Source of the DNA: Saprospiraceae bacterium | GTDB lineage: Bacteria > Bacteroidota > Bacteroidia > Chitinophagales > Saprospiraceae | NCBI GenBank assembly: GCA_029262995.1 | Contig: JAJCYH010000011.1 | Span: 186,001 to 250,000 of the forward strand | DNA: 64,000 nt | Direction of reading: 5' to 3' | Part shown: in pieces, positions 1-64,000 of the stretch | How the letters are laid out: the number at the start of each line of letters is the position of its first letter | Numbering within the stretch: position 1 is the stretch's first letter | Notes under the pieces: generated by a model | The model's input: the letters and a program-made list of their open reading frames with translations, nothing else | Told to the model about the DNA's origin: nothing | The model's database searches: none | Translations under genes and position numbers: made by a program

Positions 1-185
1 CAAAAGATTTACAAATAGCAGTTTACGGAGATGTAGCAAATCTAACTTTTCATTCTGATTTTCATTTAAAATTTGATGAAGATTTAGTAATAGTAAACGA
101 TCAAATAACGTTATTATTTGTCAAAACTAAGGATGGATGGAAAATGGTTCATGAACATCACTCACCCTTAAAAAAGGTAGAATAA
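1..185 (+). CDS. SnoaL-like / DUF4440-type small protein, C-terminal part only
   Basis: The window opens inside a reading frame whose codons start at base 3 and end with TAA at 183-185, giving about 60 residues. The tail (TLLFVKTKDGWKMVHEHHS) is typical of the last two strands of the SnoaL/NTF2-like fold, as in DUF4440 and SnoaL_3 proteins, where a GWK or GWR turn precedes a buried strand rich in histidine. The fold forms a cone-shaped barrel that can bind small molecules; no specific reaction can be assigned. The N-terminal half lies outside the window. The gene is followed within a few bases by a palindromic element, so it may be a mobile cassette gene like its right-hand neighbour. Confidence 0.55.
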   Translation, partial: KDLQIAVYGDVANLTFHSDFHLKFDEDLVIVNDQITLLFVKTKDGWKMVHEHHSPLKKVE

Positions 186-188
186 CGT

Positions 189-316
189 GCTACAACGTGT
201 ATAAGTAATAGCGATTTGAGTCATAATTCAAATCGCTATTCTTTTTAATTTTGTAAATTACTTTCCGAAAAGTAGTCGGCTAAAACTCGCTACTACTCAT
301 ACACGAACACGTTAGC
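189..316. repeat. Imperfect palindromic element, attC-like
   Basis: The left arm (189-214) and the right arm (287-316) are imperfect reverse complements. Both carry a GTGTAT core, a run ending in TAGCGA, and an outer GCTA/TAGC end with AACGT close to it; the right end reads ACGTTAGC. The right arm has extra unpaired bases relative to the left. This resembles an integron attC site (two inverted boxes at each end, one arm with extrahelical bases). It sits exactly between two small unrelated genes, beginning 3 bases after the first stop. No integrase is in the window, so the attC reading is inference. Confidence 0.45.
207..246 (+). terminator. Rho-independent terminator-like hairpin
   Basis: A perfect 13-bp stem (207-219 with 228-240), an 8-base loop and a following CTTTTT lie 22 bases after the stop of the first gene. 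The hairpin lies inside the left half of the larger palindrome at 189-316, so it may serve both to end transcription and as part of a recombination-site fold. Confidence 0.6.
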
Positions 317-421
317 TATAATTTATTGCATACACATTATGCAGACATCCTACAATCATTAATGTTTTTTCTTCTAAAAGCATGATGGAACTTTCTTGTT
401 CATATTTAAATTATTATATGT

Positions 422-1153
422 ATGAATCAAAGAGCAAGTCCATCAAAAACAATAAAACAATTATGTCTGAGTAGTATTGAAAATACTAAAGATGATATTG
501 AATATATTTTTAACAAATCAGATAGCCTAGTAGTTTGGTTAATTGGATATTCAATAACTGGTATTACCCTTGTAATCTCAAACCTTACAGATTTTGTTAG
601 TTACTATAAAACATTTGAAATACATCTGATATTGACCTGTTTTGTATTGACAATTATATCAGGTGTAGTTTATAGAATTATATATTTCTTTTATCAAATG
701 AAATTTCGAAATTCTATGAATCACTTTAAGCTTCTTTTAACTGAGTGGAATTCAATGTCATTAAATGACATTGATATTGATAGTATTGAAAATGTAGATG
801 AAATTTTATATTTACTAAATAAGAATTTTGGACTTGATTTCTCTAAATTGAAAAAGTCTTATAAAGATTTTGAAGGAGATACAAAAATAGAAACTCTTAA
901 CTCATTAAAGACCTATTATAAAAATTTCCATGAATGGGCAAAAAACGATTTTAAAATAGGCTTAAAAGAAGTAAAACATGCTATGAAAACTTCTTTCAAT
1001 CTCTCTGATAAAAAAATTAATAAAATTTATGATAATTATTCTGCCAAAGGAATAAATTTTTTGTCAATTGCTTCTAAGACTCTCATGATTTCATGTTTCC
1101 TATTTTTTATTATATCAATAGTTTTAGTGGTAATATTATATATTCTAAATTGA
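422..1153 (+). CDS. Predicted membrane protein of unknown function
   Basis: I do not recognise this 243-residue protein. It has two hydrophobic segments near the N-terminus (about 37-57 and 67-91), a long charged, lysine- and aspartate-rich middle (about 95-205) with helical character, and a strongly hydrophobic C-terminal segment (about 216-242) ending at the stop. That layout suggests an inner-membrane protein with a large soluble loop. The region is more AT-rich than the core genes nearby. It lies between palindromic elements at 189-316 and 1167-1214, and its stop is only 13 bases before the second, as expected for a cassette-borne accessory gene. The ATG at 422 is the first in frame. Some phage-defence effectors share this architecture, but no domain supports that here. 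Confidence 0.6.
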   Translation: MNQRASPSKTIKQLCLSSIENTKDDIEYIFNKSDSLVVWLIGYSITGITLVISNLTDFVSYYKTFEIHLILTCFVLTIISGVVYRIIYFFYQMKFRNSMNHFKLLLTEWNSMSLNDIDIDSIENVDEILYLLNKNFGLDFSKLKKSYKDFEGDTKIETLNSLKTYYKNFHEWAKNDFKIGLKEVKHAMKTSFNLSDKKINKIYDNYSAKGINFLSIASKTLMISCFLFFIISIVLVVILYILN

Positions 1154-1166
1154 AAAAGAAACTATA

Positions 1167-1214
1167 GCTAATAAATAAGGATTCAAGTGGTCGGAACGAC
1201 CGAACGTGAATCTT
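1167..1214 (+). repeat. 48-base repeat, cassette-boundary-like hairpin (copy 1)
   Basis: The segment starts GCTAATAAATAAGG and contains an imperfect hairpin with GTCG-GAA-CGAC at its tip and GATTCA/TGAATC at its base, with one arm carrying extra bases. The reverse complement of 40885-40932 matches it at 47 of 48 positions. In both places it begins within 8-13 bases after the stop codon of a small membrane-protein gene and has the same orientation relative to that gene. This conservation between unrelated genes points to a recombination or mobility signal rather than a simple terminator, because no T-tract follows. Confidence 0.65.
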
Positions 1215-1619
1215 AAATAATAGATAAGCAGTCATAGCTCCTTAGTCTCTATTACTCTTATGATTAACAATATGACGGTATAACGATATAAGGTAGTCCA
1301 ATCAGAACATCTCGTTAAAAGCGAAGAACTCAGAATTTAATAAAACAAGGATTTACGAGATATTGTCCAAAAATGCATGTCCAAATTTGCAGTTATTTGA
1401 TTACATGACTATGTAGGTCTTGCATTACTTTGCATAGTTATTTAGTTTAATGTAATTTCACTGCTAACACTAAATAAAAAAAGGAGATGAAATCGATCAT
1501 CTCCTCGCCAATTTTGCTTTTTTCAATTTGGGATGATTAAATATCGGCTGTATCTTCAATAATACCCAAAATAAAGATAATTATATCCATGTGATATGAT
1601 TTAGAATGTTTTTTGAACC
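1215..1619. other. Non-coding stretch, no gene seen
   Basis: No convincing reading frame is present. ATATGACGGTATA (1270-1282) recurs inverted at 42747-42759 in the other accessory island, so the left part may belong to the cassette-like element. A short hairpin (GGAGATGA at 1483-1490 pairing with 1497-1504) is preceded by a run of A. That would be a terminator for minus-strand transcription, but no minus-strand gene reads into it. Confidence 0.4.
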
Positions 1620-1667
1620 GAACTGGTTACAATATTAAATGTAATAATTGTGCCAGTTCTTTTTTTA
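1620..1667 (+). terminator. Orphan Rho-independent terminator
   Basis: GAACTGG (1620-1626) pairs with CCAGTTC (1653-1659), the stem continues inward through ACAAT/ATTGT with a small bulge, and a run of eight T follows. It is a strong plus-strand terminator, yet the nearest upstream plus-strand stop is about 470 bases away. It either ends an unrecognised transcript in 1215-1619 or attenuates expression of the gene starting at 1749. Confidence 0.6.
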
Positions 1668-1748
1668 TATATCGTTGTTTATGACATGATTTTTGCATAG
1701 ATATGTAAACTACTTTACCTAAAATATTGTAAATTAGTTACTTAGGGC

Positions 1749-3155
1749 ATGAAAGGACTCAGAAAATTGGTACGAATTTATGATGAACTGCTGAAGAATA
1801 AAACTTCAAAATTCATTAGATCAAGTTTTAATAAAAAGGAAGAAGCACTTTTTAATCACTATCAAACATCGGTATCTGAGAATACAATTTCTAAGAAATT
1901 ATACAATAGCTCACCTTCTCATCAGTCCTACCAATCGCTAAAGAAAAGCCTGCTGGAAAAGCTATATTCAATAGTGCTTACATCAAATGTAGGTAAATCT
2001 TACCAAAAACAACGTCTTGAACTGGGTAGAGAGTTCCTTGTTGTAAAGGTCTTGTCAGTTTTAAAACAAAGGTCATTAATGGTAAGTATAGCCGAAAAGA
2101 CATTGCAGAAATGCCTGAAATTTCACCTTTACCATGAAGCAGCAGAGCTTTCTCGGATATTATCGGATCACTATTCTGTATTTGCCAAAAAAATTAAACA
2201 AGCGGAAACATATTATGAGCTGAGCCTTCATTGCTTTGATATTTATAGAAAAGAACTTGAATACGGGTGGAAATATTCCTATTTCAGAAGTCTGTACGGA
2301 ACACCCGAGTTTGAATCTAGTGTAGATGAATTTTCTACTACAGCAAATGGATTAAAGGATTTGTTTCACCTAAACAGTTCTAGACTATGTTTCTATCATT
2401 ATGAATTGCGGTTTTTTGAATTTTATATCAAAAAGGACATAGATCAAATGGTCACCACCTGCCTAGAGGCTATTTCTTATTACGATCATCTGCCATTCTC
2501 TCATAATTCAGCCAAACATATATTTACCTTCCATTTGATTGAAGTCTATTTGAATCATAACAAACTAGAAGAAGCAAAATCACTCATCCTTTCTTTCCTT
2601 GAACAGGTAGATTCAAAAAATGCTTCTTATTATAGGTATAAGGAATTGTTGTTAAGGGTTTACCTTTTTGAAATGGATATTCAAAAAGCAAAAAAAGTAT
2701 ATGATTACCTGGTTAAAAATATCAGAAAATTATCCAATATCTATACGCTTGACAGATTGATCATCTATGAAATGTATATGGCCATTCTTACGAACAGCAA
2801 ATTGAATTTCAGAAAGATTCTTTATAATATTAACAGGGTTAAACAGGATAAGAAAGGAATGCATGTGCCTTTTTTAATCGCACAAGCTATTTATTATTAC
2901 AAAAATGATCCGGATAAACTCATAGACAAGTTAGATGCATTAAATCAATATGCTTATAAATATCTTAAGGAAGATCAGTTTGAACGAACCAGACAATTTA
3001 TAAAAATACTTAATAGAGTACTTTCAGGCAAATCATATTCTGATATAGCTATGGAAGAAAGAAAGGAAAAATTAAGTAATTACGGATTGGAGATGGTGTC
3101 TTACGAAAGTCTTTTAAATATTATACAATCATCTAAGCCTGTTACTTTTTCTTAG
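1749..3155 (+). CDS. Helical-repeat (TPR-like) protein of unknown function
   Basis: This 468-residue protein has no signal peptide or membrane segment and is almost entirely helical. Recurrent Tyr/Leu/Ala-rich helix pairs (for example about 105-165, 255-330 and 370-420) suggest degenerate TPR-type scaffolding. Long proteins of this type are common in Saprospira-like genomes, usually as single hypothetical genes, and are thought to mediate protein-protein contacts. It stands alone on the plus strand; its stop is one base from the stop of the convergent aldolase gene. An orphan terminator lies about 80 bases upstream of the ATG and may influence expression. No enzymatic motif is visible. Confidence 0.6.
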   Translation: MKGLRKLVRIYDELLKNKTSKFIRSSFNKKEEALFNHYQTSVSENTISKKLYNSSPSHQSYQSLKKSLLEKLYSIVLTSNVGKSYQKQRLELGREFLVVKVLSVLKQRSLMVSIAEKTLQKCLKFHLYHEAAELSRILSDHYSVFAKKIKQAETYYELSLHCFDIYRKELEYGWKYSYFRSLYGTPEFESSVDEFSTTANGLKDLFHLNSSRLCFYHYELRFFEFYIKKDIDQMVTTCLEAISYYDHLPFSHNSAKHIFTFHLIEVYLNHNKLEEAKSLILSFLEQVDSKNASYYRYKELLLRVYLFEMDIQKAKKVYDYLVKNIRKLSNIYTLDRLIIYEMYMAILTNSKLNFRKILYNINRVKQDKKGMHVPFLIAQAIYYYKNDPDKLIDKLDALNQYAYKYLKEDQFERTRQFIKILNRVLSGKSYSDIAMEERKEKLSNYGLEMVSYESLLNIIQSSKPVTFS

Positions 3156-3156
3156 C

Positions 3157-4170
3157 TTAAGATTTATGCTTTAACATATCAAGAGCTACATCTACGATCA
3201 TGTCTTCTTGTCCTCCTACCATCTTACGTTTGCCGAGTTCTTTGAGAATTGTTCTTGTGTCTAGTCCATACCTCTGAGCAGCTCTTTCTGAGTGTAAAAG
3301 AAAAGAAGAGTAGACACCTGCATAGCCTAAGGACAAAGTTTCTCTGTCAACCCTCACAGGTCTGCTCTGCAAAGGTCGTATTACATCATCGGCTAAATCC
3401 ATTAGTTTGAACAGATCGCAATTGTGAGTTTTCCCCATTTTATTTAAAACTGCTATCAAGACTTCAAGAGGAGCATTTCCTGCGCCGGCTCCCATTCCTG
3501 CCAGAGAAGCGTCGATTCTGTTTGCACCACAATCCAAAGCAGCAATTGAATTGGCAACACCCAAGGACAGATTGTGATGGCAATGAATACCAATTTCAGT
3601 ATCCTGATTTAAGCTATCTCTGAAAGCTTTGATTCTATCTGTGACATCGCTCATCAGTAAGGCTCCTGCAGAGTCGGTAACATATATGCAGTCAGCTCCT
3701 GCAGATTCCATGATTTTAGCTTGTTCAGCTAGTTTGGTAGGTGTATTCATGTGCGCCATCATCAGAAAGCCACCAACATCCATGTCAAGCTTTTTAGCCG
3801 CTTCTATATGTTGGATTGAAATATCTGCTTCGGTACAGTGCGTTGCTATTCTTACAGATTCTACACCTAGGGATCTTGCCCTTTTTAAATCTTCAATTGT
3901 GCCTATTCCCGGTAGTAATAGGGTAGTGAGCTTCGCATGTTTAAGTTTGTCACTAATACCTTCTAACCATTCCCAATCTGTGCAAGTGCCAAATCCATAA
4001 TTAAAGCTTCCACCTGCTAGACCATCGCCATGTGAGATTTCTATGGCATCAACTCCTGCCTCATCCAAAGCAATCGCAATGGATGTAACTTGCTCTTTTG
4101 TGTATTGGTGACGGATAGCATGCATGCCATCTCTAAGCGTAACATCTTGTATGTATAAGTTATGATTCAT
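3157..4170 (-). CDS. mhpE: 4-hydroxy-2-oxovalerate aldolase (DmpG/BphI/MhpE family)
   Basis: A DRE-TIM metallolyase that cleaves 4-hydroxy-2-oxoacids to pyruvate and an aldehyde, the last carbon-carbon cleavage of meta-pathways for aromatics and steroids. At 337 residues it has normal family length. The catalytic arginine lies in [12 protein letters not shown] (from residue 12), the substrate-side [13 protein letters not shown] is present, and the metal-binding [11 protein letters not shown] lies near residue 195. The C-terminal part (about 270-337) matches the family's helical domain that docks and channels aldehyde to the dehydrogenase partner. That partner is encoded 11 bases upstream, so the two very likely form the bifunctional complex. 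The stop lies one base from the stop of the convergent gene. Confidence 0.92.
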
Positions 4171-4181
4171 GGTTCTGAAGT

Positions 4182-5120
4182 TTATAGTTTTTGCTGATTG
4201 GATGAGATTAGCCTTTCAGCAGTTGCCTTGGCCGCAGAAGTCATGATGTCCAAATTTCCAGCATATGAAGGTAGATAATGACCTGCTCCTTCTACTTGAA
4301 GAAGCACAGTGGTTTTTAAGCCATGGCATTTGCCAAGACCTTCGATATAAACAGGATTGTCTTCAGGAATGTAATCAAATTGAACCTCTTGATGCAATTG
4401 ATAACCGGGGACATACTTTTGAACTTCTGCAATCATTTGGTCTATACTTTCCTTAATGACAGATTCATTCGCTTTTTTGCTTAAGGTAAAAACAGTATCA
4501 CGCATTACCAATGGCGGATTAGCTGGATTAAGAACAATGATGGCTTTCCCTTTTCTAGCACCACCAACACTCTCTATAGCATGAGATGTTGTCGCTGTAA
4601 ATTCATCAATATTAGCACGAGTTCCAGGCCCTGCAGAAAGGCTTGCAATCGAAGCAACTATTTCGCTATAATGTACGTCGGCTACTCTGCTTACTGCAGC
4701 AACAATAGGGATCGTTGCCTGACCACCACAAGTTACCATATTGTAATTCTTATGATCTAGGTTAAAATCCAAGTTAACTGGAGGCACTATAAAAGGACCT
4801 ATCGCAGCAGGAGTTAAGTCAATAACTTTTTTGTCGGTAAATTTCTCAATAATGGACCAATTGTAATGATGTGCTTTGGCAGATGTGGCATCAAATATTA
4901 TTTTTATTTCTGACCAAACATCTTTTGTTACTAACTCATCTATTCCTCCAGAACAAGTATCAATGCCCATTCTTGAGGCTCTTTGTAATCCATCAGAATT
5001 GGGATCAATGCCTACAAAAACTGAAGCTTCAAGAACCTCAGATTGTCTAATTATTTTGATTAATAAATCAGTGCCGATATTACCGGAACCAATGATTGCA
5101 GATTTAGCTTTATTTGACAT
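4182..5120 (-). CDS. mhpF: Acetaldehyde dehydrogenase, CoA-acylating (DmpF/BphJ/MhpF family)
   Basis: It converts the aldehyde released by the aldolase to acyl-CoA with NAD and CoA. At 312 residues it has standard length. The nucleotide-binding start [13 protein letters not shown] is at residues 8-20 and the catalytic cysteine is Cys131 in [21 protein letters not shown] and NPANPP match conserved loops of the family. It is immediately upstream of the aldolase gene on the minus strand, and the proteins are expected to form one channelled complex. It lies 65 bases downstream of the AraC-type regulator gene. No enzyme that would make the 2-hydroxypentadienoate precursor is in the window. Confidence 0.92.
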
Positions 5121-5185
5121 TTTAGCACTTAATTAAAAGCGAATTTAATCATAATTCTTACGCCATTACAATTTTGTCATTACAG

Positions 5186-6064
5186 CTAATTTCTTTTGGA
5201 TTGTTCCAATTTTCTATAGCCAGATAATGTCGTATTAGTATATCTTTTAAAAATTCGTGACATATAAGCTGGATCATCAAATGATAACCTGAAAGCGATT
5301 TCTTTAATTGAAAAGGTAGAAAACTTTAGATATCGCTTGATTTCAGAAATGATTTTCTCTAAAATGATAGACTTACCAGTCTTGCCACTATACTTCATGC
5401 AGATATCACTTAGCCTCCTTACTGTGATTCCAAGGTTTTGAGCGTAAAATTGTAGATTATGTTCTTGCGTAAAAGATTGGTTACAAAGCAAATTAAACTT
5501 GTTAAATAATTGACGATCTCGGTTTTCCTGAACCAAGGGCTCTTGGTTTAATGCTTCAAGTAGCTTGTTTGTGAGTTTGTTTAGTAAAGCATACAATAAA
5601 TATTGCATTGTTGTCTGTTTTCCTGCTACAGAGCTGCTGTTTTCTTTTAACATCAGATCAAGTAATAGTTCAAATCGACTTTGATCCTGAACACATAACT
5701 GCAATTCATTTTTTAACAATATAGTGTTGGTATAATCTCTGAGAATATCTGTTTCTGCATGAGATACAGGAAGAAAGTCTTCATCAAACCGAAGGAGTAC
5801 GCCATCGAGGTTTTTACCATAATTAAACCCATGAACCTGATTGAGCCCAATAAAATAAAAACTACGCTCTTTTAATTCTATGGTATTGTCATCGATAAAA
5901 TGACTACCTGTCCCTGATTTAATGTAAATTAGTTCCTGAAACCTATGGCGGTGAGCCTTTTCATCTAGGACACTCTTGTTGATTTCTTTTAATACCGGTC
6001 TAATAATAAATGAAGAATTACCTGTAGGTAGTATGTGATCTGGTATATTCTTACTTCCTTTCAA
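5186..6064 (-). CDS. AraC-family transcriptional regulator
   Basis: 292 residues. The N-terminal half (about 30-130) is a cupin-like ligand-sensing domain (HRHRFQELIYIKSGTG is a characteristic AraC_binding start). The C-terminal 100 residues form the double helix-turn-helix, with the second motif recognisable in FSIKEIAFRLSFDDPAYMSRIFKRYTN split across its two helices and the closing GYR. This organisation matches regulators of small-molecule catabolism. It lies 7 bases downstream of the flavin reductase gene and upstream of the aldolase/dehydrogenase pair, all on one strand, so it probably controls this set. The ligand is unknown; an aromatic acid is plausible from context only. Confidence 0.85.
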   Translation of the reverse strand: MKGSKNIPDHILPTGNSSFIIRPVLKEINKSVLDEKAHRHRFQELIYIKSGTGSHFIDDNTIELKERSFYFIGLNQVHGFNYGKNLDGVLLRFDEDFLPVSHAETDILRDYTNTILLKNELQLCVQDQSRFELLLDLMLKENSSSVAGKQTTMQYLLYALLNKLTNKLLEALNQEPLVQENRDRQLFNKFNLLCNQSFTQEHNLQFYAQNLGITVRRLSDICMKYSGKTGKSIILEKIISEIKRYLKFSTFSIKEIAFRLSFDDPAYMSRIFKRYTNTTLSGYRKLEQSKRN

Positions 6065-6071
6065 TGGAATC

Positions 6072-6563
6072 TTATTCGCTGATTATTAGATTACCTGTTG
6101 TTCTATAGCCATCATAAAATATTATTGGTTGTTTATGATCAGATCTCCAACATTTTATTATTTCACATAAAACCAAATTGTGATCTCCAGCAGGAATTAG
6201 ACTCTGAATTTTAAGATGATAACCTGCCATGGCATCTTCGATATTAATTAAGTCGCCTTCTATCTTTAAATTAAATTCATCAGTTAGTGAGGAATTCCCA
6301 GCAAAATAATCACTTAAGGATTTTTGGTCTTCCGACAAAATATGAATACTAATTTTAAGGTCTTTCCCGAGAAATGGCAACAAATTGGAAGTATTTTCAG
6401 CAGAGAAAAGAACAAGTGGCGGATCTAGAGATACAGATAAAAATGAATTGATAGTCATTCCGACTACTTCAGATTGATCAGTAACAATGGTTATTACCGC
6501 TATACCTGTTGCAAATGCTCCTGCAACATTCCTTAAATGTAAAGAATCTATAGTATTGGTCAT
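6072..6563 (-). CDS. Flavin reductase domain protein (HpaC/HsaB-like)
   Basis: A 163-residue single-domain flavin reductase. The N-terminal LRNVAGAFATGIAVITIVTD, the MTINSFLSVSLDPPLV block (conserved Ser-Leu-Pro-Pro) and the C-terminal FYDGYRT are family hallmarks. Such proteins use NAD(P)H to supply reduced FMN or FAD to a partner monooxygenase that hydroxylates phenols, steroids or aromatic acids. No monooxygenase partner is encoded nearby, so the partner must be elsewhere. It is the first gene of the minus-strand group. GATATTTG upstream on the minus strand differs by one base from TAnnTTTG and could be the promoter. Confidence 0.85.
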   Translation of the reverse strand: MTNTIDSLHLRNVAGAFATGIAVITIVTDQSEVVGMTINSFLSVSLDPPLVLFSAENTSNLLPFLGKDLKISIHILSEDQKSLSDYFAGNSSLTDEFNLKIEGDLINIEDAMAGYHLKIQSLIPAGDHNLVLCEIIKCWRSDHKQPIIFYDGYRTTGNLIISE

Positions 6564-6653
6564 ATCCTAATCAATTAGTATAGTTTGTTGTGCAAATTAA
6601 ACTCAAATATCTGTGTCTAGGTTTATCCATTCCGTATTATTGTAAAAATATAA

Positions 6654-7514
6654 TTGATTATTAAGCATCCACGCTCTATAATTTACATGATTATTTCTGG
6701 CATTTGTTTTACTTTCTTAAACAGTATTGTAAGATATGTTGATGATATGCCTACCTTTCAATTGGTGTTGTTTAGAGCATTCGGTTCTGTTTTATTTTGC
6801 CTAGTAATTATATACAAAGCCAAAATACCGATCCTTGGAAATCGTCCAAAATGGTTAATATTAAGAGCTATATTCGGATTGGTTTCTATGTCTCTTTTTT
6901 TTAAGGCCGTGCAGATGATGCCAGTCGGTTCCGCCGTTACGCTAAGATATATTTCTCCTTTCTTCGCAGCTATTCTAGCCGTTATATTTTTAAAGGAAAA
7001 AATGTTAAAAATACAATGGGCTTGCCTCGTCATTGCTTTTGTAAGTGTTGCTATTTTGAAGGGCTTTGATTTGCGAATAGAAATGCATGCTTTGTTTATT
7101 ATTCTGACTTCTGCTTTTTTTAGTGGATTGGTTTATATGGTGATTAGGAAGATAGCCAGCACGGAACACCCAGTTGTTGTAGTTAATTATTTTATGTGTT
7201 TGTCTCTTTTGGTTTCATCATTTGCATGCTTTTTTAAATGGAGATCCCCCTTGTTGCATGAATGGCCATGGCTACTAAGTATGGGGGTTTTTGGCTATTA
7301 TGCTCAACTGTTTATGACCAAAGCCATGCAAATGGAAGAATCTAATCAAATTGTTCCTTTCAAGTATATTGAAGTTGTTTTAACTATTTTATTTGCATGG
7401 ATTATTTTTGGCGAAAGCCAAAACATAATAGCATTTTTGGCAATAGCTATGATTATTTTAGCACTTATTGTCAACGTGAAGGCTAAAATTTGGTTTCAAA
7501 AATCCAATCAATAG
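6654..7514 (+). CDS. EamA/DMT-family membrane transporter
   Basis: A drug/metabolite transporter with about ten hydrophobic segments in two EamA repeats (about 10-125 and 145-275). The first repeat ends in the usual RYISPFFAAILAVIFLKEK and the second in FKYIEVVLTILFAWIIFGES, the conserved last-helix motif. It should export a small metabolite across the inner membrane. The frame opens with TTG at 6654; an ATG at 6687 would give 275 residues but remove a basic stretch (KHPR) that usually precedes the first helix, so the start is uncertain. It is divergent from the flavin reductase gene and heads a plus-strand set with the AhpD-like and FAD-dehydrogenase genes. Confidence 0.85.
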   Translation: MIIKHPRSIIYMIISGICFTFLNSIVRYVDDMPTFQLVLFRAFGSVLFCLVIIYKAKIPILGNRPKWLILRAIFGLVSMSLFFKAVQMMPVGSAVTLRYISPFFAAILAVIFLKEKMLKIQWACLVIAFVSVAILKGFDLRIEMHALFIILTSAFFSGLVYMVIRKIASTEHPVVVVNYFMCLSLLVSSFACFFKWRSPLLHEWPWLLSMGVFGYYAQLFMTKAMQMEESNQIVPFKYIEVVLTILFAWIIFGESQNIIAFLAIAMIILALIVNVKAKIWFQKSNQ

Positions 7515-7570
7515 AAGTCACGACGTAAATATTTAGATATCTTAAAAACTAAAGATTAAAACAAAGAATA

Positions 7571-8170
7571 ATGAAAAGACCCTTAGTTTATCCAATCGAT
7601 AAAAATGCCAGCGACGAAGCAAAAGAAATGGCAGAATTTTATAAAGAAACTTTAGGCTTTACGCCAAATAGTTTGTTTACCATGATGAGACGTCCTCGTA
7701 TTGCTAAGGCATTTCTGGAAATGAATCAGGCCGTTATGGAGAATAAAGGAAGACTCGATGCTGCTCTTAAACGACAGATTGCTTATTTATCTAGTATGAC
7801 AGCTGGTTGTAAATACTGTGAAGCTCACGCTATCCGTGCCGCTGTACGATACGGTTCCGATGAAGATAAATTGCAGAATATTTGGGAATATAAGACTTAT
7901 GATGCTTTTTCCGATGCAGAAAGAGCTGCCTTTGATTTTGCGGTAGCGGCTTCGTCAGTACCAAATGCAGTTGATGACACAATAGCCGATAACTTGAGAG
8001 CCCATTGGGATGAAGGTGAAATTGTCGAAATTGCTGGTGTTGTATCTCTTTTCGGATACCTTAACAGATGGAATGACAGTATGGGTACCCAGCTTGAAAG
8101 TCCAGCTGCAGATGATGGCGAAAATTATCTTGGAAAAAACAACTGGGAAATCGGAAAGCATAAATACTAG
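7571..8170 (+). CDS. AhpD-like / carboxymuconolactone decarboxylase family protein
   Basis: 199 residues. The family signature is GCKYCEAHAIRAA with Cys80, Cys83 and His86, the redox-active CxxC plus proton-relay histidine of AhpD-type alkylhydroperoxidases. The N-terminal region resembles the peroxidase-related proteins of about 180-200 residues. Members reduce organic peroxides or act on lactone rings; the CxxC favours peroxidase or disulfide chemistry. It lies 22 bases upstream of the FAD-dependent dehydrogenase gene, and the two are probably cotranscribed. Possible roles are detoxifying peroxides made by the neighbouring flavoenzymes or a catabolic step. The substrate is not evident. Confidence 0.8.
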   Translation: MKRPLVYPIDKNASDEAKEMAEFYKETLGFTPNSLFTMMRRPRIAKAFLEMNQAVMENKGRLDAALKRQIAYLSSMTAGCKYCEAHAIRAAVRYGSDEDKLQNIWEYKTYDAFSDAERAAFDFAVAASSVPNAVDDTIADNLRAHWDEGEIVEIAGVVSLFGYLNRWNDSMGTQLESPAADDGENYLGKNNWEIGKHKY

Positions 8171-8192
8171 TTCATACACTCAATCTTAAACC

Positions 8193-9584
8193 ATGGAAAA
8201 ATATCTGATGGATGAACTTCTGTCTATTATTGGAACTAGCCAGATTTTGCTTGGTGATGATTTGAAGGATCGTTACAATCATATATGGAAAATGAACGAT
8301 GGCTTAATTGCAAAGGCTGTTGTGCTGCCTAAATCTACAAAAGAGCTATCTGAGATTTTAAAATTTTGCGATAAGCATAAGCAAACTATTGTCGTACACG
8401 GAGGCCTAACGAATTTAGTAGGATCTACTGAAACAACAGAAAACGATCTGGTTATTTCACTAGAAAGAATGAATAAAATTGAGGAAATTGATGAACAAAG
8501 TAGGACAATAACGGTTCAAGCAGGTGTAATTCTACAGGAAGTGCAAGAGGCTGCTAAAGCTAAAGATTTATTGTTTCCATTAAACTTTGGAGCTAAGGGC
8601 TCTGCTCAAATCGGTGGTGTAATTTCTACCAATGCAGGTGGCCTTAGAGTATTTAGGTTTGGTATGACAAGAAATCTAATATTAGGTATTGAAGTAGTTC
8701 TTGCTGACGGTACAATAATATCTTCTTTAAAGAAAGTAATAAAAGATAATTCAGCATACGATCTAAAACAGCTTTTCGTGGGGTCAGAAGGCACATTGGG
8801 TGTAGTGTGTAAAGCTGTGCTTAAATTGGTGGAGCAACCCAAAAGTAGGTGCTCTGCATATGTTAGCCTAAATGCTTATGAACAAGTCGTAGAACTTCTA
8901 AGGTATGTGGATAAACACTCTGCTGGTTTGTTAAGTGGTTTTGAATTGATTTGGGGACAAACATATAAGGCTATGACTACACCTCCTTCAAAAAATGCGC
9001 CTCCACTTCCGCATGGCAATAACTATTATGTATTGATTGAATTACTAGGCGGCGATCAAATTAAGGATTTCGCTTTATTGCAAAATATACTGGAGCGTGC
9101 ATTAGATAATGAAATAATTGTAGATGCAGCTTTGGCATATACAGAAGCAGATCTAGAGTGGTTTTGGCAAATCAGAGAGGATGTGCATGTGTTTGTTTCC
9201 TTGTGTACTGTAGATCAACATTTTGATATTTCATTAGCTATTAATCTGATTGGAGATTATGTCAATGATGTCACTGAAAAATTAAAAGCTAAGCCTGAAA
9301 TCGAGCATGTCTTTCCCTTTGGTCATGTAGCAGATGGCAATATTCACTTTGTTATAGGTAAAGCAAATAATTCTGAAGAATTAAAGCTTTGGATTAATGA
9401 TATAGTATATGCCCCTTTACAGGATCTCATGGGATCCGTATCAGCAGAACATGGTATTGGGACCCATAAAAAGAATTACCTCTCTTTGTGCAGGAGCAAA
9501 GATGAAATTAGATTGATGAAGAAAATCAAGAAGACATTAGATCCAAATAATATATTAAACAGAGGAAAAGTTCTTGATATTTAG
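8193..9584 (+). CDS. FAD-binding oxidoreductase, D-2-hydroxyacid dehydrogenase type (GlcD-like)
   Basis: 463 residues with a vanillyl-alcohol-oxidase/PCMH FAD domain (about 35-215) and the FAD-oxidase C-terminal domain (about 220-460). VVHGGLTNLVGSTE is the pyrophosphate-binding segment, GGVISTNAGGLRVFRFG and LFVGSEGTLGVV are classical family motifs, and HVADGNIHF with AEHGIGTHKK are the metal- and substrate-binding C-terminal motifs. Relatives oxidise D-lactate, glycolate or D-2-hydroxyglutarate and pass electrons to quinone or an electron-transfer flavoprotein. No GlcE or GlcF partner is adjacent, which favours the single-subunit form. It probably shares a transcript with the AhpD-like gene. 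Confidence 0.88.
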   Translation: MEKYLMDELLSIIGTSQILLGDDLKDRYNHIWKMNDGLIAKAVVLPKSTKELSEILKFCDKHKQTIVVHGGLTNLVGSTETTENDLVISLERMNKIEEIDEQSRTITVQAGVILQEVQEAAKAKDLLFPLNFGAKGSAQIGGVISTNAGGLRVFRFGMTRNLILGIEVVLADGTIISSLKKVIKDNSAYDLKQLFVGSEGTLGVVCKAVLKLVEQPKSRCSAYVSLNAYEQVVELLRYVDKHSAGLLSGFELIWGQTYKAMTTPPSKNAPPLPHGNNYYVLIELLGGDQIKDFALLQNILERALDNEIIVDAALAYTEADLEWFWQIREDVHVFVSLCTVDQHFDISLAINLIGDYVNDVTEKLKAKPEIEHVFPFGHVADGNIHFVIGKANNSEELKLWINDIVYAPLQDLMGSVSAEHGIGTHKKNYLSLCRSKDEIRLMKKIKKTLDPNNILNRGKVLDI

Positions 9585-9640
9585 CTTTATCGTAATTAGA
9601 TTTAGTAGCTAAGGTATTATTGTTTTAACGCTTCGTTCAT

Positions 9641-11311
9641 ATGAGATTGATATTCGCAATTATTTTAATTACCCATTTTGGTCTTTTTTCACAACAAACC
9701 ATTGGGTTAATGTTGAATACAGAAGAATCTTTTAATGGATACACTTTGTGGACGGTTGGTCATAATACCTATCTTATTGATAATTGTGGTTATGAAGTTA
9801 ATAGATGGGAAAGTGAATTTAACCCTGGTCTTTCTGTTTATTTAACGGAGGAATCTACTCTGATACGTCCAGGATCTACTTTTGGGCAGTATAATGGTGC
9901 TGGTTCTGGTGGCATTATTGAAGAATTTGATTGGGAGGGCAATTTAATCTGGCAGTTCGACGTGTCCACACAAGATTTCCAACAGCATCATGATATAGAA
10001 CCATTGCCTAATAGTAATATACTCTTTATCGCATGGGAAAGAAGATTTGATTTCGAAGCTGAGCAAGCTGGTGCTCTTATGCCAAGAACCTATTGGCCAG
10101 AGGTGATATATGAAATTAGGAAAGATGGTATGTTTACTGGAGAAATAGTATGGGAATGGCATCTATGGGATCATCTTGTTCAGGATATTGATTCTACTAA
10201 AATCAATTATGGCGTAATCAAAGATAATCCGGGGAAAATAAATATTAATTATCAAATTCCATCTTTAAATGGACCAGGCGGTGGTGGTGATTGGCTACAC
10301 TTCAATGGCTTGGATTATGATCAGGAAAAAGACCTTATTCTAATAAGTGCACGCCATACCAGTGAAGTTCTCATCATCGATCACAGTACAACAACCGAAG
10401 AAGCTAGAACTGGTTCAGGAGGGAGAAGAGGAAAAGGAGGAGATTTTTTATTTCGCTGGGGAAACCAGGAAGCATATGATTGTGGTGATTTTAGAGATCA
10501 AGTATTCTATGGTCAGCATGATGCAAAATTCATTGAGGGACCCAGGTTTCCCAAAGGATCGATCAGTGTATTTAATAACGGTTCTGGTAGATCAGGAATA
10601 AATTATTCTAGTGTTGACGTAATCCTCCCAAAGATAGATAATCAGGGAGAATATTTGAGAAACGAGTTTGGAAGATATTATCCAGATAGTTTATCCTGGC
10701 AATATACTGCTGACCCTCCCAATAGTTTTTTTTCCAATAATATGGCAGGAGCTCAATATCTAGAAAATGGTAATTTCTTAATTTGTGAAGCTAATCAAGG
10801 AAGATTTTTTGAAGTGGATAGTTTGGGACAAACAGTCTGGCATTATGAAAATACGGGAGGTCAATCTGGACCCTTAACTCAAGGTATTGATATTTCAGGT
10901 CAATCTGTAGGTTCAGTATTTAGATCGGAGCGATATGCTCCTGATTTTCCTGGTTTTGTTGAGATCAATCTTAATAGTGGTGCTCCAATTGAACTCGAAC
11001 CTATTGAATATGATTGCGAGATTTTCGATGAGACAAGTTCCGTAACATTGTCGGAGTTTCCTGATAGAAGATCATTTATTAATAACTTCTCCTTTTATGG
11101 GCATCAAGTGCAAATAATATTTGAAGAATTTGCTAGTTATAATTTGTCTCTATTTGATCTAGTTGGAAATAAAATATGGACTAAGGAATTTAGTGGGACC
11201 ATTCTTAATGATGAATTGAGAGATATTCCAACCGGCATTTTGGTTTTACATCTTGTTGAAACAAAGTCCAATAGAAGCCAGAATATAAAGTTCTTTAATT
11301 CTAGAAACTGA
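9641..11311 (+). CDS. Secreted arylsulfotransferase-like (ASST) protein with T9SS tail
   Basis: 556 residues. A signal peptide (MRLIFAIILITHFGLFSQQ) is followed by a beta-propeller resembling the arylsulfotransferase family: EEFDWEGNLIWQFD, QQHHDIEPLPNSNILFIAWE, WLHFNGLDYD, GQHDAKF and the late NGNFLICEANQGRFFEVD repeat the His/Asn-rich blades typical of ASST-like proteins. Classical ASST transfers sulfate between phenolic molecules through a catalytic histidine; whether this protein does is not certain. The last 75 residues (YNLSLFDLVGNKIW ... IPTGILVLHL) form a degenerate type A T9SS sorting domain, predicting export to the cell surface. It stands after the FAD dehydrogenase gene with a 56-base gap. 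Confidence 0.78.
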   Translation: MRLIFAIILITHFGLFSQQTIGLMLNTEESFNGYTLWTVGHNTYLIDNCGYEVNRWESEFNPGLSVYLTEESTLIRPGSTFGQYNGAGSGGIIEEFDWEGNLIWQFDVSTQDFQQHHDIEPLPNSNILFIAWERRFDFEAEQAGALMPRTYWPEVIYEIRKDGMFTGEIVWEWHLWDHLVQDIDSTKINYGVIKDNPGKININYQIPSLNGPGGGGDWLHFNGLDYDQEKDLILISARHTSEVLIIDHSTTTEEARTGSGGRRGKGGDFLFRWGNQEAYDCGDFRDQVFYGQHDAKFIEGPRFPKGSISVFNNGSGRSGINYSSVDVILPKIDNQGEYLRNEFGRYYPDSLSWQYTADPPNSFFSNNMAGAQYLENGNFLICEANQGRFFEVDSLGQTVWHYENTGGQSGPLTQGIDISGQSVGSVFRSERYAPDFPGFVEINLNSGAPIELEPIEYDCEIFDETSSVTLSEFPDRRSFINNFSFYGHQVQIIFEEFASYNLSLFDLVGNKIWTKEFSGTILNDELRDIPTGILVLHLVETKSNRSQNIKFFNSRN

Positions 11312-11315
11312 TGCT

Positions 11316-11588
11316 TTAGAACTGATTCATCCATTCAAATTGTCCCTCCGAGAGAATGAGAAATAGTAAGCTGACTAATACCGGTGGAATTATAGATAAT
11401 AACATCCAAAGAAAGTATGAACGAGGAACTTTTGACTTTTCTATTAATTCTACTACCAAGGAAAATAGTAATAGTGCAGCCATAATAGCTGTCATTACCA
11501 CGCAAATCAAAAGTCCAACATAATCATCATATAACCATAATAGGGTATAGAAAATTATCTGAAGTAAAACGCCTTCGTGGTATTTCAT
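11316..11588 (-). CDS. Small three-helix membrane protein
   Basis: An uncharacterised 90-residue protein with three hydrophobic helices: about 8-20, 24-47 and 57-80. A charged kink (ELIEKSKVPRSY) lies between the second and third. It ends 5 bases from the stop of the convergent ASST-like gene and begins 48 bases downstream of the Na/Pi cotransporter gene on the same strand, so it is probably the last gene of that transcript and could be an accessory of the transporter. No known family is recognised. Confidence 0.6.
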   Translation of the reverse strand: MKYHEGVLLQIIFYTLLWLYDDYVGLLICVVMTAIMAALLLFSLVVELIEKSKVPRSYFLWMLLSIIPPVLVSLLFLILSEGQFEWMNQF

Positions 11589-11636
11589 TAGTTCATTGTA
11601 ATCTTATTAGATAGCAGTCATTTTACTATTCACTGA

Positions 11637-13328
11637 CTAAATTTTTCCTGCAACTGATTCATTAACATTAATAATATGGTCTCCAATTTTTTCAAAGGAA
11701 GAAAACAGATTATTATAAATCATTGCTGAATTAACGTTGTATCCTGTTGTGCCCAGTTTATCTAAATTTTGATCTTTTAAAAGATCTCTAAACTTATTAA
11801 TCTCATGTTCAATTTCTTGTGACTTTGAAATGTCAACTTTACTGTAATGAGGATATTTTAGGTTTCTAATCATTTCAGTAAAAGCGGTATCAACAAGATC
11901 CATCATCTTATTTAGATAAGCTCTTTGTTCTTCGTTAAAGTATACTTTGTCTTCGTTTTTCTTCTGGATTGTCTTGGAGATTTGATAGAATATGTCTCCG
12001 ATACGTTCAAGATCGTTTGATATGTTAATTATTGATCTTAATTTGATGCTGGTAGTTTTCGTGATTTCTTCTCCAGCTAAAGCAGTGATGTATTCTGTTA
12101 TCTCGATTTCCATCCGATCGGTAATCTCTTCGTATTTGCTTATTTTCTTATAAAGTTTTTCTCTTTTCTTAGTATCTGTAGCATTGACAAGTCTTCGTGT
12201 AAAGTCTGTCATTTTATAAACAATCTCTCCAAAATGAGCAGTCTCATTCTGTAGCTCCACGGTAGCAAGTTCAGGTGTTCTGGTGCCTGATTGAATAAAA
12301 GTCAACCTGATGTCTTCATCGTCATCACCTTTGGACTTCACGGTGTAAATAGCAGCCTTAACAAGAAATGGGACAAAGGCTATAAGGATTAAAACATTGG
12401 TCAGGTTAAAGACAGTATGAAATGCCGATAACGCCAAGGGCATGTCAATCGCACTTGTAAATGGATCTTCAATATTGAAGAGATGTTGCATTAAATTTGA
12501 CAAATGCTTCAAGAAAAAAGGCATGAGTATGATCATCCATGTAACACCTATAATGTTAAACATAGAATGAATCCTTGCTGACCTTTTGGCATGGACATTA
12601 CCAACTAAAGACGCTAATTCAGCAGTTATGGTAGTTCCAATATTTTCTCCCAAGATCATGGCAGCTGCAACATCAAACGGAAGCCAGCCTTGTGCACACA
12701 TTGTCAGTGTAATGGCCATAGCCGCACTGGAAGACTGAACTATAATTGTTATCAAGGTTCCAACCAATACAAAGAAAACTCTTGAGAAAAATCCCCAATT
12801 CGTAAAATTTTGTAACCAAGCCAATACTTCTGGATTACCCTTAATATCGGGGACAGATTCTTTTAAATAACTTAATCCTAGGAATAGAATTGCAAATCCA
12901 ATTAAAAATTCTCCCCAGTATCTGAGTTTACCTTTGTTTGAGAAAAGCAATGGAACTGATATCGCAAACAATGGAATTGATAAGGTATGTAATTTGATTT
13001 TAAACCCCAATATTGATACAAGCCATCCTGTTATAGTTGTTCCAATATTTGCCCCCATCATAACCCCTGCAGATTCTACAAGCGTCAATAATCCTGCGTT
13101 TACAAAACTCACAGTCATTACAGTTGTGGCAGATGAGGATTGTACAAGTGCAGTTGTCAAAAAACCTGTAAATACACCGAGGTATCGGTTTTTAGTCATG
13201 GTTCTAAGGATATTTCTCAACTGCGAACCAGCAGCTCTCTGAATGCCTTCACTCATCATTTTCATACCAAATATGAAAAAAGCAAGGGCTCCTAAAATCT
13301 GTAGAATATTAGCAATTCCTACTTCCAT
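11637..13328 (-). CDS. Na/Pi cotransporter family protein with PhoU-like C-terminal domain
   Basis: 563 residues. The transmembrane part (about 1-330) contains the two inverted Na_Pi_cotrans repeats, each with a QSSSA motif (QSSSATTVMTVSF and QSSSAAMAITLTM) and the following GxNIGTTIT segments, the hallmark of type II sodium-phosphate cotransporters. The last 220 residues are a helical PhoU-like domain (ERIGDIFYQISKTI and FEKIGDHIINV are its repeated signatures), as in bacterial NptA/YjbB-type proteins. Role: sodium-driven phosphate movement across the inner membrane, with the PhoU-like tail possibly sensing or gating. It lies 18 bases downstream of the porin gene and is cotranscribed with it. 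Confidence 0.9.
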   Translation of the reverse strand: MEVGIANILQILGALAFFIFGMKMMSEGIQRAAGSQLRNILRTMTKNRYLGVFTGFLTTALVQSSSATTVMTVSFVNAGLLTLVESAGVMMGANIGTTITGWLVSILGFKIKLHTLSIPLFAISVPLLFSNKGKLRYWGEFLIGFAILFLGLSYLKESVPDIKGNPEVLAWLQNFTNWGFFSRVFFVLVGTLITIIVQSSSAAMAITLTMCAQGWLPFDVAAAMILGENIGTTITAELASLVGNVHAKRSARIHSMFNIIGVTWMIILMPFFLKHLSNLMQHLFNIEDPFTSAIDMPLALSAFHTVFNLTNVLILIAFVPFLVKAAIYTVKSKGDDDEDIRLTFIQSGTRTPELATVELQNETAHFGEIVYKMTDFTRRLVNATDTKKREKLYKKISKYEEITDRMEIEITEYITALAGEEITKTTSIKLRSIINISNDLERIGDIFYQISKTIQKKNEDKVYFNEEQRAYLNKMMDLVDTAFTEMIRNLKYPHYSKVDISKSQEIEHEINKFRDLLKDQNLDKLGTTGYNVNSAMIYNNLFSSFEKIGDHIINVNESVAGKI

Positions 13329-13346
13329 TGTATTATTATTTGCGTA

Positions 13347-14546
13347 TTAAAAATGAACATCTAATTGTGTTCTAAAAATAATCCTATTGTCTGAAGTTGT
13401 AAGGTTTCGATACGTAAGATCACTTTGAATTTTGAGTTTGTGGCCTACAATAAACTTTGATAAACCAAATGTATACTGCTCTTCAGACGAACTTACTACT
13501 GCATCAGGGTTTACATCTGTATATCGTAAGGCTATTTCCCAGTTATTATCAAACATGTATCCCCCTTGTAAATTCAAAGCATTTCCGGTAAAAAATACAC
13601 CTACTATCTCATCATTATCAGCATACACAATGGGATTGTCGTCAGATGTCTTTTTATTAACATACTCCGCCATAATGGATAAGCCTTTATACTTAAGCAT
13701 GATATCTGAAAAAAAAGTTTTTAGAGTTTTGCCATAGTAGGTTTCATTTTCGTCTACAATAAAACGACCTAATTGCCCCCTTTCTCTTACAGCGTTTATA
13801 TTTATGTCATAAGCAAATGCCCAAGCTAGTTTTAATTTTTCTTCATTTTTAATGGCAGAACCCACGTAAGCTCCCTTGGAAGCAAAATCTCCAAATGGAA
13901 AAAATTCAGCCTTGAAAGTGTATCCAAAACCTCCAAAATTTCCTTCTGTAACATTTCTGCCTTCACCCTGACTTAAAGCAATTGTTTCTTTTATAAGAAA
14001 ACTTTTCCCAATTGTATGATGGTTGATTAATTGTAATCCAATGTCCCTATCGATATTGAACCTGGAATTTAGCATTGACCTGTCAACAAACTGTAAGTTT
14101 CCTGAAGATATTATTCTTTCTCTGTTTCCAGGCAATTTGCGTTGACCAAACTGAATCGTCCAATTTTTGTAAAAATTATAGGAAAGGGAAGCGTCCAGTA
14201 TTAGATTGTTGGCGTTTCGAAATTCATCGCCTTGAGAGCCTATATCTCTATTGGAAAGCCCAATTTCAAGCTTGTATTTCAACTTTGAATTATGAATCCA
14301 TCCATCAAATTTCAAACGGGACCTTCTGACAAGAAAGTTAGCTTGATAATCATTCAATGTACCGTCAGAGATTTTCCATTCACTAACGTGAAGGTTTTGA
14401 AATCTAAAACCAAGTTTCAAATAAAAACTTGAATCATTAGCTAAGACATGGATTCCAGAACCGAATTTAGGAGCAGTAACTTGAGCAGTTGTATTCTTCG
14501 TTACAAAGAAAAATACAATAACCAAGGAGCTTATTAATTTAAACAT
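13347..14546 (-). CDS. Phosphate-selective porin-like outer membrane protein (OprO/OprP family)
   Basis: 399 residues. A signal peptide (MFKLISSLVIVFFFVTKNTTAQ) precedes a beta-barrel of alternating amphipathic strands. RRSRLKFDGWIHNSKLKYKLEIGL, broken at its centre by a turn, is the conserved OprO/OprP start, and FGQRKLPGNRERI followed by LQFVDRSMLNSRFNIDRDIG is typical of Bacteroidota members. Such barrels admit phosphate or polyphosphate into the periplasm. Direct linkage to the Na/Pi transporter gene supports a complete two-membrane uptake route. The divergent upstream region holds Pho-box-like repeats and a GTTAAC pair about 30-55 bases before the start, consistent with control by phosphate limitation. 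Confidence 0.85.
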   Translation of the reverse strand: MFKLISSLVIVFFFVTKNTTAQVTAPKFGSGIHVLANDSSFYLKLGFRFQNLHVSEWKISDGTLNDYQANFLVRRSRLKFDGWIHNSKLKYKLEIGLSNRDIGSQGDEFRNANNLILDASLSYNFYKNWTIQFGQRKLPGNRERIISSGNLQFVDRSMLNSRFNIDRDIGLQLINHHTIGKSFLIKETIALSQGEGRNVTEGNFGGFGYTFKAEFFPFGDFASKGAYVGSAIKNEEKLKLAWAFAYDININAVRERGQLGRFIVDENETYYGKTLKTFFSDIMLKYKGLSIMAEYVNKKTSDDNPIVYADNDEIVGVFFTGNALNLQGGYMFDNNWEIALRYTDVNPDAVVSSSEEQYTFGLSKFIVGHKLKIQSDLTYRNLTTSDNRIIFRTQLDVHF

Positions 14547-14764
14547 GGGGACAAAACTTTTAAATTGGACCGCAAGTTAACAGTCCCATGTTAACTGAAT
14601 ATTAAATTTGCATTTTCAACGAACTATTTTTAGGTTCACTGTGGCTTAGCACCTAAGTGTTAGGATATAAAAGAGGATCAAAGGCATACCAAAGTTTTGT
14701 CCCAATTGATATGAAAGCCTCTGACCCTACTATATACAAATATCAACTTATCCCATTAAGTGGA

Positions 14765-14834
14765 GTTAACCCCTTTGTTAACTTAGTGTTACCAATATTC
14801 TTCGACATCCACCCATTGTTACCTTAATGTTACA
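14765..14834 (+). promoter_or_regulatory. Candidate Pho boxes (GTTAAC/GTTACC direct repeats)
   Basis: Five direct repeats of GTTA(A/C)C-type hexamers start at 14765, 14777, 14788, 14818 and 14829. Spacings of 12, 11, 30 and 11 bases put three in one cluster and two in a second, all on one strand. An 11-base period is the spacing of PhoB/PhoP half-sites. They lie 110-180 bases before the lipoprotein gene and in the divergent region of the phosphate-porin gene. The sequence match is to the general Pho-box layout, not to a verified Bacteroidota consensus. Confidence 0.45.
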
Positions 14835-14941
14835 TACCACTTATCACTTATTAACATAGTCGTAAAACCCTATTAATCAAGAGTAAACAAGAGCTCTTTA
14901 TGTTTGCATCGAATTTTAATCATATAAAAAAAACTTTCGAT

Positions 14942-16354
14942 ATGAACTCAATACTTAAAATGACCAGCCTTATAATGTTTTTGGGCTTTTTTGTGACTTC
15001 CTGTGGCGATGACGCTTGTGACACCAATTGTCCAGAAGGCACTTATCAACTTGTTGATTGTACATGTGTTTCTACCAATGCTTGCGATGGTATAACGTGT
15101 GCTGTTGGAGAAATTCTAACTGCAGATTGCGATTGTATAGTTGACAATAGCGGAGAAGTTAAAGTGATTGCTAAGACAGGTTTTGTTTGTGATGAAACTT
15201 GGACTAAGGAGAATATCTATCTTTTGCAAGGCAAGGTAGTCGTGAATGATGGTTGTACATTGACTATTGAACCTGGTACCATAATTAAAGCTGAGGATGA
15301 TCCAGGTACTTTAGCTTCGGCTCTGATTATTGCGCAAGGAGGAAAACTGATGGCAGAAGGTACTGCAACATCTCCAATCATTTTTACCTCTGTGACTGAC
15401 CAGATTATGCCAGGTGAATTACTTTCACCAAACTTAGATGAATTTGATAACAAATTATGGGGTGGACTCATCATTTTGGGCAGAGCACCTATCTCTGCTG
15501 GTGATGGTGATAACGAATCTTTAATTGAAGGACTTCCTCCGGGAGAAGACTTCGGTAAATACGGAGGATCTGATCCAGCTGATAACTCAGGTATAATAAA
15601 ATATATATCTGTAAGACACGGGGGAATATCAATCGGCGCAGATAATGAAATCAACGGCATAACTCTAGGTGGAGTAGGGAACGGAACTGTAATCGAAAAT
15701 ATTGAAGTTGTTGCAAACCTTGATGATGGTGTTGAATGGTTTGGAGGTACGGTAAATGTAAAGAATGTAGTTGTGGCATATGGAGAGGATGACGGTTTGG
15801 ACATTGATCAAAATTATTCAGGAACCATTAGTAATGCTCTAGTTATAACATCTGGGGCAACGGCTGGTGATAATGCTTTTGAAATTGATGGACCAGAAGG
15901 ATCGCTTACAGATGGATTCTTCACAATTGATGGAGCTACAGTAATTGACAAGGACGGAAACGCTGATACTGCAGCTGATCTAAAATCTAAAACTCAAGGT
16001 ACTATTAGAAATACAGTTTGGATTGGCTTTAGTGATAATATCAAAATGAGACATTCTTGTGAAGATGATTGTACTACTGAGAAATCTGACAGTTATGCGA
16101 ATTTTATTTCAGGAAAATTGGTAATTGAAAATTCAGAATGGGTTGGTAACGCAATAGTTGCAGACTGGATTTCAGTATACGGTGATAAAGATTGCCCTGG
16201 AGATCTTCCATGTACAATTACAACTGAAATGCAAGATGCTGCAATTTCGATTCTTTCCAATAATGGAAATACAATAAGCAATACTGCTACTAAAGGTGCA
16301 GACTTATCAGTATTTGAAGGATGGTCTTGGGTTGCTAATTCAGGTAATCTATAA
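14942..16354 (+). CDS. Surface lipoprotein, partner of the downstream TonB receptor
   Basis: With the ATG at 14942 the protein is 470 residues and starts with a good lipoprotein signal (LIMFLGFFVTSCGDD, lipobox Cys). The frame is open to an ATG at 14900, but that would bury the signal. After the lipid anchor are two short cysteine-rich, EGF-like stretches, then a repetitive domain (VVNDGCTLTIEPGTIIKAE, VRHGGISIGADNEINGITL) that reads as a right-handed beta-helix like those found beside TonB receptors in Bacteroidota. It probably binds a ligand at the cell surface and hands it to the receptor encoded next. Its placement after Pho-box-like repeats suggests a phosphate-related ligand, but that is inference. 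Confidence 0.7.
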   Translation: MNSILKMTSLIMFLGFFVTSCGDDACDTNCPEGTYQLVDCTCVSTNACDGITCAVGEILTADCDCIVDNSGEVKVIAKTGFVCDETWTKENIYLLQGKVVVNDGCTLTIEPGTIIKAEDDPGTLASALIIAQGGKLMAEGTATSPIIFTSVTDQIMPGELLSPNLDEFDNKLWGGLIILGRAPISAGDGDNESLIEGLPPGEDFGKYGGSDPADNSGIIKYISVRHGGISIGADNEINGITLGGVGNGTVIENIEVVANLDDGVEWFGGTVNVKNVVVAYGEDDGLDIDQNYSGTISNALVITSGATAGDNAFEIDGPEGSLTDGFFTIDGATVIDKDGNADTAADLKSKTQGTIRNTVWIGFSDNIKMRHSCEDDCTTEKSDSYANFISGKLVIENSEWVGNAIVADWISVYGDKDCPGDLPCTITTEMQDAAISILSNNGNTISNTATKGADLSVFEGWSWVANSGNL

Positions 16355-16369
16355 TAAAACAAAAGTCTT

Positions 16370-16409
16370 TCACCTAGTGCTTATATGCATTAGGTGATTT
16401 TCTTTTTTG
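16370..16409 (+). terminator. Terminator between lipoprotein and TonB receptor genes
   Basis: TCACCTAGTGC (16370-16380) pairs with GCATTAGGTGA (16387-16397) around a 6-base loop, and TTTTCTTTTTT follows. It begins 16 bases after the lipoprotein stop and lies upstream of the preferred receptor start, so it may set a lower expression level for the receptor than for the lipoprotein. Confidence 0.75.
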
Positions 16410-16432
16410 CTAAAAAATTTACACAACAAGAA

Positions 16433-19291
16433 ATGAAAAAATTGCACAAAAACTTATGGATTCTATTGTTTGTTTTAACAAATATTGGATTCACATATTC
16501 ACAATCAGGAACCATCAGGGGTAATCTCATTGATGGCAATAATGGAGAGACAATTCCATTTGCTAATATCCTCATTGCTGAAACAGGAAACGGTGTTTCA
16601 ACGGACCTCGATGGAAAATTTTCTATTGATTTACCTGTAGGTGTTTATATTTTAAAAGCAAGTTATATTGGATATGCTGATTTATCTGTTTCGGAAATTG
16701 AGGTAATTGATGGTCAAGTTACATTGGTTAATCTTAGGCTTAAAGAGGAAAGTGAAGTATTAGATGAAATTGTTGTTTCTGCCAAAGCCATAAGAACAAC
16801 AGAAGCAGCTTTGATGACAATCCAGAAAAAATCACCTGGACTATTGGATGGTATTTCAACACAGTCTATTAAAAGAAACGGAGATAGTGATGTTGGGTCC
16901 GCAATAAAAAGAGTGACTGGAGTATCTGTGGTAGGTGGCAAACATGTTGTCGTTAGAGGGTTGGGCGATAGATATTCAAAGACAATTTTAAATGGTTTAG
17001 ATGTTCCTGGATTGGACCCTGATAGAAACTCAGTTCAATTGGATATTTTCCCAACAAATCTGGTTGATAATATAATAGTTTATAAATCCTTTACACCTAA
17101 CCTTCCCGGAGACTTTACCGGTGGTATGGTTAATATTGAAACCAAAGATTTTCCTGAATCAGAAACATTTAATATTTCCATCAGTGCAGGGTATAATCCC
17201 AATATGAATCTAAATAATGATTATATCACCTACCAAGGTGGTGGAACAGATTGGTTGGGTTTTGATGATGGGACAAGAGGTAACCCCTTAAATATAAAGC
17301 AGGAAATACCAGAACGTACCGAAAATAAAACATTATTAACAGGGTTAACAAGATCTTTCAATCCAGTGATGGGTACAATGCGTGAGAAGAGCGGGATAAA
17401 TTCAGCAATGTCCATGTCCTATGGAAATCAAATCAATACCTCTAAGTTTGATCTGGGCTATACCTTATCCGCTAATTATAAAAATGAATCGGAGTACTAC
17501 GAGAACGCAGAATTTGGTGTTTATTTCAAAGATCAAAACGATAATTCAGTTTTTGAATTGCCAAATGACAGATCTGATAAAGGACAGTTAGGATTCAACA
17601 ATGTATTGTGGTCTACTATGGCAGGCGTATCATTAAAAACCCAACAGCATAAATTAAGCTTAAGTGCATTACATAGTCAGAATGGAGAGACAAGGGCTGC
17701 GTTTATTAATAGTGTGAGAAAAGAATTTGGACAAGCTATTGTTGAGAAACATAACTTGGAATACACCGAAAGAAGTGTTACAAATCTTATGTTAAAAGGG
17801 AATCATAATTTTAGGAATGATGGATTCCAGGTGGACTGGAAGTTATCTCCAACTGTCTCTCTAATGGATGAACCCGATATAAGATTAACAGCTTATGAAA
17901 TAAATCCTGATTCTGGTGTTTTTGAACTTAATCCTTCAACTGCGGGATTACCAACAAGAACTTACAGAAGTTTGGATGAAAAAAATTATGCAGGTAGGAT
18001 AGATTTTACTAAGAAATTGGAAACAGAAAGTGGAACCAAACATAAATTAAAATTTGGATTTTCAAGTGTTTATAAGGACAGAGAATTTACGATCTATGAT
18101 TATAATTTTGCGCTTCACAAGAGAGGTACTTTTCCTTTGACAGGAGATCCTAATGAACTTTTTCTAGAAGAAAATCTATGGACACCTGAAGAGGATCGTG
18201 GATTATTTGTTGATGGTGCATTTGAGCCTTCTAAATCATATGAAGCAAGACAATCCATTCATGCAACATATTTAATGAATGAAACAGTGTTCAAAGGAGG
18301 ATTTAAAGCGATATATGGATTGAGAGTGGAGAAAGCCGATAATTGGTATTCAGGAAGAAAGCAAATTGTTAACAATCCTGAAACTGACTTATATGATGAT
18401 AGAAAAGTTCTTGACGAATTAAGTTTTTTGCCTTCATTGAGTCTTGTTTTACCTGTGATTGATGAGGATGAAAAAACGATGAATTTAAGATTTTCTGCTT
18501 CACGTACTTTGGCAAGACCAACATTTAAAGAAAAGTCTATTGCTCAGATAGTTGATAGAATTTCAGGCAGAACATTTATTGGGAATATTGACCTTTTGCA
18601 AACCAATGTAATCAACTTAGATATAAGGTGGGAGTATTTTATGAATGGAGGAGAAATGATTTCAGCCAGCACTTTCTATAAGTCATTTGATAACCCAATT
18701 GAAATGACATCCTATGATGCAACATCACCTAATAGTTTTACACCTAGAAACGTTGGTGACGCCAATCTAATAGGAATAGAGTTTGAGTGGAGAAAAAACT
18801 TGGAATTTCTGGGTAAAGCATTTTCACCTTTTAGTTTTAATGCTAACACTACATTTGTTTATTCAAGTGTAAAAATGACAGAAAACGAATATGAAGGAAG
18901 ACTATTAACGGCACGAGAAGGAGAAGTGATTAAGAATTCGAGACAAATGGTAGGTCAATCACCATATGTGATTAACGCAGGACTTACATACTTGGATGCA
19001 ATTGATGGACTAGAAGCCAATGTCTCTTATAATGTCCAAGGAGAAAGATTGTCAATTGTTGGGATAGGTAAAGTTCCAGATGTTTTTGAAACACCTTTTC
19101 ATAGTTTAAATCTTAAAGTATCTAAAAAGCTGTTATCAGATCAGAGATTGCAGATTTCATTAAGTGCACAAAACGTCCTTGATTCTAACAAAAGAAAAGT
19201 TTATCAGTCATTTAATGCACAAGATCAATTGTTTGAGAATTTTGCACCACGCCGAAATTTTTCTATAGGTTTATCTTATAGGTTTATATAA
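16433..19291 (+). CDS. TonB-dependent outer membrane receptor
   Basis: 952 residues from the ATG at 16433, preferred because it places the signal peptide (LHKNLWILLFVLTNIGFTYS) at the N-terminus and puts the upstream terminator outside the gene. Order: carboxypeptidase-regulatory-like domain (about 25-100), plug domain (about 110-240, with GSAIKRVTGVSVVGGKHVVV and RGLGDRYSKTILNGLDVPG), then a 22-strand-type barrel ending in an aromatic C-terminal residue region (NFSIGLSYRFI). The plug phrase is shared with receptors that lack a SusD partner. It imports a ligand with energy from TonB-ExbBD. The preceding lipoprotein is the probable surface partner, and the phosphate-uptake genes nearby suggest a phosphorus-related substrate. 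Confidence 0.88.
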   Translation: MKKLHKNLWILLFVLTNIGFTYSQSGTIRGNLIDGNNGETIPFANILIAETGNGVSTDLDGKFSIDLPVGVYILKASYIGYADLSVSEIEVIDGQVTLVNLRLKEESEVLDEIVVSAKAIRTTEAALMTIQKKSPGLLDGISTQSIKRNGDSDVGSAIKRVTGVSVVGGKHVVVRGLGDRYSKTILNGLDVPGLDPDRNSVQLDIFPTNLVDNIIVYKSFTPNLPGDFTGGMVNIETKDFPESETFNISISAGYNPNMNLNNDYITYQGGGTDWLGFDDGTRGNPLNIKQEIPERTENKTLLTGLTRSFNPVMGTMREKSGINSAMSMSYGNQINTSKFDLGYTLSANYKNESEYYENAEFGVYFKDQNDNSVFELPNDRSDKGQLGFNNVLWSTMAGVSLKTQQHKLSLSALHSQNGETRAAFINSVRKEFGQAIVEKHNLEYTERSVTNLMLKGNHNFRNDGFQVDWKLSPTVSLMDEPDIRLTAYEINPDSGVFELNPSTAGLPTRTYRSLDEKNYAGRIDFTKKLETESGTKHKLKFGFSSVYKDREFTIYDYNFALHKRGTFPLTGDPNELFLEENLWTPEEDRGLFVDGAFEPSKSYEARQSIHATYLMNETVFKGGFKAIYGLRVEKADNWYSGRKQIVNNPETDLYDDRKVLDELSFLPSLSLVLPVIDEDEKTMNLRFSASRTLARPTFKEKSIAQIVDRISGRTFIGNIDLLQTNVINLDIRWEYFMNGGEMISASTFYKSFDNPIEMTSYDATSPNSFTPRNVGDANLIGIEFEWRKNLEFLGKAFSPFSFNANTTFVYSSVKMTENEYEGRLLTAREGEVIKNSRQMVGQSPYVINAGLTYLDAIDGLEANVSYNVQGERLSIVGIGKVPDVFETPFHSLNLKVSKKLLSDQRLQISLSAQNVLDSNKRKVYQSFNAQDQLFENFAPRRNFSIGLSYRFI

Positions 19292-19294
19292 AAA

Positions 19295-19320
19295 AAAGTT
19301 TCGCTTTTATGCGAAACTTT
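19295..19320. terminator. Bidirectional terminator hairpin after the TonB receptor
   Basis: A perfect 10-bp stem AAAGTTTCGC / GCGAAACTTT (19295-19304 with 19311-19320) with a TTTTAT loop overlaps the receptor's stop region. Confidence 0.75.
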
Positions 19321-19353
19321 ATAATGCAATTTTTTCCGTAATCGGAGTGTAGT

Positions 19354-19379
19354 GCCCTGACTGAAAAGTCGGGGCTTTT
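19354..19379 (+). terminator. Second, GC-rich terminator hairpin with GAAA tetraloop
   Basis: GCCCTGACT (19354-19362) pairs with AGTCGGGGC (19367-19375) across a GAAA loop and is followed by TTTT. It is a back-up terminator 34 bases after the first, insulating the protease gene downstream. Confidence 0.65.
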
Positions 19380-19451
19380 GCTTAGAATACTACATATTGC
19401 ACCAATTAAATAGAATACGATATGAATGTTACCTAAATATTAACAAGCCAC

Positions 19452-19482
19452 TTGTATTAAAGTTAGTGAGTTCTTATATTTG
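19452..19482 (+). promoter_or_regulatory. Bacteroidota-type promoter of the retropepsin gene
   Basis: TTG at 19452-19454 and TATATTTG at 19475-19482, 20 bases apart, match the TTG-N19/20-TAnnTTTG consensus of the Bacteroidota primary sigma factor. The predicted transcript start is near 19489, leaving a leader of about 27 bases before the ATG at 19516. Confidence 0.7.
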
Positions 19483-19515
19483 AATAGAAGCAATTTAAAT
19501 AATTGCTGAAAATCA

Positions 19516-20403
19516 ATGGTTTATAAGATATTTATAAAGGTTTGTCTCACTATTGTTTTGTTAACATTAAGTTTACATAGCATTAGTGCTTCTAAAGAAT
19601 TTGATTCTTTGAATTCTATTCCTTTTGAAAATGCATCAGGTCTTATATTAGTTTCTGCCAGTATTGAAGGTGTATGTGGCAAATTTATTTTTGATACCGG
19701 GGCAGATCAACTTTTAATAAATAGTGCCATAAGTTTAGAAGCTTGCGATTCTGATTTTTCAACTGTTCAGGGTGAAGTTAAGACTCAAAAAATCAAGATT
19801 TCAAGTTTTAGATTGGGGCAAATTGAGATTGAGAATTTTCAAGCATTTGCTACGGATTTAAGCCAGCTAGAATCCCATGTTGGGTCCAAGATACTAGGAA
19901 TCATCGGTGCTAAGATGCTTGATTCAGAAATTATGCATATTAATAAAAAAGATCGAGTGATAGAGTTTTTACATCGAAAGACTTTAAAGGCACTTTTCTC
20001 TTCACACAATATTCAGATACCGGTAATTTTCGAAAATGATATTCCAATTATTAACTTAAGTTTGGATGGTGATTCCTATCGCTTTATATTGGATACTGGG
20101 GCTTCAATATCTTTTATTGATAAAAAGATTCTAGACAAGAGAAATGATCTATTTATTAAAACAGATAGCTCCTTTGATCTAGTAACGGCATCAGGAGAAC
20201 AATCATCGCATTTCTATTATAAGTGTAATGCTGTGAATATTGGTAATATAATATTCAGTAATGTAGAGGTATCACCATTAGATTTGACGGAAATGCAAGA
20301 GCTCTTTGATGTTGATGTAAGTGGTATTATCTCCTTAGATAGTCTACCTTTCTCTTCCTTGGTTTTGGATTATAAGAATGGACTCCTGTATTGTAGCTAT
20401 TAA
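19516..20403 (+). CDS. Periplasmic two-domain retropepsin-like aspartic protease
   Basis: 295 residues. A signal peptide (about 1-25, ending SISA) is followed by two retropepsin-type half-domains, each with the catalytic triplet: DTGADQ with Asp60 and DTGASIS with Asp about 193. The second motif of each lobe is also visible as IIGAKML and IISLDSLP (hydrophobic-hydrophobic-Gly or Ser). One chain therefore supplies both catalytic aspartates, like pepsin rather than the dimeric viral enzymes. It should cleave proteins in the periplasm or at the surface. It has its own promoter and stands upstream of the ATP-grasp unit, with a 377-base gap, so a functional link is possible but not shown. Confidence 0.82.
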   Translation: MVYKIFIKVCLTIVLLTLSLHSISASKEFDSLNSIPFENASGLILVSASIEGVCGKFIFDTGADQLLINSAISLEACDSDFSTVQGEVKTQKIKISSFRLGQIEIENFQAFATDLSQLESHVGSKILGIIGAKMLDSEIMHINKKDRVIEFLHRKTLKALFSSHNIQIPVIFENDIPIINLSLDGDSYRFILDTGASISFIDKKILDKRNDLFIKTDSSFDLVTASGEQSSHFYYKCNAVNIGNIIFSNVEVSPLDLTEMQELFDVDVSGIISLDSLPFSSLVLDYKNGLLYCSY

Positions 20404-20433
20404 TCTTGAATAAAGATTTTGCTTTTTTCCAAA

Positions 20434-20637
20434 TTAGTCTTTTAATTCCTTTTGTTTACAGTTGTAAACAATCATCATTTTGGGATGGTAAGCTTTAAAT
20501 TTAATCGATTTGGGATCTCTTTCTTTGACTTGTAGATTTCGATTTTCAGAAGTAGATATTGAAACGGAATCATGATGATTATAAGCATCATCAATATGAT
20601 TACTTTTTGCCTGCTCATGTGACTTTATTAATTTCAT
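20434..20637 (-). CDS. Possible small basic peptide gene opposite the ATP-grasp unit
   Basis: A 67-residue reading frame on the minus strand, in the gap between the protease and ATP-grasp genes. It is hydrophilic, rich in Lys, His and Ser (YNHHDSVSISTSENRN), with a single Cys near the C-terminus (VYNCKQKELKD) and no signal peptide. An A-rich stretch precedes the ATG, as is usual for Bacteroidota translation starts. It is divergent from the two ligase genes, a position often taken by peptides that such ligases modify, but none of the known graspetide core motifs is present. It could also be a chance frame; the case rests only on position and open length. Confidence 0.3.
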   Translation of the reverse strand: MKLIKSHEQAKSNHIDDAYNHHDSVSISTSENRNLQVKERDPKSIKFKAYHPKMMIVYNCKQKELKD

Positions 20638-20780
20638 TTTTTAATTATATCTGCAATTTATACCAACAATATAAATTAGAAATATCCTTAACATTAATCT
20701 TATGTTTACATTTAATTCCAGTGGATAATACTAAGTTGGATTAATTTATTTTATAGAATATTCTATAATTGATAAGTATA

Positions 20781-22229
20781 ATGGAAACTAGAGATTTAAT
20801 AAAAACATATAGCCCTGGTTCTTTTAAGAATGAGGACCATTGGTATCCAAAAGCACTTAACGCTACCATTCATCCGATGGTTAATTTTTTCCTTAATCTT
20901 GATAGCGAAAGAATTATAAATCGATATTGCCATTTGAACCCTAAAGTAGATAAACTTAGGTTAAAAGAGATACTCTCTTATCAGTGTAAGCACTTTCTTT
21001 GGGGTGGCGCGGACCTTTTTAACGCCACTTCAGAAGATGGCAAAAGGCAAATGGTAATCATAGAGAATAATTCTTGTCCTTCCGGACAAAAGTCAATGCC
21101 GCTTTTAGATGATAATAAGGAAGATGGAGCTTACAGATTATTAATTGAAAGAACATTTAAGCCATTTATAAAACCTAAGAAAGGACAGGCAAGAATAGAA
21201 GGTGACCTAGCTGTTATTTATGATAAAAACCACATGGAGACTTCAGGTTATGCGGCAATCATTGCTGATGTTATGGACGAAAATGTCCATTTAGTGCCGT
21301 TTTACAATGACTCCGATAATGGTCATATTAAAATTGAAGATGGAATTATCTTTATTATGGTAAACGAAGAGTGGATTCCAATAAGAGCAGCATTTAGATA
21401 TGTGACTCAGCAACCTTGGTCTCGCTTGCCGCTTCATACTAAAACAAAAATATTAAATCCAATTTTGGTCTGTTTGGCTGGGGGTAGGAATAAAATGGTA
21501 GCCGCAAAGGCGTACGACTTTTATAATGCCGAACTCGAAAAATATGGATTAAGAATCAGTATGCCTGAAACGATTTGGGATATTAGCAAAGCAGAAATTC
21601 CACTATGGGTTAACAAATTGGGTGGACATGCTGTGGTTAAAATCCCATACTCTAATGCAGGTCAGGGTGTTTTTACGATCACTAATGAATATGAGTTAGA
21701 GAATTTTATGGCAACGGATTTTCATTATGAGAAATATATTGTGCAAAGCCTTATAGGAAACTACAACTGGAGTTCAAGAAGTAGTTATGGAAAGTTTTAT
21801 CATGTAGGCACAATACCTACAAGTACTGGAGATACCTATGTGGCTGATATTAGAATGATGGTAAGTAGTACAGTAGAAGGGATCAAACCATTATGTATTT
21901 ACTCCAGACGTGCAGAGGAGCCTTTGGTCGATTTTTTGGAAGACGGTAGTGACTCATGGAAAATGTTAGGAACAAATCTTTCTGTTAAGTTGGGTGAAAA
22001 TTCATGGGAATCAGACACTAATCGATTATTGTTAATGGACCGAAGAGATTTTAATAAACTGGGGCTGGGATTAGATGACCTTATTGAAGGATATATCCAA
22101 ACAGTTCTATCAACTATTGCTATAGATAAAATGTGCATAAACCTGTTAAATTCAAAAGGCAAGTTTAGGATGAAACTCTTTAAATCACTTAACAATGACG
22201 AAAGCTTTTTGAATGAAATCTTATTATAA
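20781..22229 (+). CDS. ATP-grasp-fold ligase-like protein of unknown substrate
   Basis: 482 residues from the ATG at 20781; an in-frame TTG lies 12 bases earlier. The N-terminal 230 residues are a pre-ATP-grasp-like region containing ENNSCPSGQKSMPLL. From about 285 the sequence reads as an ATP-grasp domain: a lysine in HAVVKIPYSNAGQGV followed by the glycine-rich loop, EKYIVQSLIG as the adenine-binding edge, and ADIRMMVSS as part of the metal and phosphate site. ATP-grasp enzymes join a carboxylate to an amine or thiol through an acyl phosphate. The gene overlaps the next by 17 bases, so translation is coupled. I do not know a characterised member. Confidence 0.65.
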   Translation: METRDLIKTYSPGSFKNEDHWYPKALNATIHPMVNFFLNLDSERIINRYCHLNPKVDKLRLKEILSYQCKHFLWGGADLFNATSEDGKRQMVIIENNSCPSGQKSMPLLDDNKEDGAYRLLIERTFKPFIKPKKGQARIEGDLAVIYDKNHMETSGYAAIIADVMDENVHLVPFYNDSDNGHIKIEDGIIFIMVNEEWIPIRAAFRYVTQQPWSRLPLHTKTKILNPILVCLAGGRNKMVAAKAYDFYNAELEKYGLRISMPETIWDISKAEIPLWVNKLGGHAVVKIPYSNAGQGVFTITNEYELENFMATDFHYEKYIVQSLIGNYNWSSRSSYGKFYHVGTIPTSTGDTYVADIRMMVSSTVEGIKPLCIYSRRAEEPLVDFLEDGSDSWKMLGTNLSVKLGENSWESDTNRLLLMDRRDFNKLGLGLDDLIEGYIQTVLSTIAIDKMCINLLNSKGKFRMKLFKSLNNDESFLNEILL

Positions 22230-23235
22230 TAAAAAAAAGTATAGAGTTATAGCACTTACTGACCACTCTAGACATACTGATGAGAATTCAATCTATGCCA
22301 TCTTGAGTAAAATGCATTTACATGAAAGAATTGAACGCATTGATGTTGTCAGTAGAGGAGTAAGAGCGAATCAAAAATTCTTTGGAGGCGACATTAATGT
22401 AAGTGTATATGCCAGTAGAATTCAAGGCGAATTTAAGTTCAAAGAGAACCCTGATGATTTTATATCGGAGGAATTGGTTCGGATTGAAGAGTACGACATT
22501 ATTTTGATGAGATTGCCTAGACCTGTTAGTGATGGTTTTTTAATGAGTCTTGATAAATTTTCTCATGATAAATTAATTATTAATAAGCCAAAGGGAATAA
22601 TTGAAAGCAGTAATAAAAAATTCCTTTTAAATTTTCAGGCACTTTGTCCTCCAATAAAATTATGTTACTCCATTGAGGAGATTATGACTTTTTCAGAAAA
22701 ATATGACTTGGTACTCAAACCTTTAAAAGAGTATGGCGGAAAGGGAATACTGCGTTTAAAATCAGGAGTAATTAATGACGGTTTGCAAAATTATGATGCG
22801 GGAGCTTATTTGTTTGAAAAAACACAATTTATTCAGGAAGAAGGTTATTTGGCTATGAAATATTTAACCAATGTAGATAAAGGAGATAAAAGGTTACTTG
22901 TTGTAAATGGTGTTATTCTTGCTTCTTCCTTGAGAATGCCTGCGAAAGAATCATGGATATGTAATGTGGCCCAAGGTGGTTTTGCTGTAAGTTCTGAACC
23001 AGATCCTGAAGAATTGGAGATTGTAGATAAAATAAACCCAAGTCTTCAAGCATTGGGAATTTTGATCTATGGTGTTGACACGCTAATGGGAGATAATAAT
23101 AAGCGTGTATTATCAGAAATAAATACCTTAAGCATTGGTGGATTTAAGGCTGCTGATGAACAAAATCATAAATCTCCTATAGATGTATTGTTAACTCAGA
23201 TAATTGGAAAAGCAGATGAAAGATACAAAAAATGA
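22213..23235 (+). CDS. Glutathione-synthetase-like ATP-grasp ligase
   Basis: 340 residues with the order of motifs seen in prokaryotic GshB: ILMRLPRPVSDG (about 97), LIINKPKGIIESSNKKFL (substrate loop), LVLKPLKEYGGKGILRL (ATP-binding lysine and glycine loop, about 170), KGDKRLLVVNG (about 228) and a late metal site LSEINTLSIGG (about 300). GshB adds glycine to gamma-glutamylcysteine; no gamma-glutamylcysteine ligase (GshA) is adjacent, and the first-position residues differ (RPVSDG instead of PPFD), so another amino-acid or amine acceptor is likely. It starts inside the preceding gene and overlaps the following deacylase gene by up to 20 bases, forming a tightly coupled three-gene unit. Confidence 0.75.
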   Translation: MKSYYNKKKYRVIALTDHSRHTDENSIYAILSKMHLHERIERIDVVSRGVRANQKFFGGDINVSVYASRIQGEFKFKENPDDFISEELVRIEEYDIILMRLPRPVSDGFLMSLDKFSHDKLIINKPKGIIESSNKKFLLNFQALCPPIKLCYSIEEIMTFSEKYDLVLKPLKEYGGKGILRLKSGVINDGLQNYDAGAYLFEKTQFIQEEGYLAMKYLTNVDKGDKRLLVVNGVILASSLRMPAKESWICNVAQGGFAVSSEPDPEELEIVDKINPSLQALGILIYGVDTLMGDNNKRVLSEINTLSIGGFKAADEQNHKSPIDVLLTQIIGKADERYKK

Positions 23236-24187
23236 AACTAAATTTATTACAGATTTTGACCCAGACTCCATACCAAATAAAAGCCTTAGTTATTATTGGT
23301 TACAAATAGTCTCTGATAGTTTCTCCAACCCAATATCAATTCCTGTTATTGTAGCAAAAGGTAAATATAGTGGGCCAATTCTAGGTGTTACTGCTGCTGT
23401 TCATGGAAATGAACTAAATGGAATACCGGTTATTCAGAGACTGTTCGGTGAAATTGATCTCAATGAACTTAAAGGAATGATCGTTGGTGTCCCGGTCGTA
23501 AATGTTCCTTCTTTTATGCTAAGACAAAGACGGTTTACAGATGGGGTAGATATAAACCATATCTTCCCTGGAAAGTCTGATGGCAACGTAAGTCAAGTTT
23601 ATGCTTATAGGTTTATCAATCGGTTGGTTAAGCATTTTGATGTACTATTGGACCTTCATACAGCAAGTTTCGGAAGGATTAATTCCTATTATGTGAGAGC
23701 AGATATGGATCAGGCAGAAACAAGGAAATTAGCTCTTCTTCAAAATGCAGATGTAATCGTGCATAACCCTCCATTGGATGGTACGCTTAGAGGAGCAGCG
23801 GATGCATTAGGTATCCCCTCAATTACGCTTGAAGTAGGCAACCCAAACACATTTCAAAAGACCTTAATTAGAAGTGGTATTGAAGGTATTCATAATGTAC
23901 TTTGTTATTTAGATATGATTCAAGATGAGATTTATTCCGCCAAAAAGATGACCCATATGTGCAGATCATCTTATTGGTTATATACAGACAGAGGAGGTAT
24001 ATTAAATGTGCAAGCCAATTTGTTGGAAGTACTTGAAGAAGGCCATGTACTGGCTAGTCTGCGTGATGTTTTTGGCAATAAAATAAAAGATTTTCTTTCA
24101 CCTGAAAAAGGTGTCGTTATTGGTAAGAGTGTAAATCCAGTGAATCAAACAGGAGGAAGAATTTTGCATTTAGGAATTATTTCCTAG
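23216..24187 (+). CDS. Succinylglutamate desuccinylase/aspartoacylase-family zinc deacylase
   Basis: 323 residues from the ATG at 23216; a TTG at 23204 is also in frame. The M14-like zinc site is visible: His and Glu in VHGNELNGIPV (about 60) and His in LLDLHTASFG (about 145), followed by SITLEVGNP with the general-base Glu (about 207). Family members remove an N-acyl or N-succinyl group or hydrolyse an amide on an amino acid. The tail (about 245-323) is the beta-rich domain that restricts the active site. It overlaps the GshB-like gene, so ligation and hydrolysis activities are encoded together, suggesting build-and-trim processing of an amide-linked metabolite or peptide. Confidence 0.8.
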   Translation: MKDTKNETKFITDFDPDSIPNKSLSYYWLQIVSDSFSNPISIPVIVAKGKYSGPILGVTAAVHGNELNGIPVIQRLFGEIDLNELKGMIVGVPVVNVPSFMLRQRRFTDGVDINHIFPGKSDGNVSQVYAYRFINRLVKHFDVLLDLHTASFGRINSYYVRADMDQAETRKLALLQNADVIVHNPPLDGTLRGAADALGIPSITLEVGNPNTFQKTLIRSGIEGIHNVLCYLDMIQDEIYSAKKMTHMCRSSYWLYTDRGGILNVQANLLEVLEEGHVLASLRDVFGNKIKDFLSPEKGVVIGKSVNPVNQTGGRILHLGIIS

Positions 24188-24316
24188 AATTAGTATTAAT
24201 TAAGAAGGAATATCAACAAAAATTAAACTTGGATAATATTTTGCGTAAAGCAAAGATAAAATATATTTCCTCGTGGAAATTGGGATTTATTTTTATTATT
24301 TAGTTGATATTGTACC

Positions 24317-24347
24317 TTGTAAATATGCATATTTAGATTTTAATTTG
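24317..24347 (+). promoter_or_regulatory. Promoter of the polyamine operon
   Basis: TTG at 24317-24319 and TTAATTTG at 24340-24347 are 20 bases apart; the second box differs by one base from TAnnTTTG. The predicted start is near 24354, giving a leader of about 40 bases before the decarboxylase ATG. It indicates that the polyamine genes have a transcript separate from the ATP-grasp unit. Confidence 0.55.
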
Positions 24348-24394
24348 CAGTGATGAACAATTTTATTCAAATCATTTTTGCTTCGAACTATTAG

Positions 24395-25804
24395 ATGAAG
24401 AACACTTATTTTGATCTTATCGATCAAAGCTATTATTTTCCCCAGGAAGGATTTGACCTAAAGGACGGCTATTTAAGTTTTCATGGAGTCTCCATTAAAT
24501 ATCTTATTGAAAAATATGGGACGCCTTTCAAGTTAATGTACCTGCCTAGAATTGGAGAACAAATCAGAAAAGCAAAAAACCTATTCAATAGGTCAATTAA
24601 GAGACATAACTACAAAGGCAATTACAATTACTGTTATTGTACAAAGTGTTGCCATTTTTCTCATGTAATCAAAACAGCACTTAAGGAAGATGTTCATCTT
24701 GAAACATCATCTTCATTTGATATCGATATCATCTATGAGTTGTTAGCAGAGGGTAATATTGATAAAAAATGTATAATTGTCCATAACGGTTATAAGACAA
24801 AGGACTATTTAGAAAAAATCATTAGATTAAATAATGATGGGTTTATCAATTCAGTTATGGTGCTGGATTCTAAGTCTGAAATCAATAGACTAAAGCAAAC
24901 AATAACGGATGGTCAGAAGCCAATTAAAATTGGAATTAGAATGGCTATTGATGAAGAACCACAATCAGCATATTATACTTCTCGATTAGGCATTAGACAC
25001 ACAGAGATTTTAGACTTTTATGAATCCGAAATTAAGGGAAATCTTTCGATTGAACTTAAGATGGTACATTTCTTTATTGACTCAGGAATTAAAGACAATA
25101 TGTACTATTGGGGAGAATTTCAAAAAGCACTCAAGTTGTTTGTAGAACTTAAAACAGCTTGTCCAAGTATTAGGGCCATAAACCTGGGAGGAGGATTTCC
25201 AATACGTAATAACCTAGGATTTGAATATGATTATGAAAACATTATTAATGAGATTGTTTCCAATATTAAATCCGCTTGTGTTGAAGCTGAATTAGAGGAT
25301 CCAGATATTTTTACAGAATTCGGAAAATATACCGTTGGAGAAAGTGGTGCCATAGTATTTTCGGTCCTCGAGCAAAAACAACAAAACGATGCTGAGAAAT
25401 GGTATATGGTTGATAACAGCCTGATGAACACAATTCCTGACGCTTGGTCAATCTTTGAGAAATTCATATTGCTTCCTATTAATAAATGGGATAACGAATA
25501 CTCACGTGTCAACATTGGAGGAATAAGTTGCGATCACTCTGATTACTACAATTCTGAAGATATGAACCAACAAATATTTCTTCCTAACTTCAAGGATGAT
25601 GATACCGAACCACTTTATATAGCCTTTTTTCATACAGGGGCCTATCAGGATTCGATAAGCGGATACGGAGGAATAAAGCATTGTCTTATTCCAGCTCCAA
25701 AAATGATTATGATAGACAGAGATGATAAGGGAAATTTTGTAGATACAGTGTATAGGAATGAGCAGACAGTTAAGGATATGCTGAATATTTTGGGATATGA
25801 ATAA
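24395..25804 (+). CDS. speA: Arginine decarboxylase, Bacteroidota type (PLP fold III)
   Basis: 469 residues, the usual length of the Bacteroidota arginine decarboxylase group. The alanine-racemase-type barrel starts near residue 40 and the PLP-binding lysine lies in YCYCTKCCHF (about 80). LETSSSFD, INLGGGFPIRN (phosphate-binding glycines) and FTEFGKYTVGESGA follow in family order, and FHTGAYQDSISGYGG closes the active site. It produces agmatine, the substrate of the enzyme encoded 12 bases downstream. The CCHF after the lysine replaces the more common SSHF. A related possibility is carboxynorspermidine decarboxylase, but those are shorter and the agmatinase neighbour argues for arginine. Confidence 0.85.
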   Translation: MKNTYFDLIDQSYYFPQEGFDLKDGYLSFHGVSIKYLIEKYGTPFKLMYLPRIGEQIRKAKNLFNRSIKRHNYKGNYNYCYCTKCCHFSHVIKTALKEDVHLETSSSFDIDIIYELLAEGNIDKKCIIVHNGYKTKDYLEKIIRLNNDGFINSVMVLDSKSEINRLKQTITDGQKPIKIGIRMAIDEEPQSAYYTSRLGIRHTEILDFYESEIKGNLSIELKMVHFFIDSGIKDNMYYWGEFQKALKLFVELKTACPSIRAINLGGGFPIRNNLGFEYDYENIINEIVSNIKSACVEAELEDPDIFTEFGKYTVGESGAIVFSVLEQKQQNDAEKWYMVDNSLMNTIPDAWSIFEKFILLPINKWDNEYSRVNIGGISCDHSDYYNSEDMNQQIFLPNFKDDDTEPLYIAFFHTGAYQDSISGYGGIKHCLIPAPKMIMIDRDDKGNFVDTVYRNEQTVKDMLNILGYE

Positions 25805-25816
25805 TTTAAATTAGAT

Positions 25817-26662
25817 ATGAAAACATTTGCAGGAATTCCAGATGAATTTGCCTTGAGAGACAGCGCAAAAGTCTTGTTGCAAAGTATTCCTTATGATGGA
25901 ACCAGTACATGGGGCAAAGGTGCCGATGAGGGATTTAAAGCATTCCTTGAAGCTGCTGAAAATATGGAGCTCTATGACATCGAAACGGACTCTGAAGTTT
26001 ATAAAGAAGGGATCAGTATTATTCCAGAATTATCAGGGTTTGATTCTCCTGAAGAGATGTTTAATGCAAGTTACAATTCAACGACAAAACTTCTTAATGA
26101 AGATAAATTCCTTACTTTTTTTGGAGGCGAGCATTCAATTAGCATAGGTATTATCAAGGCCTTTTATGAAAAATTTAAAGATTTGACAGTTTTGCAAATT
26201 GATGCACATGCTGACTTAAGACCTTCTTATGGCGGAACACCATATAACCACGCTTGTGCGATGTATGACGCCAGTAAAAACACCAATCTAATTCAAGTAG
26301 GAATTAGAAGCATGGATATTGAGGAAAAGGGGCATATGGATGCATTCAAGTGTTATTTTGCTCATGAAATGGTCCAATCATCATCTTGGATGAAAGAATC
26401 GATTGGACAAATGACCGATAATGTTTATATCAGCTTTGATTTGGATGCATTCGATCCAAGTATAATGCCTGCGACAGGGACACCTGAACCTGGAGGATTG
26501 AATTGGTACACGACAATGCAATATTTAAGATCTGTTTTTGAAGAAAAGAATGTTGTTGGCTTTGACATCGTTGAGTTAGCGCCATTAAATGATTTTCATG
26601 CGGCACCATTTTTAGTATCTAAAATGTACTACAAAATGCTTAGTTACAAATATTTTGTTTAA
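25817..26662 (+). CDS. speB: Agmatinase (ureohydrolase family)
   Basis: 281 residues. Manganese ligands are visible in three motifs: GGEHSISIG (about 98), DAHADLRPSYGG (about 130, with His and two Asp) and SFDLDAFDPSIMPATGTPEPGG split over two ligands (about 213). The threonine-glycine-proline loop favours agmatinase over arginase, as does the upstream arginine decarboxylase. It makes putrescine and urea from agmatine. It lies between the decarboxylase gene (12 bases) and the deoxyhypusine-synthase-like gene (51 bases) on one transcript. Confidence 0.9.
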   Translation: MKTFAGIPDEFALRDSAKVLLQSIPYDGTSTWGKGADEGFKAFLEAAENMELYDIETDSEVYKEGISIIPELSGFDSPEEMFNASYNSTTKLLNEDKFLTFFGGEHSISIGIIKAFYEKFKDLTVLQIDAHADLRPSYGGTPYNHACAMYDASKNTNLIQVGIRSMDIEEKGHMDAFKCYFAHEMVQSSSWMKESIGQMTDNVYISFDLDAFDPSIMPATGTPEPGGLNWYTTMQYLRSVFEEKNVVGFDIVELAPLNDFHAAPFLVSKMYYKMLSYKYFV

Positions 26663-26713
26663 TCTATTTGGAATTATTGAAAACATTAATCAATTTATTG
26701 AAATAATAAACAA

Positions 26714-27694
26714 ATGACCAACAATAAAGGACCTGTTACTCAATTTATGCTAAGGCATTATAAGCATTTTAATGCTGCGGCATTGGTTGATGCTGCTCAA
26801 GCATATGAGGAACAATTGGTAATGGGCAATAAGATGATGATTACATTGGCTGGAGCAATGAGTACGGCGGAATTGGGAAAATCATTGGCGGAAATGATAA
26901 GGCAAGATAAAGTTCATATCATAACATGTACAGGAGCCAATCTTGAAGAGGATGTTTTTAATCTCGTGGCACATGATTATTACAAGCGTATTCCCAATTA
27001 CAGAGATCTTTCTCCTCAAGATGAACAAAAACTACTTGAGGCACACTTTAATAGAGTAACCGACACTTGTATACCAGAAGCTGAAGCCATGAGGCATATT
27101 GAAGAATTTCTTTATAGGGCATGGAAAAAGGCCGACGACAATAATAAAAGATATTTTCCCTATGAATATTTTTATCAGATTCTTCTCAGTGGTGAGTTGG
27201 ACTCCAAATATCAAATAAATGCAAAAGATAGCTGGCTTTTGGCTGCAGCTCAAAAAAATATTCCAATTATCGTTCCTGGATGGGAAGATTCAACATGTGG
27301 TAATTTTTTTGCTTCCTATTGTATTACAAATGATATTAAACCTGTTACAATGAAATCAGGAATTGAGTACATGATGTTTTTGGCAGACTGGTATCAGAAG
27401 AACTGTGGTCAAAATGGAGTAGGATTTTTTCAGATTGGTGGTGGAATAGCTGGCGATTTTCCAATATGTGTCGTACCTATGTTGCATCAGGACTTGCAAT
27501 TGGAAAATGTCCCAATGTGGTCATATTTTTGTCAAATAAGTGATTCAACAACCAGTTATGGCTCATATTCTGGAGCTGTACCAAATGAAAAAATTACTTG
27601 GGGCAAATTAAATGTAGAAACACCTAAATTTATTATTGAATCAGATGCTACCATAGTAGCACCTTTAATATTCGCATATTTATTAGATTGGTAA
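26714..27694 (+). CDS. Deoxyhypusine-synthase-like protein, probable homospermidine synthase
   Basis: 326 residues with the NAD-binding deoxyhypusine synthase fold: MITLAGAMSTAELGKSLAEM, IITCTGANLEEDVFNL, VGFFQIGGGIAGDFP and the active-site lysine in NEKITWGKL near residue 300, which carries the aminobutyl intermediate in the eukaryotic enzyme. Bacteria have no eIF5A to modify; bacterial members are thought to transfer the aminobutyl group to putrescine, giving homospermidine, a common polyamine in Bacteroidota. The position after arginine decarboxylase and agmatinase supports that reaction. It is probably the last polyamine gene; the two small genes that follow are closely spaced and may ride on the same mRNA. 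Confidence 0.85.
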   Translation: MTNNKGPVTQFMLRHYKHFNAAALVDAAQAYEEQLVMGNKMMITLAGAMSTAELGKSLAEMIRQDKVHIITCTGANLEEDVFNLVAHDYYKRIPNYRDLSPQDEQKLLEAHFNRVTDTCIPEAEAMRHIEEFLYRAWKKADDNNKRYFPYEYFYQILLSGELDSKYQINAKDSWLLAAAQKNIPIIVPGWEDSTCGNFFASYCITNDIKPVTMKSGIEYMMFLADWYQKNCGQNGVGFFQIGGGIAGDFPICVVPMLHQDLQLENVPMWSYFCQISDSTTSYGSYSGAVPNEKITWGKLNVETPKFIIESDATIVAPLIFAYLLDW

Positions 27695-27704
27695 ATTTTT
27701 TGTA

Positions 27705-27866
27705 ATGAAAAATCTTAAAAAGTTTAAATCAAAAGAAACAGAGAACTTAAAGAAAAAAACGTCAAAAGGTTCTCCTAAAAAAAAGAAGGCTAAATTGAGT
27801 TATGAGTCTCATGAAAAGCCAAAGAATAAAAAACATTTTTATAACGAGTTATTTGAAGAAGAATGA
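27705..27866 (+). CDS. Very basic 53-residue protein
   Basis: A small gene starting with ATG 10 bases after the deoxyhypusine-synthase-like stop and ending in TGA that overlaps the next ATG (ATGA, 27863-27866). Lysines make up more than a third of the product (KKFKSKETENLKKKTSKG, SPKKKKAKL), with a short acidic end (NELFEEE). No signal peptide or membrane segment. The coupling and spacing make it a real gene. Such composition suits a nucleic-acid- or ribosome-binding peptide, or an electrostatic partner of the highly acidic protein encoded next; neither is demonstrated. Confidence 0.65.
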   Translation: MKNLKKFKSKETENLKKKTSKGSPKKKKAKLSYESHEKPKNKKHFYNELFEEE

Positions 27867-28189
27867 ACAAGCCAAGGGTAATAAAATATTTTGAAAATCT
27901 TGATGATAATACAAAGTCAGAATTATTGACTTTGTTTCCTTTCGGATTTGATAGGAATTTAATCACTTTTAAAAATCATAAGGGTGAATTAATCAGTGCA
28001 TTACCATATGAAAATGAACATTCATTTTATATGATTAAAATGACAAAAATTGAAGCTAAGGAAATTTACAGTGATTTAGAAGATATGGATTTCGATTTGG
28101 ATGATGATAGCGATGTAGATGACAATGAAGATGAATTCGAAAATATTGATGATATCGAAGATATCGTAGATGAGTCAACTCTTGACTAG
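27863..28189 (+). CDS. Small conserved-looking protein with acidic tail
   Basis: 108 residues. The first 70 form a compact folded-looking domain (NKPRVIKYFENL, TLFPFGFDRNLITFKNHKGE, SALPYENEHSFYMIKMT) of a type I associate with short hypothetical proteins of Bacteroidota. The last 40 are almost entirely Asp and Glu with few hydrophobics. Its ATG overlaps the stop of the basic 53-residue gene, so the pair is translationally coupled. The function is unknown; charge complementarity suggests the two products may bind each other. Confidence 0.75.
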   Translation: MNKPRVIKYFENLDDNTKSELLTLFPFGFDRNLITFKNHKGELISALPYENEHSFYMIKMTKIEAKEIYSDLEDMDFDLDDDSDVDDNEDEFENIDDIEDIVDESTLD

Positions 28190-28223
28190 TAGATGCTAGT
28201 AAGGATAAAATTTAAATAAATAA

Positions 28224-28246
28224 AGCCAAGACATTTGTCCTGGCCT
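28224..28246. terminator. Weak terminator hairpin between convergent genes
   Basis: AGCCAAGACA (28224-28233) pairs with most of 28236-28245 with one mismatch. A T-rich run (TTTATTTATTT read on the minus strand) follows only on the minus side, so it mainly serves the gene starting at 31512. Confidence 0.4.
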
Positions 28247-28254
28247 TATCGAGA

Positions 28255-31200
28255 TTAGTTTTTTGGTATTTTACTGCCTTTTATCAAGGGTCCTCCACTT
28301 GAATAGAGTAAATCTGCAAGAGTGTCGATATCTTTATTGAGTGAATTTACTTTATATATTGTTTCATCAATCGTTGATTCAATAATATTTATTGTTTGCA
28401 ACGCTGTTTCTGTTGGTCCATAAGTTGAATTGGACAACACTTTTGAAAGACTGAAAATTCGTTCAGATATTAATGGTTCAGTTTTTTCTCCTATCCTAAG
28501 TTTAGTCGAATTGCCATAAATGTTCTGCTTTAAAGAATTGACTGCACTGTCAACTCTATACATTTTATCAATATTTTCAGTATTTGAAATTTTGCTCTTT
28601 ATGAATTTCATCTTTAGATTAGAGGACCTTTCTTCTAGGTCTGAAAATGCCATATTTAGTGCTGATGACTTTTGTACCAATTCGGCGTATTTATTCCAAA
28701 ATGATTCTGTTTTATCTGCCAGAGGGTTAGCAATAGAGTTTTGGTGTAATGGTTTCACCTTAAAGTTTTCAGCATCACTAAGTTTTGTTTCAACGCCATC
28801 TATGTTTTTATATAAAACGCCATAGTAATTGCCAAGTTGTGCTAGAATTCCACTTGCAAGTGTCTCACTGTTATCAGCACTGGAGGAAGGAAATCTTAAG
28901 TTCCAGCTGATTTTATGAAAACCACTTTTATTAGAACCCATAACAGTATTTACGAGTTGACCCTTTTCATCATAGACTTTAATATATACTTGTGTTTCGT
29001 TTTCATCATCTTCTTTAGCTAACTCTTCCCATCCTGGAAATGGAATGTCTTTGTCATTTGAACCCAAGTCCTTTTCAGCTTTTTGTCTCAATTGCTTTCT
29101 TGTATGATAATCTTCCTTTAAATAGTAGGTAAATGATGCACCAAATTCAGGGTTTTCTGCAATATAATGATCAGTTCCTTGAGTCCCTTTACCAGCTTCA
29201 AAATCAAGGTGAGATCTAGGAATATACCTCCATGCATCACGTAGTGAAAACAAATGTGCTTCTCCGTTTAATATGGAGTCAGAGATTTCTCTAAAAACTT
29301 TGATGTCATCATAGATGTAAAAACTTCTTCCGAAGGATGCTGCCACCAAATCATCTTCTCGTTTTTGAATTACTAAATCTCTAAAAGATATCGTTGGAAG
29401 TCCTCCTGTTATTTTTGTCCATTGTTTGCCTTTATTAATTGTAAAATATAAACCAAATTCGGTTCCGATAAAGAACAACTTTGGATTTATGGGGTCTTGA
29501 ACAATTCTCCAAACAATCGTTTGTTCTGGTAAATTACCAAGCATGGAATTCCAAGTTTTACCTTTATCTGCACTTTTCAACAAGTAAGGTTTCAAATCAC
29601 CATGTTTATGATTGTCAAGTGCCATATAAACATTGTTAATGTTATGTATATCAGCTTTTATGTCATTAATGTATATATTGGAAGGAATATTTGCTATAGT
29701 TCCTAAGTCTAAACTGGTCCAGCTGTCTCCATCATTCTCGCTAATTTGAAAAAGCCCATCATCAGTTCCAATGTAGAGTAACCCTTCTTTTATCGGTGAT
29801 TCGGAGATAGAAGTAATGGTGTTGTAATTGGACATTGCAGAAAGATCCCAGGCATTATCAACACTATGTTTTTTACCCATGATTGGGAGTTCTATCCTGT
29901 TTAGATTTTTTGTTAAATCATCAGATATACAATCCCACGAATCACCACGATTATCTGATTTCCATAACCTTTGTGATCCAAAGTATAATCGGGTAGGAGA
30001 GTGTGGGCTTACAAATATTGGTGCATCCCAATTGAACCTTTCTGCTGTTTCGCCTTTGCCAGGCTGTGGCTGAATGTCTGTAACTTCTCCTGTTCTTGTA
30101 TCAATCCTTGCTAAGTTACCTTCTTGCCTCTGACCGTAAGCAATATTCGGATTTCCAGGTTCTGTCGCTGGTTGATGACCATCCCAATTGAGAACAACAC
30201 TCCAGTCTGAATTTTGAATACCTTGCACATTGTCTGTTCTTGAAGGACCACATTCGGTACTATTGTCTTGCGTGCCTCCATAAATATTATAGAATGGTTT
30301 CGAGTCATCTACTGCCAATTTGTAAAATTGTGTGATTGGCATATTTTCTACGAACCTCCAGCTTTTAGCCAAATCAAATGATTCGTAGACACCTCCGTCC
30401 GTTCCAACCAAAAGGTAATCTGGATCATCAGACTTAAAAGTTACGGAATGGTTGTCTACATGTTTATTCTTTTCGTTCATTAGACGAAAATTTATTCCTC
30501 CATCATCTGAAATTTGCATTTTATTATCTACTAAGTAAAGTCTGTCATAATGATGAGGACATGCATAGAGTTCTTGATAATAATGTGGTCCTGTAGCACC
30601 AGCAACGGCATCTGATTGTTTTGTCCAAGACTCTCCTCTGTCATACGACTTGTATACACCACCAGTCCTTTGATTTAATTCTATGGCAGCATAGATGTGA
30701 TTTGGTTTTTGAGGAGAGATTGCAAGTCCAATTTTACCCATATTGCTTTCGGGCAAACCGGAAGAAAGTTTTTTCCAAGTAGACCCACCGTCATCAGAAC
30801 GGTGTATTCCGCTTCCTTTTCCACCTCCTAAATAAGCAGCAATGGTTCTGTGTCTTTGCCAGGTGGCAACATATAGTATATCCGGGTTTCTAGGATCAAT
30901 TTGTATGTCTGTTGCGCCAGTCCATTCATTGTCCTTTAGCACAAGATCCCAATTGAGGCCTCCATCTGTTGATTTGTAGAGACCTCTATCGCCACCAGAG
31001 CTCCATAATGGACCTTGAGAAGCTAGCCAAATTATATCCGAATTATCAGGATGAACAATGATCTTTGAGATATGCCTAGATTCAGCTAATCCCATATTTT
31101 TCCATGTTTTTCCTGCATCTATAGATTTGTATACACCATCACCATAGGATAGATGCCTACCTCCAACATTTTCACCGGTGCCTACCCAAATGATGTCCGG

Positions 31201-31512
31201 ATTATTTGCATCAATTGTAACACATCCAATTGCAAAAACGTTTTCTTCATCAAAAACAGGATCCCAAGTTGTTCCTGCGTTGGTAGTCTTCCACACACCT
31301 CCTGAGGCTACAGCAACATACCAGGTGTTTTCATGTTTTGGATGGATAGCTATGTCTGCAATTCTTCCCGCCATAAATGCAGGTCCGATAGATCGCATTT
31401 CAAGTCCTTTAAATTTTTCATCATTCCATAAATCATCGCTTTCACTCTGTGTAAAAACAACAACATTAACAGTCAATAGAAAAGTTATAATAATTATGAT
31501 CTTTTGTTTCAT
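28255..31512 (-). CDS. Secreted BNR/sortilin-type repeat protein
   Basis: 1085 residues from the ATG at 31512, chosen because it places the signal peptide (KQKIIIIITFLLTVNVVVFT) at the start; the frame is open to 31563. At least ten Asp-box repeats of the form S-x-D-x-G-x-x-W (SIDAGKTWKN, STDGGLNWDL, SDDGGSTWKK, SYDRGESWTK, SADKGKTWNS) form two VPS10/sortilin-like beta-propellers over residues 20-760; a helical C-terminal part follows. Members are called glycosyl hydrolase or VPS10-like but lack a proven reaction. It lies 37 bases downstream of the S9 peptidase gene and is probably cotranscribed with it. It lacks a T9SS tail, so a periplasmic location is likely. Confidence 0.82.
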   Translation of the reverse strand: MKQKIIIIITFLLTVNVVVFTQSESDDLWNDEKFKGLEMRSIGPAFMAGRIADIAIHPKHENTWYVAVASGGVWKTTNAGTTWDPVFDEENVFAIGCVTIDANNPDIIWVGTGENVGGRHLSYGDGVYKSIDAGKTWKNMGLAESRHISKIIVHPDNSDIIWLASQGPLWSSGGDRGLYKSTDGGLNWDLVLKDNEWTGATDIQIDPRNPDILYVATWQRHRTIAAYLGGGKGSGIHRSDDGGSTWKKLSSGLPESNMGKIGLAISPQKPNHIYAAIELNQRTGGVYKSYDRGESWTKQSDAVAGATGPHYYQELYACPHHYDRLYLVDNKMQISDDGGINFRLMNEKNKHVDNHSVTFKSDDPDYLLVGTDGGVYESFDLAKSWRFVENMPITQFYKLAVDDSKPFYNIYGGTQDNSTECGPSRTDNVQGIQNSDWSVVLNWDGHQPATEPGNPNIAYGQRQEGNLARIDTRTGEVTDIQPQPGKGETAERFNWDAPIFVSPHSPTRLYFGSQRLWKSDNRGDSWDCISDDLTKNLNRIELPIMGKKHSVDNAWDLSAMSNYNTITSISESPIKEGLLYIGTDDGLFQISENDGDSWTSLDLGTIANIPSNIYINDIKADIHNINNVYMALDNHKHGDLKPYLLKSADKGKTWNSMLGNLPEQTIVWRIVQDPINPKLFFIGTEFGLYFTINKGKQWTKITGGLPTISFRDLVIQKREDDLVAASFGRSFYIYDDIKVFREISDSILNGEAHLFSLRDAWRYIPRSHLDFEAGKGTQGTDHYIAENPEFGASFTYYLKEDYHTRKQLRQKAEKDLGSNDKDIPFPGWEELAKEDDENETQVYIKVYDEKGQLVNTVMGSNKSGFHKISWNLRFPSSSADNSETLASGILAQLGNYYGVLYKNIDGVETKLSDAENFKVKPLHQNSIANPLADKTESFWNKYAELVQKSSALNMAFSDLEERSSNLKMKFIKSKISNTENIDKMYRVDSAVNSLKQNIYGNSTKLRIGEKTEPLISERIFSLSKVLSNSTYGPTETALQTINIIESTIDETIYKVNSLNKDIDTLADLLYSSGGPLIKGSKIPKN

Positions 31513-31549
31513 CTTGATTTTTATTAGTTTTTGATATAAAAACATGAAC

Positions 31550-33985
31550 TTAAGGCTTATCAATTTGTACGTTTTTGTTTTTTACATATCTGTCAAGCCA
31601 CTGATCTTGCTCCCAAAGTAAATGAAGGATACTTTCCTTTGCTCTATAACCATGACTTTCCTTTGGTAACATGACGAGTCTAACTGTAGCACCTAACCCC
31701 TTTAGCGCATTAAAATATCTTTCGCTTTGGAGGGGATAGGTTCCTGAATTGTTATCTGCTTCACCATGGACCAAAAGCAAAGGGGTTTTCATCTTATCGG
31801 CATGCATAAATGGAGACATCGTATAATATACTTCAGGAGCATCCCAGTAAGACCTTTCTTCGCTTTGAAAACCAAATGGTGTTAATGTCCTATTGTAGGC
31901 CCCAGATCGTGCAATACCTGCAGCAAATAAGTTTGAATGACTAAGCAAATTGGCAACCATAAAAGCACCATAACTATGTCCACCCACTGCAACTCTATCA
32001 GGATCAATAAATCCTCTTTGATCAACAGCATCTATAGCAGCTTTTGCATTTGCAACAAGCTGTGTTCTAAATGAATCATTTGGCTCATTTTCCTTCTCTC
32101 CCACAATTGGAAAAGCTGCATCATCCAAAACAACATACCCTTTACTAACCCAGTAGAGCGCTGAACCCCAAAACGGATAAGTAAATTCGTTAGGGTTTTG
32201 AGTGTTTTGAGATGCACTGGATTTGTCTTTATATTCTCTTGGGTACGCCCATAGGATCATTGGCATTTTTTCCTTTTGAATTGTATCATAACCAACGGGC
32301 AAGTATAAAGTACCGGAAAGCTCTAATCCATCTTCTCTAGTATAGCTGATGACTTCTTTGTGAACGTCTTGAATAGATTTGAACGGGTTGGCAAAATCCG
32401 TAATCTGATCTACTGTTCCATCGTCAAGGTTCCTGTAATAGTAATTAGGATATTCTGTAGGTGACTCGATTCTAACCATCAATTGGTTTTTAGATGGATC
32501 ATACTCATTAAGACCTTCAAGCTTGTCTGTATATTCAGATCTGTAAATTCTTTCTTTGTGACCCGATCTTAAATTCATCTTGTCTAAAAAAGGAAATTGA
32601 CCCTGATCTGTATGACCATCACCTATCAGGAATACTGTTTCTCCTTCCATTTCAAGAACGTAAGATCCATAACTATTCCTTTTCATTACAAATCTTCCCG
32701 GGTTGCTATAGACATCTTGATAATTTCTGTCTTCAATGATTGAGACTTCGTCATTTGCATTGGAAGGATTGAATAGATAACTTTTTGTATTCCTATCATT
32801 CCACCAATAATCAGAAGCAATTGCCACTCTATCATTGCCCCATGTAATACCAGAAAATCTATTAATGGTTTTAATGAGAGAAGATCCTTCTCCAGTAAAT
32901 GGAGCATTCAATAGAAATAATTCATCTCTGAATTCAACTTTATTTTCTGGATCACCACCATCTAGTGCTTTGGCGAAAACAATAGTTGCTGGCTTGTCTG
33001 ACCTCCAGGATAATGATCGTCTGCCCTCACGAGTAGCCATAAAACCTTTGGGTAGATCTTCAATTAAAGGCACTTCGGAAACTGTTGCTACAAAACTACC
33101 GTCTTGAGTATATGTGTCCGTTTTAGAAGGAAATCTTCTATAGGGAACGAGATATGAAAAAGGCTTTTTAATCGTTGTTATCATTATATATTGACCATCC
33201 GGAGAAAAACTCAAATTTCCATACATATCTGTGGCCTTCCAAAGAGACGAACTACCATCCAAATTAATTCTGTAAAGTTCTGACAAAGCTAGCTGTTCAA
33301 AATTATGTTCATCATTTGGGCTTTTCAATAAATCTTGATATGTTCTATTTTGTGCCTTTTTACCATCAGCCACAGAAATTGTAGGTCCTACGGGAACTGA
33401 AGATTGAACGTCTATCAAAGACTTTTTGTCCTTAGAAATAAATTTGACCAAAATTGAATTACTGTCCTCAAACCAATTGATGACATCACCCATGTTTGCA
33501 TTTATTTTTGAATCTGTTAATCTGTGTGCTATAGCATTATGAATATCCACATACCATAATTCTACCCCTTGTGTGGTTGTCTGGGTAAAGGCTATTTTCT
33601 TTTGGTCGGGAGACCAACGGAGATTTGATATTCTTGGATTTGAAGGCAAGTTTTTAATGTCTTTAACCGAATCATCTTTACCGGTCATAATTCGGATTTT
33701 CAGATTGCTGACATAGTTGGTCCTGCTCCCGATATTAGTTTTTGGATTTATCCTTAATCCTCCTAAGCGCATTTCTTTTTCTGACAACTCAGTTATAGTC
33801 TTATAAGCACTTCTATAGGAGTAGATCATGACTGTCTTATTGTCATCCATCATGACAGAAGGAGCTAATTCAATATCTACAAGGTCTAGAATTTCTTTTG
33901 ATGGTTTTTGATAAGTTAGGTTTTCCTGACTATATATAGAAATAGAACAAGCAACAAGGAATAGAATTATGATACAATTTTTCAT
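31550..33985 (-). CDS. Secreted S9-family serine peptidase (prolyl oligopeptidase type)
   Basis: 811 residues. A signal peptide (MKNCIIILFLVACSISIYS) is followed by a beta-propeller gate domain (about 40-540) and an alpha/beta hydrolase domain (about 545-800). The triad is visible: Ser in GGHSYGAFM (about 667), Asp in LLLVHGEADNNSG (about 737) and His in PKESHGYRAKE (about 777). The family cleaves oligopeptides, and Bacteroidota members often act in the periplasm on dipeptides or after Pro, Gly or Ala. It is transcribed with the BNR-repeat protein; the two may act together in peptide scavenging. Confidence 0.88.
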   Translation of the reverse strand: MKNCIIILFLVACSISIYSQENLTYQKPSKEILDLVDIELAPSVMMDDNKTVMIYSYRSAYKTITELSEKEMRLGGLRINPKTNIGSRTNYVSNLKIRIMTGKDDSVKDIKNLPSNPRISNLRWSPDQKKIAFTQTTTQGVELWYVDIHNAIAHRLTDSKINANMGDVINWFEDSNSILVKFISKDKKSLIDVQSSVPVGPTISVADGKKAQNRTYQDLLKSPNDEHNFEQLALSELYRINLDGSSSLWKATDMYGNLSFSPDGQYIMITTIKKPFSYLVPYRRFPSKTDTYTQDGSFVATVSEVPLIEDLPKGFMATREGRRSLSWRSDKPATIVFAKALDGGDPENKVEFRDELFLLNAPFTGEGSSLIKTINRFSGITWGNDRVAIASDYWWNDRNTKSYLFNPSNANDEVSIIEDRNYQDVYSNPGRFVMKRNSYGSYVLEMEGETVFLIGDGHTDQGQFPFLDKMNLRSGHKERIYRSEYTDKLEGLNEYDPSKNQLMVRIESPTEYPNYYYRNLDDGTVDQITDFANPFKSIQDVHKEVISYTREDGLELSGTLYLPVGYDTIQKEKMPMILWAYPREYKDKSSASQNTQNPNEFTYPFWGSALYWVSKGYVVLDDAAFPIVGEKENEPNDSFRTQLVANAKAAIDAVDQRGFIDPDRVAVGGHSYGAFMVANLLSHSNLFAAGIARSGAYNRTLTPFGFQSEERSYWDAPEVYYTMSPFMHADKMKTPLLLVHGEADNNSGTYPLQSERYFNALKGLGATVRLVMLPKESHGYRAKESILHLLWEQDQWLDRYVKNKNVQIDKP

Positions 33986-34141
33986 ATTAAATTATTGATT
34001 GAAAATGATATAAGAAATGTTATTGTACAAAATATAACTATAATACATGATTGTTTTAAAGTGTAATTTGAATCTTTACTCCGGCAAAATAATTCAATTG
34101 TGTAAAATTCTTTTAAAAAGTAGATGCCTTTAAGATTTTCT

Positions 34142-34149
34142 TATCTTTG
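34142..34149 (+). promoter_or_regulatory. pyrG promoter -7 box (TATCTTTG)
   Basis: A perfect TAnnTTTG box 40 bases before the pyrG ATG. A TTG element at the expected distance upstream is not present, so the promoter is supported by the -7 box alone. Confidence 0.5.
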
Positions 34150-34171
34150 TGTCCCGTAGTGAAAAATTTAA

Positions 34172-36328
<2,157 letters not shown>

Positions 36329-36332
<4 letters not shown>

Positions 36333-37039
36333 TTCTTATAATCAGGTCTGAAACTTAACCTTAAACCAAAATGCCATTGATTGATATTGGACCTATTGCT
36401 TTCATTTTCGGGAAGGGGAAGATCATAGGCAGCATACTGTTCTGTCCAGCCATTTCCAAAGTTCATACTGTATTGAATAAATGGTGATATCGTAATTAGA
36501 TCCGTTAATCCTACATCTACACCTGCGCCCACTCCAAATCTGAGGCTGGTGATACTTGCACTTTGATTTTCTTTTGGACTCAAGTCTGTAAATTCAGTAT
36601 CAATAGTATGCTTTGTTAAACCTGGTGAAAACAACCAGTAAAATCCTTTTGAGATTAAATTGCCATCTTTTGAAAAAGTTGGACAATTGCAATCTCCAAG
36701 GAAATCTAAGGGATAAACTTGAACGTTAAAATTGAAGTTGTAAGACGTCCTTTTATGAGCAGTGACATCCAGACTACTGTGTAACATACTTTCCTCAGAT
36801 TTAGCCATAGTAATCTCTGGAAGAAATTCAATACGGTATTCTTTAAGTCTGAACCAGTAATTTATGCCATATTCATAGCTTCTTGAAAACAAATTTTGTG
36901 TAGTATCAGCGGCATTTTGGTATGTAGTGTTCCATGTTTTGTTGGTTGTATTTTGAATTCTAGCGGAGATCCCAAATTGAGCGCTCAGAGATGTTGTAAA
37001 AATCAGAAATACCACAAAGTTTATAATAGTAAGCTTCAT
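36329..37039 (-). CDS. Outer-membrane beta-barrel protein, function unknown
   Basis: 236 residues from the ATG at 37039, chosen so that the signal peptide (KLTIINFVVFLIFTTSLSAQ) is N-terminal; an ATG three codons earlier is also possible. The mature part has alternating polar/hydrophobic strands and ends in LRLSFRP, typical of the small porin-like Bacteroidota barrels. A Cys pair (GDCNCPTF) lies in a loop near residue 115. No substrate is suggested. It stands alone, convergent with the SpoU gene. Confidence 0.75.
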
Positions 37040-37130
37040 ATTGTTCAATTTAATACTAAGGTATTAACAATTTTGTAAATGCAAGGTTTTATCTGTCACT
37101 GACTATCTGGATTTATACTTGCAATTGCGT

Positions 37131-37138
37131 TACCTTTG
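37131..37138 (+). promoter_or_regulatory. rimO promoter -7 box (TACCTTTG), possibly leaderless
   Basis: A perfect TAnnTTTG box ends only 6 bases before the rimO ATG at 37145. Transcription starting at the usual distance would begin at or next to the A of the start codon, giving a leaderless mRNA. Confidence 0.5.
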
Positions 37139-37144
37139 GCACCT

Positions 37145-38452
37145 ATGAAAACGAGACCAAAAAATAATAAAGTAAGCGTCATTACCTTGGGTTGCTCAAA
37201 AAATCTTGTTGATTCCGAAAACCTGATTACCCAGCTAAAGGCTAATGACTTTGATGTTGAACACGACAATCATTCTGATGATTCTAATATACTTATTGTA
37301 AACACTTGTGGATTTATTGACAGAGCCAAACAAGAATCTGTTGATACCATCTTAGAGAGTATTGAACTTAAGAGGAAAGGTCATATTGAAAAGCTTTATG
37401 TAACAGGTTGTCTTTCTGAGAGGTATAAGGAAGACCTGCAAAAGGAAATGCCTGAAGTTGATGCTTATTTTGGAACTATGGAGTTGCCTGCATTGCTTCA
37501 TAAGTTTAATGTGGATTACAAGCATGAGTTAATTGGTGAGAGATGGACTGCTACACCCCAACATTATGCTTACATGAAAATTTCTGAAGGTTGCAACAGA
37601 ACATGTTCGTTTTGTGCTATTCCGATCATGAGAGGTAAACATATCTCAGTAAGCATAGAATCTTTGGTTAAAGAAGCTGAGAATCTAGCCCGTAATGGTG
37701 TAAAAGAGCTGATGCTTATCGCTCAAGAATTGACTTATTATGGCTTGGATATTTATAAAAAAAGAGCTTTGGTTGATTTGCTTAAATCTTTGTGTAAAGT
37801 TGATGGTATCGAGTGGATTAGATTGCATTATGCTTACCCAAGTAAATTTCCGCTGGAAATTATTGAATGTATGAAAGAGGAAGCTAAGATTTGCAATTAC
37901 CTAGACATGCCCTTGCAACACGCTTCAGATAGTGTTTTAAAAGCAATGAAAAGACAGATTACCAAGCAAGATCAGATAGATTTAATTTCTGAAATAAAAA
38001 ACATCTTGCCAGAAATTGCAGTTAGAACAACTTTCCTTGTAGGTTTTCCTGGGGAAACTGAAGAAGACTTTCAGACCTTATGTGATTATGTCAGTGAAAT
38101 GCAATTTGAACGATTGGGCGTTTTTACATATTCTCATGAAGAAGATACAGGAGCATATAAGCTTGAAGATAATATTCCAGAAGAAATAAAAATAGAAAGA
38201 TCTAACAGATTAATGGAAATCCAGCAAGACATTTCCTTCCAAAAAAATCTTGAAAAAATAGGAAAAGAATTTAAAGTTCTCGTAGATAGGAAAGAAGGGA
38301 ATTACTTTATTGGTCGCACAGAATATGACTCTCCAGAAGTAGATAATGAAGTGCTGATTGATGCAAACACAAATTATGCTCGTGTTGGAGATTTTGTAAA
38401 AGTAAAAATAACGAATGCGGAGACCTATGACTTGTTTGGAGAAATACTTTAA
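37145..38452 (+). CDS. rimO: Ribosomal protein S12 methylthiotransferase
   Basis: 435 residues from the ATG at 37145. Order: UPF0004 domain with three [4Fe-4S] cysteines (LGCSKNLVDS near 16, NTCGFI near 55, TGCLSERY near 90), radical-SAM domain with GCNRTCSFCAIP (about 150) and a C-terminal TRAM domain (about 370-435). It inserts a methylthio group on Asp of ribosomal protein S12. A TTG three codons earlier is in frame but overlaps the promoter box, so ATG is preferred. It is followed by an unrelated membrane-protein gene. Confidence 0.95.
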   Translation: MKTRPKNNKVSVITLGCSKNLVDSENLITQLKANDFDVEHDNHSDDSNILIVNTCGFIDRAKQESVDTILESIELKRKGHIEKLYVTGCLSERYKEDLQKEMPEVDAYFGTMELPALLHKFNVDYKHELIGERWTATPQHYAYMKISEGCNRTCSFCAIPIMRGKHISVSIESLVKEAENLARNGVKELMLIAQELTYYGLDIYKKRALVDLLKSLCKVDGIEWIRLHYAYPSKFPLEIIECMKEEAKICNYLDMPLQHASDSVLKAMKRQITKQDQIDLISEIKNILPEIAVRTTFLVGFPGETEEDFQTLCDYVSEMQFERLGVFTYSHEEDTGAYKLEDNIPEEIKIERSNRLMEIQQDISFQKNLEKIGKEFKVLVDRKEGNYFIGRTEYDSPEVDNEVLIDANTNYARVGDFVKVKITNAETYDLFGEIL

Positions 38453-38507
38453 GTTTCAATAAACATATAGCCATTTTTACTATTTATTGCATTAGATTAG
38501 TTTAGAT

Positions 38508-38954
38508 ATGCGTAAAGAATACAGATCAATTTTTTCAAGGGAAATTCACCCACTCAAGCAATTTGTAATTGGTCTGATTATGATTTTATTATCAATGTTG
38601 TTCACTATGCTTATCGCAAATGGCAAAGAAGATTTTGATAAGATAATTTATTGGGAAATATCTTTTGCTGTTTTAATGGGATTTGCACTGTTCAACAGCA
38701 TTTTTAGTTACTCTTATGAAAAAAAGTCAAGTTATTTTATAATTAGCTTAGCGTCATATGTATTCTTAGCATTGTTTGGAGGATTTGCTTCTTATTATTT
38801 CTCAGGCATCAGACTAGACGATGCAGATTCATTTAAATGGCTTTATATAGTATTTACATTTTCATATTTGGTATTTATTAGCATTGTTAATATGATGAGA
38901 ACTATTATCGAGTTGGTGAAAAAGCAAGATGCCAGATTAAGAGGAGAGGAATAA
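38508..38954 (+). CDS. Small four-helix membrane protein, function unknown
   Basis: 148 residues with four hydrophobic helices at about 16-36, 45-63, 75-97 and 106-127. A positively charged tail (VKKQDARLRGEE) follows. Nothing else is recognisable. It lies between rimO (55-base gap) and msrB (58-base gap) and may share transcription with either. Confidence 0.65.
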   Translation: MRKEYRSIFSREIHPLKQFVIGLIMILLSMLFTMLIANGKEDFDKIIYWEISFAVLMGFALFNSIFSYSYEKKSSYFIISLASYVFLALFGGFASYYFSGIRLDDADSFKWLYIVFTFSYLVFISIVNMMRTIIELVKKQDARLRGEE

Positions 38955-39012
38955 TTAAATTCCGATCGTAAACTTAAATGATCTTTGGTATGTTAAACCT
39001 AAAAAGCATTAT

Positions 39013-39528
39013 ATGAAATTTTACAGCCTTGTTTTTATCGTTTTAATATTGTTTTCTTGCAAAGACAATTCTTCACAGCTTCAAGGGCAGGAAAAATCAG
39101 ATTCAAATAATTATGAAATCACTAAATCCAGTGAAGAGTGGATAAAGGAATTAAATGAGTTGGAATATTATGTTTTAAGGGAAGCTGGGACTGAACTTGC
39201 TTTTACAGGCGATCTTTGGGATCACAAAAGCGATGGCATATATGTATGTAGAGCCTGTAAACTTCCTTTGTTTGATTCCAATACTAAATTTAAGTCAGGA
39301 ACAGGGTGGCCAAGTTATTTTGAGCCAATCAATAAGACCAATGTAAAAGAAGATACAGATTATAAAATTGGTTATGCACGGACAGAAGTCCTTTGTTCTC
39401 GTTGTGGTGGACATTTGGGCCATGTATTTGAAGATGGACCTAAACCAACCGGCTTAAGATATTGCATTAATTCAGTAAGTCTGGATTTTGTGGAAAGAAA
39501 TAAATTAAAGAATACGGATCATAAATAA
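39013..39528 (+). CDS. msrB: Peptide-methionine (R)-S-oxide reductase, lipoprotein form
   Basis: 171 residues. A lipoprotein signal (FIVLILFSCKD, lipobox Cys17) anchors the enzyme outside the cytoplasm. The MsrB fold shows zinc Cys pairs CRAC (about 79) and CSRC (about 127), the substrate loop KSGTGWPSYFEPI and the catalytic Cys in GLRYCINSVSLDF (about 150). It reduces methionine-R-sulfoxide in exported proteins, a repair role for oxidised surface proteins. It is followed by a bidirectional terminator. Confidence 0.93.
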   Translation: MKFYSLVFIVLILFSCKDNSSQLQGQEKSDSNNYEITKSSEEWIKELNELEYYVLREAGTELAFTGDLWDHKSDGIYVCRACKLPLFDSNTKFKSGTGWPSYFEPINKTNVKEDTDYKIGYARTEVLCSRCGGHLGHVFEDGPKPTGLRYCINSVSLDFVERNKLKNTDHK

Positions 39529-39540
39529 TGAGATCATATT

Positions 39541-39561
39541 ACCGCTAGTTATAATAGCGGT
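39541..39561. terminator. Bidirectional terminator after msrB
   Basis: ACCGCTA (39541-39547) pairs with TAGCGGT (39555-39561), with a 7-base loop. It separates msrB from the convergent SnoaL-like gene; a T-rich stretch follows on the plus side. Confidence 0.65.
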
Positions 39562-40046
39562 TAAAGATTTTTCTGATTGCCGTTAAGTTGTCTTTGGTAA
39601 TCTTCTGCGTCATAAGTTCCGACGGATTTTTGAACAAGTCCTTTGTCATTTATTGTCCATTCTTCAAATCCACTAAAATCAACTTTATTTCCAGTACCAC
39701 TAGGTCCAGTATTTGTTCCTTTAAAAGTCCAATAATATCTATAAGTCCCATTCTCAACGGTTAAGCTATCCATGGTCAACTCCATATCGGGAAATGCTTC
39801 CATATAGGATTGGGCAGTTTGAGCCAATTGTTGTCTTCCAACTGCGGGTGTCCCATTGTTAACGGTAAGTGTTCCGTCTTTGGCATAGAATGACGCCATT
39901 TTTTCTGGTTGTTTGCTATTCCAAGCATCGGTATAAGCTTGCCCAAATTCGACCAGTTTATCGTATTTCTCTTTGTCTGACTTACAAGCGGTCATTGCCG
40001 CTGTAATTATTAGAAGTATCGTTAAAATTAAAAGTTTAGTTTTCAT
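39561..40046 (-). CDS. SnoaL-like lipoprotein
   Basis: 161 residues from the ATG at 40046, chosen for its lipoprotein signal (LLIITAAMTACKSD, lipobox Cys). The mature part is a SnoaL/NTF2-like fold: FGQAYTDAWNSKQPEKMASFYAKDG is the classic first helix-strand unit, and FEEWTINDKGLVQKSVGTYD is the last strand pair. Members bind small hydrophobic molecules or act as cyclases or isomerases; the substrate is unknown. It lies just outside the accessory island on the left, with the palindrome at 40070-40140 directly before it, so it may be the chromosomal flank or the last cassette. Confidence 0.75.
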   Translation of the reverse strand: MKTKLLILTILLIITAAMTACKSDKEKYDKLVEFGQAYTDAWNSKQPEKMASFYAKDGTLTVNNGTPAVGRQQLAQTAQSYMEAFPDMELTMDSLTVENGTYRYYWTFKGTNTGPSGTGNKVDFSGFEEWTINDKGLVQKSVGTYDAEDYQRQLNGNQKNL

Positions 40047-40069
40047 GATAATTTGTTCCAATTGGTTTT

Positions 40070-40140
40070 AATAACGGATGATAGTATGTCGTCGTCTCCA
40101 ACGAAAGGAAGATATGCGATTATACATATTATTAGCAACT
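40070..40140. repeat. Palindromic element after the ParDE genes, cassette-boundary-like
   Basis: Read on the minus strand it begins GTTGCTAATAATATGTATAATCG a few bases after the toxin stop and ends CGACATACTATCATCCGTTA. Inner arms share the ATGTAT/ATACTAT and CG cores. It carries GCTAA at the gene-proximal end and CGTTA at the far end, as in the other elements of the island. The arms match only partly, so this is the weakest of the series. Confidence 0.35.
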
Positions 40141-40156
40141 GTGTTTTTATCTTAAA

Positions 40157-40444
40157 CTATAGAATATTTTCTAGATCTTGTTTGCCAATTATCGCCATTA
40201 TTTCAACTACATCATTATTGATCTTAAAGTAAATACTGTCAGAACCACAAATGCAACGTCTGTAACCTTTCCGTATAAATGCAACAGATTCAAATGAATA
40301 AGGATTTTTTGAGATTATTTCGAAATACTTAAAGAAGGTGTCAAAATATCTGTCAGCTTGTGTCATTCCAAACATTTTAACTCCGTACTGATGGATTCTT
40401 ATTAAGTCTTCTCTAGCTTCATTGGTTAATCTGTATTTAACCAT
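40157..40444 (-). CDS. ParE/RelE-family toxin
   Basis: 95 residues, the usual length. KYRLTNEAREDLIRIHQYGVKMFG is the ParE start and the C-terminal AFIRKGYRRCICGSDSIYFKI with the basic RKGYRR segment is the conserved RelE/ParE strand pair. ParE toxins usually poison DNA gyrase and RelE toxins cut mRNA; the lack of obvious RelE catalytic residues and the ParD-like partner favour ParE. It overlaps the antitoxin gene by 8 bases. Toxin-antitoxin pairs are typical stabilisers of cassette arrays. Confidence 0.85.
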   Translation of the reverse strand: MVKYRLTNEAREDLIRIHQYGVKMFGMTQADRYFDTFFKYFEIISKNPYSFESVAFIRKGYRRCICGSDSIYFKINNDVVEIMAIIGKQDLENIL

Positions 40445-40676
40445 TTAATCTAGACTTTGACTCTTGCAAGATTTGTTTTTTGCTATCAGTTGTAAAATTA
40501 CTTTTTTCAGCTTTTTCTAATTTATTTGTGATCCAATCTATTTGAATTTGCTGTTTTCTTGCTTGTCTTATCAAATCATTTATTACTTCACTTTTACTAG
40601 AATATTCTTGACTTTCAATCAATGATTTTAACCATTCATCGTTTGGTTCAGTAAATGTTATACTTTGTCTAGTCAT
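40437..40676 (-). CDS. ParD-family antitoxin
   Basis: 79 residues. The N-terminal ribbon-helix-helix (RQSITFTEPNDEWLKSLIES followed by SSKSEVINDLIRQAR) is the ParD/CopG DNA-binding domain, and the charged tail binds the toxin. It is the first gene of the pair and probably represses it by binding the repeats just upstream (40690-40705). Confidence 0.85.
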   Translation of the reverse strand: MTRQSITFTEPNDEWLKSLIESQEYSSKSEVINDLIRQARKQQIQIDWITNKLEKAEKSNFTTDSKKQILQESKSRLNG

Positions 40677-40689
40677 TATTTGCCTATTT

Positions 40690-40705
40690 GGTGCTAATTT
40701 ACACC
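40690..40705. promoter_or_regulatory. Candidate ParD operator
   Basis: GGTGCTAATTTACACC is an imperfect 16-base palindrome 14 bases before the antitoxin ATG, overlapping two direct repeats of GTGTAAAT/ATGTAAAT read on the minus strand. Its position suits autoregulation by a ribbon-helix-helix antitoxin. Confidence 0.4.
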
Positions 40706-40755
40706 ATATTTACATCAAAAGCAAGAGAGGGGTTAATTCTTTAATTTTCATAGTT

Positions 40756-40932
40756 GCTAACGTTGTTGTGTATGGTTATTTGCGTGGTAAAGCACCTAAT
40801 TTAGCAAATAAATCACAGATAGAATATTCCGCAGGAATGTTCGTAAGTCGGCAGTGACCAAGCAATTAATTATACACGGTGTTCAAGATTCACGTTCGGT
40901 CGTTCCGACCACTTGAACCCTTATTTATTAGC
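40756..40932 (-). repeat. Large palindromic cassette-boundary element, containing repeat copy 2
   Basis: Outer ends are GCAAACGTT (right, at 40931-40939) and AACGTTAGC (left, minus-strand reading). Inner arms GTTGTGTATGGTTATTTG (from 40764) and CAATTAATTATACACGGTG (from 40863) are imperfect complements sharing GTGTAT. 40885-40932 is the 47/48 copy of the segment at 1167-1214. The element fills the gap between the 102-residue gene and the antitoxin gene. The extra unpaired bases on one arm and the inverted cores are attC-like features. Confidence 0.5.
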
Positions 40933-40940
40933 AAACGTTT

Positions 40941-41180
40941 TTACAATGTCAATTTTTCTTTATTTCTTTTTCGGTATGTTAGAATACTACCGATAATAAT
41001 CAGAATTATTGAAGGGTAAAAACTAAACATTGCTAAAATTCCAGGTCCTACAGCATTTCCTGCATCAATTAAACCTAATACATCAAGTCCTAATAAAATT
41101 AATAAAGGTCCAGTCCCCAAAATGAATATTATTATTCCAATCTTTAATGTTTTATGTAATTTACTCCAAGTTGATTTCAT
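40941..41180 (-). CDS. Small two-helix membrane protein (cassette gene)
   Basis: 79 residues from the ATG at 41180, preferred because it puts the hydrophobic segments near the N-terminus; the frame is open to 41249. Two hydrophobic helices are visible (about 15-35 and 45-70), followed by a basic tail (TYRKRNKEKLTL). No family is recognised. The stop lies 8 bases from the 48-base repeat, the same arrangement as for the membrane protein at 422-1153, which supports cassette status. Confidence 0.5.
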   Translation of the reverse strand: MKSTWSKLHKTLKIGIIIFILGTGPLLILLGLDVLGLIDAGNAVGPGILAMFSFYPSIILIIIGSILTYRKRNKEKLTL

Positions 41181-41792
41181 CTTAATTAATTTTAGTAAAG
41201 GTTTACGAATGGTTAGTTTGTGAATGTATGATAATTTTCGGTCAAGCATTTGCTTTTACGTTTTGTTATAGTCAAAGTTGGTTTTTATTTACTGTTTCCA
41301 AAGTCATTCAGCCCCAACATTATCGTTTTACTTGGTGTCAGTCAGAAGTTTTTTTTGTTATAAAACCGATATTTTTTAAAATCCGTAGAATTATTATTCG
41401 TTTTAAAAATACTTTACACACATTGGTCTTAACGTTGTTCAGAATTCCTTAGAATTGGCCTTCAAAATACGTACAAAATTTACGAATTTTTCCTACCCCA
41501 ATAAGACCACTTGTATATCGAAACTTTCTTTATATATTTAGAATAAAGTCAGATTTAAGCTCGATGTTTTAAATAGTGTGTTTCCATTAAATTGGATCAA
41601 CCTCATCAGAATTCGGAGCTGGGCGCTTTAGTGGAAGACCAAATGGTGGAGCAAATGCTACCCCGAATACAATAGTATAATATTTCAAAATTAGACAAAC
41701 ACCTGTTCTGACAACTTTTTTTTCGGACCTTTAGTTGTTACAACTTGGGATATTATTTTTTTGTGCTTAACTTTAGAGACTCGGTGTTTTAG
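41181..41792. other. Non-coding stretch inside the accessory island
   Basis: No gene is seen in about 610 bases. There is a short hairpin (CGGTG / CACCG at 41782-41797) just before the inverted repeat that bounds the protease gene. A short open stretch near 41590-41680 reads like a protein tail but has stop codons close on both sides. The region is T-rich and may hold the leader of the 102-residue gene. Confidence 0.35.
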
Positions 41793-41813
41793 CACCGTTT
41801 CGTTATATACAAT
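41793..41813 (+). repeat. 21-base inverted repeat, left copy, flanking the protease gene
   Basis: Begins CACCGTTTCGTTATATAC and is the exact reverse complement of 42704-42724 over 21 bases. The pair brackets the protease gene with about 890 bases between copies. Confidence 0.7.
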
Positions 41814-41899
41814 ATTAAGTTAGTCATTTTTCTTGAATGTAGTGGAGTAGTGCTTCGCCTGAGATGCCGTTATGCATATTATGTGCTGTTTTTTATTAT

Positions 41900-42682
41900 C
41901 TATTGTTTCAATGCCATGTTTATTATAGTAAAATCTATATCATATTTCCGAGTAATTTCTCTAGTAATAAATTCCATACGTTCTGCAAACAAAACGTAGT
42001 ATTTGCTTTTACTATATTGATATAAAATTCCAATTAGATATAATTTTGGAATCAGCTTTTCATCTACTTGAGTTAATTTAATTGTCCACAGACCACTGCC
42101 GCTATATCCATGAGGATCTTCAAGCTTTATGTACTTATTTGTATTAAGATCTTTAATTCTATAATCGGTTAGAATGCACCTTGAACTTGTAACATTATGG
42201 TGACTATATGAATTAGGTTTTGAATGTTTAAGCTCCATAATAATACCTCTACTATCAATTCCTTCACTTGAAATAGAAGTTGCGGCTTCTGGGAAACCCG
42301 CAGTTATAAGTATTTCATTTTCAATTGGGTAATAGTTTATAATTATTTGTTTTGACTCTAGAGGCTTATGATACTTTAATAATTCTATTGAAGCTTGATC
42401 TGTTAGTTTAAAAAATGCTGCATCTAAATGATCTTTAGATTCAATTCGATTAGAAGTTATATCACCTTGTAGTGATAATATTTGCTTAGAGTTAGTTTTA
42501 ATATACAATAAGTTTTCATTGGAGATGTCCTTTAAAACATGTGAAGCAGATAGAATAAAATAATCATCCTTAAGTTTAACAAAAACCCCAGTTCCAAGAG
42601 GCTTAACCTTTGAATTGTAAACGAAAAGCTGAATAGTATGCTGTTTAACTTTCTTATACTCAATGTCTATTAATTCTTCCAT
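41900..42682 (-). CDS. Trypsin-like serine protease (cassette gene)
   Basis: 260 residues, no signal peptide. The chymotrypsin-fold triad is readable: His48 in FILSASHVL, Asp87 in KDHLDAAFF and Ser194 in DPHGYSGSGLW. The order and spacing match trypsin-like peptidases of the Trypsin_2 type, which in bacteria often occur as stand-alone accessory or defence proteins. Cytoplasmic location is predicted. It is bounded on both sides by a perfect 21-base inverted repeat and by palindromic elements, and shares the minus strand with all other island genes. Its target is unknown. Confidence 0.75.
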   Translation of the reverse strand: MEELIDIEYKKVKQHTIQLFVYNSKVKPLGTGVFVKLKDDYFILSASHVLKDISNENLLYIKTNSKQILSLQGDITSNRIESKDHLDAAFFKLTDQASIELLKYHKPLESKQIIINYYPIENEILITAGFPEAATSISSEGIDSRGIIMELKHSKPNSYSHHNVTSSRCILTDYRIKDLNTNKYIKLEDPHGYSGSGLWTIKLTQVDEKLIPKLYLIGILYQYSKSKYYVLFAERMEFITREITRKYDIDFTIINMALKQ

Positions 42683-42703
42683 TGTATTAAATGATGTTTT
42701 CTA

Positions 42704-42724
42704 ATTGTATATAACGAAACGGTG
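42704..42724 (-). repeat. 21-base inverted repeat, right copy
   Basis: Exact reverse complement of 41793-41813, starting 22 bases upstream of the protease start. It also forms the outer edge of the palindromic element at 42704-42780. Confidence 0.7.
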
Positions 42725-42780
42725 AATGATATGCGGCTGTACGAAGTATACCGTCATATCCATTGTGTGTGCCTTGAATG
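42704..42780 (-). repeat. Palindromic element between methyltransferase and protease genes
   Basis: GATATGCGGCTGTA and TATACCGTCATATCC (42728-42761) form imperfect inverted arms with extra bases on one side. ACACAATGG-type ends lie outside them, and the outer end is ACGAAACGGTG. The core ATATGACGGTATA recurs at 1270-1282 in the other island. The layout matches the other cassette-boundary elements. Confidence 0.4.
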
Positions 42781-42940
42781 GCTACTACCTCATTCTTTGC
42801 AAAAGTACAAAGAATAGATATTACTAATCAGGTGAAATTCCTGATTATGCAGGATTCTAGCGAAAATAAATGATGCATCAATGACTAAGACCATATGATG
42901 AAGCTTCGGCATAAGCATATACAGCCTGTCTCGCTGAGCG
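42781..42940. other. Non-coding stretch of the island
   Basis: No gene is seen. It contains AAAGTACAAAGAAT-like AT-rich sequence, a short GATTATGC / GCATAAGC-type hairpin tendency, and leads into the group-II-intron-like segment. Confidence 0.3.
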
Positions 42941-43034
42941 GGAAGGTCCGTACGTACGGTGGTCATGCCTTTCGGCAGATAAATGTGAGAGGCGAACCGT
43001 GGGCTTTATTTCTCACGGCCGTCTACTCCTTTAG
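42941..43034 (+). ncRNA. Possible group II intron 3' end (domain VI-like hairpin)
   Basis: CCGTACGTACGGTGG, then GTGAGAGG, then CTACTC in this order recall the 3' ends of some bacterial group II introns. 42987-43028 folds into a hairpin (GAG-AGGCG-CCGTG ... CACGG-CGTCT-CTC) with one unpaired A at 43025 near the 3' end, the arrangement of the domain VI branch point. However, a domain V 5' strand is not found, about 23 bases separate the two motifs, and no reverse transcriptase is nearby. If real it is a remnant. Confidence 0.25.
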
Positions 43035-43046
43035 CCACTGGCTTTT

Positions 43047-43664
43047 TTAGTTCAATTGTCTTTTAAAGCTACAAAACAAGAAATTCTGCTTTGTGTCAAA
43101 TGGTGTTAAATGGTCTTCTGTTACACATTTGATTTTGTCAAATCCATTTTTCAACTCTAATGTTAATTCCTGTTCGTTGTATTGTTTTATTTCAAGACCA
43201 CTACATTTTTCGGGTCCATTTTTTGAAAAGGTTCCGATTGTCAAGAATCCGCTGACAGAATTCCTTGCGATTTTCATATATTTTTTTATTTGGTCAGCCT
43301 TTGTTAGAAAGTGAAAAGTGGCTCTGTCGTGCCAAACATCAAACGTCATATTTGGTTCAAATTCTGTAATGTCACTGACTATCCAATTTACTTTATTTGC
43401 TTTTTTTCCAAGTCGGTCTTTTGCTTTTTCAAGTGATTTAGCCGAAATGTCAAGTACAGTAACATTTTCAAATCCTTCATCAAGCAAGTAATCCACAAGT
43501 TTACTATCTCCACCACCAATATCTATTATTTTCGCAGATTTTTTTAGTTCGAATGAATGTATAAATTCAAGCGAAGTTTTAGGTGATTCCTGTGTCCAAC
43601 TTACTTGGTCTGGGTTTTTAGTTTTATAGACTGTTTCCCAATGTTTTTTTCTATCTAAATTCAT
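43047..43664 (-). CDS. Class I SAM-dependent methyltransferase (cassette gene)
   Basis: 205 residues. The SAM-binding motif I is KIIDIGGGDSKLVDYLLDEG (about 44), followed by acidic VTVLDISAKSLEKAK (motif II) and DVWHDRATFHFL (motif IV). It resembles small-molecule methyltransferases related to the thiopurine and tellurite-resistance type. Codon use is AT-rich like the rest of the island. It is the outermost gene of the accessory island, adjacent to tyrS. The substrate is unknown; this is a gene type often seen in integron cassettes. Confidence 0.78.
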   Translation of the reverse strand: MNLDRKKHWETVYKTKNPDQVSWTQESPKTSLEFIHSFELKKSAKIIDIGGGDSKLVDYLLDEGFENVTVLDISAKSLEKAKDRLGKKANKVNWIVSDITEFEPNMTFDVWHDRATFHFLTKADQIKKYMKIARNSVSGFLTIGTFSKNGPEKCSGLEIKQYNEQELTLELKNGFDKIKCVTEDHLTPFDTKQNFLFCSFKRQLN

Positions 43665-43715
43665 TGTTATGTATTTTTTTTCTGCTTGTGGCTAACTAAT
43701 TACATACTGACAATT

Positions 43716-44993
43716 CTACTTAAATATCAGCATATACTTATTCTTCTTTCCGTTTTCGATAAACATATGATTACCAGTCAAAAGATTTTCTACACTTACA
43801 GTCTGTTCTTGATCCGTTAGTTTGTTTTTGTTTATACTGATTGCATTTCCTTTGACGGCCCTTCTGAACTCACTTAAAGAGCTGAATATTTCTGTCTCTT
43901 TAGTACACAAATCCTCTAATTTGATGGTTGATGCTATTTTGTCAATAGGAATTGTAAATGATGGAATTTCTTTACTTACCATATTTAGGGAAGTAGATGA
44001 CATAGCTTGAAGAGATTGCGTATCGAGTTTTTTGTTGAATATTATTTCAGACACTTCCTTGACCGCACTAAAGTCTTCTTCACTATGAACGCGTTTGGTA
44101 ATTTCTTCGGCTAATATTTCCTTAATTGCCCGTGGATTATCTTTTAAGTCACTCTCCATAGTTTCAATTTCATTTCTACCCTTTAAGGTAAAATATCTTG
44201 TAAGCCTTGGAACATCATTATCATCGGCATTTATCCAGAATTGATAGAATTGATAAGGACTGGTTAACTCAGGGTCTAGCCAGATATTCCCTTCTTCTGA
44301 TTTACCAAATTTTTTGCCGTCAGATTTGGTAAGTAATTTTGTAGTTATGGCATAAGCTTTCGAACCACTCAAGTTTCTTCGAATAAACTCTACGCCTGAT
44401 GTAATATTTCCCCATTGGTCGGAACCTCCCATCTGAAAATGACATTTTTCCTTTTCGTAAAGTACTTGAAAATCATAAGATTGTAACAACTGATAGCTGA
44501 ATTCGGTAAATGATAGCCCAGAATCAAGTCTATTTTTTACAGAGTCTTTAGACATCATGTAATTCACAGTTAAGGTTTTGCCGACGTTCCTTAAAAACTC
44601 AAGGATATTCATATCGCTGTAGAAATCTAGATTATTTCTCATTAATGCCCGGTTTCCGGATTTTCCGAACTCAAGAAATTTCTCCATTTGCTTCATTTGG
44701 AATTGAACGTTTCGATCCAGTTCCTCGGTAGTCTTCAATTCTCTCTCCTTATCTTTTCCTGAAGGATCACCAACTCTTCCTGTAGCGCCTCCCATTAAAA
44801 CGATTGGCTTGTGTCCGCAGTTTTGCCATAGTGTCAAAGCCATGATTTGAACGTAATTTCCTATGGTCATTGAAGGTGCAGTTGGGTCAAACCCAATATA
44901 TGCTGTACACATTCTACTTTCTGTTGCTTCCTTTGCTCCAGGAATAAAATCATGAAGTATATTCCTCCACTGTAATTCTTCAAAAAACTGCAT
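43716..44993 (-). CDS. tyrS: Tyrosyl-tRNA synthetase with altered HIGH motif
   Basis: 425 residues with class I catalytic domain (1-330) and a C-terminal S4 RNA-binding domain (about 355-425). YIGFDPTAP, GGATGRVGDPSGK, QLLQSYDFQVL (tyrosine pocket), GGSDQWGNI and the KMSKS-equivalent KFGKS (within KKFGKSEEGN) are intact. The position normally held by H-x-G-H reads TIGN (Thr43, Asn46), so both signature histidines are absent. It charges tRNA-Tyr. A promoter (TTG, TAATTTTG) lies 18-46 bases upstream. No second tyrS is in the window. Confidence 0.95.
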   Translation of the reverse strand: MQFFEELQWRNILHDFIPGAKEATESRMCTAYIGFDPTAPSMTIGNYVQIMALTLWQNCGHKPIVLMGGATGRVGDPSGKDKERELKTTEELDRNVQFQMKQMEKFLEFGKSGNRALMRNNLDFYSDMNILEFLRNVGKTLTVNYMMSKDSVKNRLDSGLSFTEFSYQLLQSYDFQVLYEKEKCHFQMGGSDQWGNITSGVEFIRRNLSGSKAYAITTKLLTKSDGKKFGKSEEGNIWLDPELTSPYQFYQFWINADDNDVPRLTRYFTLKGRNEIETMESDLKDNPRAIKEILAEEITKRVHSEEDFSAVKEVSEIIFNKKLDTQSLQAMSSTSLNMVSKEIPSFTIPIDKIASTIKLEDLCTKETEIFSSLSEFRRAVKGNAISINKNKLTDQEQTVSVENLLTGNHMFIENGKKNKYMLIFK

Positions 44994-45010
44994 TTCCTAA
45001 GTTTAGATTG

Positions 45011-45039
45011 CAAAATTATAAATAACGATACGAATGCAA
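45011..45039 (-). promoter_or_regulatory. tyrS promoter
   Basis: On the minus strand TTG (45039-45037) and TAATTTTG (45018-45011) lie 18 bases apart. The -7 box is a perfect TAnnTTTG. The expected start is within about 12 bases of the ATG, so the leader is very short. Confidence 0.6.
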
Positions 45040-45067
45040 ATGATTTCAGCGAAAATTACTGAATGAT

Positions 45068-45550
45068 TTATAGAAGTAAATCTTTATTAAATGAATGTGG
45101 TAATAAAACCTCAATGCCTTGAATAGCAACAATTTCGTTATTCTCACTGGTCAAGTAGAGTGAAATCTTTGAGTTTTGCCGCATTTCAAATTCCTGTATC
45201 ACTTGTCGGCAGGCACCACAAGGCATACATACTTCTTTCAGTGGCTTTGTTGGATAGCTCGCTGTTATTGCTAATGCCTTAATAGTAAATTCAGATTCTG
45301 AAGCTCCAGCACCATAAAGTGCTACACGCTCAGCACACATACAAAGAGGGTAGGATGCATTCTCTTGATTACAGCCATGGTATATATTGCCATTATCTAA
45401 TAATAGTGAAGCACCTACATAGAAATTAGAATAAGGAGCATAAGCTCTTTTCAATTGACGCTTAGCAGAATTGATTAGCTCTTGGATTTCACTATCTAAT
45501 TCGTCTAATGAATTGTAAATTTGACATTCGAAATTATATTTTGAATTCAT
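45068..45550 (-). CDS. cdd: Cytidine deaminase
   Basis: 160 residues, the tetrameric form. Zinc and proton-transfer site: CAE in LCMCAERVALYGAG (about 76) and PCGACRQ (about 112). AYAPYSNFYVGASLLLDNG is the substrate-binding start. It deaminates cytidine and deoxycytidine in pyrimidine salvage. The reading direction is the same as tyrS, with a 74-base gap and a separate tyrS promoter between them. Confidence 0.95.
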   Translation of the reverse strand: MNSKYNFECQIYNSLDELDSEIQELINSAKRQLKRAYAPYSNFYVGASLLLDNGNIYHGCNQENASYPLCMCAERVALYGAGASESEFTIKALAITASYPTKPLKEVCMPCGACRQVIQEFEMRQNSKISLYLTSENNEIVAIQGIEVLLPHSFNKDLLL

Positions 45551-45620
45551 GCACTTGTTTTCTTCATATAAATATAGTTTTATGTTTTCAATTAACTTAC
45601 TTTTCTAACTTCTGCCTTAT

Positions 45621-46601
45621 ATGGGAGTAATGATAGCTTGTAGCCCAAGTACTGGAAGTTCTCTACTACGAAGATTGCTTAACAGACACTCAAAACTGTT
45701 TTGCGGCCCAGAATCTTCTTTATTATCGAAAGATGAGCTTTACGCAAATTGGTCACTACACAAAAATAGACTTCTGTCTAAGAGATTCTTTGGATTAAAG
45801 GAAAGGGGTTGGCATCACTTTAGAGGCATTAATATTGATAAAGAATTTGGAGTCTCAGAAAAAGATTTCCACCATTTACTACAAGAATCTAATGCCTTTG
45901 ATTCCTTTCTTAAAGGTTTTTTTAAATTTCCACTCTTAAAATATGATAAAGAGTTATGGATTGAAAAAACACCATCTAATGCCTTTACGGCAAAACTTTT
46001 TCTTGAATATTTTAAGGGAGGAAAACTTATCCATATTACAAGAAACCCTTATGATACTATTGCTTCACTGGTCAGTAGAGGTATGTCTGTTTATCAGTCT
46101 TCTGCCGTTTGTTTATTAAATACCTGTGAATTGTTAAAACTCCAAAATCATTCTAGTCATTTTCTTATAAAGTTTGAAGATTTGATTTTTTACCCAGAAA
46201 AAAATCTAACAAACTTACTTGGCTTTTTGGGATACGAATTCGAATCTCAAATGTTGGTAAGTGACGATCATTTTAATGAAAACAATTATATCGAAGGTTG
46301 GAAATATAAGGAAACTGATCCTATTGGTAAAAATAGCATTAATAAGTTTGATACACTGACGAAAGACAAACAGAGAGAAATAATACTAACAATGCAAGTG
46401 TTGCAATCTAAATTACATGTTAATATAAATTCATTTGAGGGGATTTGTAAAAACTTAAATTATAATTACAGGAGTGAAGAAGTAAATCCTTCTTTCAAAT
46501 TTAAGCTAAGGTTTGAAATGCTTATGGACAAAATTAAACGTACGTTAGGATTGCGTTATTTTAATGCTTTTAATTTTCCATTATTAATTAGTAATGACTG
46601 A
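45621..46601 (+). CDS. Sulfotransferase-family protein
   Basis: 326 residues. The 5'-phosphosulfate loop SPSTGSSLLRRLLNRH (about 8) and the 3'-phosphate motif ITRNPYDTIASLVSRG (about 140) place it in the PAPS-dependent sulfotransferase superfamily. The rest matches bacterial Sulfotransfer_3-type proteins of similar length. It would transfer sulfate from PAPS to a carbohydrate, lipid or peptide; the acceptor is not evident. No PAPS synthesis genes are close. It overlaps the prmC start by 8 bases, so the two are coupled although functionally unrelated. It has no signal peptide. Confidence 0.82.
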   Translation: MGVMIACSPSTGSSLLRRLLNRHSKLFCGPESSLLSKDELYANWSLHKNRLLSKRFFGLKERGWHHFRGINIDKEFGVSEKDFHHLLQESNAFDSFLKGFFKFPLLKYDKELWIEKTPSNAFTAKLFLEYFKGGKLIHITRNPYDTIASLVSRGMSVYQSSAVCLLNTCELLKLQNHSSHFLIKFEDLIFYPEKNLTNLLGFLGYEFESQMLVSDDHFNENNYIEGWKYKETDPIGKNSINKFDTLTKDKQREIILTMQVLQSKLHVNINSFEGICKNLNYNYRSEEVNPSFKFKLRFEMLMDKIKRTLGLRYFNAFNFPLLISND

Positions 46602-47394
46602 AGCTGAACTACATAATCATTTGATGAATAAATTGGAGGGTTTTTTCTCTGAGCGGGAATTGTATTCTGTAGTGAGATTTTATCTCGATTGCAAGGATGT
46701 TTTGCTTAGAGATCATGCCAAAGATATTAAGCTTCTTAATTCTGGAATGCCAGTGCAATATGTTTGTAACACAGCGTATTTTTATGGGAATGAATTCTAT
46801 GTCGATCCCAGGGTGTTAATTCCAAGACCTGAAACCGAAGAACTTGTATATTGGATATATCAGGACCATAAATTGGAACAGGGTAAAGAACTATTGGATA
46901 TAGGATCTGGTAGTGGATGTATCTTAATCAGTCTGCTTAATCGATTGACTGATTGGAATGGGATAGCTGTGGATATTAGTCAAGCAGCATTGGATGTAGT
47001 ATCTAAGAATGCAAGCAGGTATGATAAAGATATACAATTGGTAAATTGGAACATATTATCTCAAGATGTACCCATTAATTTAGAGGAAATCGATGTGATT
47101 GTCTCCAATCCACCATATATTCTTAAATCTGAAAAGTCAAGAATGGACGATTCAGTTCTTGACTTTGAGCCTGAAATAGCATTGTTCGTTGATGGGGAAG
47201 ATGCATTGATCTTCTATTATAGGCTAATAGAACTGTTGGTGTCAAGTAATAATAGTCAAGCTGTTGTTTACATGGAAACGAGTGACCTATACCATGACGA
47301 ATTATCTGATTATTTGAATACAAAGAATCTTCGCTATGAATTCAGAAAGGACATGCAAGAAAAATGGCGAATGTTGAAAGTATATAATAATTAA
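46594..47394 (+). CDS. prmC: Release factor glutamine methyltransferase
   Basis: 266 residues. Helical N-terminal domain (about 1-80), VLIPRPETEELVYWI (family motif), SAM motif I LLDIGSGSGCILISLL (about 103), and the catalytic NPPY in VIVSNPPYILKSE (about 171), which holds the target glutamine amide. It methylates the GGQ glutamine of peptide chain release factors. It follows and overlaps the sulfotransferase gene. Confidence 0.93.
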   Translation: MTEAELHNHLMNKLEGFFSERELYSVVRFYLDCKDVLLRDHAKDIKLLNSGMPVQYVCNTAYFYGNEFYVDPRVLIPRPETEELVYWIYQDHKLEQGKELLDIGSGSGCILISLLNRLTDWNGIAVDISQAALDVVSKNASRYDKDIQLVNWNILSQDVPINLEEIDVIVSNPPYILKSEKSRMDDSVLDFEPEIALFVDGEDALIFYYRLIELLVSSNNSQAVVYMETSDLYHDELSDYLNTKNLRYEFRKDMQEKWRMLKVYNN

Positions 47395-47398
47395 AATC

Positions 47399-47779
47399 TT
47401 AGGCACCAGCTTTTTTAATATCTGAAGCACCTTTTGTTTTTAAGAAGGCAATAACTTTGTCTCGGTGATCTCCTTGTAAGATGATTTCTCCATTTTTTTG
47501 GGAACCTCCTACGCCACAATGAGATTTTAATTGCTTTTCTAAGTCTTTCATTAACGCATTAGTCATATCCAATCCTTTAATTATAGATACTGATTTTCCT
47601 CCTCTGCCTTTTTTTTCGAGATGAATTCTAATGACCGACTTCTTAATAAAGAAATCGGACTTAAAATTCTCCTTTTTATCCTCAGGCATTTGAGGAGCAT
47701 TTTCTGGATTCCCTAAGGACTGAAACTGATCCCAATTTAATGATGTATTTTTCTTCTTTGCCAAATTTTTTTTCTGCAA
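47399..47779 (-). CDS. SUI1/eIF1-family translation initiation factor-like protein
   Basis: 126 residues; the SUI1 domain (about 50-126) is clear: RIHLEKKGRGGKSVSIIKGL, the glycine-rich CGVGGSQKNGEIILQGDHR and a final helix with AFLKTKGASDIKKAG. The first 45 residues are basic and probably flexible. Bacterial homologues (YciH type) inhibit or adjust translation initiation. It ends 5 bases from the prmC stop and begins 6 bases after the giant T9SS protein gene ends, on the same strand. Confidence 0.9.
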   Translation of the reverse strand: MQKKNLAKKKNTSLNWDQFQSLGNPENAPQMPEDKKENFKSDFFIKKSVIRIHLEKKGRGGKSVSIIKGLDMTNALMKDLEKQLKSHCGVGGSQKNGEIILQGDHRDKVIAFLKTKGASDIKKAGA

Positions 47780-47785
47780 TATATA

Positions 47786-50700
47786 TTATTCCGAGATAAA
47801 GAGCTTAAAGGATTTGTAGTTTCCATTAACACTCAACTTTAAGATATATATTCCAGTAGAGTAATTCTTTTTATTAATTGAGTACTGGTTATATGCACTT
47901 GCACTTAATAATTTTCGGCCGTCAAGGCTAAGAAATTCAATTTGAAACGTTCCGGGATCTTTTGATTCAATTAAAATTTCATGAGCATTTTCTGTAATCA
48001 TAAATATATCAGACTCAATCTCTATTATACTGCTTGTACAGTCACAATTTATTTCTAATTCCTGTGCATCGACACAATCTTCTATACCTTTAAATTTTAT
48101 AGCAATTTCATTGATGTTTTCCTCAATATGAAAAGGACCTAGAGCTACTGGAAGATTTGAAACTGTATATTCGCCATAGAACCTTCCATTACCTCTAAGT
48201 ATAAATTCTTGTTGAGGATTGGTAAAGTTATGTTCAGCATCTACTACTATATAAAAGAAATCATCATCGCATAATGTTTGTATGGCATTGATTTCAATTA
48301 ATTCACACTCATGTCTTTCTTGAGGTAAAAATGCAATCTCTTCACAACAGTCATGCATGTCATTAACGCATATCTTTAACAATACTGAATCTTTTTTATC
48401 AATACCTTCAAGTATTATCTCAAGTGGCGTCTCAGAGACTCTTTCATAATATTGGAAATGCCCATTAGCAAAGATATCCAGCCCTCTGTTTTGATCTCTA
48501 GAAAGATCAAAGTCAACAACAACCAAAATATTTCCATTGTCAAGACATTCAGTTTCAATAACTGTCAGGTTGTCTAAGGTGCAGTCAGGTTGTTCATCAC
48601 AATCAGGACCCATGAATTCAAGAACAGCACAACAATTTGGATTGTCATTGTCACAAATCCGAATCAAATCATATTCAACATCCCTGGACGTAAAGCCTTG
48701 AATTCTTATAGGTAAATCACTATAGGCATAGAATCCAATAAAATGATTTCCAGCGAATACATCAAAGAAGTCATTGGTATTTCCATTGTATCCGAAATTT
48801 AAAGTTAGGTTATAAGTTCCGTCATTATTGCATTCAAAATCAAATACTTCAATTTCAGAAATTTCGCATTGCGAATGACAACATGAAATATCATTATGCA
48901 GTCCTACTTCCTTACTGCATCCTAATTCCAAATCGATAACTATAAATTCATAAGCTAGGTCACAATTGGCTTCAATTGGTCCAATTGTATAGAAGTTATG
49001 GCCATAATCAAATGTATCATAGACGATTCCATTGCCTCTGATGATAAATCCCTCATCGCCTGGATTCTCTATGTCAAAGGCTATATCTACATAAAATTGA
49101 CCATGGCTGTCACATTCATGAGCTTCTGCAATAACATCAAAAAACTCACAATCTTGTTCAGCATCACAGTCAGGACCTAAGAATTCATGAACAGCGCAAC
49201 AATTTGGATTGTCATTGTCACAGATCCGAATCAAATCATATTCAACATCCCTTGGTGTAAAACCTTGAATTCTAATCGGTAAATCGGCATAGGCATAAAA
49301 TCCAACAAACTGATTACCAGCGAATACATCAAAGAAGTCGTTTGTCGTTCCTTCGTAGTTAAAGTTCAAGCTAAGATTATATGTGCCATCATTATTGCAT
49401 TCAAAATCAAATACTTCAATTTCAGAAATTTCACATTGCGATTGGCAACAAGGAATAACATTTTGAAGTCCAGTTTCTTGTTCACATCCAAGAGCCAGGT
49501 CGATTACAATAAATTCATAAGCTAGATCACAATTTACATCAATAGGTCCAATTGTATAGAAGTTTTGACCATAGTCAAAAGTATCATATACAATTCCATT
49601 ACCGGTAATGATAAAGCCTGCATCACCAGGATTTTCGATTTCGAAAGCTATATCCACAAAGAATCTTCCAGCACTGTCACATTCGTGTGCTTCAGCAATC
49701 ATTTCAAATATTCTACATTCGTCGTCCTCGCAATCAGGTCCTAAAAACTCTAATGTCTGGCAACAATTAATATTATCGTTTATACAAACGGTTATAATGT
49801 CATGTTCAACATCTCGAGAAGGAAAGGAATCTATAATTATTGGAAGCTCATGAAGAGAATAAAATCCTAAATAATTGTTTCCTGAGTAGACTTCAAAAAA
49901 ATCATTTCCTGGATTTTCATATTCAAAGTTTAAATACAATGAATAAAAGCCATTGCCATCACACCCTTGTGGATCAACGATGAGTTCAAATATCTGGCAT
50001 TCTTCAAAGTTAGAACAATCCGGTGCATCGTTCCATTCACTACCTGTAATACAAAAGGGATTATCTTGTTCTTGAATATAAAAGGTATAAAGTTCACCAC
50101 TAATGTCAAACTCACCTACCAAGAAAGGGAAATCTGTTACTGCAACTAAATTGGTTTCTGAATTTAAATCATCACCTGTATAAAAATGAACCCAAAGACT
50201 GTCATCATTACCATGATAATCGTCAATAAGTATATAGGCCTCATATGTTGAATCTGATGTGCAAACAAACTCTCTCAATGAACCAAATTCACCATTTGAA
50301 AATGAACATTCTGGAGCGTTTTCGCAATCTTCATTATCAAAATCGAAATAGGTTTCACATTCTGGTGTATCGGTATCCCTTATGGAAAGAAAATCTGCGA
50401 AACGATAGCCAGGTATATTAATAAAGTAAGGAGAATTTCCATATTCAAAGTGCATTACAAAACCATTGCTGTAATAAACGTCAAATCCTGAATTGCCAGG
50501 AGAGTCGTTTTCAACAACAAATTGTAATTCCCTATAGCCTGTACTGTCACATTCTGCAATAGCAATGTTGGAAACCTCAATTTCACAATTTGCATTACAG
50601 CATACAGGTTCTGTAAAAGCATAAAAATCAGTGCATAATTCATTACCCAAGTCTATAATAACAAACTCTAATAAAGTATTGCAATCTGCTTCAAATGGAC

Positions 50701-50935
50701 CAACCGTATAAAATGGTTCGCCGTACTCAAACTGACCGTAGTTGTTCCCATTCCCATTAATAATAAACCCGGAAGAGGTGTTTTCGTAGTTGAATTCTAT
50801 ATCGACATAGAATTGATCGTTTTCATTACAATCTTGAATTTCTGTATAAACGTCAGATATACTACAATCTTGAGCATTAGTTTTAATGACGAACAAGGTC
50901 ATAATTATTAAAAAACCAGCAAGTAATTTCTTCAT
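47786..50935 (-). CDS. Giant secreted cysteine-rich repeat protein with T9SS tail
   Basis: 1049 residues. A signal peptide (KKLLAGFLIIMTLFVIKTNA) is followed by about ten related modules of 90-100 residues, each with the layout Cys-x-hydrophobic, an acidic Cys stretch (IRICDNDNPNCC, EAHECDS), and a Gly/Asn-rich beta core (FDVFAGN, IIRGNGIVYDTFDYG). Two modules form a 189-residue unit repeated twice almost exactly. The last 75 residues end in a T9SS type A sorting domain (IEFLSLDGRKLLSA, STGIYILKLSVNG). It is expected at the cell surface or released; a beta-sandwich adhesin role is possible. A minus-strand TAAATTTG lies 53 bases upstream. Confidence 0.8.
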   Translation of the reverse strand: MKKLLAGFLIIMTLFVIKTNAQDCSISDVYTEIQDCNENDQFYVDIEFNYENTSSGFIINGNGNNYGQFEYGEPFYTVGPFEADCNTLLEFVIIDLGNELCTDFYAFTEPVCCNANCEIEVSNIAIAECDSTGYRELQFVVENDSPGNSGFDVYYSNGFVMHFEYGNSPYFINIPGYRFADFLSIRDTDTPECETYFDFDNEDCENAPECSFSNGEFGSLREFVCTSDSTYEAYILIDDYHGNDDSLWVHFYTGDDLNSETNLVAVTDFPFLVGEFDISGELYTFYIQEQDNPFCITGSEWNDAPDCSNFEECQIFELIVDPQGCDGNGFYSLYLNFEYENPGNDFFEVYSGNNYLGFYSLHELPIIIDSFPSRDVEHDIITVCINDNINCCQTLEFLGPDCEDDECRIFEMIAEAHECDSAGRFFVDIAFEIENPGDAGFIITGNGIVYDTFDYGQNFYTIGPIDVNCDLAYEFIVIDLALGCEQETGLQNVIPCCQSQCEISEIEVFDFECNNDGTYNLSLNFNYEGTTNDFFDVFAGNQFVGFYAYADLPIRIQGFTPRDVEYDLIRICDNDNPNCCAVHEFLGPDCDAEQDCEFFDVIAEAHECDSHGQFYVDIAFDIENPGDEGFIIRGNGIVYDTFDYGHNFYTIGPIEANCDLAYEFIVIDLELGCSKEVGLHNDISCCHSQCEISEIEVFDFECNNDGTYNLTLNFGYNGNTNDFFDVFAGNHFIGFYAYSDLPIRIQGFTSRDVEYDLIRICDNDNPNCCAVLEFMGPDCDEQPDCTLDNLTVIETECLDNGNILVVVDFDLSRDQNRGLDIFANGHFQYYERVSETPLEIILEGIDKKDSVLLKICVNDMHDCCEEIAFLPQERHECELIEINAIQTLCDDDFFYIVVDAEHNFTNPQQEFILRGNGRFYGEYTVSNLPVALGPFHIEENINEIAIKFKGIEDCVDAQELEINCDCTSSIIEIESDIFMITENAHEILIESKDPGTFQIEFLSLDGRKLLSASAYNQYSINKKNYSTGIYILKLSVNGNYKSFKLFISE
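48584..49717 (-). repeat. Tandem 567-base internal duplication
   Basis: Two direct copies, roughly 49151-49717 and 48584-49150, share long identical stretches (for example AATTTGGATTGTCATTGTCA at 48634 and 49201, exactly 567 bases apart). They encode the 189-residue unit of the giant protein and appear to be a recent in-frame expansion. Exact borders cannot be set by eye. Confidence 0.75.
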
Positions 50936-50980
50936 TTGTGTTTCTTTTGAGCGTTTGATGATGATACATTAATATATATC

Positions 50981-50988
50981 CAAATTTA
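50981..50988 (-). promoter_or_regulatory. Promoter -7 box for the giant repeat protein
   Basis: TAAATTTG on the minus strand is a perfect TAnnTTTG, 46 bases before the ATG. No TTG is found at the usual distance upstream. Confidence 0.4.
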
Positions 50989-51222
50989 TAGCAATTCGTT
51001 GCGTGAAAGCTAATTTGTTTAAATATCATAAAAAAATTTAATAAATCAATGCGATTTATTTTATACACTTTCTCTTGATCCTTTGCGGTTTATATATTGT
51101 GATGAATTATAATATATGAACACATTATAGATAGTTATAATTTGATCGATCTTTTGGAATAAATCTTGGTCTTAGTAGCCTGATATAAAAGGGCTTGGAT
51201 TATCCAAGTTCCAATTGCTTGT

Positions 51223-54200
51223 ATGAGCAAAAACGAATACATAATACTAAGATCAATGTTAGTAACTTACTTTACACACATTTTAAAAACACTATCAGCA
51301 TTAGTACTGGTGATAATGTTTTCTTTAACTAGCCTTAATTCCCAGGTTTCTTATTCGTGCTTTTGTGACGATAGTTTTCCTGAAGGCGTTTTAGGATTTA
51401 ACATTACTGTTTTTGGTGATGCGCCAGGTGAGACTTGGACGGTAGACAATGTCATTCGACTTTATCGAAGTGTTGAACCTCTAATCGTTCTTAGTAATGG
51501 AACAGTATTGGAAGCTGATCCAATGAATCCTTCACAATATGTGATTAGCGGCTTTGCTTTTAATGGTGTTGCGCCATTTGTCACAATTAGAGATGGAATG
51601 GGTAATATATTTGATGTAAATATGATTACTTGTGTTATTCCAGAAGGTGAGATTATAGGGGATGATTCAATCTGTTTGGGAACTACAGCAGAATTACTGT
51701 TTGATGTGACAGCCAATAACATTGTTCCAGGCACTACAGTTTGGAATACTCCAGGTGCAATATCTGCGGTTCCATATGGACAAGATGATTTAAGATTGAG
51801 AGTTGAATATGGAATGCCCGGTTCTTATATTATTTCCGCTACAACTACTTCTTCAACCAATTGCGATATTTCAGATGATTTTATTATAGAAGTATTTGAT
51901 GCAGCAGATGGGATGGAGATAAGTGGACCCGATTATATCTGTCTTGCTAATGCGACTGATGTAATGTATTCAGTATCTAACCCTGATAATTATCCAATTG
52001 TATGGACTACAGATTTGGGGACAGTAAGCTTTTCTCCTTTTTTAGGAAATGCAATGACTGGGTCGGGTTCGGACGTTGATGTTACTTTCCCTAATACTGG
52101 AACTTATACTTTGGAAGTAAATAATGAAGATGTAAATGGCTGCCTTATTGATAATGTTGAATATGTGGTTCAAGTAGTAGATGTAATAGATACAGTTCAG
52201 ATTATTGGAGAGTCATATGTTTGTGAAGGCAATACTGCAATTTATACAATTGCTAATGCAGGATCATATACCAACTTACAATGGTTAGTTAGTCCAGCGA
52301 TGGATGCAGTTATGGACCCTGCGGATGGTATGGCAGAGTCTGTGGAAATAATGTATAACGTAATAGGTAACTATACCTTAACTGGTAGTGGGACAACTGT
52401 TGATGGATGTACATTTATGTCATCATTGGATATTACGGTTCCTAGTAATAATGTGCCATCCTTAGCATGTAATAATTCTGTAAATGTAAGTTTAAACAAC
52501 AATTGTATCCTTGAACTACTTCCAGATATGATTTTGGAAGGTAATATTAATGATAATGAAGCTTATGATATTATAATTGAAGATTATGCCAATGGTCAGG
52601 TATTACCTAATAATATGGTAACACAGGACCAATTGGGTCATGTTTTTAAAGTAACTGTAATTGAAAAGTGTGGTGGTAATTCATGCTGGGGCAATCTAGT
52701 TGTTGAAGATAAGTCTGTTACACCTTTGGATCCGTATTGTTCTACAAGTCCAATTATAACGACTTGTTATGATTTTGACTTAAACTTGGCTGAGCCTCTT
52801 GGTTTTCCTGATTTCCCTGATGATGCAAGCTGGGTGTATAACACACAGACTGGCAATTGGTTGGTTTCTGGATTTGATAATTGTTCTGATGCATTGTTGT
52901 CATTCGATGATGAGGTATTATCTACAGAGGTATGTGATGACCCACAAATAATCAGAAGGATTTGGACAGCAGTGGATATAAATAATGGTGAATTTACAAC
53001 ATGCGAAGTACTAATTCATGTAGCACTAACCGATCACAATTCAATTGTTTGGCCTAAAGATTATGATTCTACATTGGATGCTGATGCAAATGGCGCTATG
53101 GACACAGATGACATATGGCCATCATTGGATCCTTGTAATCTTACACCTCACTCTGGATTATTATGTGGTGATTTTTGGTATAATGATGCCAATGGTAATC
53201 CGTCTCCTGATTGTACAGGGGCACCTTTTAGTTTTGGTTTTTCCTGCCCTAACTTAACACTTATAGGATATAAAGATAAAGTTCTACCTGTTTGTGGTAG
53301 TTCTAAAAAGATTTTAAGACAGTGGACGATTTGGGATGCTTGTGACTTGACAGATATCATGCATACACAAATCATTACATTGATGGATACCATTCCACCT
53401 GTTTGTTCTCCACCTATAGAAACACAAGTGACTACTGATATTCACGAATGTGGTGCTGATATTTATGTTGAACCTCCAGTTGTTACTGGTGAATGCGATG
53501 AATTCACGTATACCATAAGATATAAACTTAAAGATCAGTTTGGTTTTGATCCAAATTTATTTACTGCCAATAATATAAGTTATGATTCAGATAAGAAGCA
53601 ATACGTAATTCATGATGTTTCTTTTAATACAGATTCAATTTGGGTACAGTATATAGTAAGAGATGCATGTGGTAATAAAGCAAATCAGTGTTTTGCAGAG
53701 TTTGAACTAGTTGATGATGAACAGCCTATACCTGCTTGTGATTTCAATAACTTTGTAACCCTAAATCAATATGGGGAAGCATGGGTTGGACCTTCTACAT
53801 TTGATGATAACAGTTGGGATAATTGTGGAATTTATCAACATGTTATTAGAAGAATGGAAGATAAATGTGAATGTGCAGAACCTAGATTTGATTATTTGCA
53901 ATCTTTAGGTGAATATAATGGACATTATTATTATTTGTCGAAAGACAAGATGCATGCAGGTAAAGCATTTGCACTTGCTAAAGCTATTGACGCTTATGTT
54001 GCTAGGATTGACAATGTAGAAGAAAATACTTGGTTAAGATCAAGAGTAAGTATCTTCACAAATAGTGACTATTATATAGGATTAAGTGGAGTCAGTGTAA
54101 ATTCTCTTGCTTGGCAGTCAGGTTCGTCAAGTTATACCAATTGGGATAACACAGAGCCTAGCTTAAGCTATAGCCTAAAGGCGAATGAAAGAGTTTATAC

Positions 54201-56802
54201 TTCTGTTGATGAAGATGGTTTATGGTATGTTGAAGGAAGAAATCATCTAGATAATTATTATGTGGTTGAGCTCGATCAAAAATGTCATTGGTCACAAAAA
54301 ATCAGTTTTTGCTGTGAAGACGTTGGTCAAGAAACCATGGTAGCCATGAGAGTTTTTGATTGGCATGGTAATCATAATGAGTGTATGGTTAATGTAAAAG
54401 TAATGGACTTTATTCCACCTTTGATTACTTGTCCAGATGATGTAACCGCAAATTGTGACGAAGGATTTGATGAATCAGATTTATCAGGATTTGGAGAGGC
54501 TACAGCAATAGACGATTGCGGAACCGTTTCAATATCAGAATCCTCTAATGTTGTAGCATTAAACTGTGGAGAATATATTATTACAAGAGTATTTACCGCA
54601 CAAGATGTTGCAAAGAATAAGAGTCAATGTACACAAACTGTGACTTTACAAAATGAAAATCCTTTTAACTTTTCTGAGATTATTTGGCCAGATGATGTTC
54701 TCTTGACTAATGAAGCTTGTAAGATTGATGGAATAGATCCAAGTATTACTGGATTTCCAACTTGGGATGAAGCAAAATTTCCATGTAGCAATATCGCCTA
54801 TACCTACGATGATCTGGTATTTTATATAGCAGAAGGTGCTTGTCAGAAACTTGTACGGACCTGGACCGTCATTGATTGGTGCCAGAGAGAAGTGCTGTGG
54901 GAATATAGTCAAGTTATTAAAATGATAAACACCACAAAGCCTGAAATAAGCAATTCCACTTGTGCTAATAAGACATATAACAATGCGCAAGCAATAGGTA
55001 ACTGCCTCGTTGTTATAGATGATCTGACAGCTGAATTGATTGAAAGTGATTTGGTATGTTCAGAAAGTCCATTATGGTCTTATAGGATAGATTTAAACAG
55101 AAATGGAAATTATGAAATCAATGGTTTTGGTAATGACGCAAGCGGTAATTACCCATATGGCACACATATTATTGAATGGACTGTAATTGATGATTGCAAA
55201 AATTCATCTACTTGTAATAAGATATTTACTATTATTGATAAAGGTGCACCAACACCATATTGTCATGGTGAAATTGTAATTCCTATCAGTGATCTTGATG
55301 GGGTAGAAGTATGGGCATCGGACCTTAATCTTGGAAGTTATGATGATTGTCCAGGAAATCCAGTCTATTTTTCATTTGATCAAAATCAATTGATTCAGCT
55401 TATGACAATTGGTTGTAGTGATATTGATAGTGCAAGCAATGTCGGAAGGATTGAAACTGAATTGTGGGTTTGGGATAGCACTAATCCTACTTTAGCAAAT
55501 AAATCAGTTTGTAAAGTAATCATTACGGTTCAAGATAATTCTGGCGTATGTAGTGGTGTTTCCAACAAGCCAGTAACATCTGTTTCAGGTATGATATATA
55601 CAGAAGATATTAATATGGTTCACAAAGTTGATATGCATCTGGAGTCAAGCCAAATGGCTATGGACTATATGTCACCTAACGGAGAGTTTGCCTTTGGAGA
55701 TATTAATATGTATGAAGATTATAGTATAGAAGCCTTTAAAAATGATGACCCACTTAATGGTGTTTCAACATTGGATTTGGTTATGATTCAAAGACATATA
55801 CTTGGCTTGGAGACTTTAAATTCTCCTTATAAAATTATAGCTGCCGATGTTAATAATTCTCAATCTATAAGTGCAATTGACCTTATTGAATTGCGTAAGT
55901 TAATATTAGGGATACATGATGAATTCCCCAATAATTATTCCTGGAGATTTGTTGAGGAAAAATTCAAATTCCTAGATCCTCTAAACCCTTTCCCATTCTC
56001 TGAGAATATTCAGTTATCTAATTTGGATAAGAAAATCAGTAATGCAGATTTTGTCGCTGTTAAAATTGGCGATGTTAATAAATCAGCGAATACCAAACTT
56101 AGAGAGAATACTATTGAAGGGAGATCTAATAATCCAGAATATATAGTAAATATCAAAAGAGATGTTACTGCAAAAGGAAACACTAGAGTTCAGTTTATTT
56201 CTACAGAGCCAGTCAATCTTGCTGGATTGCAATTGGAAGTAAATTATGATAGTGAAGCTTCTGAATTAATGGCTATTGTTCCTATGTTATTGGATATAAC
56301 AAACGAACATGTCGCTTGGGATAAAACAAACGAAGGAACGGTTAGACTTAGCTGGAATAATCAGAATGCTCGGCAAATAAAAGCAGGAGAAATTTTGTTT
56401 GAACTGCTTTTAAGTGGTAAGCAAGCAGGATTGATCACGAAAACTTTCAATGCCAGTTTTGAAAATGAACTCTATGATGAAATAGATAGAAAACTTATTA
56501 CCAAAGTTTTGACTTTTGGAAACTTGGATATTGCAGAGTTTGATTTCCAGCTGTATCAAAATATACCAAATCCATTTAAAGATGAGACAAGAATTGACTT
56601 TGTACTAAATCAATCTGGAAAAATTAAATTTTCTGTGACTGATCAGACAGGTAGACTCTTATATTCTGATTCTAGCTTTAGAAACGCTGGGAGAAACACA
56701 ATTCATTTCAATACACAATCAATTGCTGCAACGGGCTTACTCTATTATCAAATTTCAACTGAAACGCATACAGCTACTAAGAAAATGATTGTAATTCAAT
56801 AA
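51223..56802 (+). CDS. Giant T9SS-secreted protein with PKD-like, C-type-lectin-like, dockerin-like and cohesin-like modules
   Basis: 1859 residues. The ATG at 51223 is used; a second ATG 11 codons later also fits a signal peptide (ILKTLSALVLVIMFSLTSLN). Order: PKD/Ig-like modules (about 135-410), HYR-like Cys-rich modules (about 410-880 and 1050-1480), a C-type-lectin-like insert (about 890-1020, YIGLSGVSVNSLAWQSG and TNWDNTEPSLSY), a dockerin-like pair of EF-hand-type repeats (about 1508-1570, NGVSTLDLVMIQRHILG and AADVNNSQSISAIDLIELRK with DxNxS), a cohesin-like domain (about 1640-1765) and a T9SS type A tail (about 1773-1859, NIPNPFKDETRIDFVL). It is followed 7 bases later by a paralogue. 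Confidence 0.78.
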   Translation: MSKNEYIILRSMLVTYFTHILKTLSALVLVIMFSLTSLNSQVSYSCFCDDSFPEGVLGFNITVFGDAPGETWTVDNVIRLYRSVEPLIVLSNGTVLEADPMNPSQYVISGFAFNGVAPFVTIRDGMGNIFDVNMITCVIPEGEIIGDDSICLGTTAELLFDVTANNIVPGTTVWNTPGAISAVPYGQDDLRLRVEYGMPGSYIISATTTSSTNCDISDDFIIEVFDAADGMEISGPDYICLANATDVMYSVSNPDNYPIVWTTDLGTVSFSPFLGNAMTGSGSDVDVTFPNTGTYTLEVNNEDVNGCLIDNVEYVVQVVDVIDTVQIIGESYVCEGNTAIYTIANAGSYTNLQWLVSPAMDAVMDPADGMAESVEIMYNVIGNYTLTGSGTTVDGCTFMSSLDITVPSNNVPSLACNNSVNVSLNNNCILELLPDMILEGNINDNEAYDIIIEDYANGQVLPNNMVTQDQLGHVFKVTVIEKCGGNSCWGNLVVEDKSVTPLDPYCSTSPIITTCYDFDLNLAEPLGFPDFPDDASWVYNTQTGNWLVSGFDNCSDALLSFDDEVLSTEVCDDPQIIRRIWTAVDINNGEFTTCEVLIHVALTDHNSIVWPKDYDSTLDADANGAMDTDDIWPSLDPCNLTPHSGLLCGDFWYNDANGNPSPDCTGAPFSFGFSCPNLTLIGYKDKVLPVCGSSKKILRQWTIWDACDLTDIMHTQIITLMDTIPPVCSPPIETQVTTDIHECGADIYVEPPVVTGECDEFTYTIRYKLKDQFGFDPNLFTANNISYDSDKKQYVIHDVSFNTDSIWVQYIVRDACGNKANQCFAEFELVDDEQPIPACDFNNFVTLNQYGEAWVGPSTFDDNSWDNCGIYQHVIRRMEDKCECAEPRFDYLQSLGEYNGHYYYLSKDKMHAGKAFALAKAIDAYVARIDNVEENTWLRSRVSIFTNSDYYIGLSGVSVNSLAWQSGSSSYTNWDNTEPSLSYSLKANERVYTSVDEDGLWYVEGRNHLDNYYVVELDQKCHWSQKISFCCEDVGQETMVAMRVFDWHGNHNECMVNVKVMDFIPPLITCPDDVTANCDEGFDESDLSGFGEATAIDDCGTVSISESSNVVALNCGEYIITRVFTAQDVAKNKSQCTQTVTLQNENPFNFSEIIWPDDVLLTNEACKIDGIDPSITGFPTWDEAKFPCSNIAYTYDDLVFYIAEGACQKLVRTWTVIDWCQREVLWEYSQVIKMINTTKPEISNSTCANKTYNNAQAIGNCLVVIDDLTAELIESDLVCSESPLWSYRIDLNRNGNYEINGFGNDASGNYPYGTHIIEWTVIDDCKNSSTCNKIFTIIDKGAPTPYCHGEIVIPISDLDGVEVWASDLNLGSYDDCPGNPVYFSFDQNQLIQLMTIGCSDIDSASNVGRIETELWVWDSTNPTLANKSVCKVIITVQDNSGVCSGVSNKPVTSVSGMIYTEDINMVHKVDMHLESSQMAMDYMSPNGEFAFGDINMYEDYSIEAFKNDDPLNGVSTLDLVMIQRHILGLETLNSPYKIIAADVNNSQSISAIDLIELRKLILGIHDEFPNNYSWRFVEEKFKFLDPLNPFPFSENIQLSNLDKKISNADFVAVKIGDVNKSANTKLRENTIEGRSNNPEYIVNIKRDVTAKGNTRVQFISTEPVNLAGLQLEVNYDSEASELMAIVPMLLDITNEHVAWDKTNEGTVRLSWNNQNARQIKAGEILFELLLSGKQAGLITKTFNASFENELYDEIDRKLITKVLTFGNLDIAEFDFQLYQNIPNPFKDETRIDFVLNQSGKIKFSVTDQTGRLLYSDSSFRNAGRNTIHFNTQSIAATGLLYYQISTETHTATKKMIVIQ

Positions 56803-56809
56803 ATCAGCA

Positions 56810-59800
56810 ATGCTATTGAAAATGAATAATTCAAGAAATAACATGAATACAAACAGCATTATAAAAAACCATAAGATGATTGAATCTTTTACATTAAAAT
56901 CAACGCAGATTTTCAAGTCAAAAATTGCTGTCGTATTGTTTGCAATGTCCTTGAGCTTAAATGCTTGGACTCAATGTGAAACAATAAACCTGGCATGTAA
57001 TGATTTGATTAATGTCTCAATCAATGAGGATTGTTATGCTTCAATAAATGCAGACCTTATTTTAGAAGCTCCACCTTTTAATATTTTTTATGATGATGGA
57101 TTTAACTATAAAATTACACTTCAAGATAACAAGGGTTTTCCTATCATTCCCTCTAATCAAGTAGGTGAAGGATATGTCGGTCAGACATTGAAAGCTACAG
57201 TAACTCTAGTGCCATGTAATATTAGCTGTTGGGGTTATATACATGTGGAAGATAAAATAGGACCAAAATTTTGGAATTGCTTAAATGGAAGTTTACCTGA
57301 TATCGACGTTGATTGTGATGAATTTAGTAATGGTTTTATTATTCCTGACCCTTTGCTAGGAGGAATATGTCAAGCTCTTGATGTCCTAAGTTTTGAGGAT
57401 GATACAACTTCTCTTAATTGTGTGGATGAATTTGCATTAACGATAAGTAGATTATGGACTGCAACCGATGCTTCAGGAAATTCTACTCAATGCCAACAGG
57501 CTATTAATATTAGAAGATTTAACCTAAAAGATGTCGTTATACCAAACGACTATATCGTTAATATAGACCCGGACGCTGACTGTAATGAAAGTATGGATGT
57601 ATCTCCTGAACGAACAGGCTATCCGACAGGAATTTATTGCCCAAATATCATGTATTATTATACTGATATCAACTATCCTCAATGTGGTTTACAAATCAAA
57701 ATATTAAGAGATTGGTTTGTGATTGATTGGTGTACAGGAGAGTCATTATCTGATGGTCAAATAATCAAAATAAAAGATGAAGTTGCACCTCGAGTATTAT
57801 GTCAGTTGGATACATTAATGGTTCCAAAAGCAAATTATTCATGTGTGGCTAGCCCAATTTTAAATCCATTGCGAGTGATGGGTTTTGATACTTTGGGTGC
57901 AGTAACTATTCTTGATACATGCCCTGAAAACATTATTGTTGAGGTAGGCTTTTTAATTGCAGAAGAAGGGAAGGAGCAACCATTAAATTCACCATACTAT
58001 ACAATTTTACCTGATACAAACGGGCTATTTCAATTGCCTGAGTTTGAAGGCTCAGCCTGGATAAGGTATTGTTTTAAGGATGCTTGTGGAAATGCAACTC
58101 AAATTCCCGACGATCCCTTGTATGCGGATTCTTTAGGTTATTGTTGTTATTTTCAAATCGACGCAAAAGATCTAACGCCTCCAACTGCGATTTGTGAAGG
58201 ATTTACAAAAGTACCTCTAGGTGCTGGAGGAATCTCTGTAGTATTGGCTGAGAGTTTCGATGATCATAGCTTTGATCCATGTGATGGTATATCTCATTAT
58301 GAAGTGAGACGAGAATCTCATTCTTGTCCTGGTTATTTTGAAAATGGTAATCTTGGGTGGCATGAAAGTGTCCATTTCTGCTGTGAAGACATAGGAGATA
58401 CTATTACGATTCGATTGAGAATTTTTGATAATGCAGGCAATTTCAGTGAATGTCTGGGATTAGTATGTGTATCTGATCCTGTTACGCCTGTGGTTGTATG
58501 TCCAGACGATATTGTAGAACTTGAGTGTGGTGATGATTATAAAGATTATGATTTGATAGGCCTACCAACAGGTGAAGATGGTTGTGATGCAGGTATAAAA
58601 TTAGGTAAAGAAACCTTTGACCTTAGCGATTATGATATTGCTTGTGGTGTAGGGGTAATCAAAAGAACAATTGAAGTAAAGAATGGGGTAGGCAAAATTA
58701 TTAAAATTTGTTATCAGGATATTATTTTTGATTCGGATAATATATCCACTAAACTGGAGCCAGGTGATTTTGAGTTTCCAGATGATGTAACAATAGATAT
58801 TTGTAATTCTGGGGGTTCAATAGATCCAGTATTCACCGGTATTCCAACAACGAATAAATCATTTGGTTGTGCCAATATTGCTCTTACATACAATGATAGT
58901 GCTCCACATGTACAAAACACTTTTGGTGTATGTTATACGATATTAAGAGAATGGCAAGTTGTTGATTGGTGTAATTACCATCCATCATTACCTAATCAAC
59001 ATATTTTAAAGGCTACACAGGAAATAAGAGTAACCAATTCCGCTGTACCTGAATTCAACTGTCCTTCTGACATGACAGTGAATACTTCTGGTTTTGAATG
59101 CGAAGCAGAAGTACACTTACTTGTGAACGTTAGCTCATTTTGTCCAACCAGCTTTGATGTTAGTTGGTCCATAGATGCATTTTCTGATGGTAGTGTTGAT
59201 TTTACAGGAGTAGGAAATGATGCATCTGGCGTATATCCTGTTGGGGAACATACGATTACATTTGTAGGAAGGAACTTCTGCGGAGGTACCGCAGCGAGTT
59301 GTACTTATAGATTTACAGTAGAAGGCGATAAGCCTCCTGTACCTATATGTTATGCTGAGCTTATCTGGTCCTTAGGTTCAGGTCAGACTCAGGTTTGGGC
59401 TTCAGACTTTGACCTCAAGAGTCAAGGAGGATGCGGTCTTGATGAACTAATCTTTTCATTCGTTGATCCTACCAATACTGACTTTCCTCAATTATCTCAT
59501 ATATTTTCGTGTGCGGATTTACCTAACGGTACTGCAGCTGATATTCCAATAGAAGTTTTTGTTGTAGACGAATCTGGCAGATCAGCTTCATGTCTATCAA
59601 CATTAAAATTACAGGATACGGGAGATATATGCACAGATATTTCTAATAAACCAACATTAGGTGGGTCTATTCATTCAGAGATGGACGAACCCCTAGAACA
59701 AGTGATGGTTGAATTGCAAGATATGTCTAATGATGAGATTATGACTGATATGACAGGGTTAACTGGAGGATTCACATTCGAAGGATTGCAGTATTTTGCC

Positions 59801-60892
59801 GAATACGAACTAAAGCCTCAATACAATAAAGATCACCTAAATGGAGTATCTACGCTTGACCTTGTTCATATACAAAGACATATACTTGGAATTAAAACTT
59901 TAGATAGCCCATATAAGCTGATTGCAGCAGATGTCGATGCTTCTGGGGCAATTACTGCTGTGGATCTTATACAATTGAGGAAATTAATATTAGGAGTGTA
60001 TGAAGAACTTCCAGAATCTAGATCCTGGACATTTGTGCCGGAAGATCATGTATTTCTTGACCCCTTAAGTCCTTGGAATTATCCCGACTATATAACTGTT
60101 TCAAATGTTGCAGAATCTAGGTATGAAGATGATTTTATTGCCATGAAAATTGGAGATGTAAATAATAGTGTTGAATTGACAAATAGAAAAAACAAAGGTG
60201 ATGAACAAGTTAATTCTCTATTCATAAGTACAATTGGAGGTCATTATAATTCTGGTGAGCTTATTGAAATTCCATTATTAATTGAGAATAGCACAGAAGT
60301 TATTGGCTTGCAATTCACTCTAGATTTTGATGCTGATCAATTGCTTTTTCAAGGAATAGATTCAGGAGTAATAGATTTATCTCAAGATAATTTTGCCTTG
60401 CTCAATAAAGAAGAGGGTAAAATTACGTTCTCCTACAGTCAGATTGAAGCTCTCCAACTTGTGGAAAAAGATATTCTTTTCAAAGTATATTTTGAATCCA
60501 AGAATAATATAAATGTAGAAGATGTAATTGACATTAACTCTTCAATAACGTCTGCTCAATCTTATGATGCCAATGACGAAATTAAAAGAATTGATTTCAT
60601 TGTAAAGAGTCCAGTTCAGCATAGTGAAAATAAATTTCAATTATTTCAGAATGAACCAAACCCTTTTGAGTTGAGTACTTCAATATCATTTTTTAATCCA
60701 ATTAGACAGGAAGTAAAACTAACTGTCATGGATGCAAACGGAAGATTGATGTATAAACAAGAAAAGGAATTTGATTCTGGTATGAACAAGTTTGTACTAG
60801 ACGCAGACGATCTAGAAAGCTCTGGATTACTACTTTACAGATTGCAGACTGCGTCATCTAGTATCACAAGGAAAATGATTATGGTTAAATAA
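56810..60892 (+). CDS. Giant T9SS-secreted paralogue with dockerin-like and cohesin-like modules
   Basis: 1360 residues. Several ATGs compete; the one near 56876 would place the signal peptide (FKSKIAVVLFAMSLSLNAWT) closer to the N-terminus. Modules: Cys-rich HYR-like repeats (about 60-990, with CVDEFALTISRLWTATDASG-type motifs shared with the upstream gene), a dockerin-like pair (about 1005-1067, NGVSTLDLVHIQRHILGIKT), a cohesin-like domain (about 1139-1264) and a T9SS tail (about 1275-1360, NEPNPFELSTSISFF). It lacks the lectin insert of the upstream paralogue, and spacing (7 bases) indicates cotranscription. Gene duplication in place is the simplest origin. A terminator follows. Confidence 0.78.
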   Translation: MLLKMNNSRNNMNTNSIIKNHKMIESFTLKSTQIFKSKIAVVLFAMSLSLNAWTQCETINLACNDLINVSINEDCYASINADLILEAPPFNIFYDDGFNYKITLQDNKGFPIIPSNQVGEGYVGQTLKATVTLVPCNISCWGYIHVEDKIGPKFWNCLNGSLPDIDVDCDEFSNGFIIPDPLLGGICQALDVLSFEDDTTSLNCVDEFALTISRLWTATDASGNSTQCQQAINIRRFNLKDVVIPNDYIVNIDPDADCNESMDVSPERTGYPTGIYCPNIMYYYTDINYPQCGLQIKILRDWFVIDWCTGESLSDGQIIKIKDEVAPRVLCQLDTLMVPKANYSCVASPILNPLRVMGFDTLGAVTILDTCPENIIVEVGFLIAEEGKEQPLNSPYYTILPDTNGLFQLPEFEGSAWIRYCFKDACGNATQIPDDPLYADSLGYCCYFQIDAKDLTPPTAICEGFTKVPLGAGGISVVLAESFDDHSFDPCDGISHYEVRRESHSCPGYFENGNLGWHESVHFCCEDIGDTITIRLRIFDNAGNFSECLGLVCVSDPVTPVVVCPDDIVELECGDDYKDYDLIGLPTGEDGCDAGIKLGKETFDLSDYDIACGVGVIKRTIEVKNGVGKIIKICYQDIIFDSDNISTKLEPGDFEFPDDVTIDICNSGGSIDPVFTGIPTTNKSFGCANIALTYNDSAPHVQNTFGVCYTILREWQVVDWCNYHPSLPNQHILKATQEIRVTNSAVPEFNCPSDMTVNTSGFECEAEVHLLVNVSSFCPTSFDVSWSIDAFSDGSVDFTGVGNDASGVYPVGEHTITFVGRNFCGGTAASCTYRFTVEGDKPPVPICYAELIWSLGSGQTQVWASDFDLKSQGGCGLDELIFSFVDPTNTDFPQLSHIFSCADLPNGTAADIPIEVFVVDESGRSASCLSTLKLQDTGDICTDISNKPTLGGSIHSEMDEPLEQVMVELQDMSNDEIMTDMTGLTGGFTFEGLQYFAEYELKPQYNKDHLNGVSTLDLVHIQRHILGIKTLDSPYKLIAADVDASGAITAVDLIQLRKLILGVYEELPESRSWTFVPEDHVFLDPLSPWNYPDYITVSNVAESRYEDDFIAMKIGDVNNSVELTNRKNKGDEQVNSLFISTIGGHYNSGELIEIPLLIENSTEVIGLQFTLDFDADQLLFQGIDSGVIDLSQDNFALLNKEEGKITFSYSQIEALQLVEKDILFKVYFESKNNINVEDVIDINSSITSAQSYDANDEIKRIDFIVKSPVQHSENKFQLFQNEPNPFELSTSISFFNPIRQEVKLTVMDANGRLMYKQEKEFDSGMNKFVLDADDLESSGLLLYRLQTASSSITRKMIMVK

Positions 60893-60914
60893 ATGTGTTA
60901 TATTTTTGTATTCG

Positions 60915-60947
60915 AAAGCCAATCGTATATTGCGGTTGGCTTTTTTT
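60915..60947 (+). terminator. Terminator after the giant paralogues
   Basis: AAAGCCAATCG (60915-60925) pairs with CGGTTGGCTTT (60933-60943) with one mismatch, and TTTT runs on to 60947. It sits immediately before the phosphodiesterase ATG at 60951, so read-through would be needed for coexpression. Confidence 0.7.
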
Positions 60948-60950
60948 ATT

Positions 60951-61460
60951 ATGAAAAAAATTGCATTAATTTCTGATACTCATGGTCTGATTCCAGAAGA
61001 TGTTTTGCCTTTTCTAAGGGATGCAGATGAGATTTGGCATGCAGGCGATTTGGGCTCTGTAGAGACGCTTGATCAAATGGAATCTATTAAAGAATTTCGT
61101 GCAGTATATGGTAATATCGATGACCATAAGGTTCGACTTCAATGTCCTTTGGATTTAAGTTTTAATTGCGAAGGAGTTAAAGTGTTTATGACACATATCG
61201 GTGGCTATCCAGGAAGATACAATTCTAGAGTTAGGTCATTATTAGATGATCAAAAGCCAAATCTTTATATTTGTGGCCATTCTCACATATGTAAAATCGT
61301 CAGGGATAATAAAAGAGGAATAATTCATATGAACCCAGGAGCATGCGGTTATAATGGCTTTCACCTAATGCGTACCATGATTCTCTTGGAATGCCACGAA
61401 TCAAAGATTTCAAATGTTAAGATAGTAGAGCTTGGTTTGAGATCAAAATTATACAAATGA
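60951..61460 (+). CDS. YfcE/MJ0936-type metallophosphoesterase
   Basis: 169 residues from the ATG at 60951, preferred because the family begins with MKKIALISDTHG; an upstream in-frame TTG would overlap the terminator. The di-metal motifs follow in order: SDTHG, HAGDLGS, GNIDDH, THIGGYPGRYNSRV and GHSHI. It hydrolyses phosphodiesters in the cytoplasm; the physiological substrate is unknown. Convergent with the PLP enzyme gene on the right. Confidence 0.88.
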   Translation: MKKIALISDTHGLIPEDVLPFLRDADEIWHAGDLGSVETLDQMESIKEFRAVYGNIDDHKVRLQCPLDLSFNCEGVKVFMTHIGGYPGRYNSRVRSLLDDQKPNLYICGHSHICKIVRDNKRGIIHMNPGACGYNGFHLMRTMILLECHESKISNVKIVELGLRSKLYK

Positions 61461-61552
61461 TTAAATAACATTTCAATTATAATTCACTATATTCATATTG
61501 TTTCAATTGATCTTTAATGGGTAAAAATTATAAATCATTTGTATTAAATAAA

Positions 61553-61580
61553 AGTGAAAGCTTCATTTTTGAGGCTTTTC
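61553..61580 (-). terminator. Terminator of the trans-sulfuration enzyme gene
   Basis: On the minus strand, GAAAAGCC overlapping the TGA stop pairs imperfectly with GGCTTTC-like sequence across a loop, followed by TTTTATTT. Confidence 0.45.
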
Positions 61581-62784
61581 ATTTAAATGCATTTTCAATT
61601 GCTTGATCGATATCCTCAATAATATCAGTAATGTTTTCTATCCCCACAGAAACCCTTATCAATCCATCAGAAATGCCTTGTGAGATCCTGATATCCTTGT
61701 CTACGTTAAGATGAGAGGATGTTGCAGGATGAAGCAGTAATGTATCAACATTACCTAGTGTAGATGCAATTGTACATAACACACAGGCATTCATGAATTT
61801 CATAGCATTTTCAATAGTTCCCTCCAATTCAAAACTTAGCACTGCACCAAACATTTTCATCTGTTTTAGAGCGATATCATGAGACGTGTTAGATTCCAAA
61901 CCTGGATAATTAACACGTTTTACCTTACTGTGTGCTTCTAGATATTTGGCTAACGATAATGCATTTGAGCAGTGCCTTTCCATTCTTATCGCTAAAGTCT
62001 TTAACCCATTATGCAATAACCACGCATCAAAGGCATTGCAATTGGTACCCAATAGCTTCATGTAATTCCAGATTCGCTTTCTTTTCTCAACAGTCTTGCA
62101 CAATATGGCTCCCGCTATAGAGTTGCCATGACCATTAAGGAATTTAGTTGTTGAATAGATTACATAATCAACACCTAGTGATAGAGGTTGTTGGATAAGA
62201 GCAGTTGAAAAAGTATTGTCCATAACGAGAATTTTTCCATGCTTTCTTGAAAGCTTAGATAGTGATTCTATATCAGTACATGAAAGTGTTGGATTGGAAG
62301 GACTCTCGAAGTAAATTACTTTAATGTTTTTATTTTGCTTGAAAATCTCTTCCAGTTTACTAAGGTTGGTTAAATCCTCTAATAGAATGTCAATATTGTT
62401 CTTTGATATTATAGTATTCAGTAATTCTGTTGATCCACCATACAGGTTTCCCTGAGTCATTACAGCATCTCCGGGACTTAACAAGCTCAATAGAAGAGTA
62501 GAAATGGCAGACATTCCAGAACTGGTTAGTATGCAATAGGCAGATGTTTCCATGGAATGACTTTCTAAAGCAGCCAATTTACGTTCGACGGAATCAATTG
62601 TAGGATTACCAAACCTACCATATACAAAACCTGATTTCTCTCCGGTAAAAACGGCAATTGAATCCTCTATACTTTCATAAGAAAATGCAGAACTTGAGTG
62701 GATAGGAAGAACATGCGATTCACCACTCTTGATCTCTTGGTTTTCGCTGGCGCAAATGCTATCTATTTTATTTTTTTTCACCAT
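61579..62784 (-). CDS. PLP-dependent trans-sulfuration family enzyme
   Basis: 401 residues of the Cys/Met-metabolism PLP family. Phosphate-binding SSGMSAISTLLLSLLSPGD, stacking YGGSTELL, Asp in ILVMDNTFSTALIQQPL and the PLP lysine in DYVIYSTTKFLNGHGNS (about 215). FVYGRFGNPTIDSVERKLAALE is shared by all members. It could be a methionine gamma-lyase, cystathionine gamma-synthase or lyase; the active-site residues that separate them cannot be judged by eye. It stands alone with a -7 box TATTTTTG upstream on the minus strand (62811-62804). Confidence 0.85.
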   Translation of the reverse strand: MVKKNKIDSICASENQEIKSGESHVLPIHSSSAFSYESIEDSIAVFTGEKSGFVYGRFGNPTIDSVERKLAALESHSMETSAYCILTSSGMSAISTLLLSLLSPGDAVMTQGNLYGGSTELLNTIISKNNIDILLEDLTNLSKLEEIFKQNKNIKVIYFESPSNPTLSCTDIESLSKLSRKHGKILVMDNTFSTALIQQPLSLGVDYVIYSTTKFLNGHGNSIAGAILCKTVEKRKRIWNYMKLLGTNCNAFDAWLLHNGLKTLAIRMERHCSNALSLAKYLEAHSKVKRVNYPGLESNTSHDIALKQMKMFGAVLSFELEGTIENAMKFMNACVLCTIASTLGNVDTLLLHPATSSHLNVDKDIRISQGISDGLIRVSVGIENITDIIEDIDQAIENAFK

Positions 62785-62803
62785 TTGGCTTTTTCGAAAT
62801 TTA

Positions 62804-62811
62804 CAAAAATA
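62804..62811 (-). promoter_or_regulatory. Promoter -7 box of the PLP enzyme gene
   Basis: TATTTTTG on the minus strand, a perfect TAnnTTTG, about 20 bases before the ATG. No clear TTG element lies at the expected distance. Confidence 0.45.
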
Positions 62812-62900
62812 TTATCATTAGGTAAAAGTAATGCCATTTAAATCATAGCATAGGAATATACATTATCTTTATGTTTTCTTAAATTAAAGATATCATTGGT

Positions 62901-63590
62901 TTGAAAACTTTTAAATTTTTTATTTATTCATTGATTGTGTTTTTGGTATTTAATTCTACTTGCTTTGCGCAAAATGTTAAAGATTCAATCGTAGACCAGC
63001 GCTTGGTTAATTTTATTGAATTTACTTTGGATCCCACAATCCCATTATACAGTTTTAAAGAAAATTTAAACAAGAATCTATTTGGTATCTCTATGGCCTA
63101 CCTTAGGCAGAGAAAACCAGAGCGATTTGATTATTTTGGTATCCAGTTTTCCTATGCTCATATAGGATCTATTACCGAGTCCTTTTTTGATTTTGAAGAC
63201 AGGACAAGTACGGAGTTAATGAACCTTAAGTTCCTGTATCGCTATTTTCCAAATTTCTATTTCTGGCGAATTGAACCGTTTGTTGAAATTGGAATTGGAC
63301 CCCAAGTTATTTATACGGTAACCAGCACAAATTATTTTTTAGATGACACCTCAAGTTTAAATTTTGATGAATCGGATTTTGGTTTGGTGTATGGTATCGG
63401 ACTGGGATTTACAACTTATCTCACAGGTCAAGTGTTCTTATTGACCAAGGTCAATTTTAACAATGGTACTGCGATGACTTACTACGTTCCACAAGAATAT
63501 GATCAAGGGTTGCCCATCGATAATTTTGATCCGGAAACATCAGCAATAAATTATATTAATTGGCAATTGGGATTGACGGTTAGTTTTTAA
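62901..63590 (+). CDS. Outer-membrane beta-barrel protein, function unknown
   Basis: 229 residues starting from TTG at 62901; no ATG lies upstream in frame and the next is past the signal peptide (KTFKFFIYSLIVFLVFNSTCFA), so the TTG start is supported. The mature part alternates polar and hydrophobic residues (FGISMAYLRQRKPERFDYFG) and ends in NWQLGLTVSF, a typical barrel C-terminus. A box TATCTTTA (62864-62871), one base off TAnnTTTG, may be its promoter. No ligand or process is suggested. Confidence 0.7.
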   Translation: MKTFKFFIYSLIVFLVFNSTCFAQNVKDSIVDQRLVNFIEFTLDPTIPLYSFKENLNKNLFGISMAYLRQRKPERFDYFGIQFSYAHIGSITESFFDFEDRTSTELMNLKFLYRYFPNFYFWRIEPFVEIGIGPQVIYTVTSTNYFLDDTSSLNFDESDFGLVYGIGLGFTTYLTGQVFLLTKVNFNNGTAMTYYVPQEYDQGLPIDNFDPETSAINYINWQLGLTVSF

Positions 63591-63621
63591 TTATACAAGC
63601 AATTAAAGAAATCTCCTAATT

Positions 63622-64000
63622 ATGGAAGAAGAGGAATTATATGAAGCTTACCGTATAGTCGTAGATCCAAGGCAGACCCCAATCCGAATAGATAAGTTTT
63701 TGATGACAAGAATGGAAAAAGCATCAAGAAATATTATCCAGAATGGAATTTCTGATGGAAAAATCTTGGTAAATGACAGTGTCGTGAAATCAAATTACAA
63801 AGTCAGACCCGACGATGTCATTAAAGTTTATTTCTCTGAAGATAATACTTATGAATTTGAAGTACTTGGAGAAGATATTCCTTTAGACATAAGATATGAA
63901 GACGATGATTTACTTGTAATTTACAAGCCTCCTGGACTGGTGGTACATCCTGGAGTAGGTAATAGGACAGGGACTTTAGTAAATGGTTTGGTTTATTATT
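63622..64000 (+). CDS. RluD-type 23S rRNA pseudouridine synthase, N-terminal part
   Basis: The frame starts with ATG at 63622 and runs off the window after 126 residues. The S4 RNA-binding domain (about 14-75, IRIDKFLMTRMEKASRNII with LVNDSVVKSNYKVRP) is followed by the catalytic domain start LLVIYKPPGLVVHPGVGN and GTLVNGL. These are the standard RluA-family motifs; the catalytic Asp lies downstream of the window. It converts uridines of 23S rRNA to pseudouridine; RluD is the likely type because of the S4 domain. Confidence 0.9.
   Translation, partial: MEEEELYEAYRIVVDPRQTPIRIDKFLMTRMEKASRNIIQNGISDGKILVNDSVVKSNYKVRPDDVIKVYFSEDNTYEFEVLGEDIPLDIRYEDDDLLVIYKPPGLVVHPGVGNRTGTLVNGLVYY

Follow-up and report, generated by a model that had tools for sequence, protein, structure and literature searches.

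Two enzymes that build amides and a zinc enzyme that cuts them are encoded as a real, conserved unit in a group of Bacteroidota, described here from the window (the whole stretch of 64,000 nucleotides analyzed, from a Saprospiraceae bacterium). The minimal unit consists of the first ligase, here called ATPg1, and the zinc hydrolase. Our main reading, to which we assign a probability of about 40%, is a ligase/hydrolase cycle in which a carboxylate (an amino acid or short peptide being the likeliest) would be joined to a polyamine or its precursor and the resulting amide subsequently cut.

Layout and conservation of the three-gene unit

All three genes lie on the plus strand (Table 1). The original prediction of overlapping genes is borne out by their coordinates, with same-strand overlaps of 17 bases between ATPg1 and the GshB-like gene and about 20 bases between the GshB-like and AstE-type genes. 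A unit that both forms and cuts amides, as was also predicted, is the natural reading of the families involved.

Table 1. Features of the unit and its surroundings, in window positions
Feature	Position	Strand	Remarks
67-residue open reading frame	20434..20637	-	
ATPg1, probable circularly permuted ATP-grasp ligase	20781..22229	+	482 aa from ATG; ORF open from TTG 20769
GshB-like ATP-grasp ligase	22213..23235	+	340 aa; PF02955, 89.3 bits
AstE/AspA-type zinc hydrolase	23216..24187	+	323 aa from ATG; ORF open from TTG 23204; PF24827
Arginine-decarboxylase-like PLP enzyme, short	24395..25804	+	469 aa; PF02784; NF003763, 166.8 bits (cut-off 369)
Agmatinase	25817..26662	+	TIGR01230, 203.7 bits (cut-off 174.3)
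Deoxyhypusine-synthase (DHS)-like protein, possibly SpeY/homospermidine synthase type	26714..27694	+	PF01916, 1.4e-42
Small protein with Asp/Glu-rich tail	27863..28189	+	108 aa; frequent, not exclusive, neighbor
Terminator-like hairpin 3' of the last gene of the stretch	28219..28250	listed on -	14-pair stem; pattern match only

Conservation was surveyed in 81 loci, namely the window and the 80 closest named loci (best 80 of 512), a choice that favors close relatives; four assemblies contribute two contigs each to the 80. Loci L002 to L064 and L074 to L153 share some contigs and were counted apart, never summed. Within the 81 loci, the AstE-type gene lies downstream on the same strand in all 73 that have room for it, 72 of the 78 with space for a GshB-like gene carry one, and in 71 loci this gene is adjacent to ATPg1. 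The frames touch or overlap in 54 of the 81, a count that may be overstated because frames were taken from the first possible start. An earlier survey had found the AstE gene in only 30 of 36 loci and the GshB-like gene in 27 of 36. The original prediction had staked itself on the genes being kept together as a block, and they are. In the six loci (6/78, best 80 of 512 plus the window) that lack the GshB-like gene despite room for it, ATPg1 and AstE stay; the GshB-like gene is the more dispensable member of the unit, a point absent from that prediction.

The three genes co-occur even in genomes where they are not adjacent. Among 100 relatives, ATPg1 was found in 38, the GshB-like gene in 34 and the AstE ortholog in 37, with overlaps of 33, 35 and 34 (Fisher 5e-20, 5e-21 and 1e-23; within the family 4e-11 and 1e-11); these tests, like the correlated-distance comparison, ignore shared descent. 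In two genomes (G014 and G033) each of the three genes is on a separate contig, and in two others (G036 and G040) ATPg1 and the GshB-like gene are on different contigs.

The 67-residue frame on the opposite strand, which the original prediction counted with the unit, did not fare as well: although the frame is open, a tblastn search of 203 loci at E 1 returned only the window copies (L001 and L065), and it looks like chance. Thirteen of the 21 frames of at least 50 aa in the stretch, this one included, are without other support as genes. Pattern searches of the window gave 6 terminator-like hairpins (3.8 expected) and 40 promoters (38.6 expected); it had no Rfam match at gathering scores and no match to defense-system models.

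Predicted fold and family of the three enzymes

ATPg1 is probably a circularly permuted ATP-grasp enzyme, judging from its predicted structure. Modeling of the 482-residue protein, a check that had been proposed with the original prediction, gave a confident AlphaFold model (pLDDT 90.3, pTM 0.92) with an ATP-grasp fold, which bears out the first description of the protein as ATP-grasp-like despite the lack of a Pfam match at E 0.1. Among structural matches 3k1t ranks first (Z 17.4, rmsd 3.9), a putative gamma-glutamylcysteine synthetase that we take to be a member of PF08886; 325 residues of 424 align with residues 46 to 455 of the model, that is, with nearly the whole chain. ArgX (Z 14.0) and LysX (Z 13.7) rank second and third, and their matches reach only model residues from 140 on. 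Tied near Z 13 are glutathionylspermidine synthetase, YjfC, YgiC (annotated as a peptide--spermidine ligase), eukaryotic glutathione synthetase and the D-Ala ligases, the last matching (Z 13.4) on the shared domain. The matches that also span the N-terminal part (Z about 13) include YjfC, YgiC and the glutathionylspermidine synthetase/amidase of E. coli (Gss), with which the model has the ATP-grasp fold in common.

No family model was found for ATPg1; PDB searches with the single sequence and with a profile returned nothing at E 10, and plasmid and phage collections contained no match. PF03738 (glutathionylspermidine synthetase) was absent from ATPg1 (E 0.1), 12 members (E 1) and the own genome, and PF14403 (CP_ATPgrasp_2) from ATPg1, 12 members and the own genome, with matching controls in both cases; PF08886 (GshA, ATP-grasp type) was likewise absent from ATPg1, 12 members (E 1) and the own genome, where the controls gave none either. 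Profile-profile kinship with GspS (E 0.05), CP_ATPgrasp_2 (E 0.04) and the GshB-like family was not significant, alignment diversity being low. The end of the MptN profile (224 to 272 of 291) matches ATPg1 residues 48 to 102, and a central part of the RimK profile (92 to 171) matches residues 248 to 325; each family hits 9 of 15 members, with best E values of 0.0022 for MptN and 0.00074 for RimK. Invariant residues are D77, E94, N96, K286, G293-Q294-G295, D355, R357 and R375 in a hand-picked 66-row alignment (A4; numbers count from residue 2, since the rows omit the first Met, and L141 was omitted from one sequence list). E94-x-N96 precedes K286; these residues may correspond to the metal-binding ExN segment and the ATP-binding lysine, the former of which stands ahead of the lysine and glycine loop in circularly permuted ATP-grasp enzymes.

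The GshB-like ligase and the aspartoacylase-family deacylase were correctly named from the outset. The former belongs to the GSH-S_ATP superfamily (PF02955; 2.6e-25, cut-off 23 bits) and keeps K169, G175-G176, R227, D289, E302 and N304, presumably ATP/metal residues, with at least 97% conservation over 68 sequences. It has the family and these residues in common with bacterial GshB, yet scores as no glutathione synthase equivalog (TIGR01380, 116 bits against a cut-off of 299; PRK05246, 124.7 against 272), and in the alignment with E. coli GshB the stretch following the conserved RxP diverges. The zinc hydrolase carries the PF24827 domain (113.3 bits, cut-off 25; 1.3e-32), and H67, E70, H152 and E210 (numbered from TTG), which we take to be zinc/catalytic residues, show at least 97% conservation over 67 sequences. 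Domain and H/E residues are common to the DoeB/AstE/AspA hydrolases, and PDB matches were 3cdx, 3na6 and the DoeB-type 6twl, but the protein is below each NCBIfam cut-off listed.

The original prediction had also stated that no GshA is present. This stands insofar as the own genome has neither GCS2 (PF04107) nor Glu_cys_ligase (PF04262) in searches whose controls matched. It needs care because ATPg1 itself best matches 3k1t, because the PF08886 search was without a matching control and because PF04107 is present in 11 of 60 relatives. The main rival to the polyamine reading is a GshA/GshB-like peptide pathway, in which ATPg1 would act as a gamma-glutamyl ligase remotely akin to GshA, the GshB-like enzyme would attach the residue that follows, and trimming or recycling of the peptide would fall to the zinc enzyme, the polyamine neighbors being incidental. 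With ATP-grasp-type GshA, the ATPg1 model has its fold in common over the whole chain, the second protein is of the GshB family, and the lack of PF04107 and PF04262 leaves the GshA partner slot empty; yet ATPg1 has no matching sequence profile (PF08886) and is accompanied by a hydrolase but not always by a GshB-like gene, the GshB-like protein is far under the equivalog cut-offs, and polyamine linkage recurs. We regard this pathway as somewhat unlikely.

Polyamine genes beside the unit

Polyamine genes, not remarked on in the original prediction, lie directly downstream of the unit (24395 to 27694). The decarboxylase-like protein matches the PDB arginine decarboxylase 3nzp (1.4e-26). The DHS-like protein has the PF01916 domain and does not reach the SpeY homospermidine synthase equivalog level, its best NCBIfam model being NF001980 (homospermidine biosynthesis protein, 112.3 bits, cut-off 450).

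Polyamine genes are found near the unit in 38 of the 81 loci (best 80 of 512 plus the window), with varied gene arrangements and across four groups at family level, or in 37 by a stricter tblastn (at least 40% identity); the decarboxylase is linked in 37, the agmatinase in 28 and DHS in 23. In another family, L173 and L174 show the order decarboxylase, agmatinase, DHS and small protein, then one further small gene, which occupies the same place in L070, followed by ATPg1 and AstE. In another class, L175 has ATPg1 and AstE with decarboxylase and agmatinase just downstream. The ATPg1 tree implies at least 10 changes of linkage, with 28 of its 91 rows unlabeled and ten rows outside the 81 loci labeled or left blank by hand. 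Only physical linkage is supported; co-occurrence is not, either for DHS (16 of 38 ATPg1 genomes, 27 of 62 others) or for the decarboxylase (83 of 100 genomes).

The presence of the decarboxylase in 83 of 100 genomes marks it as a housekeeping gene. The unit could act on another small molecule, its place beside housekeeping polyamine genes being a neutral or regulatory habit. No polyamine gene was found in 43 of the 81 loci (best 80 of 512 plus the window), some of which are explained by short contigs; among those with full flanks, 15 of 29 have a polyamine gene, in several orientations, and 14 of 29 are unlinked, which favors such a habit. We nevertheless consider it unlikely, since linkage returns in other families with differing orientations and since, apart from the members of the unit, its polyamine neighbors and the small acidic protein, no family reaches more than 11 of the 81 loci. 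Nine proteins scanned in the neighborhoods of five loci, mostly without polyamine genes, had no shared theme.

Linkage to the small acidic protein was seen in 24 of the 81 loci (best 80 of 512 plus the window); in L038, L040, L152, L177 and L178 this protein is encoded directly upstream of ATPg1. Its genome distribution rules it out as an obligate part of the unit: it was found in 32 of 100 genomes, 10 of which have two, is missing from 18 of the 38 ATPg1 genomes and occurs in 12 of the 62 without ATPg1. The ligases might instead add residues to this protein or to some other one, much as LysX/ArgX modify LysW and RimK modifies S6, with the zinc enzyme removing them. Such chemistry would accord with the ranks of ArgX and LysX and with the linkage of the small protein, but is quite unlikely given this distribution, the coverage of the ATPg1 model by ArgX and LysX from residue 140 only, and a tail whose length and last residue vary over 41 distinct members, without the conserved C-terminal glutamate of a LysW-type carrier.

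A possible polyamine conjugate and its turnover

In the polyamine reading, ATPg1, on the strength of its predicted fold, would turn a carboxylate into an acyl phosphate with ATP and link it to an amine, for which homospermidine, putrescine or agmatine are candidates. The GshB-like ligase, where present, may supply or add another residue, and the AstE/AspA-type enzyme would cleave the amide and release the amine. The linked decarboxylase, agmatinase and DHS/SpeY-like genes, whose families are established, could supply the amine by a pathway suggested by the literature. The mode of work would resemble that of glutathionylspermidine synthetase/amidase, except that the amide would be cut by a zinc hydrolase with a gene of its own. 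A ligase paired with a putative amidase and a polyamine setting are what the unit has in common with Gss; unlike Gss, ATPg1 is a single 482-aa protein with neither a PF03738 match nor a fused amidase, an AstE/AspA zinc enzyme serves as stand-alone hydrolase, and there is an extra GshB-like ligase.

Clusters of hss and gss in beta-proteobacteria and phage Motura are said to indicate a potential for glutathionylhomospermidine (PMC9992855). In these clusters a homospermidine-making gene stands beside a polyamine ligase gene (PMC9992855), as would be the case in ours. They have a different homospermidine synthase and a gss homolog, and section 7 of that source mentions no GshB-like or zinc hydrolase partner (PMC9992855).

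Block conservation, co-occurrence, repeated linkage, the fold matches that span the N-terminal part and the hss-gss precedent count for the polyamine reading. Against it count the position of 3k1t clearly above the polyamine ligases, with which the D-Ala ligases tie, the unlinked loci, the lower AstE and GshB-like counts of the earlier survey, the lack of DHS co-occurrence, the housekeeping character of the decarboxylase and the non-significant GspS profile comparison. A more specific version, which we hold to be doubtful, is that of an undescribed permuted ATP-grasp family with a GshA-like fold, in which a polyamine replaces cysteine as acceptor. Its product would be a new class of (homo)spermidine metabolite in Bacteroidota, carrying an acyl or peptidyl group and with a dedicated zinc amidase for its turnover; polyamines would then be stored or masked as peptides in yet another way, independent of glutathionylspermidine and trypanothione.

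No description of the three-gene set was found in the literature (titles and abstract openings), and an earlier prediction may be contained in the amidoligase survey by Iyer and colleagues, which is reportedly relevant here. To our knowledge, few bacterial polyamine-conjugating systems have been characterized. Even without the polyamine link, an ATP-grasp family with no Pfam match now has a predicted fold, conserved residues and a hydrolase partner. If the polyamine reading is true, many Saprospiraceae and some other Bacteroidota would make a novel polyamine metabolite by means of a ligase without a Pfam family.

A conserved three-gene unit and its surroundings

The window's unit begins with the 482-residue protein ATPg1, followed by a GshB-like ligase and an AstE/AspA-type zinc hydrolase (AstE). 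All three overlapping genes of the original prediction are present, but it left out the polyamine genes directly downstream. The GshB-like and AstE proteins fall below all NCBIfam cut-offs listed, and a terminator-like hairpin lies 3′ of the small acidic-tailed protein gene.

Features in and around the unit
Feature	Coordinates	Strand	Remarks
484-aa protein	14900-16354	+	no Pfam match at E 0.1
Retropepsin-like protein	19516-20403	+	two Asp_protease_2 stretches; directly upstream of unit
67-residue frame	20434-20637	opposite to unit	open
ATPg1	20781-22229	+	frame overlaps following gene
GshB-type ATP-grasp ligase	22213-23235	+	well over Pfam cut-off; overlaps both neighbours
AstE/AspA-type zinc hydrolase	23216-24187	+	well over Pfam cut-off; overlaps preceding gene
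Short arginine-decarboxylase-like enzyme	24395-25804		directly downstream of unit
Agmatinase	25817-26662		above equivalog cut-off
Deoxyhypusine-synthase-like protein (DHS)	26714-27694		downstream of agmatinase
Small acidic-tailed protein	27863-28189	+	no Pfam match over cut-off

From the named genome collection (549 pattern matches, 512 of which encode an ATPg1 relative), the best 80 loci, mostly from Saprospiraceae assemblies, were kept and compared together with the window. AstE follows ATPg1 on the same strand in 73 of these 81 loci, and the other eight contigs end at most 1,131 bases from ATPg1. The GshB-like gene is found in 72; three of the other nine contigs end within 140 bases, while in six loci (L105, L112-L115, and L126) the gene is absent despite room. 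With frames taken from the first possible start, ATPg1 and the GshB-like gene are adjacent in 71 loci and touch or overlap in 54, and the GshB-like gene and AstE are adjacent in 65 and touch or overlap in 57. A first survey was less tidy (AstE in 30/36 loci, GshB-like gene in 27/36).

Of 100 relatives, 38 (28/80 genera) have ATPg1, as do 9 of 395 genomes sampled across the phylum. The three genes co-occur over the 100 relatives (overlaps of 33, 35, and 34; Fisher 5e-20, 5e-21, and 1e-23) and within the family (4e-11 and 1e-11), shared descent being ignored in both cases. Co-occurrence includes genomes where the genes lie apart: two (G014 and G033) have them on three separate contigs, and two (G036 and G040) have the GshB-like gene apart from ATPg1. 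As exceptions, three genomes (G026, G028 at a contig end, and G060) have ATPg1 without an AstE ortholog, and a divergent locus, L073 (46% identity), has no AstE nearby. The unit proposed originally is real and conserved, and its genes are very probably functionally coupled. It has no existing name, and its probable mechanism is of a generally known kind.

The original prediction had also included the small opposite-strand frame. Since tblastn at E 1 over 203 loci matched only the window's own copies, and 13 of the 21 listed frames of at least 50 aa in that stretch, this one among them, are otherwise unsupported as genes, we treat it as a probable chance frame.

Several side observations were made. 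The retropepsin-like protein has no tblastn relative in the other 80 loci; Pseudomonas RimK systems are reported to include such a protease (PMC11957791). L105, an ATPg1-AstE contig with 73% identity to the window, comes from an assembly labelled Alcanivoracaceae and is perhaps a wrongly binned Bacteroidota contig. Four assemblies have two ATPg1 contigs each (L095/L103, L082/L110, L094/L107, and L131/L134), either paralogs or mixed bins. One GshB-like gene (G045:C99:40234-41208) has a TGA inside the match, and in Membranihabitans maritimus a SET-domain protein (L126:12479-13144) lies directly 3′ of ATPg1-AstE.

Predicted fold of ATPg1

Pfam gave no match to ATPg1 at E 0.1, and a PDB sequence search found no relative at E 10, whether the query was the single sequence or a profile; in a scan at E 1, an ATP-grasp model was matched by one of 12 members, at 0.23. 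A first structure model, built from 12 sequences, was of moderate quality (pLDDT 70.2), and one built from 66 was good (pLDDT 90.3, pTM 0.92). The latter matched ATP-grasp enzymes, in agreement with the original assignment, the top Foldseek matches being yeast glutathione synthase (1.5e-8) and 3n6x, a putative glutathionylspermidine synthase (4e-8). The clear best VIA-align match was 3k1t, a putative gamma-glutamylcysteine synthetase (Z 17.4, rmsd 3.9, 325 aligned, model residues 46-455), followed by ArgX (14.0) and LysX (13.7), which cover the model from 140 on. YjfC (13.6), E. coli Gss (13.4), homoglutathione synthetase (13.3), human glutathione synthetase (13.1), and YgiC (12.9) were tied, with alignments beginning near residue 15; D-Ala ligases (13.4 and 13.3) share this tie through the shared domain only. 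Z alone thus does not single out the polyamine ligases.

In the window's ATPg1, residues 48-102 match the end of the MptN profile and residues 248-325 the middle of the RimK profile, an order that hints at circular permutation; each family is matched by 9 of 15 members, with best E values of 0.0022 and 0.00074, respectively, and two members also match a D-Ala ligase model (best 0.00035). Invariant in 66 sequences (numbered from residue 2) are D77, E94, N96, K286 with the following glycine loop, D355, R357, and R375, which we presume, from general knowledge of ATP-grasp enzymes, to serve metal and ATP binding. Compared profile to profile, ATPg1 showed no significant similarity to GspS, CP_ATPgrasp_2, or the GshB-like family. 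A separate ATP-grasp-like family (453 aa, ELNGESPAG motif; weak CP_ATPgrasp_2 match, 26.6 bits against a cut-off of 32) occurs in two genomes of the phylum (L180 and L181).

Polyamine neighbours and the small protein

Beyond the unit, the commonest neighbours in the 81 loci are the decarboxylase (37), agmatinase (28), small protein (24), and DHS (23), with no further family in more than 11. As for orientation, 25 loci have the decarboxylase downstream on the same strand, six upstream on the opposite strand, and three each upstream on the same or downstream on the opposite strand. A polyamine gene accompanies the unit in 38 of the 81 loci; among the 29 loci whose flanks reach 8 kb either way, 15 have one. 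The first survey found the link in 15/38 genomes and 7/28 genera, including G061 of a second family. Linkage spans four family-level groups (f1, f2, f25, and f53). In L173 and L174 (f25), decarboxylase, agmatinase, DHS, small protein, and one more small gene precede ATPg1-AstE; in L175 (f53, another class), decarboxylase and agmatinase lie just downstream of ATPg1-AstE. The ATPg1 tree (63 labelled rows) implies at least 10 changes of link state, gains and losses being inseparable. Of the 16 genomes with both DHS and ATPg1, 13 have them linked. Against the link count the 14 unlinked full-flank loci of 29, the presence of the decarboxylase in 83/100 genomes, and the lack of co-occurrence of DHS with ATPg1 (16/38 ATPg1 genomes vs 27/62 others).

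The small protein has about 70 conserved N-terminal residues, and Asp plus Glu make up 33-60% beyond residue 75 (41 distinct members). It adjoins ATPg1 or DHS in many loci, and in genomes that lack ATPg1 it accompanies DHS in 2 of 14 DHS loci. A profile search found it in 32/100 genomes, 10 of them with two copies. With 12 of the 32 carriers lacking ATPg1, it was rejected as a defining part and is a frequent companion. The window's own genome has a second copy (C29:97509-97811) with one TGA inside.

Candidate substrates of the unit

In the proposed route, the first ligase would join a carboxylate to an amine as an amide, the second may extend the product, and the zinc enzyme would cut the amide. 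Because genes for the synthesis of agmatine, putrescine, and probably homospermidine adjoin the unit, a polyamine is the best candidate amine, and peptide-polyamine ligases are among the enzymes in the fold group of modeled ATPg1. SpeY, a DHS homolog, is reported to make homospermidine, and homospermidine synthase is described in a cluster with gss in a phage and beta-proteobacteria (PMC9992855); in Thermus, homospermidine is reported to arise from agmatine via a DHS homolog and a ureohydrolase (PMC10981699).

Alternatively, the unit may be a GshA/GshB-like route to a glutathione-like product, for which the strongest point is that the best structural match of modeled ATPg1 is a putative GshA-type enzyme, with a GshB-like gene adjoining. 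Ordinary glutathione synthesis is unlikely in this genome, as originally predicted: the own genome has no PF04107 or PF04262 match, with positive controls, while PF04107 is matched in 11/60 relatives (a PF08886 search is uninformative, as it found no match in the own genome or in any control). The polyamine and glutathione-like readings can be combined, with ATPg1 as a GshA-like ligase that would take a polyamine as acceptor.
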